Below the pieces are notes generated by a model. That model searched no databases. It saw nothing but the letters and a program-made list of their open reading frames with translations, and was not told the DNA's origin. A DNA stretch of 64,000 bases, taken from assembly GCF_964026585.1 (NCBI RefSeq), contig NZ_OZ032160.1, positions 124,001 to 188,000 on the forward strand. The letters run 5' to 3'. Position numbers and translations under genes: made by a program. This document shows, one piece after another, positions 1 through 64,000 of the stretch. Each line of letters starts with the position of its first letter. Position 1 is the stretch's first letter. The DNA is from Candidatus Endowatersipora endosymbiont of Watersipora subatra (GTDB lineage Bacteria > Pseudomonadota > Alphaproteobacteria > Rhizobiales > Rhizobiaceae).

Positions 1-1
1 C

Positions 2-2965
2 AAAGCCTCATGGGGTGGTGGAGGCCGTGGTATGCGGATTATTCGGTCTGAGAATGATTTGGAACGAGAGTCCCTTGAAGCCCGCCGAGAAGCACAGGCT
101 GCTTTTAACAAAGACGAAATTTATCTAGAGAAACTAGTTGAAGATGCACGCCATGTAGAAGTTCAGATATTGGGTGACACAGAAGGTAATGCGGTTCACC
201 TGTTTGAACGAGACTGTTCGGTACAACGTCGTAATCAAAAGGTAGTCGAACGTGCACCCGCTCCCTACCTTGATGAAACACAGCGCAGAGAACTTTGTGA
301 GTATGCACTGAAGATTGCCAAAGCAACGAATTATATAGGAGCAGGTACGGTTGAATTCCTGATGGATATCAACACGAGAAGCTTTTACTTCATCGAAGTC
401 AATCCTCGTGTCCAGGTCGAACATACGGTAACAGAAGAAGTGACAGGAATAGATATTATAAAAGCACAAATTCATCTTGTCGCTGGCTATGCAATCGGAA
501 GTCAAGAATCGGGAATACCGAAGCAGTGTAACGTTCGATTGAACGGTCATGCTCTGCAATGTCGTATCACAACAGAAGATCCTGAACGAAACTTTATTCC
601 TGACTATGGACGAATTACAGCCTATCGTGGTGCTACTGGTTTCGGTGTCCGTCTTGATGGTGGCACAGCGTACTCAGGAGCGGTTATTACTCGCTTTTAT
701 GATCCTTTGCTAGAAAAAGTCACAGCATGGGCCCCAACACCTCAAGAAGCCATAAAACGTATGGATCGCGCTCTGCGAGAATTTCGTATTCGAGGGGTAT
801 CTACTAATCTAACTTTCCTTGAAAATATTATCACACATCCAAAATTCAACGATGGAACTTATACAACAAAATTCATTGATACAACGTCAGAATTATTTGA
901 AAAAGTGAAGCGACGGGATCGTGCAACTAGATTACTGAACTATATCGCTGATGTCTCAATTAATGGGCATCCTGAAACCCGTAATCGTCAAAAACCAGAA
1001 TTAGGAGTTACATCACCCGATGCTCCCTGGTTTGAAAGAAATATCCAAGATGGAACTCGAAACCGTCTGGATGCTCATGGACCTAAAGAATTTTCTAAAT
1101 GGATGCGGAATTGTGATCAGGTTCTGATTAGTGATACCACCATGCGAGATGCCCACCAGTCACTATTAGCTACACGTATGCGGACCTATGACATTATTCC
1201 TGTCGCAGCTTCTTATGCTAAAAGTCTTCCGCAATTACTATCATTGGAATGTTGGGGGGGGGCAACTTTTGATGTTGCGATGCGCTTTATGAACGAAGAC
1301 CCTTGGGAGCGTTTGATGCTTATTCGTGAACAAGTCCCCAATATTTTACTACAGGCACTTGTTAGAGGTTCTAATGGTGTTGGTTATACTGGATATCCAG
1401 ATAATATTGTAAGTCATTTTATTTCTGAAGCAGCAAAAAATGGTATTGATCTGTTTCGGGTCTTCGACTGTCTGAACTGGGTTGAAAACATGCGGGTATC
1501 TATAGACTCTATTTTAGAGAGCGGTAAACTCTGTGAAGCAGCAATTTGTTATACTGGTGACGTGCTCGATAAAAAACGGCCTCAATACAATTTGGATTAC
1601 TATCTAAAGATGGTGCGCTCTCTTGATCAGGCCGGCGCCCATATTATTTGCATAAAAGATATGGCTGGTTTGATGAAACCCGCAGCTGCACGACAATTGT
1701 TCCCTGCTCTACGCAAGGAAACTGATCTCCCGATTCATTTTCATACCCATGACACGTCAGGTATTTCTGCAGCAACCGTTCTTGCTGCTGTCGAAGCTGG
1801 TGTTGATGCGATTGATGCCGCAATGGATTCATTATCTGGCAATGCATCTCAGCCGTGTTTGGGGTCTATTGTCGAAGCTCTCAAAAATTCGGATCGTGAT
1901 TCTGGTCTTGATGGTGATGCTATTCGAAAAATTTCACTCTACTGGGAATCTGTCCGTGCTCAATATTTAGCCTTTGAAAGCAATGTAAGATCACCAGCTT
2001 CAGACGTTTATGTTCATGAAATGCCAGGAGGTCAGTATACTAACTTAAAAGAACAGGCCCGTTCATTAAATCTCGGCACCCGCTGGAATGAAATTGCCAA
2101 GACCTATGCTGAGGTCAATGATATGTTCGGTGATATTGTAAAAGTCACTCCCTCTTCGAAAGTTGTTGGCGACATGGCTTTGATGATGGTTAGTCAAGAG
2201 TTGACACGTCCTGATGTTGAGGAGCCTAAGAAAGACATTGACTTTCCTGATTCTGTGTTATCCTTGATGCGAGGGAATCTAGGTATTCCTCCAAATGGAT
2301 GGCCTAAACTTCTCCAAAAAAAGGTCTTAAAAGGGGAACAACCTCTTATGGAGAGACCTGGTGCTTCGATGCCACTAGCAAATCTCAGTTCATTACGCAA
2401 AGAGGCAGAAGAGGTGGTACAGAGACAGATAAGCGATACAGAATTTGTTTCTTATTTGATGTATCCAAAAGTATTTACCGATTATGCTTATGCTCGGCGG
2501 GAATATGGTCCCACATCTACATTGCCTACGCTTATCTATTTTTATGGGATGCAACCAGGCGATGAGATAACTATTGAAATAGAAAAGGGCAAGCTACTTG
2601 TTGTCCATTGTCTTGCCTATGGTGAGATTGATAAACAGGGGATGGTTACTGTATTTTTTGAACTCAATGGTCAGCCGAGACGTGCTCGTGTTCCTGATCG
2701 AGTGCGTAGAAAAAATGCCGAACCGGTCCGTCCTAAAGCTGATCTTGATAATCCTAGCCACATCAGTTCCCCTATCCCGGGTGTGATTTCGATGATCATG
2801 GTAGAAGCTGGGCAGTACATATCAGCAGGTGATGTTCTATTGTCAATTGAAGCAATGAAAATGGAAACTGTATTGCATGCCGAAAAAGATGGAAAAGTAG
2901 CCGAAGTCCTTGTCCGACGTGGAGATCAAGTTGATGCTAAAGATTTATTGATCCGCTTCGAATAG
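2..2965 (+). CDS. pyc: Pyruvate carboxylase, 3' part (5' end outside window)
   Basis: Biotin enzyme that carboxylates pyruvate to oxaloacetate, feeding the TCA cycle. The reading frame is open to the first base and begins inside the glycine-rich ATP loop of the biotin carboxylase domain (KASWGGGGRGM), so roughly the first 160 residues lie upstream. An ATG at 32 falls within this loop and is not the start. Then follow the biotin carboxylase active-site stretch (EVNPRVQVEHTVTE), the carboxyltransferase barrel (DTTMRDAHQSLLATRMRT) and a C-terminal biotinyl domain with EAMKMET about 35 residues from the end; the lysine is the biotin site. The single-chain biotin carboxylase, carboxyltransferase and biotinyl order separates it from acetyl-CoA or propionyl-CoA carboxylase subunits. 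A nine-G run lies at about 1254-1262 with the frame intact. Confidence 0.95.
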   Translation, partial: KASWGGGGRGMRIIRSENDLERESLEARREAQAAFNKDEIYLEKLVEDARHVEVQILGDTEGNAVHLFERDCSVQRRNQKVVERAPAPYLDETQRRELCEYALKIAKATNYIGAGTVEFLMDINTRSFYFIEVNPRVQVEHTVTEEVTGIDIIKAQIHLVAGYAIGSQESGIPKQCNVRLNGHALQCRITTEDPERNFIPDYGRITAYRGATGFGVRLDGGTAYSGAVITRFYDPLLEKVTAWAPTPQEAIKRMDRALREFRIRGVSTNLTFLENIITHPKFNDGTYTTKFIDTTSELFEKVKRRDRATRLLNYIADVSINGHPETRNRQKPELGVTSPDAPWFERNIQDGTRNRLDAHGPKEFSKWMRNCDQVLISDTTMRDAHQSLLATRMRTYDIIPVAASYAKSLPQLLSLECWGGATFDVAMRFMNEDPWERLMLIREQVPNILLQALVRGSNGVGYTGYPDNIVSHFISEAAKNGIDLFRVFDCLNWVENMRVSIDSILESGKLCEAAICYTGDVLDKKRPQYNLDYYLKMVRSLDQAGAHIICIKDMAGLMKPAAARQLFPALRKETDLPIHFHTHDTSGISAATVLAAVEAGVDAIDAAMDSLSGNASQPCLGSIVEALKNSDRDSGLDGDAIRKISLYWESVRAQYLAFESNVRSPASDVYVHEMPGGQYTNLKEQARSLNLGTRWNEIAKTYAEVNDMFGDIVKVTPSSKVVGDMALMMVSQELTRPDVEEPKKDIDFPDSVLSLMRGNLGIPPNGWPKLLQKKVLKGEQPLMERPGASMPLANLSSLRKEAEEVVQRQISDTEFVSYLMYPKVFTDYAYARREYGPTSTLPTLIYFYGMQPGDEITIEIEKGKLLVVHCLAYGEIDKQGMVTVFFELNGQPRRARVPDRVRRKNAEPVRPKADLDNPSHISSPIPGVISMIMVEAGQYISAGDVLLSIEAMKMETVLHAEKDGKVAEVLVRRGDQVDAKDLLIRFE

Positions 2966-3039
2966 ATCCAACTAGGATACGTTCTCATTGATATGCTGAT
3001 CAACACCTTTAAAGGTTGTTAAGAAAGGTTATAATAATA

Positions 3040-4389
3040 GTGATTATATCTGTCATTGGAACAGGACATGTTGGTCTTGTAACCGGAGCCGGATTTTCTG
3101 AAATGGGCCATACGGTTATTTGCATTGATCAAAATCAGGATAAGATAACGTCGATTATTGATGGAAGCATTCCTATTTATGAGCCAAGTCTTGATGAGAT
3201 CGTTTCAAGAAACAAAAGCTCTGGAAGACTCCATTTTACAACAGATTTGGCCGAAGGCATTTGTTTATCTGATGTTATTTTTATTGCTGTTGACACCCCT
3301 CAGTTATCTCATGGACAGTCTGATCTCTCACAGCTTGAGTCTGTGACTCATCAGGTCGCTAAAGCTTCTAATAACAAGAAGACTATTGTTATCAAGTCAA
3401 CCGTTCCTGTATCGACTTGCCGACGGATTGACCGCATACTTAGAAAATATGGGAATGGTACTGTATTTAATGTTGTGTCAAATCCTGAGTTTTTGCGTGA
3501 GGGGAAGGCTGTATACGATTTCATGAATCCTGATCGTATTGTTTTAGGCACTCGATCTGATGATAAAGATGCAAAACGAACCATGATGAAAATTTATGAA
3601 CCTTTTGAAAAAGACCATGTTGAGATCATTTACACGACCTTAGAAACTTCTGAATTAATTAAATACTCAGCTAATGCATTTCTTGCTACTAAAGTTGCAT
3701 TCATCAATGAAATGGCAAATTTATGTGATGCAGTGGGAGCTAATATCACGGAACTGGCACGAGGGATTGGATTAGATAATCGCATAGGTTCATCTTTCTT
3801 AAAACCAGGACCGGGCTATGGTGGTTCTTGTTTTCCTAAAGATACACTGTCCTTAACGGTTCAAGCTCAGGAAGCTAACTGTCCGGTTAGGATTATCGAG
3901 TCTGTTATTAATTCAAATTCTTCTCACATACGGCGTCTTGGAAGACGTGTTTCTGACTTCTGTGCGGAGTGCTGGAATATTGACTGCAAATCTTCTCTTT
4001 TAGGTAAGAAAATTGCAGTACTCGGTCTATCTTTTAAAGCAAATACAGATGATATTCGCTCTGCAGCTAGTACAGTCATCATACCTTTTTTGATCAAACA
4101 GGGAGCTAAAGTAATGGGCTTTGATCCAGTGTTAAGCGCAACTGAAAAATTTACTGATCAATTTCAGGATACCATTCCAACCTTCGAAGCAAAAACGGAT
4201 CTCGATACTGTTTTATGGGGTGCCGATGTAGTTCTAGTGCTCACCGAATGGGAAGAGATCGCGAAAATAGATTGGTTAAAGAAACGCTCAATTCTTAATT
4301 CACCTATAGTCGTTGATTTCAGAAATCTATTTAATCCTGATTTAATGAGAAAATATGGATATCATTATGCATCGCTCGGGAGACCCTGA
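3040..4389 (+). CDS. ugd: UDP-glucose 6-dehydrogenase
   Basis: Oxidises UDP-glucose to UDP-glucuronate with NAD+, supplying surface polysaccharide precursors in the cytoplasm. The N-terminal Rossmann motif GTGHVG is at residues 7-12 and the catalytic cysteine (Cys264) sits in GYGGSCFPKD; a C-terminal NAD/UDP-binding domain follows. About 449 residues, normal for the family. I place the start at GTG 3040, giving MIISVIGTG as in homologues, with GAAAGG upstream at 3023-3028; the frame also opens at TTG 3016, which would add eight residues not seen in relatives. A GDP-mannose dehydrogenase is the main alternative. It stands alone, with no other sugar-nucleotide genes beside it. Confidence 0.9.
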   Translation: MIISVIGTGHVGLVTGAGFSEMGHTVICIDQNQDKITSIIDGSIPIYEPSLDEIVSRNKSSGRLHFTTDLAEGICLSDVIFIAVDTPQLSHGQSDLSQLESVTHQVAKASNNKKTIVIKSTVPVSTCRRIDRILRKYGNGTVFNVVSNPEFLREGKAVYDFMNPDRIVLGTRSDDKDAKRTMMKIYEPFEKDHVEIIYTTLETSELIKYSANAFLATKVAFINEMANLCDAVGANITELARGIGLDNRIGSSFLKPGPGYGGSCFPKDTLSLTVQAQEANCPVRIIESVINSNSSHIRRLGRRVSDFCAECWNIDCKSSLLGKKIAVLGLSFKANTDDIRSAASTVIIPFLIKQGAKVMGFDPVLSATEKFTDQFQDTIPTFEAKTDLDTVLWGADVVLVLTEWEEIAKIDWLKKRSILNSPIVVDFRNLFNPDLMRKYGYHYASLGRP

Positions 4390-4459
4390 TCCAGTAATCT
4401 CTAGGAATATTTTCTGTTTGCTAGATCTTCTGGAATATGGATCTCTATCCGTTCTATTT

Positions 4460-5302
4460 TTAGAAAAATCGAGAGCGATTCTTAGTAATATAAAGGGCAA
4501 GAGCTGCTGAATTGGAGACATTCAGTGATTTTATAGAACCTGGCATTTCAATTTTAGCTATTTCTGTACAGATATCCCGTATTTTTTTACGTAATCCTCG
4601 GCCTTCTGATCCTATGATTAAAACCATGGGTTGGGCCTGGTTCGACTTTGCAATTGTTTCCATTAAATTGTCTCCATCGCTATCCAACCCCACGCTTTTA
4701 AAGCCCATTTCATTCAGTTCGATCAGAGCCTTAACGAGATTATTGACCTTGATAATCTGCATAAGATCGAGAGCACCAGAGGCCGATTTTGCCATCACAG
4801 CAGTCTCAACGGTTGAATAGTGACATGTTGTTAGTACATAATCCACATTAAAAGCAACGGCTGATCGAAGAATCGCACCAAAATTATGAGGATCAGTAAT
4901 CTGATCCAAAGCTAGAATCAAATCGGAATCAGCAATTTGGAAAAGATTTGCAGACCCTAACGGTTCAAGAGGGTTGCAGGTGAGGACCACCCCTTGATGG
5001 ACCTTATCGTCACCAACCAATGCATCAATCTGTGCAGGTTTAACAAGTTTAGTTTTTATAGAAAATGATTCCAAATCTACTTGAAGGCGATTACGTGCAT
5101 TGACAGTTATCAAGAGACTCGACTTTTTCCGTTTTGGATTTTGAAGAGCTGCCCGTACAGCATGAAGACCATAAATATAAAGATTATCTAGTGACTTACC
5201 TGATAATCTAAAAGATGATTTTCTTTGTCTTGATTGGCCTCTCCTTCCACACATTTTAGCTGAATGATGAGTTAATTTGAAGCGTGAATGGTTCATTATC
5301 AA
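4460..5302 (-). CDS. rlmB: 23S rRNA (guanosine-2'-O-)-methyltransferase, RlmB/TrmH family
   Basis: SPOUT-fold methyltransferase, expected to methylate G2251 of 23S rRNA using S-adenosylmethionine. A basic N-terminal tail (to about residue 40) precedes the substrate-binding domain (YGLHAVRAALQNP). The three SpoU motifs follow in order: LDQITDPHNFGAILRSA, GSEGRGLRK and IEMPGSIKSLNVSNSAALALY, with the conserved asparagine and arginine of motif 1 present. Length 280 is typical. It lies 107 bp downstream of lepA on the same strand. The assignment to RlmB rather than another TrmH paralogue rests on the N-terminal substrate domain. Confidence 0.88.
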   Translation of the reverse strand: MIMNHSRFKLTHHSAKMCGRRGQSRQRKSSFRLSGKSLDNLYIYGLHAVRAALQNPKRKKSSLLITVNARNRLQVDLESFSIKTKLVKPAQIDALVGDDKVHQGVVLTCNPLEPLGSANLFQIADSDLILALDQITDPHNFGAILRSAVAFNVDYVLTTCHYSTVETAVMAKSASGALDLMQIIKVNNLVKALIELNEMGFKSVGLDSDGDNLMETIAKSNQAQPMVLIIGSEGRGLRKKIRDICTEIAKIEMPGSIKSLNVSNSAALALYITKNRSRFF

Positions 5303-5409
5303 ACGATAGCATGGTTAGATTTTACAGACCATAACAAATTGAAGAGACTCTCTTCTCATGGATTCGGGATTGACAAGAAAATTGGAGCTTTAGCTCTAAT
5401 CTGAAATTA

Positions 5410-7212
5410 CTAATTTATCTTGAGCGATTCCATAAAAGCAGATTGAGGAATTTGAACGTTACCGAATTGACGCATTCTTTTTTTACCAGCTTTCTGTTTT
5501 TCAAGTAGCTTACGTTTTCTGCTTTTGTCGCCTCCATAACACTTCGCTGTGACATCTTTTCGAACAGCTGAAATCGTCTCACGTGCAAGAATATGACTAC
5601 CAATTGCAGCCTGAATCGAAATCTTAAATAGATGCTTCGGAATGAGTTCTTTAAGTTTTTCACACATAAACCGACCACGGACTAGTGCAGCGGAGCGATG
5701 AACCAGAATGGACAAAGCGTCAACTGGTTTACTATTAACCATGATAGAGAGTTTAACAAGGTCAGCATTGCGATATTCATTGATATTGTAATTAAAAGAG
5801 GCATACCCCCGCGAGAGACTTTTTAATCGATTATAAAAATTAAATACTATCTCACTAAGAGGTAACTCATAAGATAGCATAGCTCGTAACCCTACATAAG
5901 TAAAATGAGTCTGAATTCCCCGACAATCTTGACATAATTCTAAAATTGGCCCCAGATATTTATCTGGTGTCAAAACAGTTGCCTGAATCCATGGCTCATG
6001 AATCTCTTCAATTTTCATCAAATCGGGCATATCAGATGGATTGTACAAGCTCAAATCTCTACCATCACGCATTTTAAGACGGTAAACAACACTGGGTGCG
6101 GTTGCAATGAGATCAAGATTGAATTCACGTTCCAAACGCTCCTGAATAATCTCTAAATGCAAAAGACCTAGAAACCCACAGCGGAAGCCAAATCCAAGGG
6201 CCGTGGAACTCTCCACTTCAAAGGAAAAGCTCGCATCATTAAGCTGCAATTTACCAACAGCAGAACGAAAATCCTCGAAGTCGTCTCCATCAACAGGAAA
6301 CAAACCACAAAATACAACCGGTTGGGCTGGTTTAAACCCAGGCAAGGCCTCTGTGGTTGGACGTCTATCCTCAGTGATCGTATCACCAATACGGGTATTG
6401 GCCACTTCTTTGATTGAAGCGGTCATAAACCCGATCTCGCCTGGTCCTAAAACTTCAACCTCTTTCAGCTTAGGTAACATAACACCGATCCGGTCGACTG
6501 TGTATTTAACTTTTGTACTCATCATCCAAATACTCTGGCCTTTACGGAGCTCACCCTCAATAACACGAACTAGGACGACAACACCTAGATAAGAATCGTA
6601 CCAGCTATCAACCAACAAGGCTTTTAAAGGTTGATGATCCTGAACGAGAGACGGTGATGGTAATCGCTCAATAATTGATTCCATCACTTTTTCTATACCA
6701 AAACCGGTTTTAGCAGAAATTTCTACTGCTTTGCTGGCATCAAGACCAATAATTTCTTCAATCTGTCGCTTGACACGTTCTGGTTCGGCAGCAGGTAGAT
6801 CAATTTTATTAAGAACAATGATAATCTCATGATGATTTTCAATCGCCTGATAAACATTTGCTAAAGTTTGTGCCTCTACACCCTGACTAGCGTCAACTAC
6901 TAACAAAGAGCCTTCGCAGGCTGATAGTGACCGTGAAACTTCGTAAGAAAAATCAACGTGGCCGGGGGTATCAATCAAATTTAAAATATAGTTTTTACCG
7001 GCGGTTGTCTTATAGTGCAAACGCGCTGTTTGAGCTTTAATGGTAATGCCTCTTTCTTTTTCGATGTCCATACTATCAAGGACTTGCTCACACATTTCAT
7101 ATCCATCTAAACCGCCACAATACTGGATGAGTCGATCTGCAAGTGTTGATTTACCATGATCAATATGGGCGATAATAGAAAAATTTCGTATGCAAGAAAG
7201 TAGCGTAGACAT
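5410..7212 (-). CDS. lepA: Elongation factor 4 (LepA) GTPase
   Basis: Ribosome-bound translational GTPase implicated in back-translocation or initiation quality control. The G1 motif ([10 protein letters not shown]) is near residue 15, followed by [12 protein letters not shown] (G3) and NKIDLP (G4). Domains II and III and the LepA-specific C-terminal domain are present ([15 protein letters not shown], then the basic end [20 protein letters not shown]). The 600-residue length matches the family, and the C-terminal domain separates it from EF-G and BipA. The ATG start gives the usual short leader ahead of [13 protein letters not shown]. Confidence 0.97.
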
Positions 7213-7859
7213 ATAGGATCTTCTCTTTAGTCAGTTTTTTTTGAACTATTGGGTCACTTTCATAAAGGAATTTCTATTGATCTCTGCCGCGCAAAGACAT
7301 AGACTGTGGTATTTGTTAATACAATCCTGATTATTCTTGTAACCGTCTCTCTTTAAGTTGTATTGAGCATTTTTGATAATAGCTATTTCTTTTCAGGAGA
7401 ATTCTGAATCAGGACTTAGTGCATCGTTACATTCATGATGTCGATTGGATTTGGGGGATATAGTTCTTTTGTTTTGAACCCTTCTTTTTTCTACATTTTA
7501 CATAAGATACAAAAACGGATAGAACTTTCTGACATGCATGGAGTCACGAATCTTAAGAAACTTCCTATCTATCCACAAGATAATTAGCTATCTTAGCCTT
7601 ATAAGAAAAAACATATTTGGCTTTGGTTGATTTGTTCATAATAAAGACAAGTTTATACTAGCCAAGATCACCTAAAATCTCGAGTCCTCATTATAAATAA
7701 ATTGATTCAAAACCGTTAAAGAGTAGTCTTGCTCTGAAATAGAAATCTTATAATCACACTATCTATACAGATCATTGAATAGAAGAGATGTAAAACTGAA
7801 AAATATGATGAGACTTTCACGTCGAAGTATGTGCCTAATGAGGGTCAAAATGAATTCAT
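7213..7859. other. Gene-free spacer between lepA and the fabA promoter
   Basis: About 650 bases separate the divergent lepA and fabA genes upstream of the fab promoter region. I see no open frame with family resemblance on either strand. In many alphaproteobacteria the iron regulator gene irr lies next to fabA, so I looked for an irr-like winged-helix fragment and did not find one. The stretch is AT-rich and looks like eroded DNA. Confidence 0.4.
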
Positions 7860-7909
7860 TTGACCGGCTATCATGTGATCTGTAAATTGACCGTACACAC
7901 GGCCGGTCA
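7860..7909 (+). promoter_or_regulatory. Candidate fabA promoter overlapped by an inverted repeat
   Basis: TTGACC (7860-7865), a 17-base spacer and TAAATT (7883-7888) form a plausible sigma-70 promoter about 80 bases before fabA. The sequence TGACCGGC at 7861-7868 is repeated exactly in inverted orientation at 7902-7909 (GCCGGTCA), and a further TTGACCG lies at 7887-7893. The arms thus bracket the promoter, as an operator might. No regulator is identified. Confidence 0.4.
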
Positions 7910-7968
7910 CTTTGCAGTCTATAAATTTAGGTTGTTGAGATCAAATTTTGAGTTTCAGGGTGGCGTTT

Positions 7969-8475
7969 ATGCATAAGCAAAAGTCCAGTTATTCACATGA
8001 AGAAGTTCTACATTGTAGCCGAGGAGAGATGTTTGGAGCTGGGAATGCTCAGTTACCTCTGCCTCCTATGTTGATGTTTGACCGCATAACAGATATTTCA
8101 GAAACTGGCGGTAAAAATGGCAAGGGTTATATTCGGGCTGATTTTAAGGTACATGATGATCTGTGGTTTTTTCAGTGTCATTTTCAAGGTGATCCAGTAA
8201 TGCCGGGTTGTCTAGGCTTAGACGCTATGTGGCAATTAACCGGTTTTTATCTAGGTTGGCTTGGAGAATGCGGGAAAGGACGAGCTCTTTCAACAGGTGA
8301 GGTAAAATTTACCGGCATGGTAACCCCGAAGATAAAATTGGTGGAATATGGTATTGATTTAAGTCGAGTGATAAGAAGTCGTCTTGTTCTCGGCATCGCC
8401 GATGGGTGGATGAAAGCAGACGGAGAGATTATTTATATTGCAAAGGATTTACGAGTTGCCTTGTTTCAAAAATAG
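7969..8475 (+). CDS. fabA: 3-hydroxydecanoyl-ACP dehydratase/isomerase
   Basis: Dehydrates 3-hydroxyacyl-ACP and isomerises trans-2- to cis-3-decenoyl-ACP, the branch point to unsaturated fatty acids. A single hot-dog domain carries the active-site histidine in [21 protein letters not shown] and the aspartate of the same segment; GEVKFTGMV is also typical. I choose ATG 7969 ([14 protein letters not shown]), eight bases after AGGG, rather than the upstream TTG at 7948; this gives 168 residues, the usual size. It is the first gene of fabA-fabB-fabI, with 90 bp to fabB. Confidence 0.95.
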
Positions 8476-8565
8476 TTTCTAGTCGACATTAACTGATAAT
8501 ATGGGATTTAGTGACCTATAATTTAACGAGATATTAGAGAATATTAGCATGCAAAGGATCGAAGA

Positions 8566-9783
8566 ATGAAACGGGTTGTAGTGACCGGAATGGGTATTGT
8601 TTCTTCAATCGGTAATAATTCTCAGGAAGTGCTTAAGTCTTTGCGTGAGGGTAAATCTGGAACGAGCTTTTCCAATGATTTTTTTCAACATGGATTCCGA
8701 TGTCATGTCCATGGTGAACCAGAGATGGATCCATTCCAAATTTTAGACCGTCGTACAGCCCGATTTATGAGCAAAGGGACCGCATGGAATTATATTGCTA
8801 TGCAGCAAGCTATTCAGGGTTCGGGTCTGGAAGAATCTGAAATTATCAATCCTATGACTGGGATCATTATGGGTTCTGGAGGTCCTTCAACAAAAACGAT
8901 TATAGAGGCTGCTCAAAAGACCATTGAAATGGGATCTCCCAAACGGATCGGACCGACTGCTGTTCCTAAAGCTATGAGCTCGACTGCATCAGCTGTTCTA
9001 GCTACTCAGTTTGAGATTAAGGGGGTTAATTATTCAATTTCTTCAGCCTGTGCGACATCTAATCATTGTATAGGTAATGCATTTGAGACGATTCAATTAG
9101 GCAAACAGGATATTATATTTGCTGGGGGATCTGAAGATCTTGACTGGACAATGTCAAACTTATTTGATGCGATGGGAGCGATGTCCTCAAAATATAATGA
9201 AACACCTAATACTGCTTCCCGTGCGTTTGATGTTTCTCGTGATGGGTTTGTTATTGCAGGCGGTGCTGGTGTTTTAGTTCTTGAAGAGCTTCAGCATGCA
9301 AAGGCACGTGGTGCTAAGATCTATGGTGAAGTGATTGGATATGGGTTAACTTCAGATGGGTACGATATGGTCGCTCCTTCTGGAGAAGGAGCGATCCGTT
9401 GCATGAAGATGGCGCTGAAAGATGTTCGTGAAAAGATTGACTATATCAATCCTCATGCGACATCGACTGGACTGGGTGATGAGAGAGAAATAGAGGCTCT
9501 GCGTGCGGTGTTTGGCAATGATTGTCCACCGATCTCTGCCACAAAGTCATTGACGGGGCACTCACTAGGAGCGACAGGTGTTCAAGAAGCTATTTATTCT
9601 CTTTTGATGATACAAAATAGGTTCATCTGTAAAAGTGCGCATATCACTAATTTAGATCCTGAGTTCTCTGACATGCCGATCGTTCGAGAACGCGTTGATA
9701 ATGTAGGAGTCAACACAGTCTTATCAAATTCATTTGGGTTTGGTGGTACTAACGCATCTCTTGTTTTTCAAGCCTATCAGTAG
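8566..9783 (+). CDS. fabB: 3-oxoacyl-ACP synthase I
   Basis: Condensing enzyme that elongates acyl-ACP with malonyl-ACP and is needed after FabA for unsaturated chains. The catalytic triad is readable: Cys162 in SSACATS, His297 in NPHATSTGLGD and His332 in LTGHSLGATG; the C-terminal glycine-rich loop SFGFGGTNAS follows. The 405-residue length fits FabB/KAS I. The ATG follows an AAAGGAT-like site. Placement between fabA and fabI favours FabB over FabF. Confidence 0.95.
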   Translation: MKRVVVTGMGIVSSIGNNSQEVLKSLREGKSGTSFSNDFFQHGFRCHVHGEPEMDPFQILDRRTARFMSKGTAWNYIAMQQAIQGSGLEESEIINPMTGIIMGSGGPSTKTIIEAAQKTIEMGSPKRIGPTAVPKAMSSTASAVLATQFEIKGVNYSISSACATSNHCIGNAFETIQLGKQDIIFAGGSEDLDWTMSNLFDAMGAMSSKYNETPNTASRAFDVSRDGFVIAGGAGVLVLEELQHAKARGAKIYGEVIGYGLTSDGYDMVAPSGEGAIRCMKMALKDVREKIDYINPHATSTGLGDEREIEALRAVFGNDCPPISATKSLTGHSLGATGVQEAIYSLLMIQNRFICKSAHITNLDPEFSDMPIVRERVDNVGVNTVLSNSFGFGGTNASLVFQAYQ

Positions 9784-9794
9784 ATGAAAAGATT

Positions 9795-9815
9795 TACTTG
9801 ATTTTTAATCAAGTA
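9795..9815 (+). other. Perfect hairpin between fabB and fabI
   Basis: Nine-base arms TACTTGATT (9795-9803) and AATCAAGTA (9807-9815) with a TTT loop lie 12 bases after the fabB stop and 42 bases before fabI. No T-run follows on this strand, so a Rho-independent terminator is not well supported. It could be an mRNA stability or processing element within the fab operon. Confidence 0.35.
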
Positions 9816-9856
9816 GTACAAAACAAAACTTACACTTGTAGATGAGATAATGATCT

Positions 9857-10675
9857 ATGACACACTTGACTTCAAATATTATGGTTGGCAAACGTGGTCT
9901 TGTCATGGGTGTTGCCAATAACCATTCGATTGCATGGGGTATTGCTCGTATGTTATCGGTCCATGGGGCCGAAATGGCTTTTACATATCAAGGTGATGCG
10001 TTTGGGAAGCGGATTAAGCCATTAGCTAAATTACTTGGTTCATCTTTGCTCTTACCGTGTGATGTAGAAGATATAAAATCAGTTTCCTATGTTTTTGAGA
10101 CACTTCGAAGTGAATGGGGGAAGCTTGACTTTTTTGTTCATGCTATTGGCTTTTCAAATAAAAATGAGCTGAGAGGAAAATACTGCCATACAACTCGAGA
10201 AAATTTTATTAAAACAATGGTGATCTCCTGTTTTTCTTTTACAGAGACAGCTAAACGTGCTGCCGAGCTAATGAGAGAAAGAGGTTCGATGGTTACTCTC
10301 ACCTATGGAGGAGCCAATCGGGTTATGCCTAACTATAATGTAATGGGGGTTGCCAAAGCTGCTCTTGAAGCAAGTGTACGCTATTTGGCAACCGATCTTG
10401 GACCAGACGATATTCGGGTTAATGCAATTTCTGCTGGTCCAGTCAGAACTCTTGCGGGGACTGGCATCTCTGATGCTCGATTGATGTATAATTACCAGCA
10501 GCGTAATGCTCCCCTTCGTCGTACAGTGACTCTCGAAGACATCGGTGGCTCTGCCCTGTATTTGTTATCGGATTTGTCTTCAGGTGTTACTGGGGAAGTC
10601 CATTATGTTGATTCTGGATATTCTACTATCTACATGCCAACGATTGAAGAATTGAAGAAAATAGACGGTGAGTGA
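9857..10675 (+). CDS. fabI: Enoyl-ACP reductase (NADH)
   Basis: Catalyses the last reduction of each fatty-acid elongation cycle. It is a short-chain dehydrogenase fold with the FabI-type nucleotide loop GVANNHSIAWGIA and catalytic Tyr160 and Lys167 (spacing Tyr-x6-Lys). SAGPVRTLAGTGI is the substrate-loop region and GEVHYVDSGY the conserved C-terminal part. Length 272 is normal. It lies 73 bp after fabB, after the small hairpin. It is expected to be the triclosan and isoniazid-class target family, but no sensitivity can be inferred from the sequence alone. Confidence 0.95.
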   Translation: MTHLTSNIMVGKRGLVMGVANNHSIAWGIARMLSVHGAEMAFTYQGDAFGKRIKPLAKLLGSSLLLPCDVEDIKSVSYVFETLRSEWGKLDFFVHAIGFSNKNELRGKYCHTTRENFIKTMVISCFSFTETAKRAAELMRERGSMVTLTYGGANRVMPNYNVMGVAKAALEASVRYLATDLGPDDIRVNAISAGPVRTLAGTGISDARLMYNYQQRNAPLRRTVTLEDIGGSALYLLSDLSSGVTGEVHYVDSGYSTIYMPTIEELKKIDGE

Positions 10676-10910
10676 ATTCATCTGCTTTTAGTCTAAAAGG
10701 TTGAATCACCTACTAACGTTTTCGGTTCCAAATCTGATTGCAATCGTGAAATTGAATACCTTGTTAAATTTTGCTAATCAAGTAATTTTGATAGCTTTCA
10801 TATGAGATAAGAACTGATAAACAGGGGATAGAGTTCTGATAATAAATAGTGATCCCAAAAATGATTACGAAATTCTGATCTGGTATCGAGATTTAGGTAT
10901 CGATATAGCT

Positions 10911-11651
10911 TTGTTAGATCATCCCGTTGATAGAAGAGTTAACGAGCCATCAAGAGAATTACAAAAGACAATGCACGTCAGAGACAAGTCCCCTCAATTA
11001 GGAAAAACTAAATATGCTTTATCACCGACGGATCAAGATGCTTTGCTCAACGCAAGAGAATCGGCTCATGATTCAGTAACACTTAAGGATCTTCAGCAAA
11101 GAATTTCTGATTTTACTGGCTGTAATCTGAAGTCTACGGCTCTCTCGACTGTTTTTTCTGATGGAACACCTGGCTCACGTGTTATGCTTATTGGAGAAGC
11201 CCCTGGTCGAGAGGAAGATGAACAAGGCCTTCCATTTGTTGGACGGTCCGGACAACTGTTAAACAAAATGTTAGCATCCATAAACCTTCAAAGAACAGAT
11301 GTCTATCTTTCTAATATAGTGCCGTGGCGTCCACCCGGCAATCGAGCTCCAACGCCTATCGAAATAGAAATCTGTCGCCCTTTCATTGAACGCCATATTG
11401 AACTAGCCCACCCCAAATTTCTAGTATTGTTAGGAGGGTCATCGGCAAAAACTCTGTTAAAAACTTCTAACGGTATCATGAGCTTAAGAGGGAAGTGGCG
11501 CTCAATTGAGATTGCAGGACGTCTCATCCCTGCTATACCCTTATTGCACCCAGCCTATCTCTTGCGGCAACCGTCTCAAAAGAGATTAGCTTGGCAAGAT
11601 CTTTTAAAAATAAAAAAAAATCTGGATATCGAAGATGGAAGTCAGACGTAA
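10911..11651 (+). CDS. Uracil-DNA glycosylase, family 4-like; true start unclear
   Basis: Removes uracil from DNA in base-excision repair. Motifs are GEAPGREEDEQGLPFVGRSG (active site A), SNIVPWRPPGNRAP, LLGGSSAKTLL and LLHPAYLLRQPSQKR (motif B histidine). The usable start in frame is TTG 10911, poorly served by an upstream AGG. However, the frame stays open back to 10821, and the codons from about 10860 read NDYEILIWYRDLGIDIALL, which looks like the conserved family N-terminus. No ATG, GTG or TTG exists there. Options are a CTG at 10836 after AGGGG, or an ATG at 10861 put out of frame by a one-base loss. The remaining domain looks intact. Confidence 0.85.
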   Translation: MLDHPVDRRVNEPSRELQKTMHVRDKSPQLGKTKYALSPTDQDALLNARESAHDSVTLKDLQQRISDFTGCNLKSTALSTVFSDGTPGSRVMLIGEAPGREEDEQGLPFVGRSGQLLNKMLASINLQRTDVYLSNIVPWRPPGNRAPTPIEIEICRPFIERHIELAHPKFLVLLGGSSAKTLLKTSNGIMSLRGKWRSIEIAGRLIPAIPLLHPAYLLRQPSQKRLAWQDLLKIKKNLDIEDGSQT

Positions 11652-11766
11652 TAGACAGGACATGTCGCATTTTCCTCTAGGCAACATTCTAATTCTTAGA
11701 TATTGAGCGTATATGATTTAGTAATATCTAACGTACCGGGATATCTGAATCTCTCCCATTAATTTT

Positions 11767-13038
11767 GTGACTGGAAATGCTGTGGTGAATCAGATCGTTC
11801 CGATATTCGCTATGCTGGGTAGCATGGTTTTTCTTATGCTCGGCGGTGGATTGCACTCAGTTATTATCCCGATCCGTGGTCAGATAGAGGGATTTTCTAC
11901 ATTTGAACTAAGTTCGATCTGCAGTGGATGGGCAGTGGGTTTCACCCTCGGTTGTGTTATTGTACCTCATCTAGTACATCGTACTGGCCATTTTAAAACA
12001 TTCAGCATTCTGACAGCTTTATTGTCAATAAATATTCTACTGAACGCTATGGTTATAGATTTTCTGTTTTGGATTATGTTGCGTGCGATTTCAGGATTCT
12101 GTTTTTCTGGCTGTTATATGGTTGCCGAAAGCTGGCTAAACGAGAGAGTCAATAACAAAAATCGGGGTAGTATCTTTTCGCTCTATATGATAGCTACCCA
12201 GACTGCAATGATGGGAGGACAGTATTTACTAGTGATTGCTGATCCTAAAAGCGAGATACTTTTCATGATCGGTGCGATACTGTTTGCTGTTGCGGTTTTG
12301 CCAACAGCTGTCTCAAAAGCACAATCACCAGCTCCTCTTGTTCATGTCAGTCTTGACTTACGTAAACTCTTTTGTAACTCTCCCTCTGCTGTTGTTGGAG
12401 CCATATTGAGTGGTATTATTTCTTCAGCATGGGGAAATTTTGCACCCATTTTTGGGTACCTTAACGGGTTTTCAAACGCCCGTATTGCAACGTTGCTTTC
12501 AGCTGCAATGATAGGCAGTATTCTCTTTCAATATCCTATCGGAAAACTATCAGACGTCATAGATAGACGTTACGTGATGGTATTTTCTGGTCTTACTGGC
12601 ATTGCATTTGGATTGTTGATGACAATGTTATCTCAAAAAGAACAATTCGATATGATATTTTTTCTTTCTGTCATTGGATATGGCGCTGTGATCTATTCAG
12701 TTTACTCACTTGTTGTGGCACACGCTAACGATTTTGCCAATCAAAAAGACTTTTTTGAGATATCAAACGGCCTTCTGATCCTTTATGGATTTGGGGCCAT
12801 GGTTGGACCCCTTTTTACAGCACAGATGATAAACATGACAGGGCCATCTGGTATTTTTACGACTACCACAATTGCTCATTTAGCCTTCGCATCTTATACG
12901 ATTTACCGTACATATCGTCGGGTAAAACCCAATAAGGATGAGCTCATTCATCTCTCTGAACCCGTTAGCGAAGAGTCTTTACCTGAAAAGAAGAACAGTT
13001 TTCCATCTATGCCAACTGCAATTACAGTTAAAAGATAA
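11767..13038 (+). CDS. Major facilitator superfamily transporter, YcaD-like
   Basis: Inner-membrane secondary transporter of about 423 residues with roughly twelve hydrophobic segments. The inter-helix motif GKLSDVIDRRYVM between the halves is typical of the major facilitator family, as is the cytoplasmic loop NERVNNKNRGSIFSLYM. The substrate cannot be told from sequence; the overall pattern resembles the YcaD group. GTG 11767 is the first start; GTG codons at 11782 and 11785 are alternatives. It is convergent with thiD and ends in a short hydrophilic tail. Confidence 0.8.
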   Translation: MTGNAVVNQIVPIFAMLGSMVFLMLGGGLHSVIIPIRGQIEGFSTFELSSICSGWAVGFTLGCVIVPHLVHRTGHFKTFSILTALLSINILLNAMVIDFLFWIMLRAISGFCFSGCYMVAESWLNERVNNKNRGSIFSLYMIATQTAMMGGQYLLVIADPKSEILFMIGAILFAVAVLPTAVSKAQSPAPLVHVSLDLRKLFCNSPSAVVGAILSGIISSAWGNFAPIFGYLNGFSNARIATLLSAAMIGSILFQYPIGKLSDVIDRRYVMVFSGLTGIAFGLLMTMLSQKEQFDMIFFLSVIGYGAVIYSVYSLVVAHANDFANQKDFFEISNGLLILYGFGAMVGPLFTAQMINMTGPSGIFTTTTIAHLAFASYTIYRTYRRVKPNKDELIHLSEPVSEESLPEKKNSFPSMPTAITVKR

Positions 13039-13130
13039 AAGCCTAACCCAGGAAAAAGTCAAAAATATAAAATATGATATCAATAACTATAAATCATTCA
13101 CTTCTATCTCTTTATATGTTGTCATGAAAT

Positions 13131-13943
13131 TTATCCTTCTTGAGGCCAAAGGTGGTGAAAATGATGAACTGGACCCGAACCTAACCCCACATCAAGTTTT
13201 TTAGAATGCTGAATAGCTTGTGAAAGCCAAGCTTTTGAAGAAAAAATAGCATCTTCTAAACCATCACCATGAGCAAGACGAGCTGCAATTGCTGACGATA
13301 GCGAACAACCGGTCCCATGGGTATTTTGATTGAAAATAAAGGGCGAAGAGTACCAGACAGACTTTCCATTAGCCGTCAGAAGAAAATCCTTTGCTTCTTC
13401 GGTTTGGGCATGTCCACCTTTTATGAGAACAGACTGGGGCCCCATATCAATAATAGCAGTTGCTTGACGTTCAATCGAATCATCATCGATAGCGATCTCT
13501 TCATCTAATAAGTGTGCTGCCTCATAGAGATTTGGCGTTACGAGAGTCGCCTGTGGAAAGAGGTCATTAACTAAAGAGCCTATCGCTTCTTCAGGTAGAA
13601 GGATATCGCCACTTTTTGCTATCATCACCGGATCCAGGACAATATCACCACTGTGATAGGACTTCAAACTTTCGGCCACTGTCATAATTATTGAAGGCCG
13701 ATACAGCATGCCAATTTTCACAGAATTGATCGTTATATCCTCAAAAACAGCATTCATCTGTGACTTCACAAAATCAGCGGGGATATCGTGAATAGCTGTT
13801 ATCCTTCGAGTATTTTGTGCGGTTAGAGCGGTGAGGACAGAAGCACCATAAACTCCCATCGCTGAAAATGATTTGAGATCCGCTTGAATTCCTGCCCCCC
13901 CCCCCGAATCAGAAGCAGCAATGGTCAATGCTTTAGGGATCAT
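13131..13943 (-). CDS. thiD: Hydroxymethylpyrimidine/phosphomethylpyrimidine kinase
   Basis: Phosphorylates HMP twice to HMP-PP for thiamine synthesis. Ribokinase-like fold: substrate loop ASDSGGGAGIQADLKSF near residue 10, LDPVMIAKSGD in the middle and the anion-hole motif NQNTHGTGCSLSSAIAA near the C-terminus. Length 270 is normal. It overlaps the thiE stop by four bases (ATGA), so the two are translationally coupled. An 11-bp C run on the + strand (13895-13905) encodes the SGGGAG glycines and is slippage-prone; as written the frame is intact. Confidence 0.93.
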   Translation of the reverse strand: MIPKALTIAASDSGGGAGIQADLKSFSAMGVYGASVLTALTAQNTRRITAIHDIPADFVKSQMNAVFEDITINSVKIGMLYRPSIIMTVAESLKSYHSGDIVLDPVMIAKSGDILLPEEAIGSLVNDLFPQATLVTPNLYEAAHLLDEEIAIDDDSIERQATAIIDMGPQSVLIKGGHAQTEEAKDFLLTANGKSVWYSSPFIFNQNTHGTGCSLSSAIAARLAHGDGLEDAIFSSKAWLSQAIQHSKKLDVGLGSGPVHHFHHLWPQEG

Positions 13944-14602
13944 TTACCTTCACCTTCCTTCTTTTGCTTATCTATTATTAACTTCAAGCTAACCGTTGCT
14001 TGCCTGACTTGATCTTCCATAAAAATTGATGAAATAACAGAGATCCCATCTGCACCATTGGCAATCAACGCGCCAGCATTTCTTCTGTCAATGCCTGCAA
14101 TCGCACCAATCGGTAATTGGGGATTTCTATTTCGTAAAATATCCGCTATCTCTCGCCATCCTTCCAGACCTATTGGCGTGATATTATCCTTAGAGGGTGT
14201 ATCGTATACACTTCCAATGCAGGCGTAGTTGATTATTTCCAATGGAGCTTGACTAGCATGATGATGTGTTTTGATGGTCAAACCAACAATAGCATTATTC
14301 CCAATGAGTAGACGAATATCAGCAGGAGACATATCATCTGGACCTACATGAACACCATCCGCGCCTGAATCTAGTACCAGATCGACACGATCATTGATAA
14401 GAAAGGGTATGTTATAAGGTTCCAAGGCTCTTTTGATCCGATAGGCATTGTTCATAAAAATAGCTGTATCAGCATATTTATCACGGTATTGGATCATTGT
14501 AGCCCCTCCAATAGCCGCTTCGACGGCTATTTCTGATAGTACTCGTCTGCAGGACCGTGTTGGATCTAAAATTGCGTAAAGTAAAATATTACACGGTTTC
14601 AT
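13940..14602 (-). CDS. thiE: Thiamine-phosphate synthase
   Basis: Joins HMP-PP and hydroxyethylthiazole phosphate to give thiamine phosphate. TIM-barrel features: YRDKYADT near residue 40, LINDRVDLVLDSGADGVHVGPDDM for pyrophosphate/Mg binding, and GAIAGIDRRNAGALIANGADGISVISSIF at the phosphate end. 220 residues. It overlaps thiM upstream and thiD downstream by four bases each, forming a tight operon. Confidence 0.93.
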   Translation of the reverse strand: MKPCNILLYAILDPTRSCRRVLSEIAVEAAIGGATMIQYRDKYADTAIFMNNAYRIKRALEPYNIPFLINDRVDLVLDSGADGVHVGPDDMSPADIRLLIGNNAIVGLTIKTHHHASQAPLEIINYACIGSVYDTPSKDNITPIGLEGWREIADILRNRNPQLPIGAIAGIDRRNAGALIANGADGISVISSIFMEDQVRQATVSLKLIIDKQKKEGEGK

Positions 14603-15369
14603 AAAATTTTTATTCGGTCTCTAATTTGTGATTCATTGACTGTTGCAAGTTTATCAATGAGAGCCACTGAAAAACTACCAGGACCTTCAGATGTTTCGGC
14701 AGCGATTTCACCGGCTATATTAAGCCAAGTGATTCCGGCAACTGCTGCTAGCTTATAATCAGTCTCAACAGATGCTACGGCAATCAAGACTGCAGTCAAA
14801 GCACAGCCTACTGCTGTGACTCGTTCCATCGTTGCAGTTCCGTTACCTAAACGTAGCATAGAATGATTATTCGCAATGCGATCTTCAAGACCTGTAACAG
14901 CAAATATTGTATTGTTAAGAGACGCTTGCTCTTGTACCGAAAGATCAGTGCACGGTTCACCTGTCACGGCTTCAAATTCCTTAGCATTGAGACGGATAAT
15001 GGTTGGAGAATGAGCGATTAAGTAACGAGCCAATTGAAATCGCTCATGAGAAACCTCAACAAATACTGGATCGAGAGCCCAAGGTTTACTTAGTTTTTGA
15101 GCGATATAGGCAGCATTTTTAATAGACTGCTTCTGTTGGGCATTGATTGTTCCTAAATTAATCAGTACACCCCTAGATATTCTTACAAAATCTTCAATTT
15201 CAGAAATTGCAGTTGTCATTGATGGCAAAGCACCAATAGCGAGTAAAACATTGGCTGTAAAAGACTGAGCAACGTAATTGGTAATGCAGTGAATATGGGG
15301 ACGTTCTCTACGAACTTTATCAATAGAAAATACGATTCGTTCTATATTAGACTGATGATGCAAAGGCAA
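14599..15369 (-). CDS. thiM: Hydroxyethylthiazole kinase
   Basis: Phosphorylates the salvaged thiazole alcohol so that ThiE can use it. Recognised by HCITNYVAQSFTANVLLAIGA at the N-terminus, WALDPVFVEVS, and VTAVGCALTAVLIA, where the ATP-dependent kinase cysteine lies. Length 256. The start is TTG 15369, preceded by GAGGAG at good distance; an ATG just upstream is out of frame. It begins 45 bp after sdhA on the same strand, so it may be read with the sdh genes. The gap is too short for a TPP riboswitch. Confidence 0.92.
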   Translation of the reverse strand: MPLHHQSNIERIVFSIDKVRRERPHIHCITNYVAQSFTANVLLAIGALPSMTTAISEIEDFVRISRGVLINLGTINAQQKQSIKNAAYIAQKLSKPWALDPVFVEVSHERFQLARYLIAHSPTIIRLNAKEFEAVTGEPCTDLSVQEQASLNNTIFAVTGLEDRIANNHSMLRLGNGTATMERVTAVGCALTAVLIAVASVETDYKLAAVAGITWLNIAGEIAAETSEGPGSFSVALIDKLATVNESQIRDRIKIL

Positions 15370-15414
15370 AAATACATCTCCTCTATATTATAAGCTCATC
15401 ATCTCAAGAATTAT

Positions 15415-17253
15415 CTAATACACACGTAATTTGGGTTTTATATAACTCACTTCGCCACTCAGTGTTTCTGTATGTACAGGACGAGTATCAAGTGTGACAG
15501 ATTTTTTGTCTATATTGACAAAAGCTAGAGTGTGATGCATCCAGTTTTTATCGTCCCGTTCAGGATAATTTTCATGGGCATGAGCTCCACGAGATTCCTT
15601 TCTATTTTGTGCAGAATCCATCGTGACAACAGCCTGTGAGATCAAATTATCAAATTCAAGTGTTTCGATTAAATCCGTATTCCAAATCATACCGGTATCG
15701 TTGACAGCAGCAATGTCTCCACACTTTTTCCAGACCTCATGAATTTTTTTGTGTCCTTTATCAAGAATTTCGGAGGTTCGGAAAACACCACAGTTCGATT
15801 GCATGGTGATCTGCATCTCGTTCCGTAACTTTGCTGTAGGCGTATGGCCACTTGCGTAGCGAAAATAGTCAAGACGAGCTATTGCCAAATCACTAGCATT
15901 AGCTGGGAGCGGTCCATGATTGATACCAGGTTTAATTGTTTCCGCACATCGGATACCTGCAGCGCGACCAAAAACCAACAAATCAATGAGAGAATTGGAA
16001 CCAAGACGGTTTGCACCATGAACAGAAACACAGGCAGCCTCCCCTACAGCCATCAAACCAGGAACTACACAATCTGGATTACCATCAACTTTGGTTAACA
16101 CTTCCCCATGATAATTGGTCGGTATACCACCCATATTATAATGAACGGTTGGAATCACAGGAATAGGATCTCTAGTAATATCAACACCAGCAAAAATACG
16201 GGCTGATTCTGAAATACCAGGTAAGCGTTCAGTTATCAGCTTATGATCAAGGTGATCCAGGCGAAGGTGAAGATGATCTCTTTGTGATCCTAATCCTCGA
16301 CCTTCACGAATTTCCATTGTCATAGAGCGAGAAACTACATCACGAGAAGCGAGATCTTTCGCAGAAGGAGCATAGCGTTCCATAAACCGTTCGCCTTGTG
16401 AATTGACCAAATAACCGCCTTCTCCACGTGAACCTTCTGTAACAAGACAACCCGAACCATAGATGCCAGTAGGGTGAAACTGAACAAATTCCATATCCTG
16501 AAGTGGTAACCCAGCACGCAAAACCATAGCGTTGCCATCACCAGTGCAAGTGTGAGCTGATGTACAGGAGAAATAAGCACGCCCATAACCGCCAGTTGCT
16601 AAAATCACTTTATGAGAACGAAAAGAATGCAGTTTTCCAGTTGCTAAATCGATTGCAATAACTCCTCGACAACAACCATTTTCCATAATTAGATCGATCG
16701 CAAAATATTCTATATAAAATTCCGTATTATATTTCAAGCTTTGGCCATACAGTGTCTGTAGCATAGCATGGCCTGTCCGATCGGCAGCCGAACAGGTCCG
16801 TTGGGCTGGTGGTCCTTCACCAAATTCTGTGGTCATACCACCAAATGGACGTTGATATATTTTTCCCTCTTTGGTACGAGAAAAGGGAACTCCGAAGTGG
16901 TCAAGTTCATAAACAGCATTGGGAGCTTCACGGCAGAGATATTCGATAGCGTCTTGATCACCAAGCCAGTCAGAACCCTTGACTGTATCATACATGTGCC
17001 ATTGCCAGTTATCTGCCCCCATATTCCCTAAAGATGCAGCAATCCCTCCCTGAGCAGCGACTGTATGAGAGCGGGTAGGGAAGACTTTAGTGATGCAGGC
17101 TGTTTTCAATCCCGCTTGAGCTGCACTGAGTGTTGCGCGCAAACCAGAACCACCTGCACCAATAACGCATATATCTATCGTATGATCAACAATAGAATAG
17201 GAAGTATTAGACGGTGGTTTTTTATCTTTCCGCGATTTGATTGGTCTAGACAC
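15415..17253 (-). CDS. sdhA: Succinate dehydrogenase flavoprotein subunit
   Basis: Oxidises succinate to fumarate in the TCA cycle and respiratory complex II. N-terminal FAD dinucleotide loop [12 protein letters not shown], covalent-FAD histidine in [19 protein letters not shown], substrate region near [20 protein letters not shown], and the C-terminal domain ending IKPKLRVY. 612 residues, slightly long at the N-terminus because of a basic leader. The start is GTG 17253, preceded by AAGG. It follows sdhD by 6 bp. No sdhB follows; thiM does. Confidence 0.96.
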
Positions 17254-17259
17254 AGATCA

Positions 17260-17601
17260 TTAACCTTCAAAAGTGAGTCTTACCATTGCCAAGCTGCCAG
17301 AAAAGGCTAAAATAATACAGAATGAGATATTTAAAACGGTCAAAAGTTTCCTTATATAACCATGAACGTAATCCTCAATAATAATCTGCATCCCAAGCTT
17401 CATGTGGTAGATGCTAGAGCCAAGAAACAGCAGCATCAAGAAAGTAACTAAAGGCTGAGAAAGGTAAGAGACTGTTTGTTCGTAACTCGCACCATTTAAC
17501 CTAATAAGAGTCAATAGAAAAAATAGAATCAAGGGAACATTAGCTATAGCTGTCAGACGCTGACGGCAAAAATGCCCTGTTCCTCCTTTAGTTAACCACA
17601 T
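17260..17601 (-). CDS. sdhD: Succinate dehydrogenase membrane anchor subunit
   Basis: Hydrophobic anchor of complex II carrying part of the haem b and quinone site. The 113-residue protein has three transmembrane segments; TGHFCRQRLTAIANVPL is the family's N-terminal signature and SSIYHMKLGMQIIIEDYVH holds the likely haem-ligand histidine. It lies between sdhC (32 bp) and sdhA (6 bp), which supports the assignment more than sequence alone. Confidence 0.9.
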   Translation of the reverse strand: MWLTKGGTGHFCRQRLTAIANVPLILFFLLTLIRLNGASYEQTVSYLSQPLVTFLMLLFLGSSIYHMKLGMQIIIEDYVHGYIRKLLTVLNISFCIILAFSGSLAMVRLTFEG

Positions 17602-17633
17602 CCTAGAACCTCATGAAAAATCGGATTGTGTAT

Positions 17634-18059
17634 TCATAGACCAAAACCAGTGATTCTAGCATCAGATAGAACCCAGACTAAAGTAGTCAATGCTATGGAT
17701 GTAGGAATATGTAACCTTGCCACTTTTGTACTAACACTCCTTCCTAGTGCAACACCCGTATCTTGTATTAGATGTTTGATACCACCAATCATGTGATGAA
17801 TCAAAGTCCAACTGTATATAAATAAGATAAACTGACCAATCAAGGAGCAGAAAAACCCATTAGCAGTCTTAAATAAAGAGGGCCCACTGGCCACAGCCAC
17901 AATCCAAGAAACTATAAACGGTGCACTAAAATATAGAGCCACCCCTGTTATACGGTGGAGAATCGACATCACCATAGTGGGAATAGGTTTATAAACTGAT
18001 AGATGAGGAGAAAGCGGTTGCTCTCTTACTGACTGATTTCTGCCAGATAAAGCTGTCAT
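17634..18059 (-). CDS. sdhC: Succinate dehydrogenase cytochrome b556 subunit
   Basis: Second anchor of complex II. Family signature LSPHLSVYKPIPTMVMSILHRITGVALYF at the first membrane segment and WTLIHHMIGGIKHLIQDTG with the haem-ligand histidine before the third. I choose ATG 18059, seven bases after TAGGA, giving MTALSGRNQ and 141 residues; the frame opens earlier at TTG 18113, which would add 18 residues unlike homologues. First gene of sdhC-sdhD-sdhA, divergent from the Smr gene. Confidence 0.9.
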   Translation of the reverse strand: MTALSGRNQSVREQPLSPHLSVYKPIPTMVMSILHRITGVALYFSAPFIVSWIVAVASGPSLFKTANGFFCSLIGQFILFIYSWTLIHHMIGGIKHLIQDTGVALGRSVSTKVARLHIPTSIALTTLVWVLSDARITGFGL

Positions 18060-18369
18060 TGGAGTTCCTATTTCCCTTCTCAATTCGCTCACTGGCAAGA
18101 GGTCAAAGCCCAATCAGAAAGCTTCTTGAATTAAAGAAAAAATTATACTCAGTAAAAACAAAATTAACCACAGGAATTTAAAATAAATAGTTTTCAATCA
18201 GTGTGGATCATTCACTTTAATTATGACTCTTATTGGAAATAACTGCGAAGGATCTGAGTCAAGTCTTGTTCTTTGATCTCCAATTTTCAGATATTCACAA
18301 TTAGACTTCATGTTAAGATGTGTTATTGTATTAAAGCATCTGCATATTTTATAGTCAGTTCAGCAAGAT

Positions 18370-18999
18370 ATGGTTAAACGTGAATTAACAGATCAGGAAT
18401 ATCATCTGTGGAAACAGATCACGGATACTACAACGTCTTTGAAAACTAGAGAATCAAATTGTTATTTAATGGATGATATGACAGCCTTGCTGAAAGAAAA
18501 AGAAATAATGGTCAAATCGTCCCTTGCGATCAGAAGAACAGAACAATCATGGCAAGCGAATCAAATCCAAAATCAAAAGAATAAAGAAAAACAGAAGCCA
18601 AATTATTATTGCTCTAAAGATCATGACTTTATTGAGAGATCGATCCTTCGCAAAATTTCTAAAGGTCACATATCAATAAATGCACGTCTAGATTTACATG
18701 GTATGACACAAGAAGATGCGAAAAATGCACTTCATAGTTTTTTGATAAACGCCCAAAAATGTAATCATCATTTCGTTCTTGTGATTACAGGTACAGGTAA
18801 AGGGCGTCTCGGTTCAGGCATTTTGCGTCAAATGGTGCCAATCTGGCTCAACCTTAAGTCATTTTTACCAATTGTGAATGGCTACAAAAATGCCCATTCT
18901 TGTCATGGTGGTCAAGGAGCATTCTATGTTCGGATTCGTCGGCATAAGCTATTACCTAAGGTAGAAAGCATCCTGTCTGATCGAATTCAAACCAATTAA
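18370..18999 (+). CDS. Smr-domain protein
   Basis: Small protein with a C-terminal Smr (MutS2-type) domain, proposed to bind or nick nucleic acid. The domain covers residues about 110-200: LDLHGMTQEDAKNALHSFL, then VITGTGKGRLGSGILRQMV, then NAHSCHGGQGAFYVRIRR. The first 100 residues are lysine- and glutamine-rich and probably disordered. In alphaproteobacteria this gene commonly sits beside hslUV, as it nearly does here. The cellular role is not established. Divergent from sdhC and convergent with the next gene. Confidence 0.82.
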   Translation: MVKRELTDQEYHLWKQITDTTTSLKTRESNCYLMDDMTALLKEKEIMVKSSLAIRRTEQSWQANQIQNQKNKEKQKPNYYCSKDHDFIERSILRKISKGHISINARLDLHGMTQEDAKNALHSFLINAQKCNHHFVLVITGTGKGRLGSGILRQMVPIWLNLKSFLPIVNGYKNAHSCHGGQGAFYVRIRRHKLLPKVESILSDRIQTN

Positions 19000-19039
19000 C
19001 AGAAATTCATTTTTTATTCTCCTGAAACAGGGAAAGCGT

Positions 19040-20011
19040 TCATAGTAAAGATCGTAGTTCATCTTCTTTTTCATTAATGAACCAGCCATAATAATTTTCT
19101 TGTGGCAACCGTGTTCTCGAACCAGAAGACCTCTTTCCACGATTGTGTTTGCGTAATTCTTGAGCTCGTACTGTAACATTTCCTAAATTGTAGAGTGTTG
19201 CTGTAAGTCCTGGATTGTGAGAAATATCGAAGGCTGCTATGTCACGATAAACATCGATGGAATGGCGTAGTATAGCTGCCATATAAAGGAGTGTAGAATC
19301 TGGATTGATGATTGTATTGTAGATTCTTGGGGCCTGATCTACAGATAACTGAGGTTCTTGAGGTGAACGAGAACGCACTAAATCGTTCACTTTTAGTGCA
19401 GTAAGAGGATTCAGTTGACCTAACCCGAATGTTTGACCAGCAAAAAAAGGCCGAAAAAAAACTCGGCTAAACGATTCATCTGGCCAGATTTCACCATCTA
19501 TAGTTTTACCTCGGTAATTTTGATTCCAGACGATTTCCCGACAAGTCCACAAATCATAGTTTCTTTGATATTTAAGGCATTTTTTAAAAGATGGCCGAGT
19601 AATAAATTTACTAATAAGAATATTTTTATGTCTAAAAGAAAGATTCTGATTCAGATATGCTAACGCTTTGACATAATAGCTTTGAAGATGATCTCTTGCA
19701 TCAACATTGTAAGTATGTTCACCGACTAAAGCACCAATTATATGAATTGGATCAAGATCATATATACATGAGACTTTTTTGATCTTAGATATTAGCTGTT
19801 TTTCTTTGGCGAGGAGATGTCTTATTTTTTTATATTTGCTCTCAAAAGTAACTCCACTTAACCGAGTTCTCTTATATGAACCAGATGGTATTGGGGGCTG
19901 TTGGACATTACGATTTCCTGGTAATACAACGATCTCAGTATTCTCTGCACCTAATTCTGTAGAAAAGGGAATCAGAAAAAGAAAAGCAGAAAAAATAAAA
20001 AAATGAGGCAT
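19040..20011 (-). CDS. DUF1402-like periplasmic protein, function unknown
   Basis: An N-terminal hydrophobic stretch (MPHFFIFSAFLFLIPFST) looks like a signal peptide, so the protein is probably exported. The body resembles DUF1402 proteins of alphaproteobacteria: GALVGEHTYNVDARDHLQSYY, FFRPFFAGQTFGLGQLNPL, DISHNPGLTATLYNLGNV and ENYYGWFINE. The last motifs recall lysozyme-like transglycosylases, a family-level guess only. I start at ATG 20011 so the signal peptide is N-terminal; TTG 20044 would add 11 residues. It sits 63 bp after hslU, same strand. 323 residues. Confidence 0.65.
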   Translation of the reverse strand: MPHFFIFSAFLFLIPFSTELGAENTEIVVLPGNRNVQQPPIPSGSYKRTRLSGVTFESKYKKIRHLLAKEKQLISKIKKVSCIYDLDPIHIIGALVGEHTYNVDARDHLQSYYVKALAYLNQNLSFRHKNILISKFITRPSFKKCLKYQRNYDLWTCREIVWNQNYRGKTIDGEIWPDESFSRVFFRPFFAGQTFGLGQLNPLTALKVNDLVRSRSPQEPQLSVDQAPRIYNTIINPDSTLLYMAAILRHSIDVYRDIAAFDISHNPGLTATLYNLGNVTVRAQELRKHNRGKRSSGSRTRLPQENYYGWFINEKEDELRSLL

Positions 20012-20074
20012 TATGTAAAGAACGAACGATGCTATCTCGATCAATCAAAATGCCAAGAAGAATAAACTAAACAT

Positions 20075-21382
20075 TTACAAAACGTAACGTGATAAATCAG
20101 TATTTTGTGCTAGATCACCGAGATTGCTACGAACATAATCAGCGGTTATCTTAATACATTCTCCTCCTTTATCTGGGGCATCAAATGAAAGCTTATCTAG
20201 AACCTTTTCCATAACCGTTTGCAACCGGCGTGCACCGATATTTTCAATTGCTGAATTCAAACTGACAGCAATATCAGCCAGAGCATCAATTGCTTCCTCA
20301 GTAAAACTCAGAGTCAGATCTTCTGTTCCCATCAAGGCCACATATTGCTTAATCAGACTCGCTTCAGTTTCTGTAAGAATCCGTATAAAATCCTCTTTGG
20401 TTAGGGCACGCAACTCCACACGAATAGGGAGGCGACCCTGAAGTTCTGGTAATAAATCAGAAGGTTTGGAGACATGGAAAGCACCTGAGGCAACAAACAA
20501 AATGTGATCAGTTTTCACTGCTCCATGTTTAGTTGCTACTGTCGTACCTTCGACGAGAGGCAGAAGGTCACGTTGAACACCTTCGCGTGAGACTGAACCC
20601 CCACGCACATTTTCAGAAATCGCAATTTTATCAATTTCATCAATAAATACGATACCGTTATTTTCAGTACTTTCTATCGCCTCTGAAATTAACTGTTCAT
20701 CATCGAGCAGCTTATCAGATTCTTCATTGATTAAGATTTCATAAGATTTTTTAACTGAAGCTTTGTGTTTTTTTGTTTTCCCTCCCATGGCTTTAGACAT
20801 CATTTCACCAAGATCAATCATACCGACTGATCCGCCTGGCATTCCAGGTATGTCAATGCCTCCTACAGGAGACCCTGTATCGGTAATTTCGATCTCAATT
20901 TCTTTGTGATCAAGTTCGCCGTCACGAAATTGCTTGATGGCGATCGAACGGGTAGAAGGGGTTGCATCAGCTCCGAGCACCGCATCGAGTACACGATTTT
21001 CTGCTGCATAGCGGGCTTTTGCTTTAACTTGTTCTCGTTTCTTTTCTCGAACCAACCCAATTGCAATCTCAATGAGATCACGAATAATTTGTTCAACATC
21101 ACGACCGACATAACCAACTTCTGTAAATTTTGTTGCTTCAATTTTAATGAAAGGAGCTTGTGCGAGCTTAGCCAAACGGCGTGAAATTTCTGTTTTTCCA
21201 ACACCGGTAGGCCCGATCATCAAAATATTTTTTGGCATAACCTCTTCCTTCATTGGACTTTCCAACTGCTGTCTACGCCAGCGATTACGCATGGCAACAG
21301 CTACGGCACGCTTAGCACCGTTTTGTCCAATAATGAAACGGTCAAGTTCGGATACGATTTCGCGAGGGGAAAAATTCGTCAT
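20075..21382 (-). CDS. hslU: ATP-dependent protease ATPase subunit HslU
   Basis: AAA+ unfoldase that feeds proteins to HslV. Walker [14 protein letters not shown] near residue 58, Walker [10 protein letters not shown] near residue 246, the insertion domain between them rich in charged residues, and the C-terminal sensor and HslV-activating tail (DLSRYVL). 435 residues, full length. It follows hslV on the same strand but with an unusually long 296-bp gap. Confidence 0.97.
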
Positions 21383-21678
21383 ATTCTTACCATTAAGTAA
21401 TTTTTCATCAGAAGTAGGCTACCCTAGTGTAGTTATGTACAGAACCCATATCATACCCATACCAATGCACAATCAATCATTAGAGTCAGAAAGCATGCTT
21501 TCCTTTTTTTTGATATCAATAATATCATGCAGCACCTAGCCGAGTTAAAGAAGGATAGTTACCAAAATAACAAAAAGAATGACAGAAAAAAAAAGAGACA
21601 AAAAGAGACAAAAGATAACCTTTCCATTTTTTTCTTCAGTATGCAAGTCGATCTGTAAATTCTCATCATACAATAAGA

Positions 21679-22245
21679 TTATGTTTCAATCAGCGTTTCG
21701 ATGATTAGATTATTATTAGTATAAACACATATATCAGCGGCTATAGACATCGCTTTTTTTGCAATATTTTCGGCATCCTCATCTGTATCGTAGAGTGCAC
21801 GCGAGGCAGCTAGCGCATAATTGCCACCGGAACCAATCGCCATGATTCCACCTTCAGGTTCAAACACATCGCCCGCTCCAGTTAAGCAAAGGCTTACTTT
21901 TTTGTCACTGACTAGCATCATCGCTTCTAATCTTCTTAAATAACGGTCTGTCCTCCAATCTTTAGCAAGCTCTACACAGGCACGCATTAGTTGACCAGAA
22001 TATTGTTCTAGCTTAGTTTCCAATCGTTCCAAAAGTGTAAAAGCATCAGCCGTCGATCCTGCAAATCCACAAATCACATCACCCTTACCGAGGCTTCGTA
22101 CTTTTCGAGAATTTGACTTGATAATAGTCTGTCCGATCGATGCTTGGCCATCACCAGCAATTACCACTTTACCCCCTTTTCGCACCATAATGATAGTCGT
22201 CGAATGAATCGAAAAAGAACCATTGTTTTCCTGTGTTTGCTTCAA
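21679..22245 (-). CDS. hslV: ATP-dependent protease peptidase subunit HslV
   Basis: Threonine protease forming the core of the HslVU complex. The propeptide would be removed ahead of the Thr-Thr pair in [21 protein letters not shown]; the C-terminal side has [15 protein letters not shown]. 188 residues. The start is TTG 22245, seven bases after GGAG, a convincing site, although ATG is more usual in this gene. Upstream lies the histidine-gene scar. Confidence 0.95.
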
Positions 22246-22508
22246 GGATGAACTCCAAACTACTTAGATTAGTTAATCGTAATAAATTATTGACTGATTT
22301 CTGCTTTGGCTTTGATAGCGGAATTCAAAACAGGTAGCAATTCAACTCATCTAGATTAGTTAAAAATATCATACTGGAAAGTAGAAAAATTGTTTATAAG
22401 TTTTTGATCAAACGAAATTTAAACAATGGACTGAATGGTTCAAAGTAAATCCTGTTTAAAAAGGTGCCAGGAGCGATATAATCTGTCGTCTCAAAGCGAT
22501 CTTAGAGA

Positions 22509-22595
22509 GCAACACAAATGGTAGAAGATTGCTAAATTATTTTAGGAAAAGCTTTAAACAAAGCACTAGGTAATCAACTCGGTATTTATGTCAGG
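22509..22595 (+). pseudogene. hisB: hisB remnant (imidazoleglycerol-phosphate dehydratase)
   Basis: Read from 22509, the frame gives ATQMVEDC, a TAA stop at 22533-22535, then IILGKALNKALGNQLGI. HisB proteins have HHTVEDxGIxLGxALxxALGxxxGI at this place. The metal-binding HH is lost (ATQ) and the glycine codon after the cysteine has become a stop. Upstream and downstream parts of the gene are not readable. Identification rests on this one conserved block plus the context. Confidence 0.7.
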
Positions 22596-22809
22596 CCTCG
22601 ATGCTTTGCCAGAGATGATTTCTGTTCTCAACAGGAAAGTGATAGAATCCAAGACTCCTTTTCTTAGAAAATGGCCCGTCGGGGCATAGAAAAAATAATT
22701 GTGAAGGTCTAGGATGAATTACAGTTGACGTAGTTGCCATGATCAAAATTCCTCATATTAGCTAGAACACATTTGGCAACAAACATTGTCTTGAGCTCAA
22801 CAAAGTTCA

Positions 22810-22911
22810 ATGCCGATTATTGCATCTAGAGGGTTGGCGTTGGCATCTATAAAAGATATAGAAAGGCTGACTATATTGGATTCAAAGATACTAGCTGTGC
22901 TCTCGTATTAA
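22810..22911 (+). pseudogene. hisA: hisA remnant (C-terminal segment)
   Basis: The frame from 22810 reads MPIIASRGLALASIKDIERL and continues to a stop at 22909-22911. HisA has IPVIASGGxASxxDIxxL near its C-terminus, the phosphate-binding GG loop; here the second-from-last glycine is Arg and two residues are inserted. The expected following GRALYDG end is missing. It lies 36 bp before the hisF fragment, as in an intact hisA-hisF pair. Confidence 0.68.
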
Positions 22912-22947
22912 AGCGTAGAGAGCTCTGAATCTGTTATGGAGTCAACC

Positions 22948-23013
22948 ATGAGTATGAGTTTGAAAGTTCGTATTATTCCTTGTCTCGATGTCAAGGATGG
23001 CCGGCCTTGCTGA
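22948..23013 (+). pseudogene. hisF: hisF remnant (N-terminal 21 codons)
   Basis: Reads MSMSLKVRIIPCLDVKDGRP followed by Cys and a TGA stop at 23011-23013. The start of HisF (imidazoleglycerol-phosphate synthase cyclase) is normally MLKxRIIPCLDVKDGRVVKG, so the first 18 residues are almost perfect and the catalytic aspartate is present, yet the rest of about 230 codons is gone. A deletion appears to join this start directly to the sequence before coaA, removing hisE as well. Confidence 0.85.
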
Positions 23014-23048
23014 AAAAGACTCTCGTCAATTGCTAAAATAGTTCGGCC

Positions 23049-24026
23049 GTGGTGTTAGAAAGAATGAAGTGTAAGATCCAACAGAATGGGGCCTCACCCT
23101 CACCCTATCTGTTTTTTGATGCTCAGGAATGGGCGTCCTTTCGGGCCGATACACCACTTACCTTAACACAAGAAGAAGTTTACCGGCTACGGTCACTGAA
23201 TGACCCCATTAATCTTGACGAAGTGCGTAATATTTATTTATCTTTATCACGTCTGCTAGCCTCACATGTAGAAGCTGCTTTGGGTTTATTTAAACAACGC
23301 AATCGTTTCCTGAACTTGAAAGACCAAAAAACACCTTTTATTATAGGCATTGCTGGTTCTGTCGCTGTCGGTAAATCAACAACAGCTCGTATTTTACGAG
23401 AATTGCTAACTCGCTGGCCAGCAAGTCCGAAAGTTGATTTGATTACGACAGATAGTTTTTTATATTCAAACGCTGTTTTGCGTAACAATAATTTGATGAA
23501 TCGTAAAGGTTTTCCAGAAAGTTTTGATCGTCGTCGTATTCTTGAATTTCTTTCCCAGATTAAAGCTGGCCAGCGTCGAGTTAATGCACCAGTTTATTCC
23601 CATCTGATTTATGATATCATTCCTGATGAAGTGGTAACTATTGATCGTCCTGATATCCTTATTTTCGAAGGTATTAATGTTTTGCAGGTTAACGATTTGC
23701 CCAAAGCTGGCAATTCTGTTCCTTTTGTATCCGATTATTTCGATTTTTCGATCTACATAGATGCTGATGCCGAGAATATCGAGAGGTGGTATGTTGAGAG
23801 ATTTATGCGATTGTACAAAACTGCATTCCGGAATTCGGAATCTTTTTTTCACCGTTATAGTGAATTTTCTCAAAGCGATGCTTGTACCATTGCTCTTGAT
23901 CTTTGGCAACGTATTAATCTCGTTAATTTGAATGAAAATATATTACCGACTCGCTTAAGAGCTGATTTAGTCTTACATAAAGGGATTGATCATGCCGTTG
24001 ATTGTGTTGGATTAAGACGTCTTTAA
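23049..24026 (+). CDS. coaA: Pantothenate kinase, type I
   Basis: Phosphorylates pantothenate, the first and usually controlling step of coenzyme A synthesis. N-terminal [22 protein letters not shown] is the CoaA opening; the P-loop is [15 protein letters not shown] near residue 102; TTDSFLYSN and the FEGINVLQV segment follow. 325 residues, normal. GTG 23049 is the outermost start and ATG 23064 is equally possible; neither has a clear ribosome site. It lies just past the deleted hisF-hisE. Confidence 0.93.
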
Positions 24027-24243
24027 ACTGAGTTCTTAACTCCCAACGCTGTCTTAGCGATGAAGATTGTTTTGAAAACTTAAGAATAGAGAGCGTAACA
24101 GAAGCCTCTGATCCTGATTAGAGGTAAAAACATAAAATCAGTTCCACTGAACTCTCAAAAAGAACCTGCTAGTCAATCTATTTTTGATCAACTATACAAA
24201 AACAGGATATACTTAAAGCATCAAATACAGGCAGTGTTAGTTA

Positions 24244-26803
24244 ATGTCTAATGTTGATCTTCTATTCGGACTAGTTGATGGTGCCGATTTAAGGCAAAGT
24301 TTAAGATCAGTAGTAGCCAATAATAACCTTGATCATAATACTTCTTTTATCCGCTCTCAAGTACTGATGATTTTGAAAAAGGCCTCAACATCAGGACGTC
24401 AAAAAGCCGAAGCAATGTTATTGGCTGATGGGAAAGGTGCGGCCTGTGCAATAAGAATTGCTCACCTTCAGGATGAAATTATCCGGTGTCTTTATGATTT
24501 CGCTGCCTCTCATGTCTTTCCCAATCCTCAGTTATCCAATGATGAACGAATGGCGATTCTCACTGTTGGTGGTTATGGTCGTGGTACGTTAGCGCCCAGT
24601 TCTGACCTCGATTTGCTATTTCTATTACCCTATAAAGAAACGCTTTTTGTTCAAAAAATCATTGAATACATGCTCTATATGTTGTGGGATCTTGGCTATA
24701 AAGTGGGTTATGCAATACGAACATTAAGTGAGTCTATCAAACTGGCTTTAGATGATATGATGATTCGTACCGCTATCCTCGAAGGACGATACCTGTGTGG
24801 AGAGATGAAACTCTTCAAACAGCTTATTGATCGTTTTGATGATGAAGTTGTCTCTGGGACAGCTAAAGAATTCATTGCTTCCAAGCTAAATGAGCGGGAT
24901 GTTAGACACGCTAAAGCAGGAAGTTCAAGTTATCTTGTTGAACCGAATGTAAAAAATGGAAAAGGAGGTTTGCGCGATCTTCATACACTTTTTTGGATCT
25001 CAAAATACTATTATCGAGTTCATACTTGGGCAGATTTGCAGAAAGAAGAGGTTTTTTCGGTCCCTGAATTTAGGCGTTTTACTAAAGCGCATGACTTTCT
25101 TTGGGCTGTTCGATGCCATTTGCACTTCTTGACTGGAAAAGCCCAAGAGCGACTTTCGTTTAACTTGCAGCCGATATTAGCTGAGCGTCTGGGCTATAAA
25201 AACCGTCCTGGTTTGATTCCTGTTGAACGATTTATGAACCATTATTTTTTGATTGCCAACGATGTTGGAGATCTAACTAGAATTTTGTGTGCGAGTCTTG
25301 AAGATGAACCCGCTCAAGAATCTTGATCTCGTCATCCTATTTTAGCATACGATTCGAGGGACTGATCAATTTTTTATATCAATAGTCTTCTTATTCCACT
25401 TGATTCGAATGTATTTAAGCGTGCTTCCCTAAACCTGATCAAAAAAGCTAGCAGAATAAAATCAGTTATTGTTTTACCTTAATGTTTTTCAATTGGCCCC
25501 TCGATCACTGAAATTCATTGAATTGACCAGACACTCCGTTAAGATCCAGATCTTACGGACTCCTTTGTCTCTATCTTAACTTCTCGTAGGAAACCGGAAT
25601 CCACTCTGCATAAGATGAATGAGTGTGGTGTTTGGAGCCGATTTCTTCCAGAGTTTTGTAACATCGTAGCGATGATGCAGATGTACCATTATTATGATGA
25701 GCCTTTGTTAAGGTCTATTGGTATGTTATCACAACTTGAGCACGGAGAGGACTATGAAAAACACCCCCTTGCTAATCAAATAATGACCCCTCCACAGGAT
25801 CGTACTGTATTTTATGTAGCTCTCATTGCTAAGGGAAAAGCAGTTGACCACTCGATTGCTAGAGCTGAACATCATCTTTTCCCGAGTCTTGGATTTCAAC
25901 AATCACAAACAGAATTGGTCGCTTGTTGGTTAGTCGGCAATCATCTTTCATCTAATTTGCAGAAATGATGAAAAAGATAGATAGAATGAAAGCCCTGCTA
26001 ACTATCTGTTGCAGGCCCTGCCCTGATACATGGAATCTGGAATGGATGAAAAGGTCAATTACTGAGACGAAACAGAGCCTGATCTGACTGGCACCCCTCC
26101 CCGTAATACCGTAATAAAAGGGGGATTAAAGTTCTTGAAGAATTAAGGAAAGAATTCTCAGATTGGTATGAAGAGGCCATTGCATCTGTTCTTAGCACTT
26201 CATCATGAAAATTACTTACTGACTATTCTACGTAATTCATTCGTGAGACTCATAGGTCTGGACGAACGTATGCGATACATATGGCGAAGCACAAAATTAA
26301 AGATTTCACCAGACCATTCCCGACTATTATCAACTATTACTGGATACTATATTGTTGTGAGAGCGACTATTATGAATGATCAGATATTTACCAAAAAAGA
26401 TGGGAGAGCTGTTATCAAGCGGATCTTTGAAAGATCACTAGATGAGAAAAGACAAGCTCATAAAGGTGGCAAGATGATTCAAATTTCCAAACTTATAGAA
26501 AAACAGACAACTGCAAAGCAATGGATACAGGTTTTCTCGATTCCTTCCATGATTCAAATCAATAATCCATTGTCTGATTATTTCACCGTGATCGAAATAG
26601 AGTCTTTAGACAGGCCAGGTCTTTTGCTCCATATCATTAACACTATCGCTCATTTCTCGTTGGGTGAAAAAATGATCGATACATTTTATATTACTGATTG
26701 TTATAGAAAAAAAATAAAGAGTCCTCAGAAATTAGTTTCAATCCGATTGAAACTAATGGCGATGTTAGAGGGAATTCAAGACGAAGGATCATCGATAAAG
26801 TGA
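24244..26803 (+). pseudogene. glnD: glnD pseudogene ([protein-PII] uridylyltransferase), three fragments
   Basis: GlnD senses glutamine and modifies PII proteins. Fragment 1 (24244-25326, 360 codons) has the intact nucleotidyltransferase motif [19 protein letters not shown] and ends in TGA. From 25327 to about 25556 the sequence is full of stops. Fragment 2 (about 25557-25968) carries the HD-region homology (MNECGVWSRFLPEF, LLRSIGMLSQLEHGE) but with small deletions; the usual HDIAKG has become LIAKGKAVDHS, so the metal-binding HD is gone. Fragment 3 (26168-26803, another frame) holds the two ACT regions (IFTKKDGRAV and IEIESLDRPGLLLHIINTIA). The span fits about 850 codons where roughly 930 are expected. 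Fragment 1 could still make a truncated protein. Confidence 0.9.
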
Positions 26804-26850
26804 CTTACGACTCATGGATAAAGGAAGTTAAAAATATAAAGACTCTCCGT

Positions 26851-28413
26851 ATGAGCAATGGTCTTCTTAAAAAATTTGCCTCTGTTGGTAGTGCGACGAT
26901 GACCAGCCGTATGCTTGGTTTCGTGCGTGAATCTATCGTTGCTTTGATATTGGGTACTGGGCCGGTTGCGGATGTTTTTTACACTTGCTTTCGCTTTCCT
27001 AATTTATTTCGCCGTTTATTTGCAGAAGGTGCTTTTAATATTGTCTTTATACCACTTTTTTCAAAAGAAGTAGAGAAAAGGGGACCGAAGGCTGCACAGC
27101 TCTTTGCGAATGAAATTTTTTCTGTTCTTACTACTTGGTTGTTCATAATAACTATTGTTGCTATCATTTTCATGCCATTTTTGGTGACTCATTTAGTAGC
27201 ACCGGGTTTTAACAAGTGGCCGCATAAACTAGACTTATCTATAACGATGACACGCATAATGTTTCCTTACCTTTTTTGCATGTCGCTTGTTGCAATGTTT
27301 TCCGGTATTTTGAATGCATTGAGGTATTATTTTCTTACAGCTGCTGTCCCGATTCTGCTCAATATTATACTTATAGTTATTCTAACATATGCTCTGGTCT
27401 TTGATCTTGAGATGAAAACGACGGGATTGGCTATGGCGTGGGGTGTTTTTGTATCCGGTTTTACTCAACTTTTCATATTGGCTTTAGCCTTGTATCGTGA
27501 AGGTATGGGGCTGAGATTTTCACTGCCACGTTTAACACCGTCGGTAAAGCGATTCCTGGGATCTATGGGGCCAGGATTGCTGACCGGCGGTGTTTTACAA
27601 ATTAACTTGATGATCGGAACGATCATTGCTACTGGCCAAGATGGTGGAACTGCTTTACTGAATTTTGCGGATAGGATCAATCAGTTTCCCTTAGGAGTGA
27701 TAGGAGTTGCTGTTGGTGTTGTTTTATTGCCCGAATTATCGCGTGCGCTTCAGGCCGGTGACCAAAATGAAGTAGAAAATTTGCAAAATCGATCCTTGCA
27801 ATTTGTATGGGCGCTCACTTTGCCGGCGACCGTTGGTCTCATTCTCTTACCAGATGAGATTGTAAGCCTACTTTATGAACGAGGAGCCTTTAATAGCATA
27901 GACAGGGAAAAAACCGCTCTAGCATTGGCAGCTTTTGCATCTGGCCTTCCTGCCTATGTCATGTTAAAGGTATTCCAGTCTGCTTCTTTTGCCCGTGAGG
28001 ATATGAAAACGCCATTTGTTTATTCTGTTGTGATGGTGTTCTCAAATGTTGTTTTCAGTTTGGCTCTCTTTCCTCATTTGGGGCATGTAGCAGTTGCACT
28101 AGCAACATCTATGTCGGCGTGGATCAATTGTGTATTCTTATCCGGAACGCTTTGGTATCGGGGACATTTTAAACCTAATAGGATAACATTGAGACGGTTG
28201 GTCGTACTTTTTTTTTCAACTTTTGTCATGATCCATCCGGTTATTGCCTGTCGGAATGGGATGGAAGATTGGTTTCTTGGTTCCAAGATTTCTTTTCAAC
28301 TTTTGGCAATCTCTGTCACCATCATTACAGCTATGACTAGCTTTTTGGGGGTGGCTTTTCTATTAGGTGGTCTTGATCGCTATCAATTTAATGTCCTTTT
28401 CAAAAAACGATGA
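26851..28413 (+). CDS. murJ: Lipid II flippase MurJ
   Basis: Polytopic inner-membrane protein that flips lipid-linked peptidoglycan precursor. About 14 hydrophobic segments; the MVF signature is SRMLGFVRESIVALILGTGPVADVF at the N-terminus, then FRRLFAEGAFNIVFIPLF and LPATVGLILLPDEIVSLLYERGAF. I start at ATG 26851 (MSNGLLKKFASVG), giving 520 residues; the frame opens at GTG 26800, overlapping the glnD remnant by four bases. Directly downstream of glnD, as in many relatives. Confidence 0.93.
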   Translation: MSNGLLKKFASVGSATMTSRMLGFVRESIVALILGTGPVADVFYTCFRFPNLFRRLFAEGAFNIVFIPLFSKEVEKRGPKAAQLFANEIFSVLTTWLFIITIVAIIFMPFLVTHLVAPGFNKWPHKLDLSITMTRIMFPYLFCMSLVAMFSGILNALRYYFLTAAVPILLNIILIVILTYALVFDLEMKTTGLAMAWGVFVSGFTQLFILALALYREGMGLRFSLPRLTPSVKRFLGSMGPGLLTGGVLQINLMIGTIIATGQDGGTALLNFADRINQFPLGVIGVAVGVVLLPELSRALQAGDQNEVENLQNRSLQFVWALTLPATVGLILLPDEIVSLLYERGAFNSIDREKTALALAAFASGLPAYVMLKVFQSASFAREDMKTPFVYSVVMVFSNVVFSLALFPHLGHVAVALATSMSAWINCVFLSGTLWYRGHFKPNRITLRRLVVLFFSTFVMIHPVIACRNGMEDWFLGSKISFQLLAISVTIITAMTSFLGVAFLLGGLDRYQFNVLFKKR

Positions 28414-28467
28414 AGAGAGATGTTTTCGAGGACGTCTATGGCCTGATCTTGAAGTCAAGGAAATAAA

Positions 28468-29544
28468 ATGACTGAAATCTCTGATCGTGTTTTTTCCGGT
28501 ATTCAACCGACTGGCACTCTTCATATTGGGAATTATTTAGGTGCTATGAAACGGTTTGTTGAGTTGCAGAAAAGCTATAATTGTATTTATTGTGTTGTTG
28601 ACCTTCATGCTATCACTGACCAAGTTCAGGAACCTCAGAAGCTAGCTCATAACACTCGCAAAGTAACCGCAGCGTTTTTAGCTTGTGGTATTGATCCCCA
28701 AAAACATATATTATTCAATCAGTCACGGGTTCAGGAGCATTTAGAACTAGCCTGGATTTTCAATTGTGTCGCCCGGATGAGTTGGTTATCACGAATGACA
28801 CAGTTTAAGGAGAAAAGTAGAAAGAAACAGGAAGGGATATCGGTCGGTTTGTTAATCTATCCAACCCTTATGGTATCTGATATTTTAACTTACCGTGCAA
28901 CACATGTACCTGTGGGAGAGGACCAGAAACAGCATTTAGAACTAACTCGTGATATCGCACAAAAGTTCAACAATGATTACTGTGAACATATTAACCATCT
29001 TGGATTAGGCCAACCATTTCAGGTTGGTGATGAGATCGTTAATGGTTATTTTCCATTGATAAAACCAATGATCGGAAGAAGAGGGAGCAAGGTTATGAGC
29101 TTACGTGATGGGACCCAAAAAATGTCAAAATCTGATCCTTCTGATTTTTCCCGGATCCTCATGACTGATGATGAAGATACAATCGAGAAAAAAATCCGTA
29201 AAGCAAAGACAGACATGGATGGGTTGCCTGGAGAGTTGATCGGTTTGAAAGGTCGCCCGGAAGCTAAAAATTTAGTGGAGCTTTATGCTGCGCTAGCAGA
29301 TACCACTAGAATTGAAGTGTTAAAACAATTTGCTGGTAGTCATTTTTCCAGATTTAAACCTGTATTGGTTGAACTAATTGTTGAAAAAATAGGACCAATT
29401 GCTAAGGAAATACGAAGATTACAGCAGGAATCTACCGAAATTGACAAGATTTTAATTAACGGTGCTGAAAGAGCAAGGGGATTGGCAAAGGAAACATTAG
29501 CAGATGTCAAAGAAATTGTTGGTTTTGTCGGTGCACGTGATTAG
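28468..29544 (+). CDS. trpS: Tryptophanyl-tRNA synthetase
   Basis: Class I synthetase charging tRNA-Trp. HIGH-type motif [14 protein letters not shown] at residues about 11-24 and the KMSKS motif at residues 218-222. The 358-residue length is usual. The ATG is preceded by AAGGAAAT at good spacing. It follows murJ by 54 bp, preserving the murJ-trpS pair. Confidence 0.97.
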
Positions 29545-29582
29545 AACTTTTTTACTGTATTAAGAGATGGTTAGACCGTCTT

Positions 29583-29690
29583 AAGGTTCTTGCGGCGGTT
29601 GATTCGACCCCTGAATGCACCAGTGATTGTACAGAATCAGCCGTACGCATTGATCTTCTTGTCTTCATGATTCTTACAGCAGGGGAAAAT
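29583..29690 (+). pseudogene. Possible universal-stress-protein remnant
   Basis: The frame from 29583 reads KVLAAVDSTPECTSDC and on to about 29690 without start or stop. Alphaproteobacterial UspA proteins begin with a similar VVVDxTPEC block, and a usp gene normally lies between trpS and the NfuA gene. The match is short and the rest of the domain is not recognisable, so this is a context-supported suggestion only. Confidence 0.4.
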
Positions 29691-29796
29691 AGAATTTGTA
29701 TAAGCAAACACATCTTAAAAATTTTTAACTATCTTGATTTTATAGTATTAAAATCTTAATCTCAAATCAAATATCTTTTAAAGAAAGTTCACATTT

Positions 29797-30363
29797 ATGT
29801 TTATTCAAACAGAAGCCACACCCAACCCGGCGACATTGAAATTTTTGCCTGGTAAGACCGTTTCTCGGAATGGACCTTTTGAATTTACATGCGCTGAAGA
29901 TGCTGCTCATCGTTCTGCACTGGCAGAAACACTGTTCAGAATCGATAATGTAACCGGTGTCTTTTTCGGATTTGATTTTATCACTGTGACCAAATCAGAT
30001 TCTATTGATTGGCAAAATCTTAAACCTGCTATCCTTGGTGCTATTATGGAACATTTCATGACGGGCATCCCTGTGATCTATCCTCAGAAAGAGGAATTTT
30101 CAGACGTTGAAACATTCGTTGAAGAAGGAAGTGAAGAGATTGTTGCAACCATTAAGGAATTACTTGAAACTCGTGTTCGTCCTGCTGTAGCTCAGGATGG
30201 TGGGGATATTACATTTTATGGATATAAGGACGGTCATGTTTTTCTGCGTATGCGGGGAGCCTGTGCCGGTTGCCCATCATCAACAGCAACACTACAGCAT
30301 GGTATTCAAAATCTTTTGAAGCACTTCATTCCTGAAGTAGAAAGGGTTGAGGCCGTTCAATAA
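29797..30363 (+). CDS. NifU-family iron-sulfur scaffold/carrier (Nfu_N + NifU C-terminal domain)
   Basis: Delivers or assembles Fe-S clusters. N-terminal Nfu domain (MFIQTEATPNPATLKFLPG, then FRIDNVTGVFFGFDFITVT) and a C-terminal NifU domain (RPAVAQDGGDITFYGYKDG) with the cluster-binding pair in RGACAGCPSSTATLQHGI. 188 residues. Not the NifU scaffold of nitrogen fixation; closer to eukaryotic NFU1 and bacterial NfuA-like carriers. Context trpS-usp-nfu-tsaB is the usual alphaproteobacterial order. Confidence 0.93.
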   Translation: MFIQTEATPNPATLKFLPGKTVSRNGPFEFTCAEDAAHRSALAETLFRIDNVTGVFFGFDFITVTKSDSIDWQNLKPAILGAIMEHFMTGIPVIYPQKEEFSDVETFVEEGSEEIVATIKELLETRVRPAVAQDGGDITFYGYKDGHVFLRMRGACAGCPSSTATLQHGIQNLLKHFIPEVERVEAVQ

Positions 30364-30421
30364 CAATTTTTACCAAAGCTCATTATTATAGAAAGTTGAG
30401 CTCTATGGATACTCTTATTAT

Positions 30422-31117
30422 ATGTTGCTAGCGATTGATACTTCTGGTTTTTTTTGTTCTGTGGCTCTATTTGACCGTCAAGAATCGACTATTCTTATCG
30501 AGAAAAGCGAAAAAATAGGCCATCGGCATTGGCACACTGAATCTATCATTCCTCTTTTGGAAGAAGTCCTTATTAAGACAGGGTATTCCTGGAACTCAGT
30601 CAACCATGTTGTCTGCATTACTGGTCCAGGATCTTTTACCGGTCTGCGAGTTGGTTTGGCAACAGCTCGAGGGCTGGCTTTAGGGTTAGGGATAACAAGT
30701 TCAGGCGTATCAGTATTTCAGGCTTTTTCTTGTTATGATAAAGGAAAGTATCCTCTTGCTGTTTTACTTGATGCAAAACGTTCTGAAATATGGCTACAGG
30801 TATTTGATAAACGACGGAATCCTCTATGCGATCCTCGTATTGTCCTTATCAAGGATGTTTTGGATTCTGTTGTTAGTGTTTTAACACCAACGGATAACAG
30901 TCCCATTGGCCTTGCTGGATCAGGTAGTCGAATTGCCTTTCGAGAGGGGTTTAAAAAGAGAGACTTGCACTCTTCTCAATCGCTCACTGTTGTTAACGAA
31001 CTCGTCTCACCTCCTATCTCATCCGCAGTTGAATTTGCCTCTCTTCATCTTTCTATGGATCTTCCCTTGCGCCCTCTTTACTTAAGGGCGCCAGATGCTA
31101 GCCGTCAAAATTTATAA
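30422..31117 (+). CDS. tsaB: tRNA threonylcarbamoyladenosine biosynthesis protein TsaB
   Basis: Partner of TsaD and TsaE in making t6A37 of ANN-decoding tRNAs. N-terminal MLLAIDTSGFFCSVAL (ASKHA fold) and the conserved ITGPGSFTGLRVGLATARGLALG region, with no metal site, as expected for TsaB rather than TsaD. 231 residues. It precedes rimI by 23 bp. Confidence 0.92.
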   Translation: MLLAIDTSGFFCSVALFDRQESTILIEKSEKIGHRHWHTESIIPLLEEVLIKTGYSWNSVNHVVCITGPGSFTGLRVGLATARGLALGLGITSSGVSVFQAFSCYDKGKYPLAVLLDAKRSEIWLQVFDKRRNPLCDPRIVLIKDVLDSVVSVLTPTDNSPIGLAGSGSRIAFREGFKKRDLHSSQSLTVVNELVSPPISSAVEFASLHLSMDLPLRPLYLRAPDASRQNL

Positions 31118-31140
31118 TTTAAAAGGTCGAGTAGCTATCA

Positions 31141-31671
31141 GTGATTTCATTTTGGAGATCTTCTAAAGAGTTTTTCGTGATGCCAAGTGTGATTGGAGAT
31201 AATGAGAGAATAGCAGAAATTCATGCTTTGGGATTTGATAAAGGTTGGTCCGTTTCTGAAATTGATAGTTTGTTGCAACAGAAAGAAATCAGTATACTGG
31301 TCGCTCGTGAGATAGGAGGTGGTGATAAACCTGTCGTCGGTTTCATTATTTTTCGTTCCAAAGCTCTAGAGTCTGCGTCTGCTATCTTATCGGTAGCCGT
31401 TGACCCCTTTATACACCGTTTAGGTATTGGTAGTCTTTTGATACGCCAATCCATTCGGCAATTACAAGCTAACCGGATTTCTCAGGTATTTCTTGAAGTG
31501 GATGATAGCAATCAGCCGGCCATAAAAATGTACAGAAAGACTGGTTTTCAGGCAGTTGGATCCCGTCCTTATTATCATCAATACGAAGATAGTTCTCGTG
31601 AATTGCTTAAAGTCACTGCGCTTGTCATGTGCCTTGACCTTGGTCCGTTGAAAGTGGTATGTGAGAAGTAG
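31141..31671 (+). CDS. rimI: Ribosomal-protein-alanine N-acetyltransferase (GNAT family)
   Basis: Acetyl-CoA dependent transferase expected to acetylate the N-terminus of S18. GNAT features: AEIHALGFDKGWS at the N-terminus, ILSVAVDPFIHRLGIGSLLI with the acetyl-CoA loop (R-L-G-I-G-S), and EVDDSNQPAIKMYRKTGFQAVGSRPYYH. The assignment depends partly on its place after tsaB. The start is GTG 31141 or ATG 31180; the latter has AAGAG upstream. Confidence 0.85.
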   Translation: MISFWRSSKEFFVMPSVIGDNERIAEIHALGFDKGWSVSEIDSLLQQKEISILVAREIGGGDKPVVGFIIFRSKALESASAILSVAVDPFIHRLGIGSLLIRQSIRQLQANRISQVFLEVDDSNQPAIKMYRKTGFQAVGSRPYYHQYEDSSRELLKVTALVMCLDLGPLKVVCEK

Positions 31672-31928
31672 ACTTCTTTAGGACTAAGGATAAGCGATCT
31701 CTGAGAATCAGCTTTTTCCCATTCAATGTCAGGAAGAATTATGGTTATTTTCATTTATGGGAACTCCTTATATCGCATCTCCTTTTCTCTTGAAGAGAAA
31801 CCCTAAAATCTTGCTAAATCCAGAGCGTTTTCTATAGTGGTTTCAAATGGAACCTGCTCTTGTCGGTTCTGATTAGTTTTTATGCTTAAATCGTAATGTA
31901 ATAATGTAATGATGAATGGTTTCTCAAA

Positions 31929-32516
31929 TTGAGTGGCATAGATTTCAAATATCCTGATGACAGGATTATTATTGAGAAAGGGCTTGAGAAGCTTATTTCT
32001 TCTTTGATTATGCCTATATTAAATTGTGAAGAGTTTAGATTGGTAAAAGTAAATCTCTTTGATCACAATGGAAAAACGCTTCAGATCATGGCTGAGAAAC
32101 TTGATGGCACAATGTCGATAGAAGATTGTGAAAAGTTATCAAACGTCTTATCGTCGTTTCTGGATATCGAAGATCCATTACCATATGCTTACAATCTGGA
32201 AATTTCTTCTCCAGGCATTGATAGGCCTCTTGTTCGAAAAAGTGATTTTGAGAGATGGGTTGGATATGATGCGGAAATTGAGACAGAATATTTTCTTTTT
32301 GGAAGAAAAATATTTTTTGGAACCATCGTTGGATTAAAAGAAAATCATGTAGTGATTAATATAATCAATGGTTTGGACAAAGAGCATGGAAAGGTCACAC
32401 TGCCTATCGAATCAATTGCTCGCGCGCGTCTTGTTTTTACCGATTCCTTGATCACCGAATCGTTCCAACGTGAGAAAGCGTTACGTAAAGCAAATGAAGC
32501 TGATCGTGAAAGTTAA
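31929..32516 (+). CDS. rimP: Ribosome maturation factor RimP
   Basis: Needed for 30S subunit maturation. N-terminal alpha/beta domain (LEKLISSLIMPILNCEEFRLVKV), the conserved EISSPGIDRPL motif at about residue 97, and a C-terminal Sm-like barrel. 195 residues. The only in-frame start after the upstream stop is TTG 31929. First gene of the rimP-nusA-infB-rbfA-truB block. Confidence 0.92.
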   Translation: MSGIDFKYPDDRIIIEKGLEKLISSLIMPILNCEEFRLVKVNLFDHNGKTLQIMAEKLDGTMSIEDCEKLSNVLSSFLDIEDPLPYAYNLEISSPGIDRPLVRKSDFERWVGYDAEIETEYFLFGRKIFFGTIVGLKENHVVINIINGLDKEHGKVTLPIESIARARLVFTDSLITESFQREKALRKANEADRES

Positions 32517-32605
32517 GCGGACTCTATTCTGCATTTTTTTTGATTGAGGTCAGAAAAAATCCCAATGGGTAACGTTGAATGAATAAAGGATAATGGAGAA
32601 ACACT

Positions 32606-34204
32606 ATGGTTGTCAGTGCCAATAAAATTGAACTGATGCAAATTGCAGATGCTGTTGCTCGAGAAAAGTCCATTGATCGTAAGATTGTTATCTGTGCCAT
32701 GGCAGATGCTATCGAAAAGGCAGCAAAAGCACGTTATGGAATTGGGACGAACATTAGAGTTGATGTTAACGAAAAGAATGGTGAGATTAAATTGCAGCGC
32801 TTGCTAGAGGTCGTTGAAATTGTAGAAGATCTTAATACTCAAATTGATCTGATCTCAGCTAAGAAAAAAAATGAAACTGCTAAAATAGGTAGTTATATAG
32901 ATGAATTGCTACCACCTATGAATTTTGGCCGTATTGCTGCTCAGTTAGCTAAGCAGGTGATTGTTCAAAAAGTTAGAGAGGCCGAGCGTGATCGGCAGTT
33001 TGAAGAATACAAAGATCGAATCTCTGATATTATTAATGGGACTGTTAAGCGAGTTGAGTATGGTAATGTCATTGTAGATTTGGGTAAGGGGGAAGGCCTC
33101 ATTAGAAGAGATGAACTGATTCCTCGTGAAAGTTATCGTTACGGTGATCGAATCCGCGCTTATGTTTATGATGTACGCAGGGAGCAGCGTGGTCCACAAA
33201 TATTTCTTTCCCGTACCCATCCTCAATTTATGGTCAAGCTCTTTCAGATGGAAGTGCCAGAGATTTATGACGGAGTTATTGAAATTCGTTCAGTGGCACG
33301 TGATCCAGGTTCACGGGCAAAGATTGCTGTAATTTCAAATGATTCGAGTATAGATCCTGTAGGTGCTTGTGTCGGCATGCGTGGTTCACGTGTTCAGGCC
33401 GTTGTTAGTGAACTTCAGGGCGAGAAAATCGATATTATCCCTTGGCGTGAAGATGCAGCCGCTTTCATTGTCAATGCCTTACAGCCTGCCGAGGTGTCGA
33501 AGGTGGTACTAGATGAAGAAAAAGAACGGATAGAAGTTGTTGTTCCTGATGATCAGTTATCCCTAGCAATTGGACGAAGAGGTCAAAATGTGCGTTTAGC
33601 ATCTCAATTAACAGGTTGGGATATTGATATTTTGACAGAAGAGGAAGAATCAAGTCGCCGTCAGGCGGAATTTAATGCGAACACGCGAACTTTTGTTAAA
33701 TCGTTAAATGTGGATGAAATGGTTGCTCAGCTATTGGCATCGGAAGGCTTTTCTGATCTTGAAGAAGTCGCTTATGTTGAATTAGATGAGATCGCAGTCA
33801 TTGAAGGGTTTGATGATGAGACGGCATCTGAACTTCAGGCGCGTGCGCGGGAATGTATTGAAAGAAAAGAGGAAGAATTAAATGAAGAGCGTAAGGAATT
33901 AGGCGTATCCGAGGAGTTGCGTTCGATATCGGGTATAACAACAAGCATGATGGTAGCTCTTGGTAAGAGCGGAGAGGCAATTAAATCTTTGGAAGATTTT
34001 GCTGGTTGCGTTGCCGATGATTTAATTGGTTGGAATGAACGTAAGGATGGAGAAATAAAGTATCATCCTGGAATTTTAGATGGATTTAATCTGACACGCG
34101 CATTAGTTAACGAAATGATTATGTCAGCTCGCATCTCTGTTGGATGGTTACCCCCCCCAAATTCTAATCCACTAGAGATAGAAGGAAAAGAAACAATTAC
34201 ATGA
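32606..34204 (+). CDS. nusA: Transcription termination/antitermination factor NusA
   Basis: Binds RNA polymerase and nascent RNA. N-terminal RNAP-binding domain (DAVAREKSIDRKIVICAMADAIEKA), S1 domain (GTVKRVEYGNVIVDLGKGEGLI), two KH domains (VGACVGMRGSRVQAVVSEL and LSLAIGRRGQNVRLAS), then helix-hairpin-helix acidic repeats typical of proteobacteria. 532 residues. An eight-C run lies at 34151-34158, near the end. It follows rimP by 89 bp. Confidence 0.97.
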   Translation: MVVSANKIELMQIADAVAREKSIDRKIVICAMADAIEKAAKARYGIGTNIRVDVNEKNGEIKLQRLLEVVEIVEDLNTQIDLISAKKKNETAKIGSYIDELLPPMNFGRIAAQLAKQVIVQKVREAERDRQFEEYKDRISDIINGTVKRVEYGNVIVDLGKGEGLIRRDELIPRESYRYGDRIRAYVYDVRREQRGPQIFLSRTHPQFMVKLFQMEVPEIYDGVIEIRSVARDPGSRAKIAVISNDSSIDPVGACVGMRGSRVQAVVSELQGEKIDIIPWREDAAAFIVNALQPAEVSKVVLDEEKERIEVVVPDDQLSLAIGRRGQNVRLASQLTGWDIDILTEEEESSRRQAEFNANTRTFVKSLNVDEMVAQLLASEGFSDLEEVAYVELDEIAVIEGFDDETASELQARARECIERKEEELNEERKELGVSEELRSISGITTSMMVALGKSGEAIKSLEDFAGCVADDLIGWNERKDGEIKYHPGILDGFNLTRALVNEMIMSARISVGWLPPPNSNPLEIEGKETIT

Positions 34205-34519
34205 AGATGAAGAAAGCAGAGAAACAGCTGTTAATTTTGTAATCATTAGTACTCATCTTTAGAGTCTTGATGGAATCAAGAAATAAAGAGGATCACGATT
34301 TAATATTCTTAGAATTCTCTTTGGACCGATTCCATGCTCTTTTCAAAACCTTCCAGTCTGTGGAATTGGGACTTGTACGTGAATAGTGTTAATTAGTTGA
34401 TGTTATCAAAAGTTTTTGAAAAGGCTATTAAACAAAATATGATTACTCTATTTCATGCAAAACAGGATAATTCATAAGAAGGTATAATATTTAGAAAATG
34501 AAAGGTATTTTCCCGCCAA
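34205..34519. other. Spacer between nusA and infB, ylxR absent
   Basis: 315 bases with no gene. In most alphaproteobacteria a small RNA-binding protein gene (ylxR, DUF448) sits here; I found no frame with its RRC/GR-rich pattern. A seven-base inverted repeat (TCTTGAT, 34265-34271, with ATCAAGA, 34275-34281) lacks a T-run. AGGAGG at 34526-34531 belongs to infB. Confidence 0.45.
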
Positions 34520-34543
34520 ATGGTCAGGAGGGTAAAGACAGTC

Positions 34544-37105
34544 ATGAGCGATACAAAATCAGGTAACGATAAGAAAAAGTGTACGCGTACGCTACAGCGA
34601 GGCACTCTGTCTCTCCGTGGTCGGGGAGTATCCGGTACTGTGAGACAGAGTTTCTCTCATGGTCGAACAAACTCTGTTGTAGTGGAAACAAAGAAACGTC
34701 GCATTATCAAGCCAGGTGATGAGAAGACCGTTTTTGCGCCGAAAAAAAACGCGCCTCCCTTTTTATCGACTAAGTCTGATATCCATAACCAAGAGACACA
34801 ATTGGGAGATACGCCTGGAAATATTGTAGGGCATTTATCAGCAGGTGAACTAGAGGCAAGGACCCGTGCTTTGGAGGAATCTAAAGTTAGGGAAATTAGA
34901 GAAGTAGAACGCCGTGAACGTGAAAAAGAAGATAGAAAACGGTCTATGGCTAGTGCAACTCAAAACAAACAACGTGAAGAAAAGAAGCGTTTGGTAGAAG
35001 TCAAGATACTGAAGTCAAAAAAAGAAGCGGAATATAGAAAAGCCGAAGAAGAAGAAAAAGCACGTATTGCTGCAGCCGATGCCTCAGCTATTGCTGCTGC
35101 TGCAGTGGATACTGAGGTTCCGAAAAAGAAGTCTACAGTTGGTTCTCAGGGTCTCCGTGATTCTATCAAACCAAAACAAGAAACACAAAAAACCACGCGT
35201 CCGCGAGGTCGTAGTCATCGCCGTACCAAGCTCACGCTGAGCAACGCTTTGGACGACGATTCGACCCGCTCACGCTCTCTTGCATCCATACGCAGACAAC
35301 GTGAAAAACAGAGACGAGAAATTAATTCCGGACCTCGGGAAAAAGTGATGCGTGAAGTAACAATTCCTGATACCATTACGATTCAAGAGCTCGCCTGTCG
35401 TATGACAGAACGTGCTGTTGAGGTTGTTAAATTATTGATGCAACAAGGACACATGTTGAAGCCTGGTGACATTATCGACGCGGATATGGCACAGCTGATC
35501 GCAGAAGAAATGGGTCATACTGTTGTTCGTGTATCAGAATCTGACATTGAAGAGAGCCTAGTTGCAAACTTAGACTTTGATAATCAGTTAGAAACAAGGC
35601 CCCCCGTGATTACAATCATGGGCCATGTAGATCATGGGAAAACATCTTTATTGGATCGAATTCGTTCTTCTAATGTTGCGTCAGGAGAAACTGGTAGTAT
35701 TACACAGAATATTGGTGCTTATCAGATCAAACATGGCGAACAAAACCTATCATTTATTGATACACCAGGTCATGAAGCCTTTACTGCGATGCGGGCCCGT
35801 GGGACACAGGTAACTGATATAGCTATTTTAGTAGTTGCTGCAGATGATAGCATTATGCCTCAGACTATTGAGAGCATTCATCATGCAAAAGTTGCAAACG
35901 TTCCTTTGATTGTTGCAATCAATAAAATGGATATTCCTGGTGCAAATGCAGACAAAGTCCGCACTGAACTTCTTCAGCATGAGGTCTTCGTTGAGAAGAT
36001 GGGGGGAGAAATATTGGATGTTGAGATATCTGCAAAAACTGGATGTGGTATAACCTCTTTACTAGATACCATTTTACTACAATCAGAACTACTTGAACTG
36101 AAAGCGAATCCTCATCGTGATGCTGAAGGCATTATTATTGAGGCAAAACTCGAAAAAGGTCGGGGTGCTGTTATAGCGGTGATCATTCAACATGGAACTC
36201 TTAAACGTAGTGATATTATTATCGCAGGGAATGAATGGGGGAAAGTGAGAGCTATAATTAATGATCAAAGTGAATCGATAGAGAAGGCAGGGCCCTCTAC
36301 ACCTGTGGAAGTTCTCGGTTTGTCTGGCGTTCCATCAGCAGGAGAGAAGATCATTGTTGTCGAAAATGAAGCTCGAGCCCGTGAGGTTTCAGATTATCGC
36401 CGGCGGAAAGCACGTGAACTGGCCGTGGCAGCACAAGCTGGACAACGCGGATCACTAGAGCAAATGATGACCAACTTAAAGATAAAAAGTTTAGATGTTG
36501 CCCAGTTTGTTGTCAAAGCTAGTACACACGGTTCTATTGAAGCTATAATAGCCTCACTTGAAAAATTAGGTACTGATGAAGTTCAGGCTCGTGTTATGCA
36601 TTCTGGTGTAGGTGGAATTACAGAATCCGATGTTACATTAGCTGTAGCATCTAAAATGCCAATTCTTGCATTTAACGTTCGTGCTAACAAACAGGCTAGA
36701 GATATGGCTGAACGCGAAGGGATAGAAATTCGCTATTATTCGATTATCTATGATCTTATAGATGATGTGAAATCTACATTATCTGGATTATTGGCACCTG
36801 AGCGACGTGAAACCTTTATCGGTTATGCTGAAATTTTGGAGATATTCAATGTTTCCAGAATTGGGAAAGTAGCTGGCTGTTTGATAACTGAAGGACGGGT
36901 CGAACGTAGTTCTGGTGTACGTCTGTTGCGCGATAACAGGATCGTACACGAAGGAGAATTGTCTACGCTTAAACGGTTCAAGGATGAAGTTTCTCAGGTA
37001 CAGTCTGGTATGGAGTGTGGTATGGCATTCCTCAACTATCAGGATATACGAAAAGGAGATATTATAGAGTGTTTCATCGTTGAATTGATTGATAGATCTC
37101 TTTAG
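34544..37105 (+). CDS. infB: Translation initiation factor IF-2
   Basis: GTPase that brings initiator tRNA to the ribosome. A long, charged, low-complexity N-terminus (including [16 protein letters not shown], the IF2 assoc region, and an alanine/glutamate/arginine-rich coil) leads to the GTPase: GHVDHGKT at residues 360-367, [15 protein letters not shown] and NKMD. Domains II-IV follow to about residue 853. I choose ATG 34544 because AGGAGG lies about 12 bases upstream; the ATG at 34520 precedes that site and would encode eight extra residues. Confidence 0.96.
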
Positions 37106-37146
37106 CAAACAATACAAGAGATCATATGCTCATATAAAGGATCTTG

Positions 37147-37536
37147 ATGTTGAAAAACAAAATGCTATCTCAGCGGCAGTTGCGTTCTGGAGAGTTAATC
37201 CGTCATGCTCTCGCCGAGATTATTGGTTCAGGCCAAATCTTAGACTCTGATCTTTTGGGTGAAATTTTTTGTGTTTCAGAGGTACGTATGTCAAGGGATC
37301 TCAGAATAGCAGTTTGCTATGTTTCATCTTTAGGAACAAGCAAGACAAAAGAGATTGTCAAGGCCTTAACTCGTAATATGAAATTTATTCGCGGCCGTGT
37401 TGCTTCTAAACTTAATAATATGAAGTATATTCCAAGACTTTGCTTCATAGTGGATGAGAGTTTTAATAATTTTTCTAAAATTGATCATTTGCTTAAATCT
37501 GAACGAGTTGCCAAAGACATCAGCAGGTTAGAATAG
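37147..37536 (+). CDS. rbfA: Ribosome-binding factor A
   Basis: KH-like cold-adaptation factor for 16S rRNA 5'-end maturation. SQRQLRSGELIRHALAEII at the N-terminus and EVRMSRDLRIAVCYVS in the middle identify it, with RVASKLNNMKYIPRLCFIVDES after. About 129 residues. ATG 37147 has AAAGGA six bases upstream; the frame also opens at TTG 37144. Its stop codon touches the truB start (TAG then ATG). Confidence 0.9.
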   Translation: MLKNKMLSQRQLRSGELIRHALAEIIGSGQILDSDLLGEIFCVSEVRMSRDLRIAVCYVSSLGTSKTKEIVKALTRNMKFIRGRVASKLNNMKYIPRLCFIVDESFNNFSKIDHLLKSERVAKDISRLE

Positions 37537-38472
37537 ATGTCATTGCGAAAAAAAGGACGATTGGTATCAGGTTGGTTGATACTCGATAAACCCTACAAGA
37601 TGGGATCAATGAACGCTGTTTCTAGGATTCGGTCCCTTTTTCAAGCCCAAAAAGCTGGTCATGCTGGAACCCTTGATCCGTTGGCAACAGGAATGCTCCC
37701 GGTTGCTTTAGGAGAGGCCACAAAAACTATCCCATATGTTATAGATGGACAAAAATCTTATATCTTCACCGTGTGTTGGGGAAATCAAACCAATACTGAT
37801 GATGCAGAAGGTGAGGTTATTAAATCAAGTAAAAGACGGCCAAATTTAGAAGAGATAAAGGCTATTTTAGGTAACTTTACGGGCGTTATTTCTCAGGTTC
37901 CACCCAATTTCTCTGCCATAAAAATCGGTGGATGTCGTGCCTATACACAAGCCCGCTCTGGATTGTATATGAAAATTCCAGCCAGGAAAGTCATTATTTT
38001 AAGTCTTAATTTAGTACGGATGATCGATGACGATCATAGTAGCTTTGAAATCAAATGTAGCAAGGGAACTTATGTTCGTTCCTTAGCGCGTGATCTTGCT
38101 CTTAATCTCGGTTGTTATGGTCATATCAGTGCTCTTCGTCGTCTTGATGTATATCCATTTTCAGAAAAGCAAATGGTGAAAATAGACAAACTAGAGCGAT
38201 TTCAAAACATACTGGAAGAAATGGATAGCCACTTACTCTCGCCTTCTGTGGCATTGGCTGATAGTACTCATATTTCAATATCTCGAGATCAAGCTCGTCG
38301 CATTGTTGTTGGTAATTCGATCTTTTTGTGTGATGATTCAATCTCTGACTCTGATGAGAAAGAAAGAGTTTGTTTAGCGTATAAAGGTAGACTGCTTGCA
38401 GTAGGACATTGTCATCAGGGAGTCTTCTATCCTAAAAGAGTGTTATCTCAATCTTCAGCTTTAGCTTCCTGA
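37537..38472 (+). CDS. truB: tRNA pseudouridine(55) synthase
   Basis: Makes pseudouridine 55 in the T-loop of tRNAs. Catalytic Asp47 in GHAGTLDPLATGMLPV; SAIKIGGCRAYTQAR and KCSKGTYVRSLARDLAL are the other conserved motifs, and a degenerate PUA-like tail ends the protein. 311 residues. It follows rbfA with no gap. The expected next genes, rpsO and pnp, are not present. Confidence 0.95.
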   Translation: MSLRKKGRLVSGWLILDKPYKMGSMNAVSRIRSLFQAQKAGHAGTLDPLATGMLPVALGEATKTIPYVIDGQKSYIFTVCWGNQTNTDDAEGEVIKSSKRRPNLEEIKAILGNFTGVISQVPPNFSAIKIGGCRAYTQARSGLYMKIPARKVIILSLNLVRMIDDDHSSFEIKCSKGTYVRSLARDLALNLGCYGHISALRRLDVYPFSEKQMVKIDKLERFQNILEEMDSHLLSPSVALADSTHISISRDQARRIVVGNSIFLCDDSISDSDEKERVCLAYKGRLLAVGHCHQGVFYPKRVLSQSSALAS

Positions 38473-38525
38473 TTGAGAGATTAAACGTGAAAAAAATGGG
38501 CTTAAAGTATGTTTAATTGATAATC

Positions 38526-39143
38526 CTAGCGATTAATTTTTTCTCCAGGATAGATCCCCCACAAGCTATCCTGCTTCATCCAGGCACGTGTTGAATGAGC
38601 ATTAATTTTACACCAATTTTGATAGCAATATTCAATGGAAACCACAAGGCCGGCCTGTAAGTGAACAATAGTTAATGAATCGGTAGCTGCCATTTTTTTC
38701 CCAGAAAAAACAGAAATGTTTTTCTTATCATTTTCTTGACTATTTCTATGTGCTGCCCATGGTGCAACAATAGCTGTTCTTTTGCTGGAAAGTAAGGAGT
38801 GAAGAACCCATCCTGTAGTTCCCTCTGAATCACGAATCCGACGCCAGCGCTCAAATTCTTGTATAACCTCAACAGGTAATCCACGTTTTCTGTACAACCA
38901 AGCAATTGCATACTGAAGTCCAGGTCCAACGCGCATATTCACAGTTTTTGATTTTAAACTCACAAATCTTGGTATTGGCAAACCTGTGACAGGGCCGTTC
39001 ACAATCCCCCCTTGAGCATTATAGGGTATGATCATTATTAAAAATGAGACTAGCAACACTTCTGATGATAAGACTAAAGGTTTGATCGTAAAGTTCAAGA
39101 TTTTTAGAAAAGAACAAAAAAAATGGGAAACTGAATTTTTCAA
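38526..39143 (-). CDS. Secreted or membrane-anchored SH3-domain protein
   Basis: A hydrophobic segment near residues 28-45 (VLLVSFLIMIIPYNAQG) suggests export. Two SH3b-like repeats: LKSKTVNMRVGPGLQYAIAWLYRK through WRRIRDSEGTTGWVLHSLLSSKR, and a second ending CKINAHSTRAWMKQDSLWGIYPGE. This double-SH3 form is common in alphaproteobacteria, with no established role beyond probable cell-wall binding. The start at TTG 39143 puts the hydrophobic segment unusually deep; GTG 39059 would give a neater signal peptide, but neither has a clear ribosome site. Confidence 0.7.
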   Translation of the reverse strand: MKNSVSHFFCSFLKILNFTIKPLVLSSEVLLVSFLIMIIPYNAQGGIVNGPVTGLPIPRFVSLKSKTVNMRVGPGLQYAIAWLYRKRGLPVEVIQEFERWRRIRDSEGTTGWVLHSLLSSKRTAIVAPWAAHRNSQENDKKNISVFSGKKMAATDSLTIVHLQAGLVVSIEYCYQNWCKINAHSTRAWMKQDSLWGIYPGEKINR

Positions 39144-39462
39144 AACTAAACGGTTCCTAATTTCTAGGTGTATGTATTCATCTCACCGATCCATTGGGAA
39201 GCTTCGTTTCTATTCTTCTCAAAGAAAGGAATTATACGAAGAAATCATATTCTAGAACCCTTTTTATTCATTAGAGGAGAGGTTATAGTCACTTTAAATT
39301 GACTGCTAGGCTAGTATATGAATGCATGATCCTCCGTTTTTCAAATAAGATTGGGCTTGTTTTTCAAATTTTCTTCGGGCACCTTTGCTTGGCGATAAAA
39401 AGGATTAACGGTGAGTGTTAATGACTGTCAACTTGATTATGTTCGATGCATGAAATGAGGAA
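39144..39462. other. Spacer between divergent SH3-protein and mutS genes
   Basis: 319 bases with no gene I recognise. TTGACT near 39299 may be a -35 element but no good -10 follows at the right distance. Promoters of both flanking genes presumably lie here. Confidence 0.35.
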
Positions 39463-42147
39463 ATGAGCCAACACCAACATTCAAGATCCCCATCCATTAC
39501 GCCGATGATGGTACAGTATATCAAAATAAAGACAGATAATCCAGATTCTCTTTTATTCTACCGAATGGGTGATTTTTATGAATTGTTTTTTCTTGATGCC
39601 GAGATTGCATCCAAGGCGCTTGGGATCACCTTAACAAAACGTGGTAAGCACTTAGGAGAAGATATTCCCATGTGCGGCATACCCTACCATGCTTTAGACG
39701 ATTATCTGCAAAAGCTTATTGCATTGGGTTACCGAGTAGCTATATGCGAGCAAACTGAAGATCCTGCAAAAGCTAAGGAGCGTGGTTCAAAATCAGTAGT
39801 ACAGCGTGAGGTTGTTCGCCTTGTTACACCGGGTACAATCACTGAAGATCGACTATTAGAGCCCGGTATATCAAATATTTTGGCTGCTCTAGCACAAGTT
39901 GATCAGTACGCACTTGCATTTGTTGATATTTCAACAGGCTTATTCAAGATTATAAAAACAGATCTTGCTCGATTGGGTGATGATCTTGCCCGTATTCAGC
40001 CTCGCGAGCTAATCCTTGCGCAATCCCTATTCGATGAATTATCTAATGGGACTCTTCTCAATCCTTATGAAGGAACTCTTCAACCGTTACCAAGCGTGAT
40101 GTTTGATTGCTCACAGGCTGAGAATAATCTTAAAAAATTCTACGCCGTAAAGAGTCTAGACGCATTTTCCCCTCTTTCTCCCGCAGAATTATCAGCTTCA
40201 AACGCTATACTAAGTTATATTGAAAGGACCCAGATTGGTCAGCGTCCTATCCTGTCGCGTCCTGAGCCTGAAGAAGAAGTTAGCATTGTCTATATTGATG
40301 CAGCTACCCGTGCCAATTTAGAACTAACACGTACTAGAAGCGGAGAACGCGAAGGCTCATTATTGAAAACAATTGATAGAACGGTAACCAGTGCTGGTAC
40401 TAGACTCCTTTCTGATCGACTATCTAGTCCATCAACTAAGGTAGACATCATCGCTCAAAGGCATGATGAAATAGATTATATGCTACAAGCTGATACATTA
40501 CGCCTTAATTTACGGAAATTGATACAGGGGATGCCGGATATGACACGAGCTCTCTCTCGATTATCGCTGAATCGTGGCGGCCCACGCGATCTTTCATTTA
40601 TCCGTTTAGGCTTGTTAATTGGAACTAAGGCTGCAGAATTGCTTAGAAAAGAACAATCTATTCCTCCGAATAACATAAAATCTGACCTGGAAGATCTACA
40701 ACAATCAACGGCAAGTCTTATTGAAGTTTTGAAAAAAGCTTTGGAGACGGAACTGCCAGTTCTGGCTAGAGATGGCGGATTTATTCGATCCTTATTTGAC
40801 CCTAATCTCGATGCATTAAGGAAGATGAGTGATAAAACTCGCCGGATTATTACTAATCTTCAGTCACGCTATGCATGCGAGACTCAGGTAAAAAAATTAA
40901 AAATCAAGCATAATAACGTTTTGGGTTATTTCATTGAAGTGACTGCACTCCATGCCAGTACATTGAAACAGAAAAAAGGGTTGTTTATACATCGCCAGAC
41001 TACAGCTAACACAATGCGTTTTACAACAACAGAACTTTCTGAACTGGAAGATAAAATCTCTCATTCAGCGATCAAAGCGCTTCAATTAGAGCTGGCTCAT
41101 TTTGAAAACCTAAAATCTATTGTTATTGAAAAAAGGGAGTCAATTCGTGCAATTGCCACTATTCTAGCCCATCTTGATGTCGCGATGGCTCTTGCTGAAC
41201 TCGCAGAAAAACAAGATTATGTGCGACCTCTGATTGATAATAGCAGAGCTTTTTCTATCATTGCAGGTCGACATCCTGTTGTAGAACAGGCTTTACATCG
41301 TCATGATAATCATCATTTTATAGCCAATAATTGCGATTTAGGTGGCAAAGATTCAGGATATCTTTGGTTGCTCAGCGGTCCTAATATGGGCGGAAAATCA
41401 ACATTTTTACGCCAAAACGCACTGATTGTCTTGCTAGCTCAGTCCGGCTCGTTTGTGCCTGCTAGCTCTGCTCATATAGGTATTGTTGATCGCCTTTTTT
41501 CTCGGGTTGGTGCTGCCGATAATTTAGCACGAGGACAATCAACCTTTATGGTTGAAATGGTTGAAACTGCAGCTATTCTCAATCAGGCTGGAGACCAATC
41601 TTTTGTCATTTTAGATGAAATCGGTCGAGGAACATCAACATTTGATGGTCTCTCTATTGCTTGGGCAACGGTGGAACAATTGCACGAAATCAATCGCTGC
41701 CGTACTTTGTGCGCAACCCATTATCATGAACTCACAGCTTTATCTGCTAAGCTTGATCGAATGAAGAATATGACGATGAGTGTCAAGGAATGGGGTAACG
41801 ATGTAATATTTTTGTACGAGGTAAAAGAAGGGATTTCTAATCGTTCTTATGGTATTCAAGTAGCTAAAATCGCGGGTTTACCTTATGGAGTTACTGAGCG
41901 TGCACAGATGATTTTAGATCGTCTTGAAGATCCGAATCAGGAAAATCGATTTTCACGTTTGATTGATGATCTGCCTTTATTGTCAACAGGGGGGACAGGA
42001 AGTAAGCTTTCATCAACCGAAAGATCTACAAGGCAACGAAAAAAAATGATCGAAGAAATTGAAACATTGACTCTTGATAACCTAACACCTCGAGAAGCAT
42101 TAGATTTTCTCTACAAGATCAAAGAAATAGAAGAAAATAAGGAATGA
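39463..42147 (+). CDS. mutS: DNA mismatch repair protein MutS
   Basis: Recognises mismatches and signals with ATP. N-terminal mismatch-binding motif with the wedge phenylalanine in [16 protein letters not shown] (residues about 25-40), core and clamp domains, Walker A GPNMGGKS at residues 639-646, then [16 protein letters not shown] and [11 protein letters not shown], and a helical C-terminus. 894 residues, full length. The ATG follows GAGGAA closely. In related genomes mutS usually adjoins glnD; here it is 13 kb away. Confidence 0.97.
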
Positions 42148-42166
42148 AATCAATGAGATCTTGTTC

Positions 42167-43183
42167 TCAAATAGAAAATATTTTATAAAGCTCCGATTGT
42201 TGAAGCCGTTCTTTTAACGAAACTTTCGGACGAGGGCCTATGTGTTGGATAACTTCAGCGGCTGCTAATCCTCCAATTCGAGCACAATCATACATTTCGA
42301 GATTATTAGTTAGACCATACAAGAACCCCGATGCATAAAGATCGCCTGCACCTGTAGCATCAACAAAAGTCTCAATAGGATAAGCAGGAACTTCCACTAT
42401 ATTTTCTCTTGTAACAACAATTGAACCTCTCTCTCCTAATGTCAGTGCGCTCAACGCCACATCTTGGCGTACAGCAGAGATAATTGTCGCAATGTCATCC
42501 TTCTGATAAAGAGATTTAATCTCTGCTTCATTGGCAAACACAATATCAACGGTGCCAGTAGTCATGAGTTGGAGAAAATCATCGCGATGGCGATCCACGC
42601 AAAAAGAATCTGAGAGTGTTATCGCAACCTGATGATTGTGATCATGAGCAATGGCAATAGCAAGACGTATCGCCTCTTTTGCATGAGGAGAATCCCATAA
42701 ATAACCTTCAAAATAAGTGATTTGGCTCGCAGAAACGACATCTACCTCTATATCTTCTGGGGAAAATTCCATACAAGCTCCTAGATAGGTGTTCATGGTC
42801 CGTTCCCCATCAGGTGTAATTAAAATGATAGATTGTGCTGTCAGTGGGTTTCCGCGTAACGGTGTTACACCAAAGGAAATCCCCATTACTTGCATATCAT
42901 GAGTAAAAATATCGCCGAGAGGGTCATTCGATATCTTTCCAAAATAAGCAGATCGACTTCCAAGACTGGCAAGACCAGCGGCAGTATTACTAGCACTTCC
43001 GCCAGAGGTTTGAAGGAGAGGTTTAATGACCGAATAAAGATGTTCAGCTCGGTTAGCATCAATAATGTTCATGGCTGATTTTTTTATGTTTTCAGCAATA
43101 AGAAAATCATCTTCAACACATGCAACAGTATCTACAATGGCGTTGCCGACAGTTAAAACGTCAAAACCTATATGTGTCATCAT
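42167..43183 (-). CDS. PfkB-family kinase, adenosine kinase-like
   Basis: Ribokinase-fold sugar or nucleoside kinase. The PfkB signatures are TSGGSASNTAAGLASLG (substrate side) and VDATGAGDLYASGFLYGL, whose aspartate is the catalytic base. The overall pattern fits the alphaproteobacterial adenosine kinase group, which salvages adenosine to AMP; substrate is inferred. I start at 43183, nine bases after GGAT, giving about 338 residues; the frame opens earlier at 43219. Confidence 0.83.
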   Translation of the reverse strand: MMTHIGFDVLTVGNAIVDTVACVEDDFLIAENIKKSAMNIIDANRAEHLYSVIKPLLQTSGGSASNTAAGLASLGSRSAYFGKISNDPLGDIFTHDMQVMGISFGVTPLRGNPLTAQSIILITPDGERTMNTYLGACMEFSPEDIEVDVVSASQITYFEGYLWDSPHAKEAIRLAIAIAHDHNHQVAITLSDSFCVDRHRDDFLQLMTTGTVDIVFANEAEIKSLYQKDDIATIISAVRQDVALSALTLGERGSIVVTRENIVEVPAYPIETFVDATGAGDLYASGFLYGLTNNLEMYDCARIGGLAAAEVIQHIGPRPKVSLKERLQQSELYKIFSI

Positions 43184-43304
43184 TTTGATTATCCATTCTA
43201 AAGAGTTTAGTAGCATCACTACGACTATTTTAAACTCTTTTATCCAAGTGTTAGTCTTTAAATTTATTGAATTGGCAGGATCAAGGTCTCAATTTATGAA
43301 AAAA

Positions 43305-44015
43305 TTAATGTTCTAAGGGAATTATGGATGCTGGTATGTTGCAGGTTTTCTCTTTTGACTTACACAAATCTGCTATGATGCAATCCTTACATTTCGGCTT
43401 ACGAGCTTTACATATATAGCGTCCATGTAAAATGAGCCACTGATGGGCATGGTAAAGAAATTCTTCTGGAATCTGCTTTTTTAGAAGCACTTCAACTGTA
43501 GCAGGGTTTTTACCGGGGGCAAGATCTAGACGGTTGCTGATTCTGAAAATATGCGTATCAACTGCGAGAGTTGCATAACCAAAAGCTATTGACATAACTA
43601 CATTTGCAGTTTTATGGCCAACACCGACCAAAGAGGTTAGACTCTCAACATCTTGTGGGACTACGCTATTGTGATTCTTAACGAGTTGATAAGATAAAAA
43701 AGTTATATTTTTAGCTTTTCTGCGATAAAGACCAACGGTTTTGATAATGTCTCGTATTCTGCTTTCACCTAAAGCGAGCATTCTTTGGGGATTATCAGCA
43801 ATTTTAAATAATTCTTGAGTGACGTTGTTAACACCGATATCAGTTGACTGAGCTGATAAGACAACGGCTACCAAAAGAGTAAAGGAATTGATGTGATGAA
43901 GCTCGCTCTTAGGGTTCGGGCGTTGAATCCGAAAACGTCTGAAAATTTCAACTATCTCATCATGAGTATATCGATCATGAGGTGTAGATTTTAATAAAGA
44001 TCGTATTTTTACCAT
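43305..44015 (-). CDS. nth: Endonuclease III
   Basis: DNA glycosylase/AP lyase for oxidised pyrimidines. Helix-hairpin-helix LVGVGHKTANVV contains the catalytic lysine, VDTHIFRISNRL the catalytic aspartate, and the C-terminal 4Fe-4S site is C-x6-C-x2-C-x5-C (CKARKPKCKDCIIADLC). 236 residues. It is 38 bp after engB on the same strand. Confidence 0.96.
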   Translation of the reverse strand: MVKIRSLLKSTPHDRYTHDEIVEIFRRFRIQRPNPKSELHHINSFTLLVAVVLSAQSTDIGVNNVTQELFKIADNPQRMLALGESRIRDIIKTVGLYRRKAKNITFLSYQLVKNHNSVVPQDVESLTSLVGVGHKTANVVMSIAFGYATLAVDTHIFRISNRLDLAPGKNPATVEVLLKKQIPEEFLYHAHQWLILHGRYICKARKPKCKDCIIADLCKSKEKTCNIPASIIPLEH

Positions 44016-44053
44016 TAGAGCTCTTATAGGTTTTTTTCAAGAAAGAAAGGAAT

Positions 44054-44722
44054 TTAGAATTCCTCTAACAGTTGAGCAGAATAGCAAATGGCTGCTCTCA
44101 ATTCATTAATCCCAATTTTCTTTTGGCTTGACGTTCTGATGAGTTCAGGAAATGCAGCTGGTCGTTTTTTGATTTGGTTCATCGTCTGGTCGATGATCTC
44201 TGGTAGTAGCTGTGGCCTTATTTTATCAGATTTTGTTAACACTAGTTGGTAGGATATAGCAGCCTTATCCATCAAGTTTAGTATCTTCTCGTCGGTCTTT
44301 TTAAGACCGTGTCGTGAATCAATAAGGACAAAAATCCGTTTTAGGCTTGAACGATCACGTAAATAGTTAAAAATTAGCGCTGTCCATCGATCTGAAACAT
44401 CTTTAGGCACTCTAGTAAAACCATATCCTGGCATATCGACCAATAGAAGGGAATTACCTTCTTGAGAAAAATAATTCAATTCCTGAGTTTGGCCTGGAAT
44501 CTTTGAGGTCCGAGCCAAGCTTTTACTAGACATTAGCGCATTAATTAATGAAGATTTTCCTACATTGGAACGCCCAGCAAAGGCGACTTCTGCGGTTCCT
44601 TCCGGTGGCAAAAAATTAATCGATGAAATACCCTGTACAAAACTCCATTTACGGGCAAAAAGTTTGCGTGCCTTACCTTTGACTTCTGCACATAACCTCT
44701 CTTCGGTATTTCTTAGGTTCAT
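44054..44722 (-). CDS. engB: Ribosome biogenesis GTPase EngB (YihA/YsxC)
   Basis: Small GTPase needed for 50S assembly. G1 [15 protein letters not shown] near residue 50, [13 protein letters not shown] (G2), VDMPGYGF (G3) and TKSDK (G4). 222 residues. In relatives engB is often followed by argB and then dapD-dapE; here it is divergent from dapD and argB is not seen. Confidence 0.95.
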
Positions 44723-44959
44723 TCTTGATTAATCGTAAGAGCTATAGGGAACCGTTGAAAATAAACGTATAGTTTTCTTGAGATACATTGACTCTACGTA
44801 GATTCTCCTTAAAAATTTCAACATAAATGATTACCAATGATTACCAAAGTGACTATACCTTTTTCTGATAAAAAGTCATTAGAAATAGATAAGATAGTGT
44901 AGCATCAAAAGATAAAGATGAAGAGGCTTTGAGAGGCACATATTTCTGGATCAAAAAAT

Positions 44960-45802
44960 ATGAAGTACAAAAAGTTACAGAATACAATTGAAACCGCTTT
45001 TGAAAACAGGAAAGCAATTGATTCTAATACTCAATGTGAAGTTCATGAAGCTGTTAAAATAGCTTTGAGACTTCTTGATTCAGGTCAGTTACGAGTGTCT
45101 GAACCAAGATTCGATGGGACATGGAGAGTCAATCAATGGTTAAAAATGGCTCTTTTGCTTTCTTTTGAGTTCAATAACATGGAAATTCTTGATTCAGGTC
45201 CAGGTGATTCGAAATGGTGGGATAAGATTCCTTCAAAATTTTCTGGATGGGATAATCGTCAATTTCGTGAAGCTGGTTTTCGGGCAGTCCCTAATTGCCT
45301 TGTTCGTTACTCTGCTCATATAGCAAAGGGAGTTGTTCTAATGCCATCCTTTGTTAATCTAGGGGCCTATGTTGATGAAGGCAGCATGGTAGACACCTGG
45401 GCAACTGTGGGATCTTGTGCTCAAATTGGGAAAAATGTGCATCTTTCAGGCGGCGTTGGCATTGGTGGAGTACTCGAACCGCTGCAAAGTAGCCCGGTCA
45501 TTATCGAAGATAACTGCTTTATTGGAGCACGATCAGAGGTAGTGGAAGGTTGTATTGTAAGGAAAGGATCTGTTTTGGGGATGGGTGTGTTTATAAGTCA
45601 GTCAACTAAGATTGTTAACCGTATAACAGGCAGTATAACTTATGGTGAAATACCACCCTATTCGGTAGTCGTGAGTGGGAACAGGCCTGATCAATTCATG
45701 CCTGGCCTGAGTCTATATTGTGCCGTTATCGTTAAAACTGTTGATGAAAAAACCCGTTCGAAAATTGGAATTAACGAGTTATTACGCGATGAGTCACGAT
45801 GA
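44960..45802 (+). CDS. dapD: 2,3,4,5-tetrahydropyridine-2,6-dicarboxylate N-succinyltransferase
   Basis: Succinylates tetrahydrodipicolinate in the lysine/diaminopimelate pathway, so the cell uses the succinyl branch. An N-terminal helical part (to about residue 100) precedes a left-handed beta-helix of hexapeptide repeats ([32 protein letters not shown]). 280 residues. 45 bp before dapE. Confidence 0.96.
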
Positions 45803-45847
45803 GTTATGAACTTTTAGTCAGCTTGTCTTTTTCCTTTTCATCTCATC

Positions 45848-47068
45848 GTGTCTGATCTTTCTAATGCTGCTGTCCTTCTGCGTGATCTGATTCGCTGTTC
45901 TTCCGTTACACCGTTTGAAGGTGGAGCTTTATCTCTTCTTCAACATTGTCTCGAAAGATTGGGATTTGTGGTTATAAGAAAGATTTTCGGCGCACCTGGA
46001 ACAGAAAAAGTTGAAAACCTTTATGCACGGTTAGGGAATAGGGACCCCAATCTTTGTTTTTCTGGGCATATTGATGTTGTACCCGCTGGAGATCTTAAGA
46101 CATGGGTCACTGACCCATTTGAAGCAGTTGTTGTTGAAGATAAGATTATTGGCCGTGGAGCCGTTGATATGAAAGGTGGAATTTCCTGCTTTGTGGCTGC
46201 GGTAGAGCGTTTTACGATCAATAAAAAAAATATGGGATCTATGGGATCAATATCGTTTTTGATAACAGCTGATGAAGAGGGACCAGCAATTAACGGAACA
46301 GCTGCTCTGCTCGACTGGTTAGTTAGGAAAAATGAGAAAATTGATGCCTGCATTGTTGGAGAACCGACCAATAGGAGCGTTATAGGAGATACGATTAAAA
46401 TCGGTAGGCGTGGTAGTCTTTCAGGAACGCTTACTGTCAACGGAATACAAGGACATACAGCTTATCCTGATCTAGCGGATAATCCTGTGCGAGGAATCAC
46501 TACATTGATAATATCGCTGATGACTCCTCCCTTCGATAAGGGAACCAAGAATTTTCAGGCAACTAATCTCGAAGTGACATCTCTTGATACAGACAATCAT
46601 TCTTTTAACATGATTACACAAAAAGCTACTGCTTTATTTAATGTCCGTTTCAATGATTTGTGGACAGTAGACACAATCAAAAAGGAAATTGATTCTAGAC
46701 TCATTACGTCTTCTCAGAAAAAGAAATATAGAAGCTTGATAAAGAATCAAGCAAAGGAATTTATAGATTTTAATGTTTCCTATACTGAACAATCAAGTCC
46801 AGCATTTCTAACCCTAGATTGGGAGCTAATCAATACACTTACAGATGCAGTAGAACAAGTCTGTGGCTATCGACCAGCTCTTTCTACCGGTGGGGGAACA
46901 TCTGACGCGCGTTTTATCAAAGACTTATGTCCTGTTGTTGAATTTGGTTTGGTGAGTCTGACAATGCATCAGATTAATGAGCAGGTTTCACTGACTGACC
47001 TTGATTTACTGACTGATATCTATGCTGAATTTATCAGACGATATTTTGAGTTAAGATCCTCGTTATAA
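45848..47068 (+). CDS. dapE: Succinyl-diaminopimelate desuccinylase
   Basis: Zinc metallohydrolase giving LL-diaminopimelate for lysine and peptidoglycan. M20 family ligands: FSGHIDVVPAGD (His, Asp nearby), GRGAVDMKGG, ADEEGPA with catalytic Glu and metal Glu, and the C-terminal histidine in LVSLTMHQINEQVS. 406 residues, somewhat above the usual 375-380; an inserted charged stretch lies near residue 285-310. The start is GTG 45848, the first in frame. Confidence 0.94.
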   Translation: MSDLSNAAVLLRDLIRCSSVTPFEGGALSLLQHCLERLGFVVIRKIFGAPGTEKVENLYARLGNRDPNLCFSGHIDVVPAGDLKTWVTDPFEAVVVEDKIIGRGAVDMKGGISCFVAAVERFTINKKNMGSMGSISFLITADEEGPAINGTAALLDWLVRKNEKIDACIVGEPTNRSVIGDTIKIGRRGSLSGTLTVNGIQGHTAYPDLADNPVRGITTLIISLMTPPFDKGTKNFQATNLEVTSLDTDNHSFNMITQKATALFNVRFNDLWTVDTIKKEIDSRLITSSQKKKYRSLIKNQAKEFIDFNVSYTEQSSPAFLTLDWELINTLTDAVEQVCGYRPALSTGGGTSDARFIKDLCPVVEFGLVSLTMHQINEQVSLTDLDLLTDIYAEFIRRYFELRSSL

Positions 47069-47079
47069 GAAACGAGGAT
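47056..47079 (+). terminator. Hairpin overlapping the dapE stop codon
   Basis: Nine-base perfect arms ATCCTCGTT (47056-47064) and AACGAGGAT (47071-47079) with loop ATAAGA. The TAA stop of dapE lies in the loop. CTTTTAC follows on the + strand. It sits between convergent dapE and dcd and could serve both. Confidence 0.6.
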
Positions 47080-47114
47080 AAACTTTTACGAAATTAAGTA
47101 TTAAACAAAAAATT

Positions 47115-48200
47115 CTAACGAAAATGCTTAGACAGTTTCAAGCTTTGTCCTTGATAATGAGAATTCATCTCTGCACCGTAGACTGTATTAGGTCTTTCTA
47201 ACATCTGTTCATAGATCAGATGACCAACAATTTGGCCGTGTTCTAAAATAAAGGGTACCTTGTGACTTCTGACTTCCAGGACGGCTCGAGCACCACCAGA
47301 ACTTACATTGCCAAAACCTGGATCAAAAAAACCAGCATAATGAACTCGAAACTCGCCAATAAAGGGATCAAATGGAACCATTTCTGCGGCATAATTCGGT
47401 GGAATATGAACAAATTCACAGGATACAAGAATATAAAACTCATCTGGATCAAGAATAAGGTTATCGACGCCTTTATTGAAAAGAGGTTCCCAAAAATCGA
47501 GAGGATTATAGAATCCTTTTTTATCTACATCAATGGCAACTGTATGTCGCTTGCCGCGGTAGCCAATCAAACCTTCCTGATTGGCGTTCATGTCTATAGA
47601 GATAGCAACACCACTATTATCTATATTAACCTCTTCTTTAGCTACTAATATTTCATGGTTTTGAAGACTTAGCATTTCTTCATAGCTCAATGTTGCGATC
47701 CCTCTCCGAAAACGAATTTGCGATAATCTCGATTCGGTCCTGACAATTATAGGAAAAGTGAGTGGACTGATTTCAAGATACAGAGGACCCTTGTAGCCTT
47801 CCGGGACTATATCAAATTGTTGAGCATAGTCTGTAATGAGCCGTGTAAAGATATCTAATCGGCCTGTGGAACTTTTAGGATTAGCAGAAGCCGATACATC
47901 TTGAGGTAAGCATAAATTTTCGATTAACTGTACGATATAAACGCAATCTTTTTCAAGAACAGCACCTTCTGTTAAATCAAACTGGTGGAGTAAAAACCGG
48001 TTAAGTTTTTGGAAAACTTGGTATTGTTTACCTGGCAAGAAAGATGCTCTTACACGCCAGGCAGTTTTGCCTAGACGCAGGTCCAGACTGGCTGGTTGAA
48101 TCTGATTCGTCTCCAGATCCTGTTCAGTTACAATATTTTTATACCTAAACAATTGCGATATTTGGGTATCGCTTAATATTCCTTTATCTGCTATCATCAT
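47115..48200 (-). CDS. dcd: 2'-deoxycytidine 5'-triphosphate deaminase, long alphaproteobacterial form
   Basis: Makes dUTP from dCTP for thymidylate supply. The 361-residue protein carries two dCTP-deaminase/dUTPase-like halves, as in the long alphaproteobacterial family. The first has IQPASLDLRLGKTAWRV and PKSSTGRLDIFTRLI; the second has DPDEFYILVSCEFVHIPPNYAAEM and HYAGFFDPGFGNV. The start is ATG 48200 or the adjacent ATG at 48197. Convergent with dapE. Confidence 0.9.
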   Translation of the reverse strand: MMIADKGILSDTQISQLFRYKNIVTEQDLETNQIQPASLDLRLGKTAWRVRASFLPGKQYQVFQKLNRFLLHQFDLTEGAVLEKDCVYIVQLIENLCLPQDVSASANPKSSTGRLDIFTRLITDYAQQFDIVPEGYKGPLYLEISPLTFPIIVRTESRLSQIRFRRGIATLSYEEMLSLQNHEILVAKEEVNIDNSGVAISIDMNANQEGLIGYRGKRHTVAIDVDKKGFYNPLDFWEPLFNKGVDNLILDPDEFYILVSCEFVHIPPNYAAEMVPFDPFIGEFRVHYAGFFDPGFGNVSSGGARAVLEVRSHKVPFILEHGQIVGHLIYEQMLERPNTVYGAEMNSHYQGQSLKLSKHFR

Positions 48201-48572
48201 TTTTTATTTTTGAAAAATCCTAGTGAGAGTCGATAGTAACCGCTGGATAACCAACGAGTCCTTCCCAGGTTTACATTTAAAATGGTGGAAATCGCGAGCG
48301 GATTCAGAATTTATCCTTTTCTGATTCTGATGATTTTTATAATTGTCAAGAGTGAATTCGTACTTTCTAGCAGTTTATTGATTATTTTTTCATCTTGACG
48401 GAGAACTGTTTCATGCCTTCCGTTGTGAACCAGCGATTGACTGCCTTGTCAGATCGAACTCTTCGAGTCAATTCTGAATCGTTTATTAATGAACATTGAA
48501 TAAATTTTTCTTGGATCTATTCGTGCTTAGAAGTATAAGAAAAAAGAATTTGATCAAGAAGAGGATATTATT
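48201..48572. other. Spacer before hsp20, holding a truncated mini-ORF
   Basis: 372 bases between the divergent dcd and hsp20. Apart from the 28-codon mini-ORF listed separately I see no gene. An hsp20 promoter is expected here, but I could not pick out a convincing sigma-32 site (CTTGAA / CCCCAT). Confidence 0.4.
48413..48499 (+). pseudogene. Truncated 28-codon ORF with a strong ribosome-binding site
   Basis: ATG 48413 is preceded by GGAGAA at seven bases. The product starts MPSVVNQRLTALSDRTLRVN and ends after 28 residues. It is too short for a known enzyme, and the good translation signal suggests it is the surviving 5' end of a lost gene. A faint likeness to aminotransferase N-termini is not enough for a name. 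Confidence 0.35.
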
Positions 48573-49043
48573 ATGCGTCATGTAGACTTCAGTCCCTTAT
48601 ATGGATCTACCATTGGATTTGACCGTCTTTTCAACTTACTTGATACGCTCGGTCATCCGGATTCTCCGGAAAAAAGTACAGCATCCTACCCTCCCTATAA
48701 TATTAACCGGATAGGTGATAATGCTTATCGTATTTCAATGGCTGTTGCAGGGTTTTCTGAAAAAGATCTCTCAATTGAAGTCAAGGAAAATTCTCTTTTC
48801 ATAAAAGGGGAACAAGCATCAAAAGACAATGAAACAACTGAAATATTGTTCTCTGGAATCACCACGCGTAACTTTGAGCGAAGATTTCAAATCGCTGATC
48901 ATGTCGAAGTACGCGATGCGCATTTGGAAAATGGTTTGCTGCATATTGATCTGATTCGTGAGATCCCTGATGCAATGAAGGCTCGGAAGATTAAAATCAG
49001 TGAGCCAAGTTCGACAAGTTCGAAACGAATTGATCGTCAGTAA
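48573..49043 (+). CDS. Small heat-shock protein (Hsp20/IbpA)
   Basis: ATP-independent holdase. N-terminal IGFDRLFNLLDTLGH, alpha-crystallin domain (YNINRIGDNAYRISMAVAGFSEKDLSIEV to about LIREIPDAMKARKIKI). 156 residues, standard. AGAGGAT lies before the ATG. It ends seven bases before a strong terminator hairpin, so it is a single-gene unit. Confidence 0.95.
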   Translation: MRHVDFSPLYGSTIGFDRLFNLLDTLGHPDSPEKSTASYPPYNINRIGDNAYRISMAVAGFSEKDLSIEVKENSLFIKGEQASKDNETTEILFSGITTRNFERRFQIADHVEVRDAHLENGLLHIDLIREIPDAMKARKIKISEPSSTSSKRIDRQ

Positions 49044-49049
49044 CCTGAA

Positions 49050-49078
49050 AAAGGTGATGATCGATGGTCATCACCTTT
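49050..49078 (+). terminator. Rho-independent-type terminator after hsp20
   Basis: Eleven-base perfect stem, AAAGGTGATGA (49050-49060) and TCATCACCTTT (49068-49078), with a seven-base loop, beginning seven bases after the hsp20 stop. It is followed by CCTTATTT, a weak T-tract. Confidence 0.75.
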
Positions 49079-49123
49079 CCTTATTTAAGGTGATCAGCTA
49101 TGGGGAAACAATATTCTTGAAAA

Positions 49124-49579
49124 ATGAGACTCTTCTTTAATATTTTTGCCATATGTGGAGCAGCCGCTTTCTCGGGATTGATGCTATGTATTGGTATCAC
49201 GCTGGGAAACTACTGGCTTAGTTTAACTTCACAAGATTTTCTGGATTGGTTTTCTAAAAACCATATCTTTATATCAAAAACGATTCCGCTTGTTGTTACA
49301 CCAACAATCATCGGATTATTCGGTTCCTTATGGACGTCTTGGCATACCAAACTCAAACCGTTTTGGCTTTGGGTTACTAGTACGAGTTGCATAGGCGTCG
49401 TCATAGTATTGACAGCTATTTATTTCGTACCGACGAATCATGCCTTCGCAAGCGGAAATTTGGACCTTCTCCAGGTTAACGAAAAGCTCAATCAGTGGTT
49501 ACTAATCCACTATATACGAATAGCGTTCGCTATGCTATCCGCTATTATAGGATCTATGGCTTTGGCTTTAGATCGTTAA
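49124..49579 (+). CDS. DUF1772-like (anthrone oxygenase family) membrane protein
   Basis: A 151-residue protein with four hydrophobic segments. The pattern YFVPTNHAFASGN followed by WLLIHYIRIAFAMLS resembles the P-x-N and W-x3-H-x2-R positions of DUF1772 proteins, some of which are anthrone oxygenases; no substrate can be stated here. Between hsp20 and the recombinase, and convergent with the latter (4 bp between stops). Confidence 0.6.
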   Translation: MRLFFNIFAICGAAAFSGLMLCIGITLGNYWLSLTSQDFLDWFSKNHIFISKTIPLVVTPTIIGLFGSLWTSWHTKLKPFWLWVTSTSCIGVVIVLTAIYFVPTNHAFASGNLDLLQVNEKLNQWLLIHYIRIAFAMLSAIIGSMALALDR

Positions 49580-49583
49580 ACGG

Positions 49584-50195
49584 TCAGTCGTCACGTCCAA
49601 TGTCAATGTGCTCATGTCTCAGCTGTCTGATGCGATCAGGAGGGAAATATCGGTAGAAAGCAGTACGCCCGATTTTGAGCTGATCAATGACATCTCCGAT
49701 GAAAGGGTAATTTTCAGTGTCTTTAAGCATTGCCTCAGCAGACTTGATCCTTTGATCGTTCATCGCTCTTGGTCTTCCTCCACGTCTTCCCCTTTTGTTG
49801 GCAGCCTTCAGACCAGCACGAGTATTTTCAACAATTAAATCGCGCTGGAATTCATCGAAGGCTGCTGTCATATGGAAGAAAAGACGTCCTTCTGGAGTGC
49901 TCGTATCAATCTTCTGAGTTAAAACCTTGAGGGTAATCCCCCTATCATTGATATCAGCAACGGTCTTAATGATTTGCGTCAGCGAGCGAGCTAATCGAGA
50001 AAGCTTCCATACCACGAGTGTATCTCCTTCTCTGAGAAAAGCAAGAACAGCTTTCAATTGAGGTCTATCCCGATGTGAACCTGAAGCTCTCTCTATGAAA
50101 ATCTTACGACACCCTGCTTCTCGTAACGCATCCATCTGCAAAGCAGGAGTTTGATCTATAGTTGAGACACGAGCGTAACCGATAAACATGATCAT
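49584..50195 (-). CDS. Serine recombinase (resolvase/invertase family)
   Basis: Site-specific recombinase. Catalytic serine in MFIGYARVSTIDQ (Ser11 if started at 50195), the RLARSLTQIIK motif, and the regulatory LIVENTRAGLKAANKRG region leading to a C-terminal helix-turn-helix (IGDVIDQLKIGRTAFYRYF). About 203 residues and apparently intact, unlike other mobile-type genes one might expect in a decaying genome. No transposase, no terminal inverted repeats and no invertible segment is visible nearby. Start at 50195 or 50189, both ATG, next to a CATT repeat. Confidence 0.9.
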   Translation of the reverse strand: MIMFIGYARVSTIDQTPALQMDALREAGCRKIFIERASGSHRDRPQLKAVLAFLREGDTLVVWKLSRLARSLTQIIKTVADINDRGITLKVLTQKIDTSTPEGRLFFHMTAAFDEFQRDLIVENTRAGLKAANKRGRRGGRPRAMNDQRIKSAEAMLKDTENYPFIGDVIDQLKIGRTAFYRYFPPDRIRQLRHEHIDIGRDD

Positions 50196-50212
50196 TCATT
50201 CATTCATTCATT
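50193..50212. repeat. (CATT)5 tetranucleotide repeat at the recombinase start
   Basis: Five copies of CATT on the + strand (50193-50212) read as overlapping ATGA units on the coding strand. They lie between a GAAGAG ribosome-site-like element and the ATG of the recombinase, and the repeat itself supplies five ATGs, four bases apart, in successive frames. Confidence 0.85.
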
Positions 50213-50335
50213 TCTCTTCAGAATATTAGAATCTATGTTTCAGAACAAGGAATTTTGTGATTACTTTGATTCTGAGATAAATCTCGTATAAGCAATTACG
50301 CTTAAACCTCTATAAATTCCTGAAATGTCAACAGT

Positions 50336-50412
50336 TGGTAGCGGGAGAGGGATTTGAACCCCCGACACGCGGATTATGATTCCGCTGCTCTAACCAACTG
50401 AGCTATCCCGCC
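50336..50412 (-). tRNA. tRNA-Met (CAU), elongator type
   Basis: Read on the minus strand, acceptor GGCGGGA pairs with TCCCGCT (one G-U pair); D-loop TAGCTCAGTTGGTTAGAGCA, anticodon stem GCGGA/TCCGC with loop ATCATAA (anticodon CAT), T-arm GGGGGTTCAAATCCCTC with GGTTCAAAT. CCA is encoded. The sequence resembles elongator tRNA-Met of alphaproteobacteria rather than initiator (which lacks a 1-72 pair) or the lysidine tRNA-Ile. Confidence 0.9.
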
Positions 50413-50485
50413 AAATAAACTAAATATTGAGATCTAAAAACGTAAGCAGATCTCTAGTACTATACAGAACGTTGATTCTCATTTC

Positions 50486-51652
50486 TCAAACATTCATATC
50501 GTTAACACTATCAGTTGTTTTTATCCAGCCCCCACCAAGAACACGGCTTTGATCACCTGTATCTTCATAAAAAACACAGGCTTGCCCAGGAGAAACACCT
50601 TCTTCACTTTGAGAAAGGATAATCTCAACTTTTTTCTTCTCTACAACGAGTCTCGCAGAGCGGGGTAATTGTGTAGAGCGGACACGAACGGCAATATCCA
50701 TTCCTGAAGATTCTATCTCCTCTAACGGTTGATCGCCTAACCAATTCACGTCATCCAATAAAATTCGATCTGTTGCTAAAGCAGAGCGTGGTCCTACATA
50801 AACCGTAGAAGATGTAACATCCAATTTGATCACATATAGTGGATATCCCATTGCAACACCAACTCCACGCCTTTGCCCGATCGTATAATGGATGATTCCC
50901 TGATGTCGACCGACTCTCCGGCCATCAAGATGAATAATATCTCCTGGTATAGTAGCTTCTGGCTTCAATTTTTTAATAAAATCTGAGTAATGTCCTTTTG
51001 GTACAAAACAAATATCCTGACTCTCAGATTTTTCAGAAACCTTTAACCCTATCTCTTTTGCGATCGCTCGCGTTTCAGATTTTGATATTTTTCCGAGGGG
51101 AAACCGCAAATAATTAAGCTTCTCTTGTGAAATAGAAAACAAAAAATAGCTTTGATCTTTATCTCTATCGTAGGAACGATAAAGATTCTGATGTCCTTCT
51201 TTCCCTTCGCGACTGACTATATAATGACCTGTAGCAAGACAATCAGCACCTAGGTCACGTGCAGCAGAAAGAAGATCAGAAAATTTAACGTTCTGATTGC
51301 ATGTTATGCAAGGTACAGGAGTTTTTCCTTCAATGTACGCGTTAGCAAAAGGATCAATAACGGATTTTCGGAAAATGGTTTCATAGTCGAGCACATAATG
51401 AGGGAATCCCATTTGCTCTGATACACGACGCGCATCATAGATATCTCGTCCTGCGCAACAAGCATCCTTACGTCGTATATTAAAATTCTGATCGTAAAGC
51501 TGTAAAGTTATTCCAACAATATCATAACCTTCTTTCTTAAGCAAACTTGCTACAACCGAAGAATCAACACCACCTGACATAGCGACGACGACACGAGTGT
51601 CGATCGGTGATTTAGGAAAGCCAAGACTATTCAGCATTTTATTTTTGCTCAA
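50486..51652 (-). CDS. mnmA: tRNA-specific 2-thiouridylase MnmA
   Basis: Adds sulfur to U34 of tRNAs for Lys, Glu and Gln. PP-loop [19 protein letters not shown] near residue 22, first catalytic Cys in [12 protein letters not shown], second in [22 protein letters not shown] and the C-terminal barrel follow. 388 residues, including a 20-residue leader. It is 74 bp from the tRNA-Met gene. Confidence 0.96.
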
Positions 51653-52420
51653 AGTTCAATTTTTTAGCTTATCTGACATAATCTGTTTCGATCATCAAGT
51701 CTTCTGAACAAAAGTAAAGAAAAAGTGAGGACCACTTTAATGATTGCTTCTTTGATCATGGCAATAAAAAATGTTGCTGTTGACAGACCATGATGAACCG
51801 ATACTCCCTCATATGTGGAGCTACTTAGGAAGTCAGTTAAGATGGTAAGATAACGGAAACTGCATACGGCATTAGCATAAGTTTTAGGTTCCATGGTCTC
51901 ATATCCATATCGGTTAAGCTGACCGATTGAGCATGACTTAAGAAAAGTCTTAACACCAAGTGGAGAACATGTTTTTGCTTTCCCTGATGGAGGCCAACCA
52001 CAATTGATCTCCATCATGTAATTAGCAATAAGAGTTAGGTGTGTTTTTACTGAAAAGAATTTCTGAGGCAGTGTAAATATGTTCTAAATGACTCTCAGGA
52101 GCTTTGGATAGAATTGGGGAATGCTCTGAAACTTCACCGTGCTCAACTTGAGGTGTGACATTTTAAATATGATCGATTCAGGGATTCCAGTATCAATTGG
52201 ATTGGCCAGTTATCTTTTCGCTGCTACTCTCCAAGATTCCTGAACCTTCTATCTTAAGAGATTTAGGAATAGTTTCCGTCCCCAAAAATTCAATAGTCTT
52301 ATTGAGTTTTAAATGTTCTTAGGATTCTTCAGAGTAGAGAGGGGTAAGAAATGGATCTTTGCAAATTCTTTACAAAGGAGCTAGATTAACCTTTTTCATT
52401 TTAAGCGTGAGGATCTTACG
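51653..52420. other. Gene-poor decayed stretch
   Basis: About 770 bases with no recognisable gene. Two frames on the minus strand stay open for short lengths: 51664-52017 (117 codons, MMEINCGWPPSGKAK..., no family likeness) and one reading TPQVEHGEVSEHSPILSKAP around 52117-52160. Both look like parts of eroded genes, perhaps the same one in different frames. I do not assign any function. Confidence 0.35.
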
Positions 52421-52657
52421 ATGGATAATTCATTTATTCCCTATTTTCAAAATAACGCTGGATTCGATCAGATTTCTATTGGGGCAAAAGAATTTATGTG
52501 TATTGGAGCATCGGCCCCTCATGAGCATCCTTATATATTTCTTAACATGGGAGAAGAGAATAAGATAGTTTGTCCCTATTGCTCTACTTTGTTTAGATTT
52601 GATTGTCATCTTGGTCTTACTGAAAGTATACCGGATGGATGTTTGATTGAAATGTAA
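52421..52657 (+). CDS. CHCC zinc-finger protein (NDUFS6-like)
   Basis: 78-residue protein with IGAKEFMCIGASAPHEHPYIFLNMGEENKIVCPYCSTLF: Cys, a distant His and CPYC make the CHCC zinc site shared with NDUFS6 of complex I. The homologous mitochondrial protein helps assemble complex I; here the role is inferred. GAGGA lies eight bases before ATG. The next gene overlaps its 3' end if the outer start is used. Confidence 0.85.
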   Translation: MDNSFIPYFQNNAGFDQISIGAKEFMCIGASAPHEHPYIFLNMGEENKIVCPYCSTLFRFDCHLGLTESIPDGCLIEM

Positions 52658-52718
52658 ATATAGAGTTTTTGATTCAAACACTTGCTCGTGGATGCTTCGC
52701 CCCATGCCCTCTTTGCGA

Positions 52719-53942
52719 ATGATGAAAAGAAAGAATCCTCTTCTAGCAATAGCAGGCGGTGGTATTGCGGGTCTTGCTTCGGCTCTTTTTCTAGCAAGAT
52801 CAGGTTTTGAGGTAATGGTTTTTGAAAAAGAGCAACAGATTCAGACAAAAGGAGCGGGAATACAGCTTTCACCCAATGCATTCAAGATTTTGGATTCTAT
52901 AGGACTGACTCATCACCTCAAAGCTGACGGTTATTTTCCAGATCATATTAATATCCGTTCAGGTCTCAATATGCAATTACTTACACGTTTTCCATTAGGA
53001 GAACAAATTAGACATCGCTATGGAGCCCCCTATCTCCTGATCCACAGGGCTGATCTTCTTCATCGATTATTAGATGCCTGTAAATCAGAACATGCGGTTC
53101 ATCTTTTTTTTGATCATAAAGTCTACAATGCTTTCCCGCATGCTCATGGCATCAAGATCTTAGTAAGAAATGGAGAAATCTATGATGAATATTTAGTTAC
53201 AGCTTTGGTTGGTGCTGATGGTGTCTGGTCGACGATTCGAAAGCAGTTAGAAGGTGCCATTGAACCAGAGTTCAGTCATACAGTGGCATGGCGTACATTG
53301 CTTCCTCACAACGAAGTTGATGAAAAGATCTTAACATCTTCGATAGAACTATGGCTTGGCCCTAACGCTCACATTGTGACTTATCCTGTACGTGATGCGT
53401 TCAACATTGTAGCCATCACACCGTTCTTATCTGATAAGAACCCTGACTCAGGAAGGATTAAAGACAGAAATAGAAAGAATCGACTGAGTTTCTTTATCCA
53501 TTGGCATGATTCCGCACGCCATCTTGTCAATCTAACTAGTGATTGGGAAGGATGGCCAATATATTCTCTTATTAAACCTCATAAACCTTTCAAGGAAAAA
53601 AATGGACTCCCCATCTGTTTAGTTGGTGATGCTGCGCATACGATGTTACCATTTGCAGCTCAAGGCAGCGCCAGTGCGCTTGAAGACGCAGCTATACTAG
53701 CAAAATGGTGTCATCAAACCCCCGAAGATCTGGAAACTTCTTTCAAAAATTATGCTAAAGAACGGCATGGACGAATCAAATATATGATTAAACTTAGCGC
53801 ACAGAACAGATTGATCTATCACGCCAGCGGCCTTGTCTCTTGTGCCCGAGATTGGATCCTTCAACTGATAGGAAATAAAATTATCAACCACAGAACAGCT
53901 AGACTCTATAGCTGGACAGCTGATTCATCGTCACCTCCTTGA
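52719..53942 (+). CDS. FAD-dependent monooxygenase (salicylate hydroxylase/UbiH-like)
   Basis: Flavoprotein hydroxylase. FAD loop AIAGGGIAGLASALFLARSG at the N-terminus, DG motif LVGADGVWSTIRKQL near the middle, and GDAAHTMLPFAAQGSASALEDA near the C-terminus. The substrate is unknown; aromatic or ubiquinone-ring hydroxylation is possible. I start at ATG 52719, giving about 407 residues; ATG 52704 or an outer start at 52647 (overlapping the zinc-finger gene) are alternatives with no clear ribosome site. Confidence 0.82.
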   Translation: MMKRKNPLLAIAGGGIAGLASALFLARSGFEVMVFEKEQQIQTKGAGIQLSPNAFKILDSIGLTHHLKADGYFPDHINIRSGLNMQLLTRFPLGEQIRHRYGAPYLLIHRADLLHRLLDACKSEHAVHLFFDHKVYNAFPHAHGIKILVRNGEIYDEYLVTALVGADGVWSTIRKQLEGAIEPEFSHTVAWRTLLPHNEVDEKILTSSIELWLGPNAHIVTYPVRDAFNIVAITPFLSDKNPDSGRIKDRNRKNRLSFFIHWHDSARHLVNLTSDWEGWPIYSLIKPHKPFKEKNGLPICLVGDAAHTMLPFAAQGSASALEDAAILAKWCHQTPEDLETSFKNYAKERHGRIKYMIKLSAQNRLIYHASGLVSCARDWILQLIGNKIINHRTARLYSWTADSSSPP

Positions 53943-53996
53943 AAATAGAATGAATAGTTGAGGTAAGATCATAAACACTTCTCGTGAATCCACTCT

Positions 53997-54494
53997 TTAT
54001 CTCCACCAATTTCTCGACATTTCTAGCCGTTGAATATGGTCACAATTGAGAACTTTAAGGTACGAATTGATCGAAAGGCCACCCACCACCAGATCAGGAG
54101 TGATTTGCTTAAGAGGAACCAGTGCAAATGACCGTTCTAACATTCGTGGATGAGGAAGTGTCAATTGTTGTTTATGCTGGACTATTCCTTCATATATAAG
54201 GATATCAACATCAATGGTGCGAGGTCCCCAGCGAATTTGACGTTCTCTTTGACCCGCATTTTCGATAGTTTGGCACAATTTGAGAAGATCTCCAGGTGTT
54301 AAACAAGTTGAAATTTCGGTGCAACAATTATAAAAGCATGGCTGATCTTCAATACCCCAAGGGGCGGTTCTGTAAATAGTTGAAACGGCTTTAACACAGA
54401 TAGAAGAATTTTCATCAATACGCCGTAATGCTTTTGCCAAAGATACAAAGACGTTTCCTATATTACCACCTAATCCTAGCCATACTGTTGCCAC
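53997..54494 (-). CDS. folK: 2-amino-4-hydroxy-6-hydroxymethyldihydropteridine pyrophosphokinase
   Basis: Activates the pterin for folate synthesis. MATVWLGLGGNIGNVFVSL at the start, TAPWGIEDQPCFYN, and GPRTIDVDILIYEG with the metal-binding aspartates. 165 residues. It lies two bases after folB and is the last gene of nadE-folP-folB-folK. Confidence 0.95.
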   Translation of the reverse strand: MATVWLGLGGNIGNVFVSLAKALRRIDENSSICVKAVSTIYRTAPWGIEDQPCFYNCCTEISTCLTPGDLLKLCQTIENAGQRERQIRWGPRTIDVDILIYEGIVQHKQQLTLPHPRMLERSFALVPLKQITPDLVVGGLSINSYLKVLNCDHIQRLEMSRNWWR

Positions 54495-54496
54495 CT

Positions 54497-54892
54497 TTAA
54501 TTCCCTTCAGGGTAGTAAACTGTTACTCCAACATGATCTAATATTCCATAAACCGGTGCATGAGGTTTTTTTAAGGTCACTTTCACCTGCACGATTTCAG
54601 GAAACTTGTCGCAAAGACCCTTAGCAATATCCATTGCTAGTGCCTCAATAAGATAACGCCTGGATGTTATCATAATACCTTCAATTATACCAAAAACGTT
54701 ACCGTAGTGAACAGTATCTTCTATCCTATCCTCATGAAGGGCCTTCCAAGAATCAACCTTTAGTGTCGTATCAACAAAAAATCGCTGGCCCAGTTTTTTT
54801 TCTTCTTCATAAACACCATGATGAGCAAAAAAGGTACAGTTTTTCAAAGTAATTTCATAGATATGAGGATAAGTATTAGGTTGAGGCATCAA
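54497..54892 (-). CDS. folB: Dihydroneopterin aldolase
   Basis: Cleaves dihydroneopterin in folate synthesis. NCTFFAHHGVYEEEKKLGQRF with the Tyr/Glu active-site segment, and LKKPHAPVYGILDHVGV with the conserved catalytic lysine. 131 residues. 19 bp after folP. ATG 54889 is a second possible start. Confidence 0.92.
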   Translation of the reverse strand: MMPQPNTYPHIYEITLKNCTFFAHHGVYEEEKKLGQRFFVDTTLKVDSWKALHEDRIEDTVHYGNVFGIIEGIMITSRRYLIEALAMDIAKGLCDKFPEIVQVKVTLKKPHAPVYGILDHVGVTVYYPEGN

Positions 54893-54911
54893 TGATTAAC
54901 TTCTAATATAG

Positions 54912-55778
54912 TTATGATTGTCTTAAGTTCATTAAAGCATCTGCTACAGCTAAAGCATCTTTGTTCATAACAATATCATGGACACGAAAGATTGCAGATC
55001 CTTTTTGCCTTGCGAAAACACTTGTCGCAGATGTAGAAACACTTCTGTCTATAACATCGCGTCCAGTAATTTCTCCCAAAAACCGTTTGCAGGAAGTTCC
55101 TACCAAGAGTGGAAACCCTAGATCATGCAATTTTTCAAGGTTGCGAAGCATTAAAATATCATGGTCTGTTGTCGATGAAAACCCAAATCCCGGATCCAAT
55201 ACAATTTGGCTGGCTTCAACACCAGCAACAGAGGCGATCTTTAAAGAGTGCAACAAAGATTTTTTCGTATCTTCAATCAAATCAGATCCAAAATCATGCT
55301 TGCGGCGATTGCTCATCAGAACCAAACCCGCCCCCGTTGATGCAGCAATTTGGGCTAGTGAACAATCATGCTGACATCCCCATACATCGTTGATAATATG
55401 CGCTCCAACATCAAGAGCAAGCTGAGCTGTTTCTGATCGATAAGTATCAACGGAGATGATAACGTCTCCTCTATCAGCTAACTGCTCAATAACAGGTAGT
55501 ATACGTTTCTGTTCGGTTTTTGCATCAATTGATGATCCGCATGGACGAGTCGATTCACCACCAATATCAATAATAGTAGCACCTTGTTTAACCATATTTA
55601 GTGCATGATACACTGCATCGTCTATGGCTAGATACGATCCTCCATCAAAAAATGAATCGGGAGTAATGTTTAAAATTCCCATAATATGATAAATCGGTCC
55701 GATCGTAAGAGAATATCCGTGAGCAAGAGACCAGCGTCTTGGCAGAAACCAATTAGCTTGAGTCGTGGCCTCTATCAT
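54912..55778 (-). CDS. folP: Dihydropteroate synthase
   Basis: Joins pAba and the pterin pyrophosphate; target of sulfonamides. IMGILNITPDSFFDGG near the N-terminus, IDIGGESTRPCG, ILDPGFGFSSTTDHDIL, LVGTSCKRFLGEITGRD and the C-terminal IFRVHDI. I choose ATG 55778, whose ATGA overlaps the nadE stop by four bases; an in-frame ATG at 55790 would overlap nadE by 16. About 288 residues. Confidence 0.94.
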   Translation of the reverse strand: MIEATTQANWFLPRRWSLAHGYSLTIGPIYHIMGILNITPDSFFDGGSYLAIDDAVYHALNMVKQGATIIDIGGESTRPCGSSIDAKTEQKRILPVIEQLADRGDVIISVDTYRSETAQLALDVGAHIINDVWGCQHDCSLAQIAASTGAGLVLMSNRRKHDFGSDLIEDTKKSLLHSLKIASVAGVEASQIVLDPGFGFSSTTDHDILMLRNLEKLHDLGFPLLVGTSCKRFLGEITGRDVIDRSVSTSATSVFARQKGSAIFRVHDIVMNKDALAVADALMNLRQS

Positions 55779-57454
55779 TGATTTGACCATCGATGAGTCA
55801 TTGGATAACGCCTATCACGTCCAAAGGATCTGCGTGTAATTTTAACACCAGGGGCTGCTTGTCGCCGTTTGTATTCAGACATATGAAGCAACTGTTCGAT
55901 GCGTATGACTGTTTCACGGTTAAAGCCATATTTTCTAACGATCGCGTCACTTGACATGTCTTCTTCAATGAGACTCTCCAAAATTGTATCCATAACCAGA
56001 TAGGGTGGCAGGGTATTCTGATCCAATTGGTTTTCCTTCAACTCAGCAGATGGAGCTTTACTGATAATATTGGGTGGGATGACAATACCTGATGGACCTA
56101 AGCAGCTTGGCGGCATATGTTGGTTCCGCCAACGCGATAAAGCGTAGATATGCATCTTGTACAAATCCTTGATAGGGTTAAAGCCACCGTTCATATCACC
56201 ATAAAGTGTCGTGTATCCAATCGACATTTCACTCTTATTTCCAGTTGTCACAACCATAGAACCAAGTTTATTCGACATAGCCATCAAAATCATGCCCCGG
56301 GACCGGCTTTGAAGATTTTCTTCGGTAATACCGGATTCTGTCTTTTCAAGAAGCGGAGCGAGAATTGTGCTCAATCCTTCGACTGATTTATTAATAGAAA
56401 GAATATCATATTTTACGCCAAGCGCTTGTGCACAAGCAGCCGCATCCGATAGAGATGTTTGAGATGTATAACGATATGGCATCATAATGCACTGGACATT
56501 CTCTTGACCTAAAGCATCAACACTCATGGCTGCACAAAGCGCTGAATCAATACCACCGGACAATCCTAGAATAATGTTTTCAAAACCGTTTTTATTTACA
56601 TAATCGCGCAAACCTAGAACACAGGCTCGCCAGTCTGCTTCCTTCGAATCCGGTAGCGTCGATTGAATATCATTCTGACAAATCCAGCCTAACTGACTAC
56701 GCTTCCAGGTACTGACAACTAACCCTTCCTCAAATTGGCTCATCTGAAGGGCAACCGTTTGATCACAATTGACAACAAAAGATCCGCCATCGAATACTAA
56801 CTCATCCTGCCCCCCCAACTGGTTAACATAGATGAGTGGCAGACCACTCTCACTCACCCTTTTGAGAACAATCTGAAGACGCAGATCTATCTTATTACGA
56901 CAATAGGGTGAGCTATTTGGTACAATTAAGATTTCCGCTCCTTCTTTTGCAAGTGCTTCACAGACTCTGAAATCCCCCCACATATCCTCACAGATTGGGA
57001 CCCCCAACTTCACCCCACGAAATTTGACCGGACGAGGCACGGGACCAGCTTTAAAAACACGTTTCTCGTCGAAAACACTGTAATTCGGCAAATCTACCTT
57101 AAAACGAAACGCTATAATCTTTCCATTATCCAGAACAGCTACTGCATTATGGAGAGTTTTGTTCTCTGTCTGCCAAGGTGTACCTATCATGATACCTGGC
57201 CCACCATCTAATGTTTCTTTTGCCAGTCTTTCTATAGCTTCTTGGCATTTTTTGACAAAAAAGGAGTTTAAAACGAGATCTTCTGGTGGGTATCCAGAAA
57301 TAAAAAGCTCGCTGAACACAATGAGATCAGCTTTCTGCGCAGCAGCATCAATCCGTGCTTGTTGTACCAAAGACAGGTTTCCAGAAATATCACCCACAGT
57401 TGGATTGAATTGACCGATAGCTATTCGTAAAACATCAATAGAATCGTTAGACAT
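55775..57454 (-). CDS. nadE: Glutamine-dependent NAD+ synthetase
   Basis: Amidates NaAD to NAD+. N-terminal nitrilase domain with the Glu in FSELFISGYPPEDL and the Cys in GVPICEDMWGDF; C-terminal ammonia-dependent domain with P-loop GLSGGIDSALCAAM near residue 300. 559 residues. It begins the reverse unit leading into folP. Runs of C7/G7 lie at about 56811-56817. Confidence 0.95.
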   Translation of the reverse strand: MSNDSIDVLRIAIGQFNPTVGDISGNLSLVQQARIDAAAQKADLIVFSELFISGYPPEDLVLNSFFVKKCQEAIERLAKETLDGGPGIMIGTPWQTENKTLHNAVAVLDNGKIIAFRFKVDLPNYSVFDEKRVFKAGPVPRPVKFRGVKLGVPICEDMWGDFRVCEALAKEGAEILIVPNSSPYCRNKIDLRLQIVLKRVSESGLPLIYVNQLGGQDELVFDGGSFVVNCDQTVALQMSQFEEGLVVSTWKRSQLGWICQNDIQSTLPDSKEADWRACVLGLRDYVNKNGFENIILGLSGGIDSALCAAMSVDALGQENVQCIMMPYRYTSQTSLSDAAACAQALGVKYDILSINKSVEGLSTILAPLLEKTESGITEENLQSRSRGMILMAMSNKLGSMVVTTGNKSEMSIGYTTLYGDMNGGFNPIKDLYKMHIYALSRWRNQHMPPSCLGPSGIVIPPNIISKAPSAELKENQLDQNTLPPYLVMDTILESLIEEDMSSDAIVRKYGFNRETVIRIEQLLHMSEYKRRQAAPGVKITRRSFGRDRRYPMTHRWSNQ

Positions 57455-57706
57455 GATAGAAATTCTTAATTGATATCTTCTAGCTAAGCCGTTGTATTAC
57501 GTCAATCTCTAACAGGTTTTGATCCATTATCAACATGCTCCAAAAGTGAAATTATATTTGAGAATCTATTTTCTATTTACAGAGTCTATCGATGTCTAGC
57601 ATAATAATTCATTTCAGCTAGAACTAGGAATTTTCATGCTCCTTATGTTAGGGATTAGATATTAAAATAGATGTTCCTCCTCTTCCTCTAAAGATAGATT
57701 ACTAAC

Positions 57707-60700
57707 ATGAAAGAAGCTATGCAAGATCGTGAAAATAATGTCGATGGTCGTGATTATTCTAATACCCTCTTCCTTCCAAGGACGACCTTCCCAATGCGGG
57801 GCAATCTTCCGAAGAAAGAGATTGAAATCCTCTCTCAGTGGGAAAACAATGGTCTTTATTCTCAACTGAGAGAGGATTCAATAGGAAGACCAAAGTATGT
57901 GCTCCATGATGGTCCACCTTATGCCAATGGTCATCTTCATATGGGTCATGCTCTAAACAAGATCCTGAAAGATTTTATTACGCGTTCGTTTCAGATGCGC
58001 GGATATGATTCGAACTATATCCCAGGCTGGGATTGCCATGGTCTTCCGATCGAATGGAAGATCGAAGAACAATATCGAGAAAGAGGGAAGAACAAAGATG
58101 AGGTTGATATCAATGGCTTTCGGAAAGAATGTCGTGATTTTGCTGCTTACTGGGTAGCGGCACAAATGAAAGAGTTCAAACGTCTTGGTGTGATAGGGAA
58201 TTTTGAAACTCCCTACCTTACGATGGACTATGAAGTTGAATCAATTATTGCAGACGAATTGATGAAATTCGCTAAATCTGGTCAGCTCTATCGTGGATCA
58301 AAACCTGTCATGTGGAGTGTTGTGGAGCATACAGCTCTCGCTGAGGCAGAGATAGAGTATAAGGCATACGAAAGTGATACAATTTGGGTAGAATTTCCAG
58401 TTTTAGACTTTATAGGACAAAGAAATGATGAACAATCTTCGATCAAGAAATCAGACTTGCTTCATTCATCAGTGATCATTTGGACGACCACGCCATGGAC
58501 GATACCGGGAAACCGCGCAGTCTGTTTTTCAAGTCATATTCTTTATAGTCTTTTCGAAGTTGTCTCTGCTGAACGCGATTATGGACCCCAACCCGGCGCA
58601 AAACTGATTTTTTCTGATAAATTAGTAGAAGAATGTGCCAAGAAGGCTAGAGTCACCTTAAGGCGCTTATCTGATGTGAAAAAGAGTGAACTGTTATCCA
58701 TGACTCTATCCCATCCGTTGGCGAAGGCCAATCTTGGTGGTTACCAGTTCAAAATTCCAATGATTGATGGTGATCATGTTACGGATGATTCAGGAACTGG
58801 TTTTGTGCATACGGCTCCAGGGCATGGGCATGATGATTTCGAAATCTGGATGTCTCATCTCCATGATTTGAAAGATCGTGGTATTGATCCATCAATTCCT
58901 TTCACTGTCGATAGTCGTGGATTTTATACGGGAGAAGCTCCGGGTTTTGAGGGAGCCTGTGTTCTGGATACGAAAGGCAATAAAGGAGATGCCAATCAAA
59001 AAGTGATCAAAACTCTCATCCAAGCCAAGAAGCTCTTTGCCCGTGGGTCTTTAAAACACGATTACCCTCACTCTTGGCGATCCCAAAAACCGATCATTGT
59101 TCGTAATACGCCGCAATGGTTTCTGCATATGGATAAAGAAGATCTCACCTCATCTCCATCTAGAACCTTACGATCCGCAGCGATAGATGCCATTGAAAAT
59201 ACATTGTTTGTACCAGAGCATGGTAAAAGTCGTCTTCTAAAGATGATTGAGAATCGTCCTGATTGGGTCTTGTCTCGTCAACGTGCATGGGGTGTCCCGA
59301 TTTCTGTTTTTTGCCATTATAAAACTGGTCAGGTTATTCCTGGTCCCAACTTCATTAAATCTGGGGAATTAGCCCGGCGCATTAAGTCTGCTTTTTCTGT
59401 TGAGGGAGCTGATTCTTGGTATGCAGTTGGTGCAAAAGAGCGTTTCCTTGAAGGAATAGTTGATGATATCAAGAACTGGGAAAAGATTGATGATGTTCTT
59501 GATGTATGGTTTGATTCGGGGTGCACTCATGCATTTTGTCTTGAGCAACGTCCTGATCTAAAATGGCCTGCTGATCTTTATCTAGAAGGTTCAGATCAGC
59601 ATCGAGGTTGGTTCCAGTCATCACTTTTGGAAAGTTGTGGAACTCGAGGAAGAGCACCATACAATACCGTTTTGACACATGGGTTCACAATGGCAGAAAA
59701 TGGACGAAAGATGTCTAAATCTGTAGGTAATGTTGTTGAACCACAAAAAATTATTAGTCAGTATGGTGCTGATATTCTTCGGCTTTGGGTTGCTTCGGTT
59801 GATTATCAAGAAGATCAGAGGATCGGTTCAGAAATCATCAAGACAAGTGTCGATGCATATCGAAAAATACGGAATACATTCCGTTGGATGCTGGGTTCCT
59901 TAGCCCACGATACTGGTGAAAAAATTTCTTATAATCATTTACCTGAACTAGAACGATTTATGCTTCATCGGTTAGTAACATTGGATTCTATCGTAAGAAA
60001 GGGATATGATCAATTCGACTTTAAGCGTGTTTTCGTAAAGATTTTAAAATTTATGAATTTAGAATTATCAGCTTTTTACTTTGATATTCGAAAAGATGTT
60101 CTTTACTGTGATTCCCCTTCTTCAAGACGCAGAAAATCTGCATTGTTTGTTATTTCTCAATTATTTGACTGCCTGACAGTATGGATGGCCCCTATACTTT
60201 GTTTCACGATGGAAGAAGCATGGCTCGAGCGTTATCCAAATATTGATTCAGTTCACCGGAGACAGTTCCCTCAACTCCCGAACGAATGGCATGATAAGAA
60301 TTTAGAAAATAAGTGGCACAAAGTACGGACTGTTCGGCGTGTGGTAACAGCAGCATTAGAGGTCGAACGGCGAGAGAAACGAATCAGGTCATCGCTAGAA
60401 GCTTGCCCTATCGTCCATATCACTGACTCTGAACTGTTGGCAGCACTGAATGATCTAGATTTCGCTGAAATCTGTATCACCAGTCAGATTAAGATTGTTA
60501 ATAGACCAGCCAATGGACGATCATTCTCTTTGGGAGAGATTCCCAATGTTTCAGTGAAAAATCAAATAGCTAGAGGTCATAAATGCGCTCGTTCCTGGCG
60601 TATACTTCCAGAAGTAGGGAGAGATCCAGAATACCCTGATCTTTCGTTAAGGGATGCAAAAGCTATGAGAGAAATTGAGAGAGAAAAAACTGAGGGATAG
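57707..60700 (+). CDS. ileS: Isoleucyl-tRNA synthetase
   Basis: Class I synthetase. PPYANGHLHMGHALNKIL (HIGH) near residues 72-90, WDCHGLPIEWKIE, editing-domain WTTTPWTIPGNRAV, and KMSKS at residues 668-672. The C-terminus has no clear C4 zinc pair and ends in an acidic tail. 997 residues, at the long end of the family. ATG 57707; GATAGA upstream is only a weak ribosome site. Confidence 0.96.
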   Translation: MKEAMQDRENNVDGRDYSNTLFLPRTTFPMRGNLPKKEIEILSQWENNGLYSQLREDSIGRPKYVLHDGPPYANGHLHMGHALNKILKDFITRSFQMRGYDSNYIPGWDCHGLPIEWKIEEQYRERGKNKDEVDINGFRKECRDFAAYWVAAQMKEFKRLGVIGNFETPYLTMDYEVESIIADELMKFAKSGQLYRGSKPVMWSVVEHTALAEAEIEYKAYESDTIWVEFPVLDFIGQRNDEQSSIKKSDLLHSSVIIWTTTPWTIPGNRAVCFSSHILYSLFEVVSAERDYGPQPGAKLIFSDKLVEECAKKARVTLRRLSDVKKSELLSMTLSHPLAKANLGGYQFKIPMIDGDHVTDDSGTGFVHTAPGHGHDDFEIWMSHLHDLKDRGIDPSIPFTVDSRGFYTGEAPGFEGACVLDTKGNKGDANQKVIKTLIQAKKLFARGSLKHDYPHSWRSQKPIIVRNTPQWFLHMDKEDLTSSPSRTLRSAAIDAIENTLFVPEHGKSRLLKMIENRPDWVLSRQRAWGVPISVFCHYKTGQVIPGPNFIKSGELARRIKSAFSVEGADSWYAVGAKERFLEGIVDDIKNWEKIDDVLDVWFDSGCTHAFCLEQRPDLKWPADLYLEGSDQHRGWFQSSLLESCGTRGRAPYNTVLTHGFTMAENGRKMSKSVGNVVEPQKIISQYGADILRLWVASVDYQEDQRIGSEIIKTSVDAYRKIRNTFRWMLGSLAHDTGEKISYNHLPELERFMLHRLVTLDSIVRKGYDQFDFKRVFVKILKFMNLELSAFYFDIRKDVLYCDSPSSRRRKSALFVISQLFDCLTVWMAPILCFTMEEAWLERYPNIDSVHRRQFPQLPNEWHDKNLENKWHKVRTVRRVVTAALEVERREKRIRSSLEACPIVHITDSELLAALNDLDFAEICITSQIKIVNRPANGRSFSLGEIPNVSVKNQIARGHKCARSWRILPEVGRDPEYPDLSLRDAKAMREIEREKTEG

Positions 60701-60726
60701 ATAACACAGCATATAGTCTTCTAATT

Positions 60727-61173
60727 TTACCGTTTTTTAAGGAAAAATTTCTTTAGGATCTCTTTACAAGATGTTTCGTAAAAACCTGAATAGTATTCAG
60801 GTCTATGGTAGCATGTTTTGTGATCAAAGAATCTGACTCCATTTATGACGGCCCCTCCTTTTTTATTCTCTGCTCCAAAATATAATCTCTGAAGACGTGA
60901 AAGTGAAATGGCTGCTGTACACTGTGTACAAGGCTCAATCGTAACATAAAGATCGCAATTAATTAAATACTGTGAATCAATTCTTTGACACGCTTTCCGA
61001 ATAGCAATAATCTCTGCATGCGCCGTAGGATCTTTTTTTTCAATTGTTTTATTGCCTGCTCTTGCAATGATCTTAAGATTTTTTACAATCACGGCACCAA
61101 CTGGAACTTCACCTCGAGAGTCTGCTCCTTGTGCTTCACTCAGTGCTGCCAACATGAATTGATTTTTAATCAT
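60727..61173 (-). CDS. tadA: tRNA-specific adenosine(34) deaminase
   Basis: Converts A34 to inosine in tRNA-Arg(ACG). Zinc site AHAEIIAIRKAC and PCTQCTAAISLSRL; catalytic Glu in the HAE motif. 148 residues. Convergent with ileS and divergent from rluB. Confidence 0.93.
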   Translation of the reverse strand: MIKNQFMLAALSEAQGADSRGEVPVGAVIVKNLKIIARAGNKTIEKKDPTAHAEIIAIRKACQRIDSQYLINCDLYVTIEPCTQCTAAISLSRLQRLYFGAENKKGGAVINGVRFFDHKTCYHRPEYYSGFYETSCKEILKKFFLKKR

Positions 61174-61236
61174 TAGATGAGCATTAAGACTAAATTCTTG
61201 CTTAATTATTTGTGTTTAAGATAGTATGGATTTTGA

Positions 61237-62079
61237 ATGATCAACTCTTTTAAACTAGTAAAGTCAACAAAAAAACCTACGATCAGGTTGAAAAATACTC
61301 GATCTACAATGCGTATTGCTAAACGTATCGCACGTTCAGGTCTATGTTCCCGTCGAGAAGCCGAAGCATGGGTTGAAAATGGACGTGTAAGTGTAAATGG
61401 AAAAACCTTGGATTCACCCGCTCTGACTGTTCTTCCCAAAGATAGTATTGAGATTGATGGTCGTGAATTACCTCCTGCAGAGCGCACAAGATTGTGGTTG
61501 TTTAATAAACCATCTGGTACCATCACAACTAACAAAGATCCTGAAGGTCGAGAAACGATTTTCGAATACTTGCCTAATTTCCTACCGCGAGTTCTAACAG
61601 TTGGTCGTCTGGACCTGAATACAGAAGGCCTCTTATTGTTGACCAATGATGGCGGTCTTTCTCGCATTCTCGAACTGCCATCCACAGCTTGGCTTCGTCG
61701 ATACCGCGTGCGTGCGCATGGTTTTGTCACGCAAGAAAAACTGAATCGGTTGAAAGATGGTGTAGTTATTGATGGGATTTCCTATCGCTCTATAGAAGCG
61801 ATTCTGGAACGGAAAAAAGGGTCTAATCTATGGCTGACAGTTTCAATACGCGAAGGTAAGAATCAGGAAATAAAGAAAGTTTTTAAGAGTCTTAATTTAA
61901 GAGTCACTCGTTTAATTCGAACTTCTTATGGTCCTTTTCAGCTAGGTAACTTAGAAATAAAGAAAGTTAAAGAGGTTCGTCAGCATATACTGCGAAATCA
62001 GCTTGGTGAAAAGCTTTTCAAAACGTCAGGAGACGTTTTGATGCTATCCAATGAGAATCATGCTAAAGTCAATGAATAA
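61237..62079 (+). CDS. rluB: 23S rRNA pseudouridine(2605) synthase, RluB/RsuA family
   Basis: S4 RNA-binding domain (RIAKRIARSGLCSRREAEAWV) followed by the catalytic TVGRLDLNTEGLLLLTNDGG (Asp in RLD) and VSIREGKNQEIKKVF. 280 residues. The S4 plus long synthase domain fits RluB; RsuA or RluE are alternatives. ATG 61237 adds 24 basic residues before the S4 domain; an inner ATG at 61309 is possible. 11 bp before rsmD. Confidence 0.88.
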   Translation: MINSFKLVKSTKKPTIRLKNTRSTMRIAKRIARSGLCSRREAEAWVENGRVSVNGKTLDSPALTVLPKDSIEIDGRELPPAERTRLWLFNKPSGTITTNKDPEGRETIFEYLPNFLPRVLTVGRLDLNTEGLLLLTNDGGLSRILELPSTAWLRRYRVRAHGFVTQEKLNRLKDGVVIDGISYRSIEAILERKKGSNLWLTVSIREGKNQEIKKVFKSLNLRVTRLIRTSYGPFQLGNLEIKKVKEVRQHILRNQLGEKLFKTSGDVLMLSNENHAKVNE

Positions 62080-62090
62080 GGGGACATTTG

Positions 62091-62669
62091 GTGCGCATTA
62101 TTGGCGGTAAATTCCGGGGTCACGTATTAAGAGATCTCAATCATCATCATAAATTGATTCGTCCAACCTCTGATAAAATTCGTGAGAGCATATTTGATCT
62201 GATTGAACACAAGTGGCCAGGAAAGATCAATCATGAGACGCGGGTCCTTGATTTATTTGCTGGGACTGGTGCATTAGGTTTTGAGGCACTGTCCCGTGGT
62301 TCAAGTTTTTCCTTGTTTGTTGATAATGATATTCGATCTTGCGATCTTCTCAGATGTAATATTGAAATTCTAAAGGTTGATCGTATCAGTAAAGTATTGT
62401 CTCGTGACGCCACACAATTGGGTAATTTGTGTAATATGAAAAAATTCGATCTTGTCTTTGTTGATCCGCCTTACGCTCAAACTAAAAAAATCGTACCGTC
62501 TACCGTAAAGAGACTCCGACATGGTCAATGGATGTCAGATTGTGCTCTCTTGATAGTAGAAGGTAAACCATGCGATCTACCCCAATTATTGTCTGGTTTT
62601 GAACAACTTGAATCTCGCACTTATCGTAAAACTAAGATAGGATGTTTTATTTATCGAATGGATAAATAA
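62091..62669 (+). CDS. rsmD: 16S rRNA (guanine(966)-N2)-methyltransferase
   Basis: SAM-dependent methylation of G966. The start is GTG 62091 (MRIIGGKFRGHVL), seven bases after AAGGGG; an in-frame TTG three bases earlier is less well spaced. SAM loop VLDLFAGTGALGFEALSRG and catalytic FVDPPYAQT. 192 residues. Follows rluB closely, a common pair. Confidence 0.95.
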   Translation: MRIIGGKFRGHVLRDLNHHHKLIRPTSDKIRESIFDLIEHKWPGKINHETRVLDLFAGTGALGFEALSRGSSFSLFVDNDIRSCDLLRCNIEILKVDRISKVLSRDATQLGNLCNMKKFDLVFVDPPYAQTKKIVPSTVKRLRHGQWMSDCALLIVEGKPCDLPQLLSGFEQLESRTYRKTKIGCFIYRMDK

Positions 62670-62808
62670 TTCTTTCTTCGACGATGAAGAACAATAGATA
62701 TCAGTTAGTAGTAAATTAAAAACTAGAGAACAAACAGGATTAATGTAAGATCAAAAAGAAACTGATAAATTGCATTTATCATCCTTTCACGTCTCTGTAT
62801 AAACAGTT

Positions 62809-62879
62809 TCCTGGTATCCTGGTAGTGTTGTTATACTATATACTAAATCGTTAAACCGTGAGTTTAGTTTACTACTCAC
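62809..62879 (+). promoter_or_regulatory. Candidate regulatory region before trcR
   Basis: Two direct copies of TCCTGGTA (62809-62824), a TATACT/TATATACT stretch near 62830-62842, and a six-base inverted repeat GTGAGT (62858-62863) with ACTCAC (62874-62879). The trcR ribosome site (AAAGGATAG) follows. Arrangement suits a regulated promoter, but no binding protein is known from sequence. Confidence 0.3.
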
Positions 62880-62901
62880 AATATAAAAAGGATAGTATGA
62901 A

Positions 62902-63600
62902 ATGGCCATTCAATTGCTCATGCCAAAAGCTACCGCTGTATGGCTTATTGAGAATACGGCATTAACGTTCGAACAAATTGCTGACTTTTGTAGTATACAC
63001 GAACTTGAGGTAAAATCAATCGCCGATGGTGATTCAGCTCAAGGAATTAAAGGACTTGATCCTGTACAGATCGGCCAACTGACACGTGATGCAATCAAAC
63101 ACGCTGAAAACAATCCAGATGAAAAATTGGTCTTGCTCGAACCGAAAGTACCTGTTCCTCCCCTGAAAAAAAAGGGTTCCCGCTACACTCCTTTATCTCG
63201 CCGTCAAGACAGGCCTAATGCTATTTTATGGCTTCTCCGAAATCACCCAGAGATGAAAGATTTACAGATTATCCGTCTAGTTGGAACAACAAAGTCAACA
63301 ATTTCTGCTATTCGCGACCGTACCCATTGGAATTCTGTCAATTTACAACCCTTAGATCCGGTTGCGTTGGGAATCTGTAGTCAGATTGATCTTGATTTCG
63401 AAGTTTCAAAAGCTACCCAATATCTTCCAACCATTGAAATATCAGAACGAGATCAAGATTGTTCTCTCCTTCCTGCAAGCGAAACTCAGGATTCTCCCTC
63501 AAACTTAGATTCCAACTTATCCCTATCTCTTGATGCGAATTCAGTCTTTAAAAATTTTAATAATATCAGTTCTAATTATAAAAAAGAAAAAACTGAATAG
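62902..63600 (+). CDS. trcR: Cell-cycle transcriptional regulator TrcR (DUF1013)
   Basis: Conserved alphaproteobacterial regulator acting on RNA polymerase in the cell cycle. N-terminal PKATAVWLIENTALTFEQIADFC, basic middle KGSRYTPLSRRQDRPNAILWLLRNHPE, and IIRLVGTTKSTISAIRDRTHWN (helix-turn-helix) are the family core, ending about residue 175. The serine/asparagine-rich tail beyond is poorly conserved. Strong ribosome site AAAGGATAG. Confidence 0.9.
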   Translation: MAIQLLMPKATAVWLIENTALTFEQIADFCSIHELEVKSIADGDSAQGIKGLDPVQIGQLTRDAIKHAENNPDEKLVLLEPKVPVPPLKKKGSRYTPLSRRQDRPNAILWLLRNHPEMKDLQIIRLVGTTKSTISAIRDRTHWNSVNLQPLDPVALGICSQIDLDFEVSKATQYLPTIEISERDQDCSLLPASETQDSPSNLDSNLSLSLDANSVFKNFNNISSNYKKEKTE

Positions 63601-63647
63601 ATAAACTTATTTTTTGAGCTCTATTATGATGAATTTAAAAGAAGACT

Positions 63648-63677
63648 ACCCCTCCCTTGAGGGGTTCAAGGGGGGGT
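63648..63677. terminator. Bidirectional terminator between trcR and mmsA
   Basis: Stem of about eleven pairs: 63648-63660 (ACCCCTCCCTTGA) with 63666-63677 (TCAAGGGGGGGT), five-base loop, one G-T pair and one bulge. Flanking GAAGACT and AGTTCTTC extend the pairing. Placed between convergent genes; a T-rich flank exists on the minus-strand side. Confidence 0.65.
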
Positions 63678-63750
63678 GAACACGAGTTCTTCTTAAAAAG
63701 AATCAAGAGTAACCACTATTGAGTATATTAAATATGGTTTTTCTCTTTAA

Positions 63751-64000
63751 TTACATTGTTGGCATAGAGAATTGGGAATCTTCACGAATACCAGTAGGCC
63801 AACGTGTTGTAGTTGTTTTTATGCGAGTGTAGAAACGAACACCTTCCATACCATGCATGTGGTGATCACCCCAAATGGATGACTTCCAACCACCAAAGCT
63901 ATGAAATGCCATTGGTACCGGAATTGGCACATTAATTCCGACCATACCAACTTCTATATCTTGACTAAAGTTTCTACCTGTATCCCCATCGCGAGTAAAA
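63751..64000 (-). CDS. mmsA: Methylmalonate-semialdehyde dehydrogenase, C-terminal part (continues outside window)
   Basis: CoA-acylating aldehyde dehydrogenase of valine and inositol catabolism, giving propionyl-CoA. The frame is open to the window edge and reads RDGDTGRNFSQDIEVGMVGI, then INVPIPVPMAFHSFGGWKSS and WGDHHMHGMEGVRFYTR, the family's characteristic C-terminus. Only about the last 82 codons lie here; catalytic residues are beyond the edge. A downstream in-frame ATG is not a real start. Confidence 0.92.
   Translation of the reverse strand, partial: FTRDGDTGRNFSQDIEVGMVGINVPIPVPMAFHSFGGWKSSIWGDHHMHGMEGVRFYTRIKTTTTRWPTGIREDSQFSMPTM

Follow-up and report, generated by a model that had tools for sequence, protein, structure and literature searches.

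Histidine synthesis is described as lost in classical Bartonella and in Candidatus Tokpelaia hoelldobblerii; the authors take the tree to fit independent losses, and import from the host is inferred for Tokpelaia (PMC6044324). These bacteria belong to the same order as Candidatus Endowatersipora, which is probably host-associated as they are, and in each case the his pathway, or most of it, has been lost while relatives keep it. The cited passages of that account describe no relic of this kind; they note remnants of genes in two other strains, within long spacers. In Endowatersipora, scraps of the his genes can be read in place between hslV and coaA. In lineages of Blochmanniella, hisH is a pseudogene, and histidine synthesis is argued likely to continue (PMC12779916). 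The two cases are alike in that the reduced genome of a symbiont retains a his gene as a fragment that no longer functions. They differ in that hisH is, in the cited passages, the sole his gene named as inactivated in Blochmanniella, whereas the tested pathway genes of Endowatersipora are gone.

Because losses of histidine biosynthesis have been published for symbionts within the Hyphomicrobiales, at least in the passages cited, the kind of event described here is already known, and its biology is that of usual genome reduction. At this locus a biosynthetic operon has been removed chiefly through three long deletions, one junction of which is still readable; the step of reduction is unusually well preserved. 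Our analysis covered a window of 64,000 nucleotides, the whole stretch of DNA to which positions refer unless stated otherwise. With a probability of roughly 0.93, the interval between hslV and coaA is a decaying relic of hisB-(small gene)-hisH-hisA-hisF-hisE, the genome lacks most of the pathway, and histidine is imported. Once the his genes had lost their use, three large deletions together with small indels and point changes would have reduced about 3.7 kb to 818 bp.

Gene order and content between hslV and coaA

The interval is bordered on the left by an intact hslV (21679..22245, minus strand; NCBIfam HslV 277.1 bits, cut-off 137) and on the right by an intact coaA (23064..24026, plus strand; NCBIfam panK_bact 453.6 bits, cut-off 235), the latter with 77% identity to its counterpart in the nearest locus, L002. 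The gap between the two genes is 818 bp, compared with 3703-4791 bp (3.7-4.8 kb) in relatives with larger genomes (16 loci measured). In 31 of 80 fetched loci, hslU and hslV on the minus strand are followed by hisB, hisH, hisA, hisF, hisE and coaA on the plus strand, as determined by tblastn with HisA and HisF matches below 45% identity discarded. The borders, order and strands in these relatives are the same as in Endowatersipora, where the genes themselves are replaced by scraps. The remaining 49 loci comprise 26 with coaA alone, 10 with hisBHAFE-coaA and no hslV found, and 13 with a partial set, some of these last on contigs that end early. Among the loci with coaA alone are L016, L017 and L060, which belong to near kin and for which 7 kb upstream is covered. 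A preliminary description of this DNA had placed hisBHAFE between hslV and coaA in many alphaproteobacteria; the arrangement is indeed common in the group, but it is not universal.

No frame of at least 60 codons is present in the ORF list between 22246 and 23048, and there are stops in all six frames; the gap contains no frame long enough for a His enzyme, as in an operon of pseudogenes, and encodes no working one. It contains scraps of hisB, hisH (two pieces), hisA, hisF and hisE, in ancestral order, on the ancestral strand and between the ancestral neighbors, as in a relic. A tblastn search with proteins of related loci located hisH at 22591-22665 and 22682-22780, hisA at 22774-22893 and hisF at 22945-23004, and a looser search added hisB at 22521-22586. 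Profiles were made from relatives (16 sequences for HisB, 23 for HisH, 30 each for HisA, HisF and HisE, and 11 for the small gene), the source being 37 chosen from loci L002-L101, with four loci that repeat a genome left out. The six frames of the gap were scored with these profiles against 1000 dinucleotide shuffles of the gap as a control. For the hisB, hisH, hisA and hisF pieces, the observed scores were reached by 0 of the 1000 shuffles. Every scrap is short (8-40 codons), as chance similarity in spacer DNA would produce, but such similarity has a close to negligible probability given these controls for the pieces of four genes and their arrangement in the order and on the strand of the operon. 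The remnant of a his operon recognized in the preliminary description is thus borne out, and to the hisA and hisF pieces named there the present analysis adds those of hisB, hisH and hisE.

The spacer at 22246..22514, where the start of hisB is expected, gave chance-level matches only and no recognized his piece; G+C is 32% in 22246-22520. An unnamed small gene present between hisB and hisH in 11 loci ('mid') has no trace in the gap, where its best score was -2.5 bits, reached by 533 of 1000 shuffles. On the other side of the interval, directly behind coaA, lies a broken glnD gene (PII uridylyltransferase; 24244-26803, plus strand), which is distributed over three separate frames corresponding to profile positions 21-366, 473-593 and 747-929 of 940.

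The scraps and the deletions between them

All scraps lie on the plus strand. The hisB scrap (22515..22589) reads VEDC-stop-IILGKALNKALGNQLGI from 22521, with the stop in frame; it scored 14.8 bits with the HisB profile and keeps 7 of 8 invariant columns. It is followed by a first hisH scrap (SGLDALPEMISVLNRKVIESKTPFL; 22591..22665), with 8.2 bits and 2 of 3 invariant columns, and by a second in another frame (22682..22783), which has two in-frame stops, lacks six residues, scored 4.5 bits and keeps 4 of 8 invariant columns (22703-22780). The hisA scrap (22774..22893) is C-terminal, contains an in-frame stop and two extra codons, scored 18.3 bits and retains 6 of 8 invariant columns. A hisA fragment upstream of hisF in the right order had been noted before, and this part stands, but the spacing then given, 36 bp, is to be corrected to 54 bp, the distance from the end of the hisA match (22893) to 22948.

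The hisF scrap (22954..23004) consists of codons 1-17 (MSLKVRIIPCLDVKDGR). Positions 22948-23013 translate to MSMSLKVRIIPCLDVKDGRPC-stop, in which MSLKVRIIPCLDVKDGR is followed by Pro-Cys-stop. Identity of MSLKVRIIPCLDVKDGR is 17/17 in a locus from the same order (L086) and 16/17 in two loci of nearer kin (L003 and L004). The HisF profile of 30 relatives gave 18.1 bits, compared with a shuffle maximum of 6.3, and all 10 columns invariant among these relatives are kept. These results agree with the earlier observation of a near-perfect HisF start ending in Cys-TGA. Counted from the ATG at 22948 the frame has 21 codons, and from the one at 22936 it has 25, instead of the full barrel of about 250 residues in relatives.

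Based on a comparison with the C-terminal motif of HisE, which in 30 relatives resembles QSGLAEKASR, the remainder of this stretch could be assigned to hisE. The whole-protein HisE profile scored 0.1 bits at the junction, a value reached by 54 of 1000 shuffles; as this profile is too weak for the tail alone, we used a matrix of 11 columns at the conserved motif, made from the 30 relatives, and scanned 127936 six-frame positions of the 64-kb window. The site at 22994-23026 (RMAGLAEKDSR) ranked first with a score of 16.2, a small lead over the second at 14.8; within 22975-23070, the part in which the motif is expected, the next best of 64 plus-strand positions scored only -2.5. The C-terminal hisE scrap (GLAEKDSR; 23003..23026) keeps 4 of 4 invariant columns. 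A HisE-profile match at 22635-22718 (plus strand; 3.3 bits, reached by 6 of 1000 shuffles) is out of order, overlaps the hisH scraps and probably reflects chance.

GLAEKDSR and the hisF scrap lie in different reading frames. In that of hisF, the hisE tail is translated as Pro-Cys-stop, and the apparent Cys-TGA is therefore the deletion junction itself. A single deletion of about 1.04 kb has thus brought hisF codon 17 next to the end of hisE. Between hisF codon 16 and the hisE motif there are 4 bp here, by coordinates, compared with 1016-1173 bp in relatives; 7 of the 11 nearest loci allowed this measurement, the motif pattern being unmatched in the other 4. The preliminary description had the rest of hisF and all of hisE deleted in one event. 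The single junction supports one event, but the deletion spared the last eight residues of hisE. A short match of bases at the junction (GGCC/CCGG) would fit a putative microhomology deletion.

Similar comparisons apply to the upstream junctions. From VED of hisB to GLD of hisH the distance is 992-1093 bp in 6 relatives versus 73 bp here. Trp-Asn of hisH and PVIASGG of hisA are 830-842 bp apart in 6 relatives and about 50 bp apart here, as counted from the scrap alignments. Three large deletions, of approximately 1.0 kb between the middle of hisB and hisH, 0.8 kb between the middle of hisH and the end of hisA, and 1.04 kb between hisF and hisE, sum to about 2.85 kb and explain most of the shortening of the gap relative to relatives.

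The hisF and hisE pieces together keep 14 of 14 invariant columns, compared with 19 of 27 for hisB, hisH and hisA (one-sided Fisher p = 0.023, post hoc). Because this comparison was chosen after the data had been seen, and on pieces that were found through conservation, a younger hisF/hisE event is a hint only. It is doubtful that the hisF/hisE deletion is the youngest and the hisB, hisH and hisA scraps older, marking a stepwise loss of the pathway while the genome collapsed unusually recently, within a single GTDB genus, from the 2.4-4.8 Mb of its other members to 0.9 Mb. The same difference in conservation could indicate that selection maintains the near-perfect hisF start, which might for instance serve as a short leader that is translated or belong to the ribosome-loading or promoter region of coaA, and a promoter-like match is present at 23010-23039. 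However, there are 3 promoter-like matches against a shuffle mean of 2.9, hence no excess, and a short piece may by chance not yet have been mutated. With the post hoc choice of the comparison also counting against it, we consider selection on the hisF start very unlikely, and prefer to regard this piece, like the others, as part of a decaying relic.

Histidine synthesis and possible uptake in the genome

The genome comprises 905,990 bases in a single contig and is 98.8% complete according to a tool estimate. For the 14 sampled members of the same genus the listed sizes are 2.4-4.8 Mb, or about 2.6 to 5.3 times as much. The search of the genome for histidine synthesis covered the HisG, HisB, HisI, HisD, HisA/HisF and GATase families. 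HisG, HisB and HisI had no match in the 906-kb genome in this family search, and for HisD there was only a match of 51 residues, below cut-off. The sole genome-wide match to the HisA/HisF family is IMP dehydrogenase (guaB), and there is no intact hisA or hisF elsewhere that could replace the scraps. Three GATase-family genes were considered as hisH and rejected, their translations reading as carA, pyrG and guaA. The hisS gene is intact and scores over its cut-off; histidine is still used in protein synthesis.

It might be argued that the assembly is at fault, with the operon intact in the organism and most of it skipped by the contig, as the window comes from one assembly. An artefact of this kind would not account for the stops, the frame change and the indels within the scraps themselves, nor for the lack of any genome match to hisG and hisI, neither of which was mapped to the hslV-coaA interval of relatives; the single contig and its completeness also argue against it. 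We consider it extremely unlikely.

Histidine auxotrophy, suggested in the preliminary description, is well supported by the absence of HisG, HisB and HisI and of any intact hisH, hisA or hisF, insofar as gene content can indicate it. A genome without most of the his pathway implies that the cell must import histidine or peptides containing it, and the source would most likely be a host. The relic thus supports a dependence on outside histidine. The dependence probably extends to several other amino acids, since no match in the genome was found to the PALP family, to which trpB, thrC, ilvA and cysK belong.

The HisA/HisF family is strongly matched (E 2e-81 or better) in 57 of the 60 relatives searched. 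The exceptions are G006, of the same genus and 77% complete; G019, of the same family, with 2.0 Mb and no match; and G052, which is 88% complete. Within the genus, 13 of 14 members have a strong match (E 4e-84 or better), the fourteenth being the one that is 77% complete. Small size alone does not entail loss, since another member of the family (G020, 1.1 Mb) has two strong HisA/HisF matches.

The HisD-family scrap lies in the window in several pieces (51853-52282, minus strand) and adjoins a gene that reads as mnmA-like. Its main piece has 51% identity over 70 aligned columns to one type of paralogue in the genus. This type occurs in 4 of 31 compared loci (L118-L148), one for each of the four genus members sampled for stretches, and in L143, L145 and L147 it stands beside a gene that reads as gamma-glutamyltransferase-like. 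It scores 252 bits to solved HisD versus at most 205 to sulfopropanediol dehydrogenases, a modest margin, and we therefore do not claim the scrap type as biosynthetic HisD. A HisD of 532-574 bits, the best match in 16 other relatives searched, is absent from all 14 members of the genus (G001-G014); each of these has two to four PF00815 matches, the best of which reach about 448-463 bits. It is thus possible that the genus uses a divergent HisD.

Candidate routes of histidine uptake were sought among the ABC permease families PF00528 and PF02653. There are seven PF00528 permeases in the genome, five of which were scanned with NCBIfam. They are a pair of peptide/nickel type, with an ATPase that exceeds the NikE cut-off (363.5 versus 332.55) and permeases below all cut-offs; PstA and a partner, read as a phosphate system; a PotH/PotB-like polyamine permease and a partner, again by reading; and one further permease with no clear substrate. 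The polar-amino-acid model TIGR01726 appeared once among the families listed for the five scanned permeases, below cut-off. The four PF02653 permeases belong to two LIV-type systems, one nearest to LivH/LivM/LivF and the other to the urea models UrtB/UrtC/UrtD, all below cut-off. On this basis, the two LIV-type importers and the one of peptide/nickel type (G000:C1:565001-567129, 640341-642062 and 249448-250946, outside the window) are possible routes for histidine. Because the peptide/nickel-type ATPase passes the NikE cut-off and urea models are the closest to one of the LIV-type systems, neither of these two need carry histidine.

Two other features of the window concern what the genome has kept. 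A serine-recombinase-like gene (49584-50195, minus strand; best NCBIfam model XisF, 82 bits, cut-off 375) is retained in this strongly reduced genome. The thiamine genes thiM, thiE and thiD (13131-15369, minus strand) are intact, each scoring over its NCBIfam cut-off, while the tested amino-acid genes have been lost.
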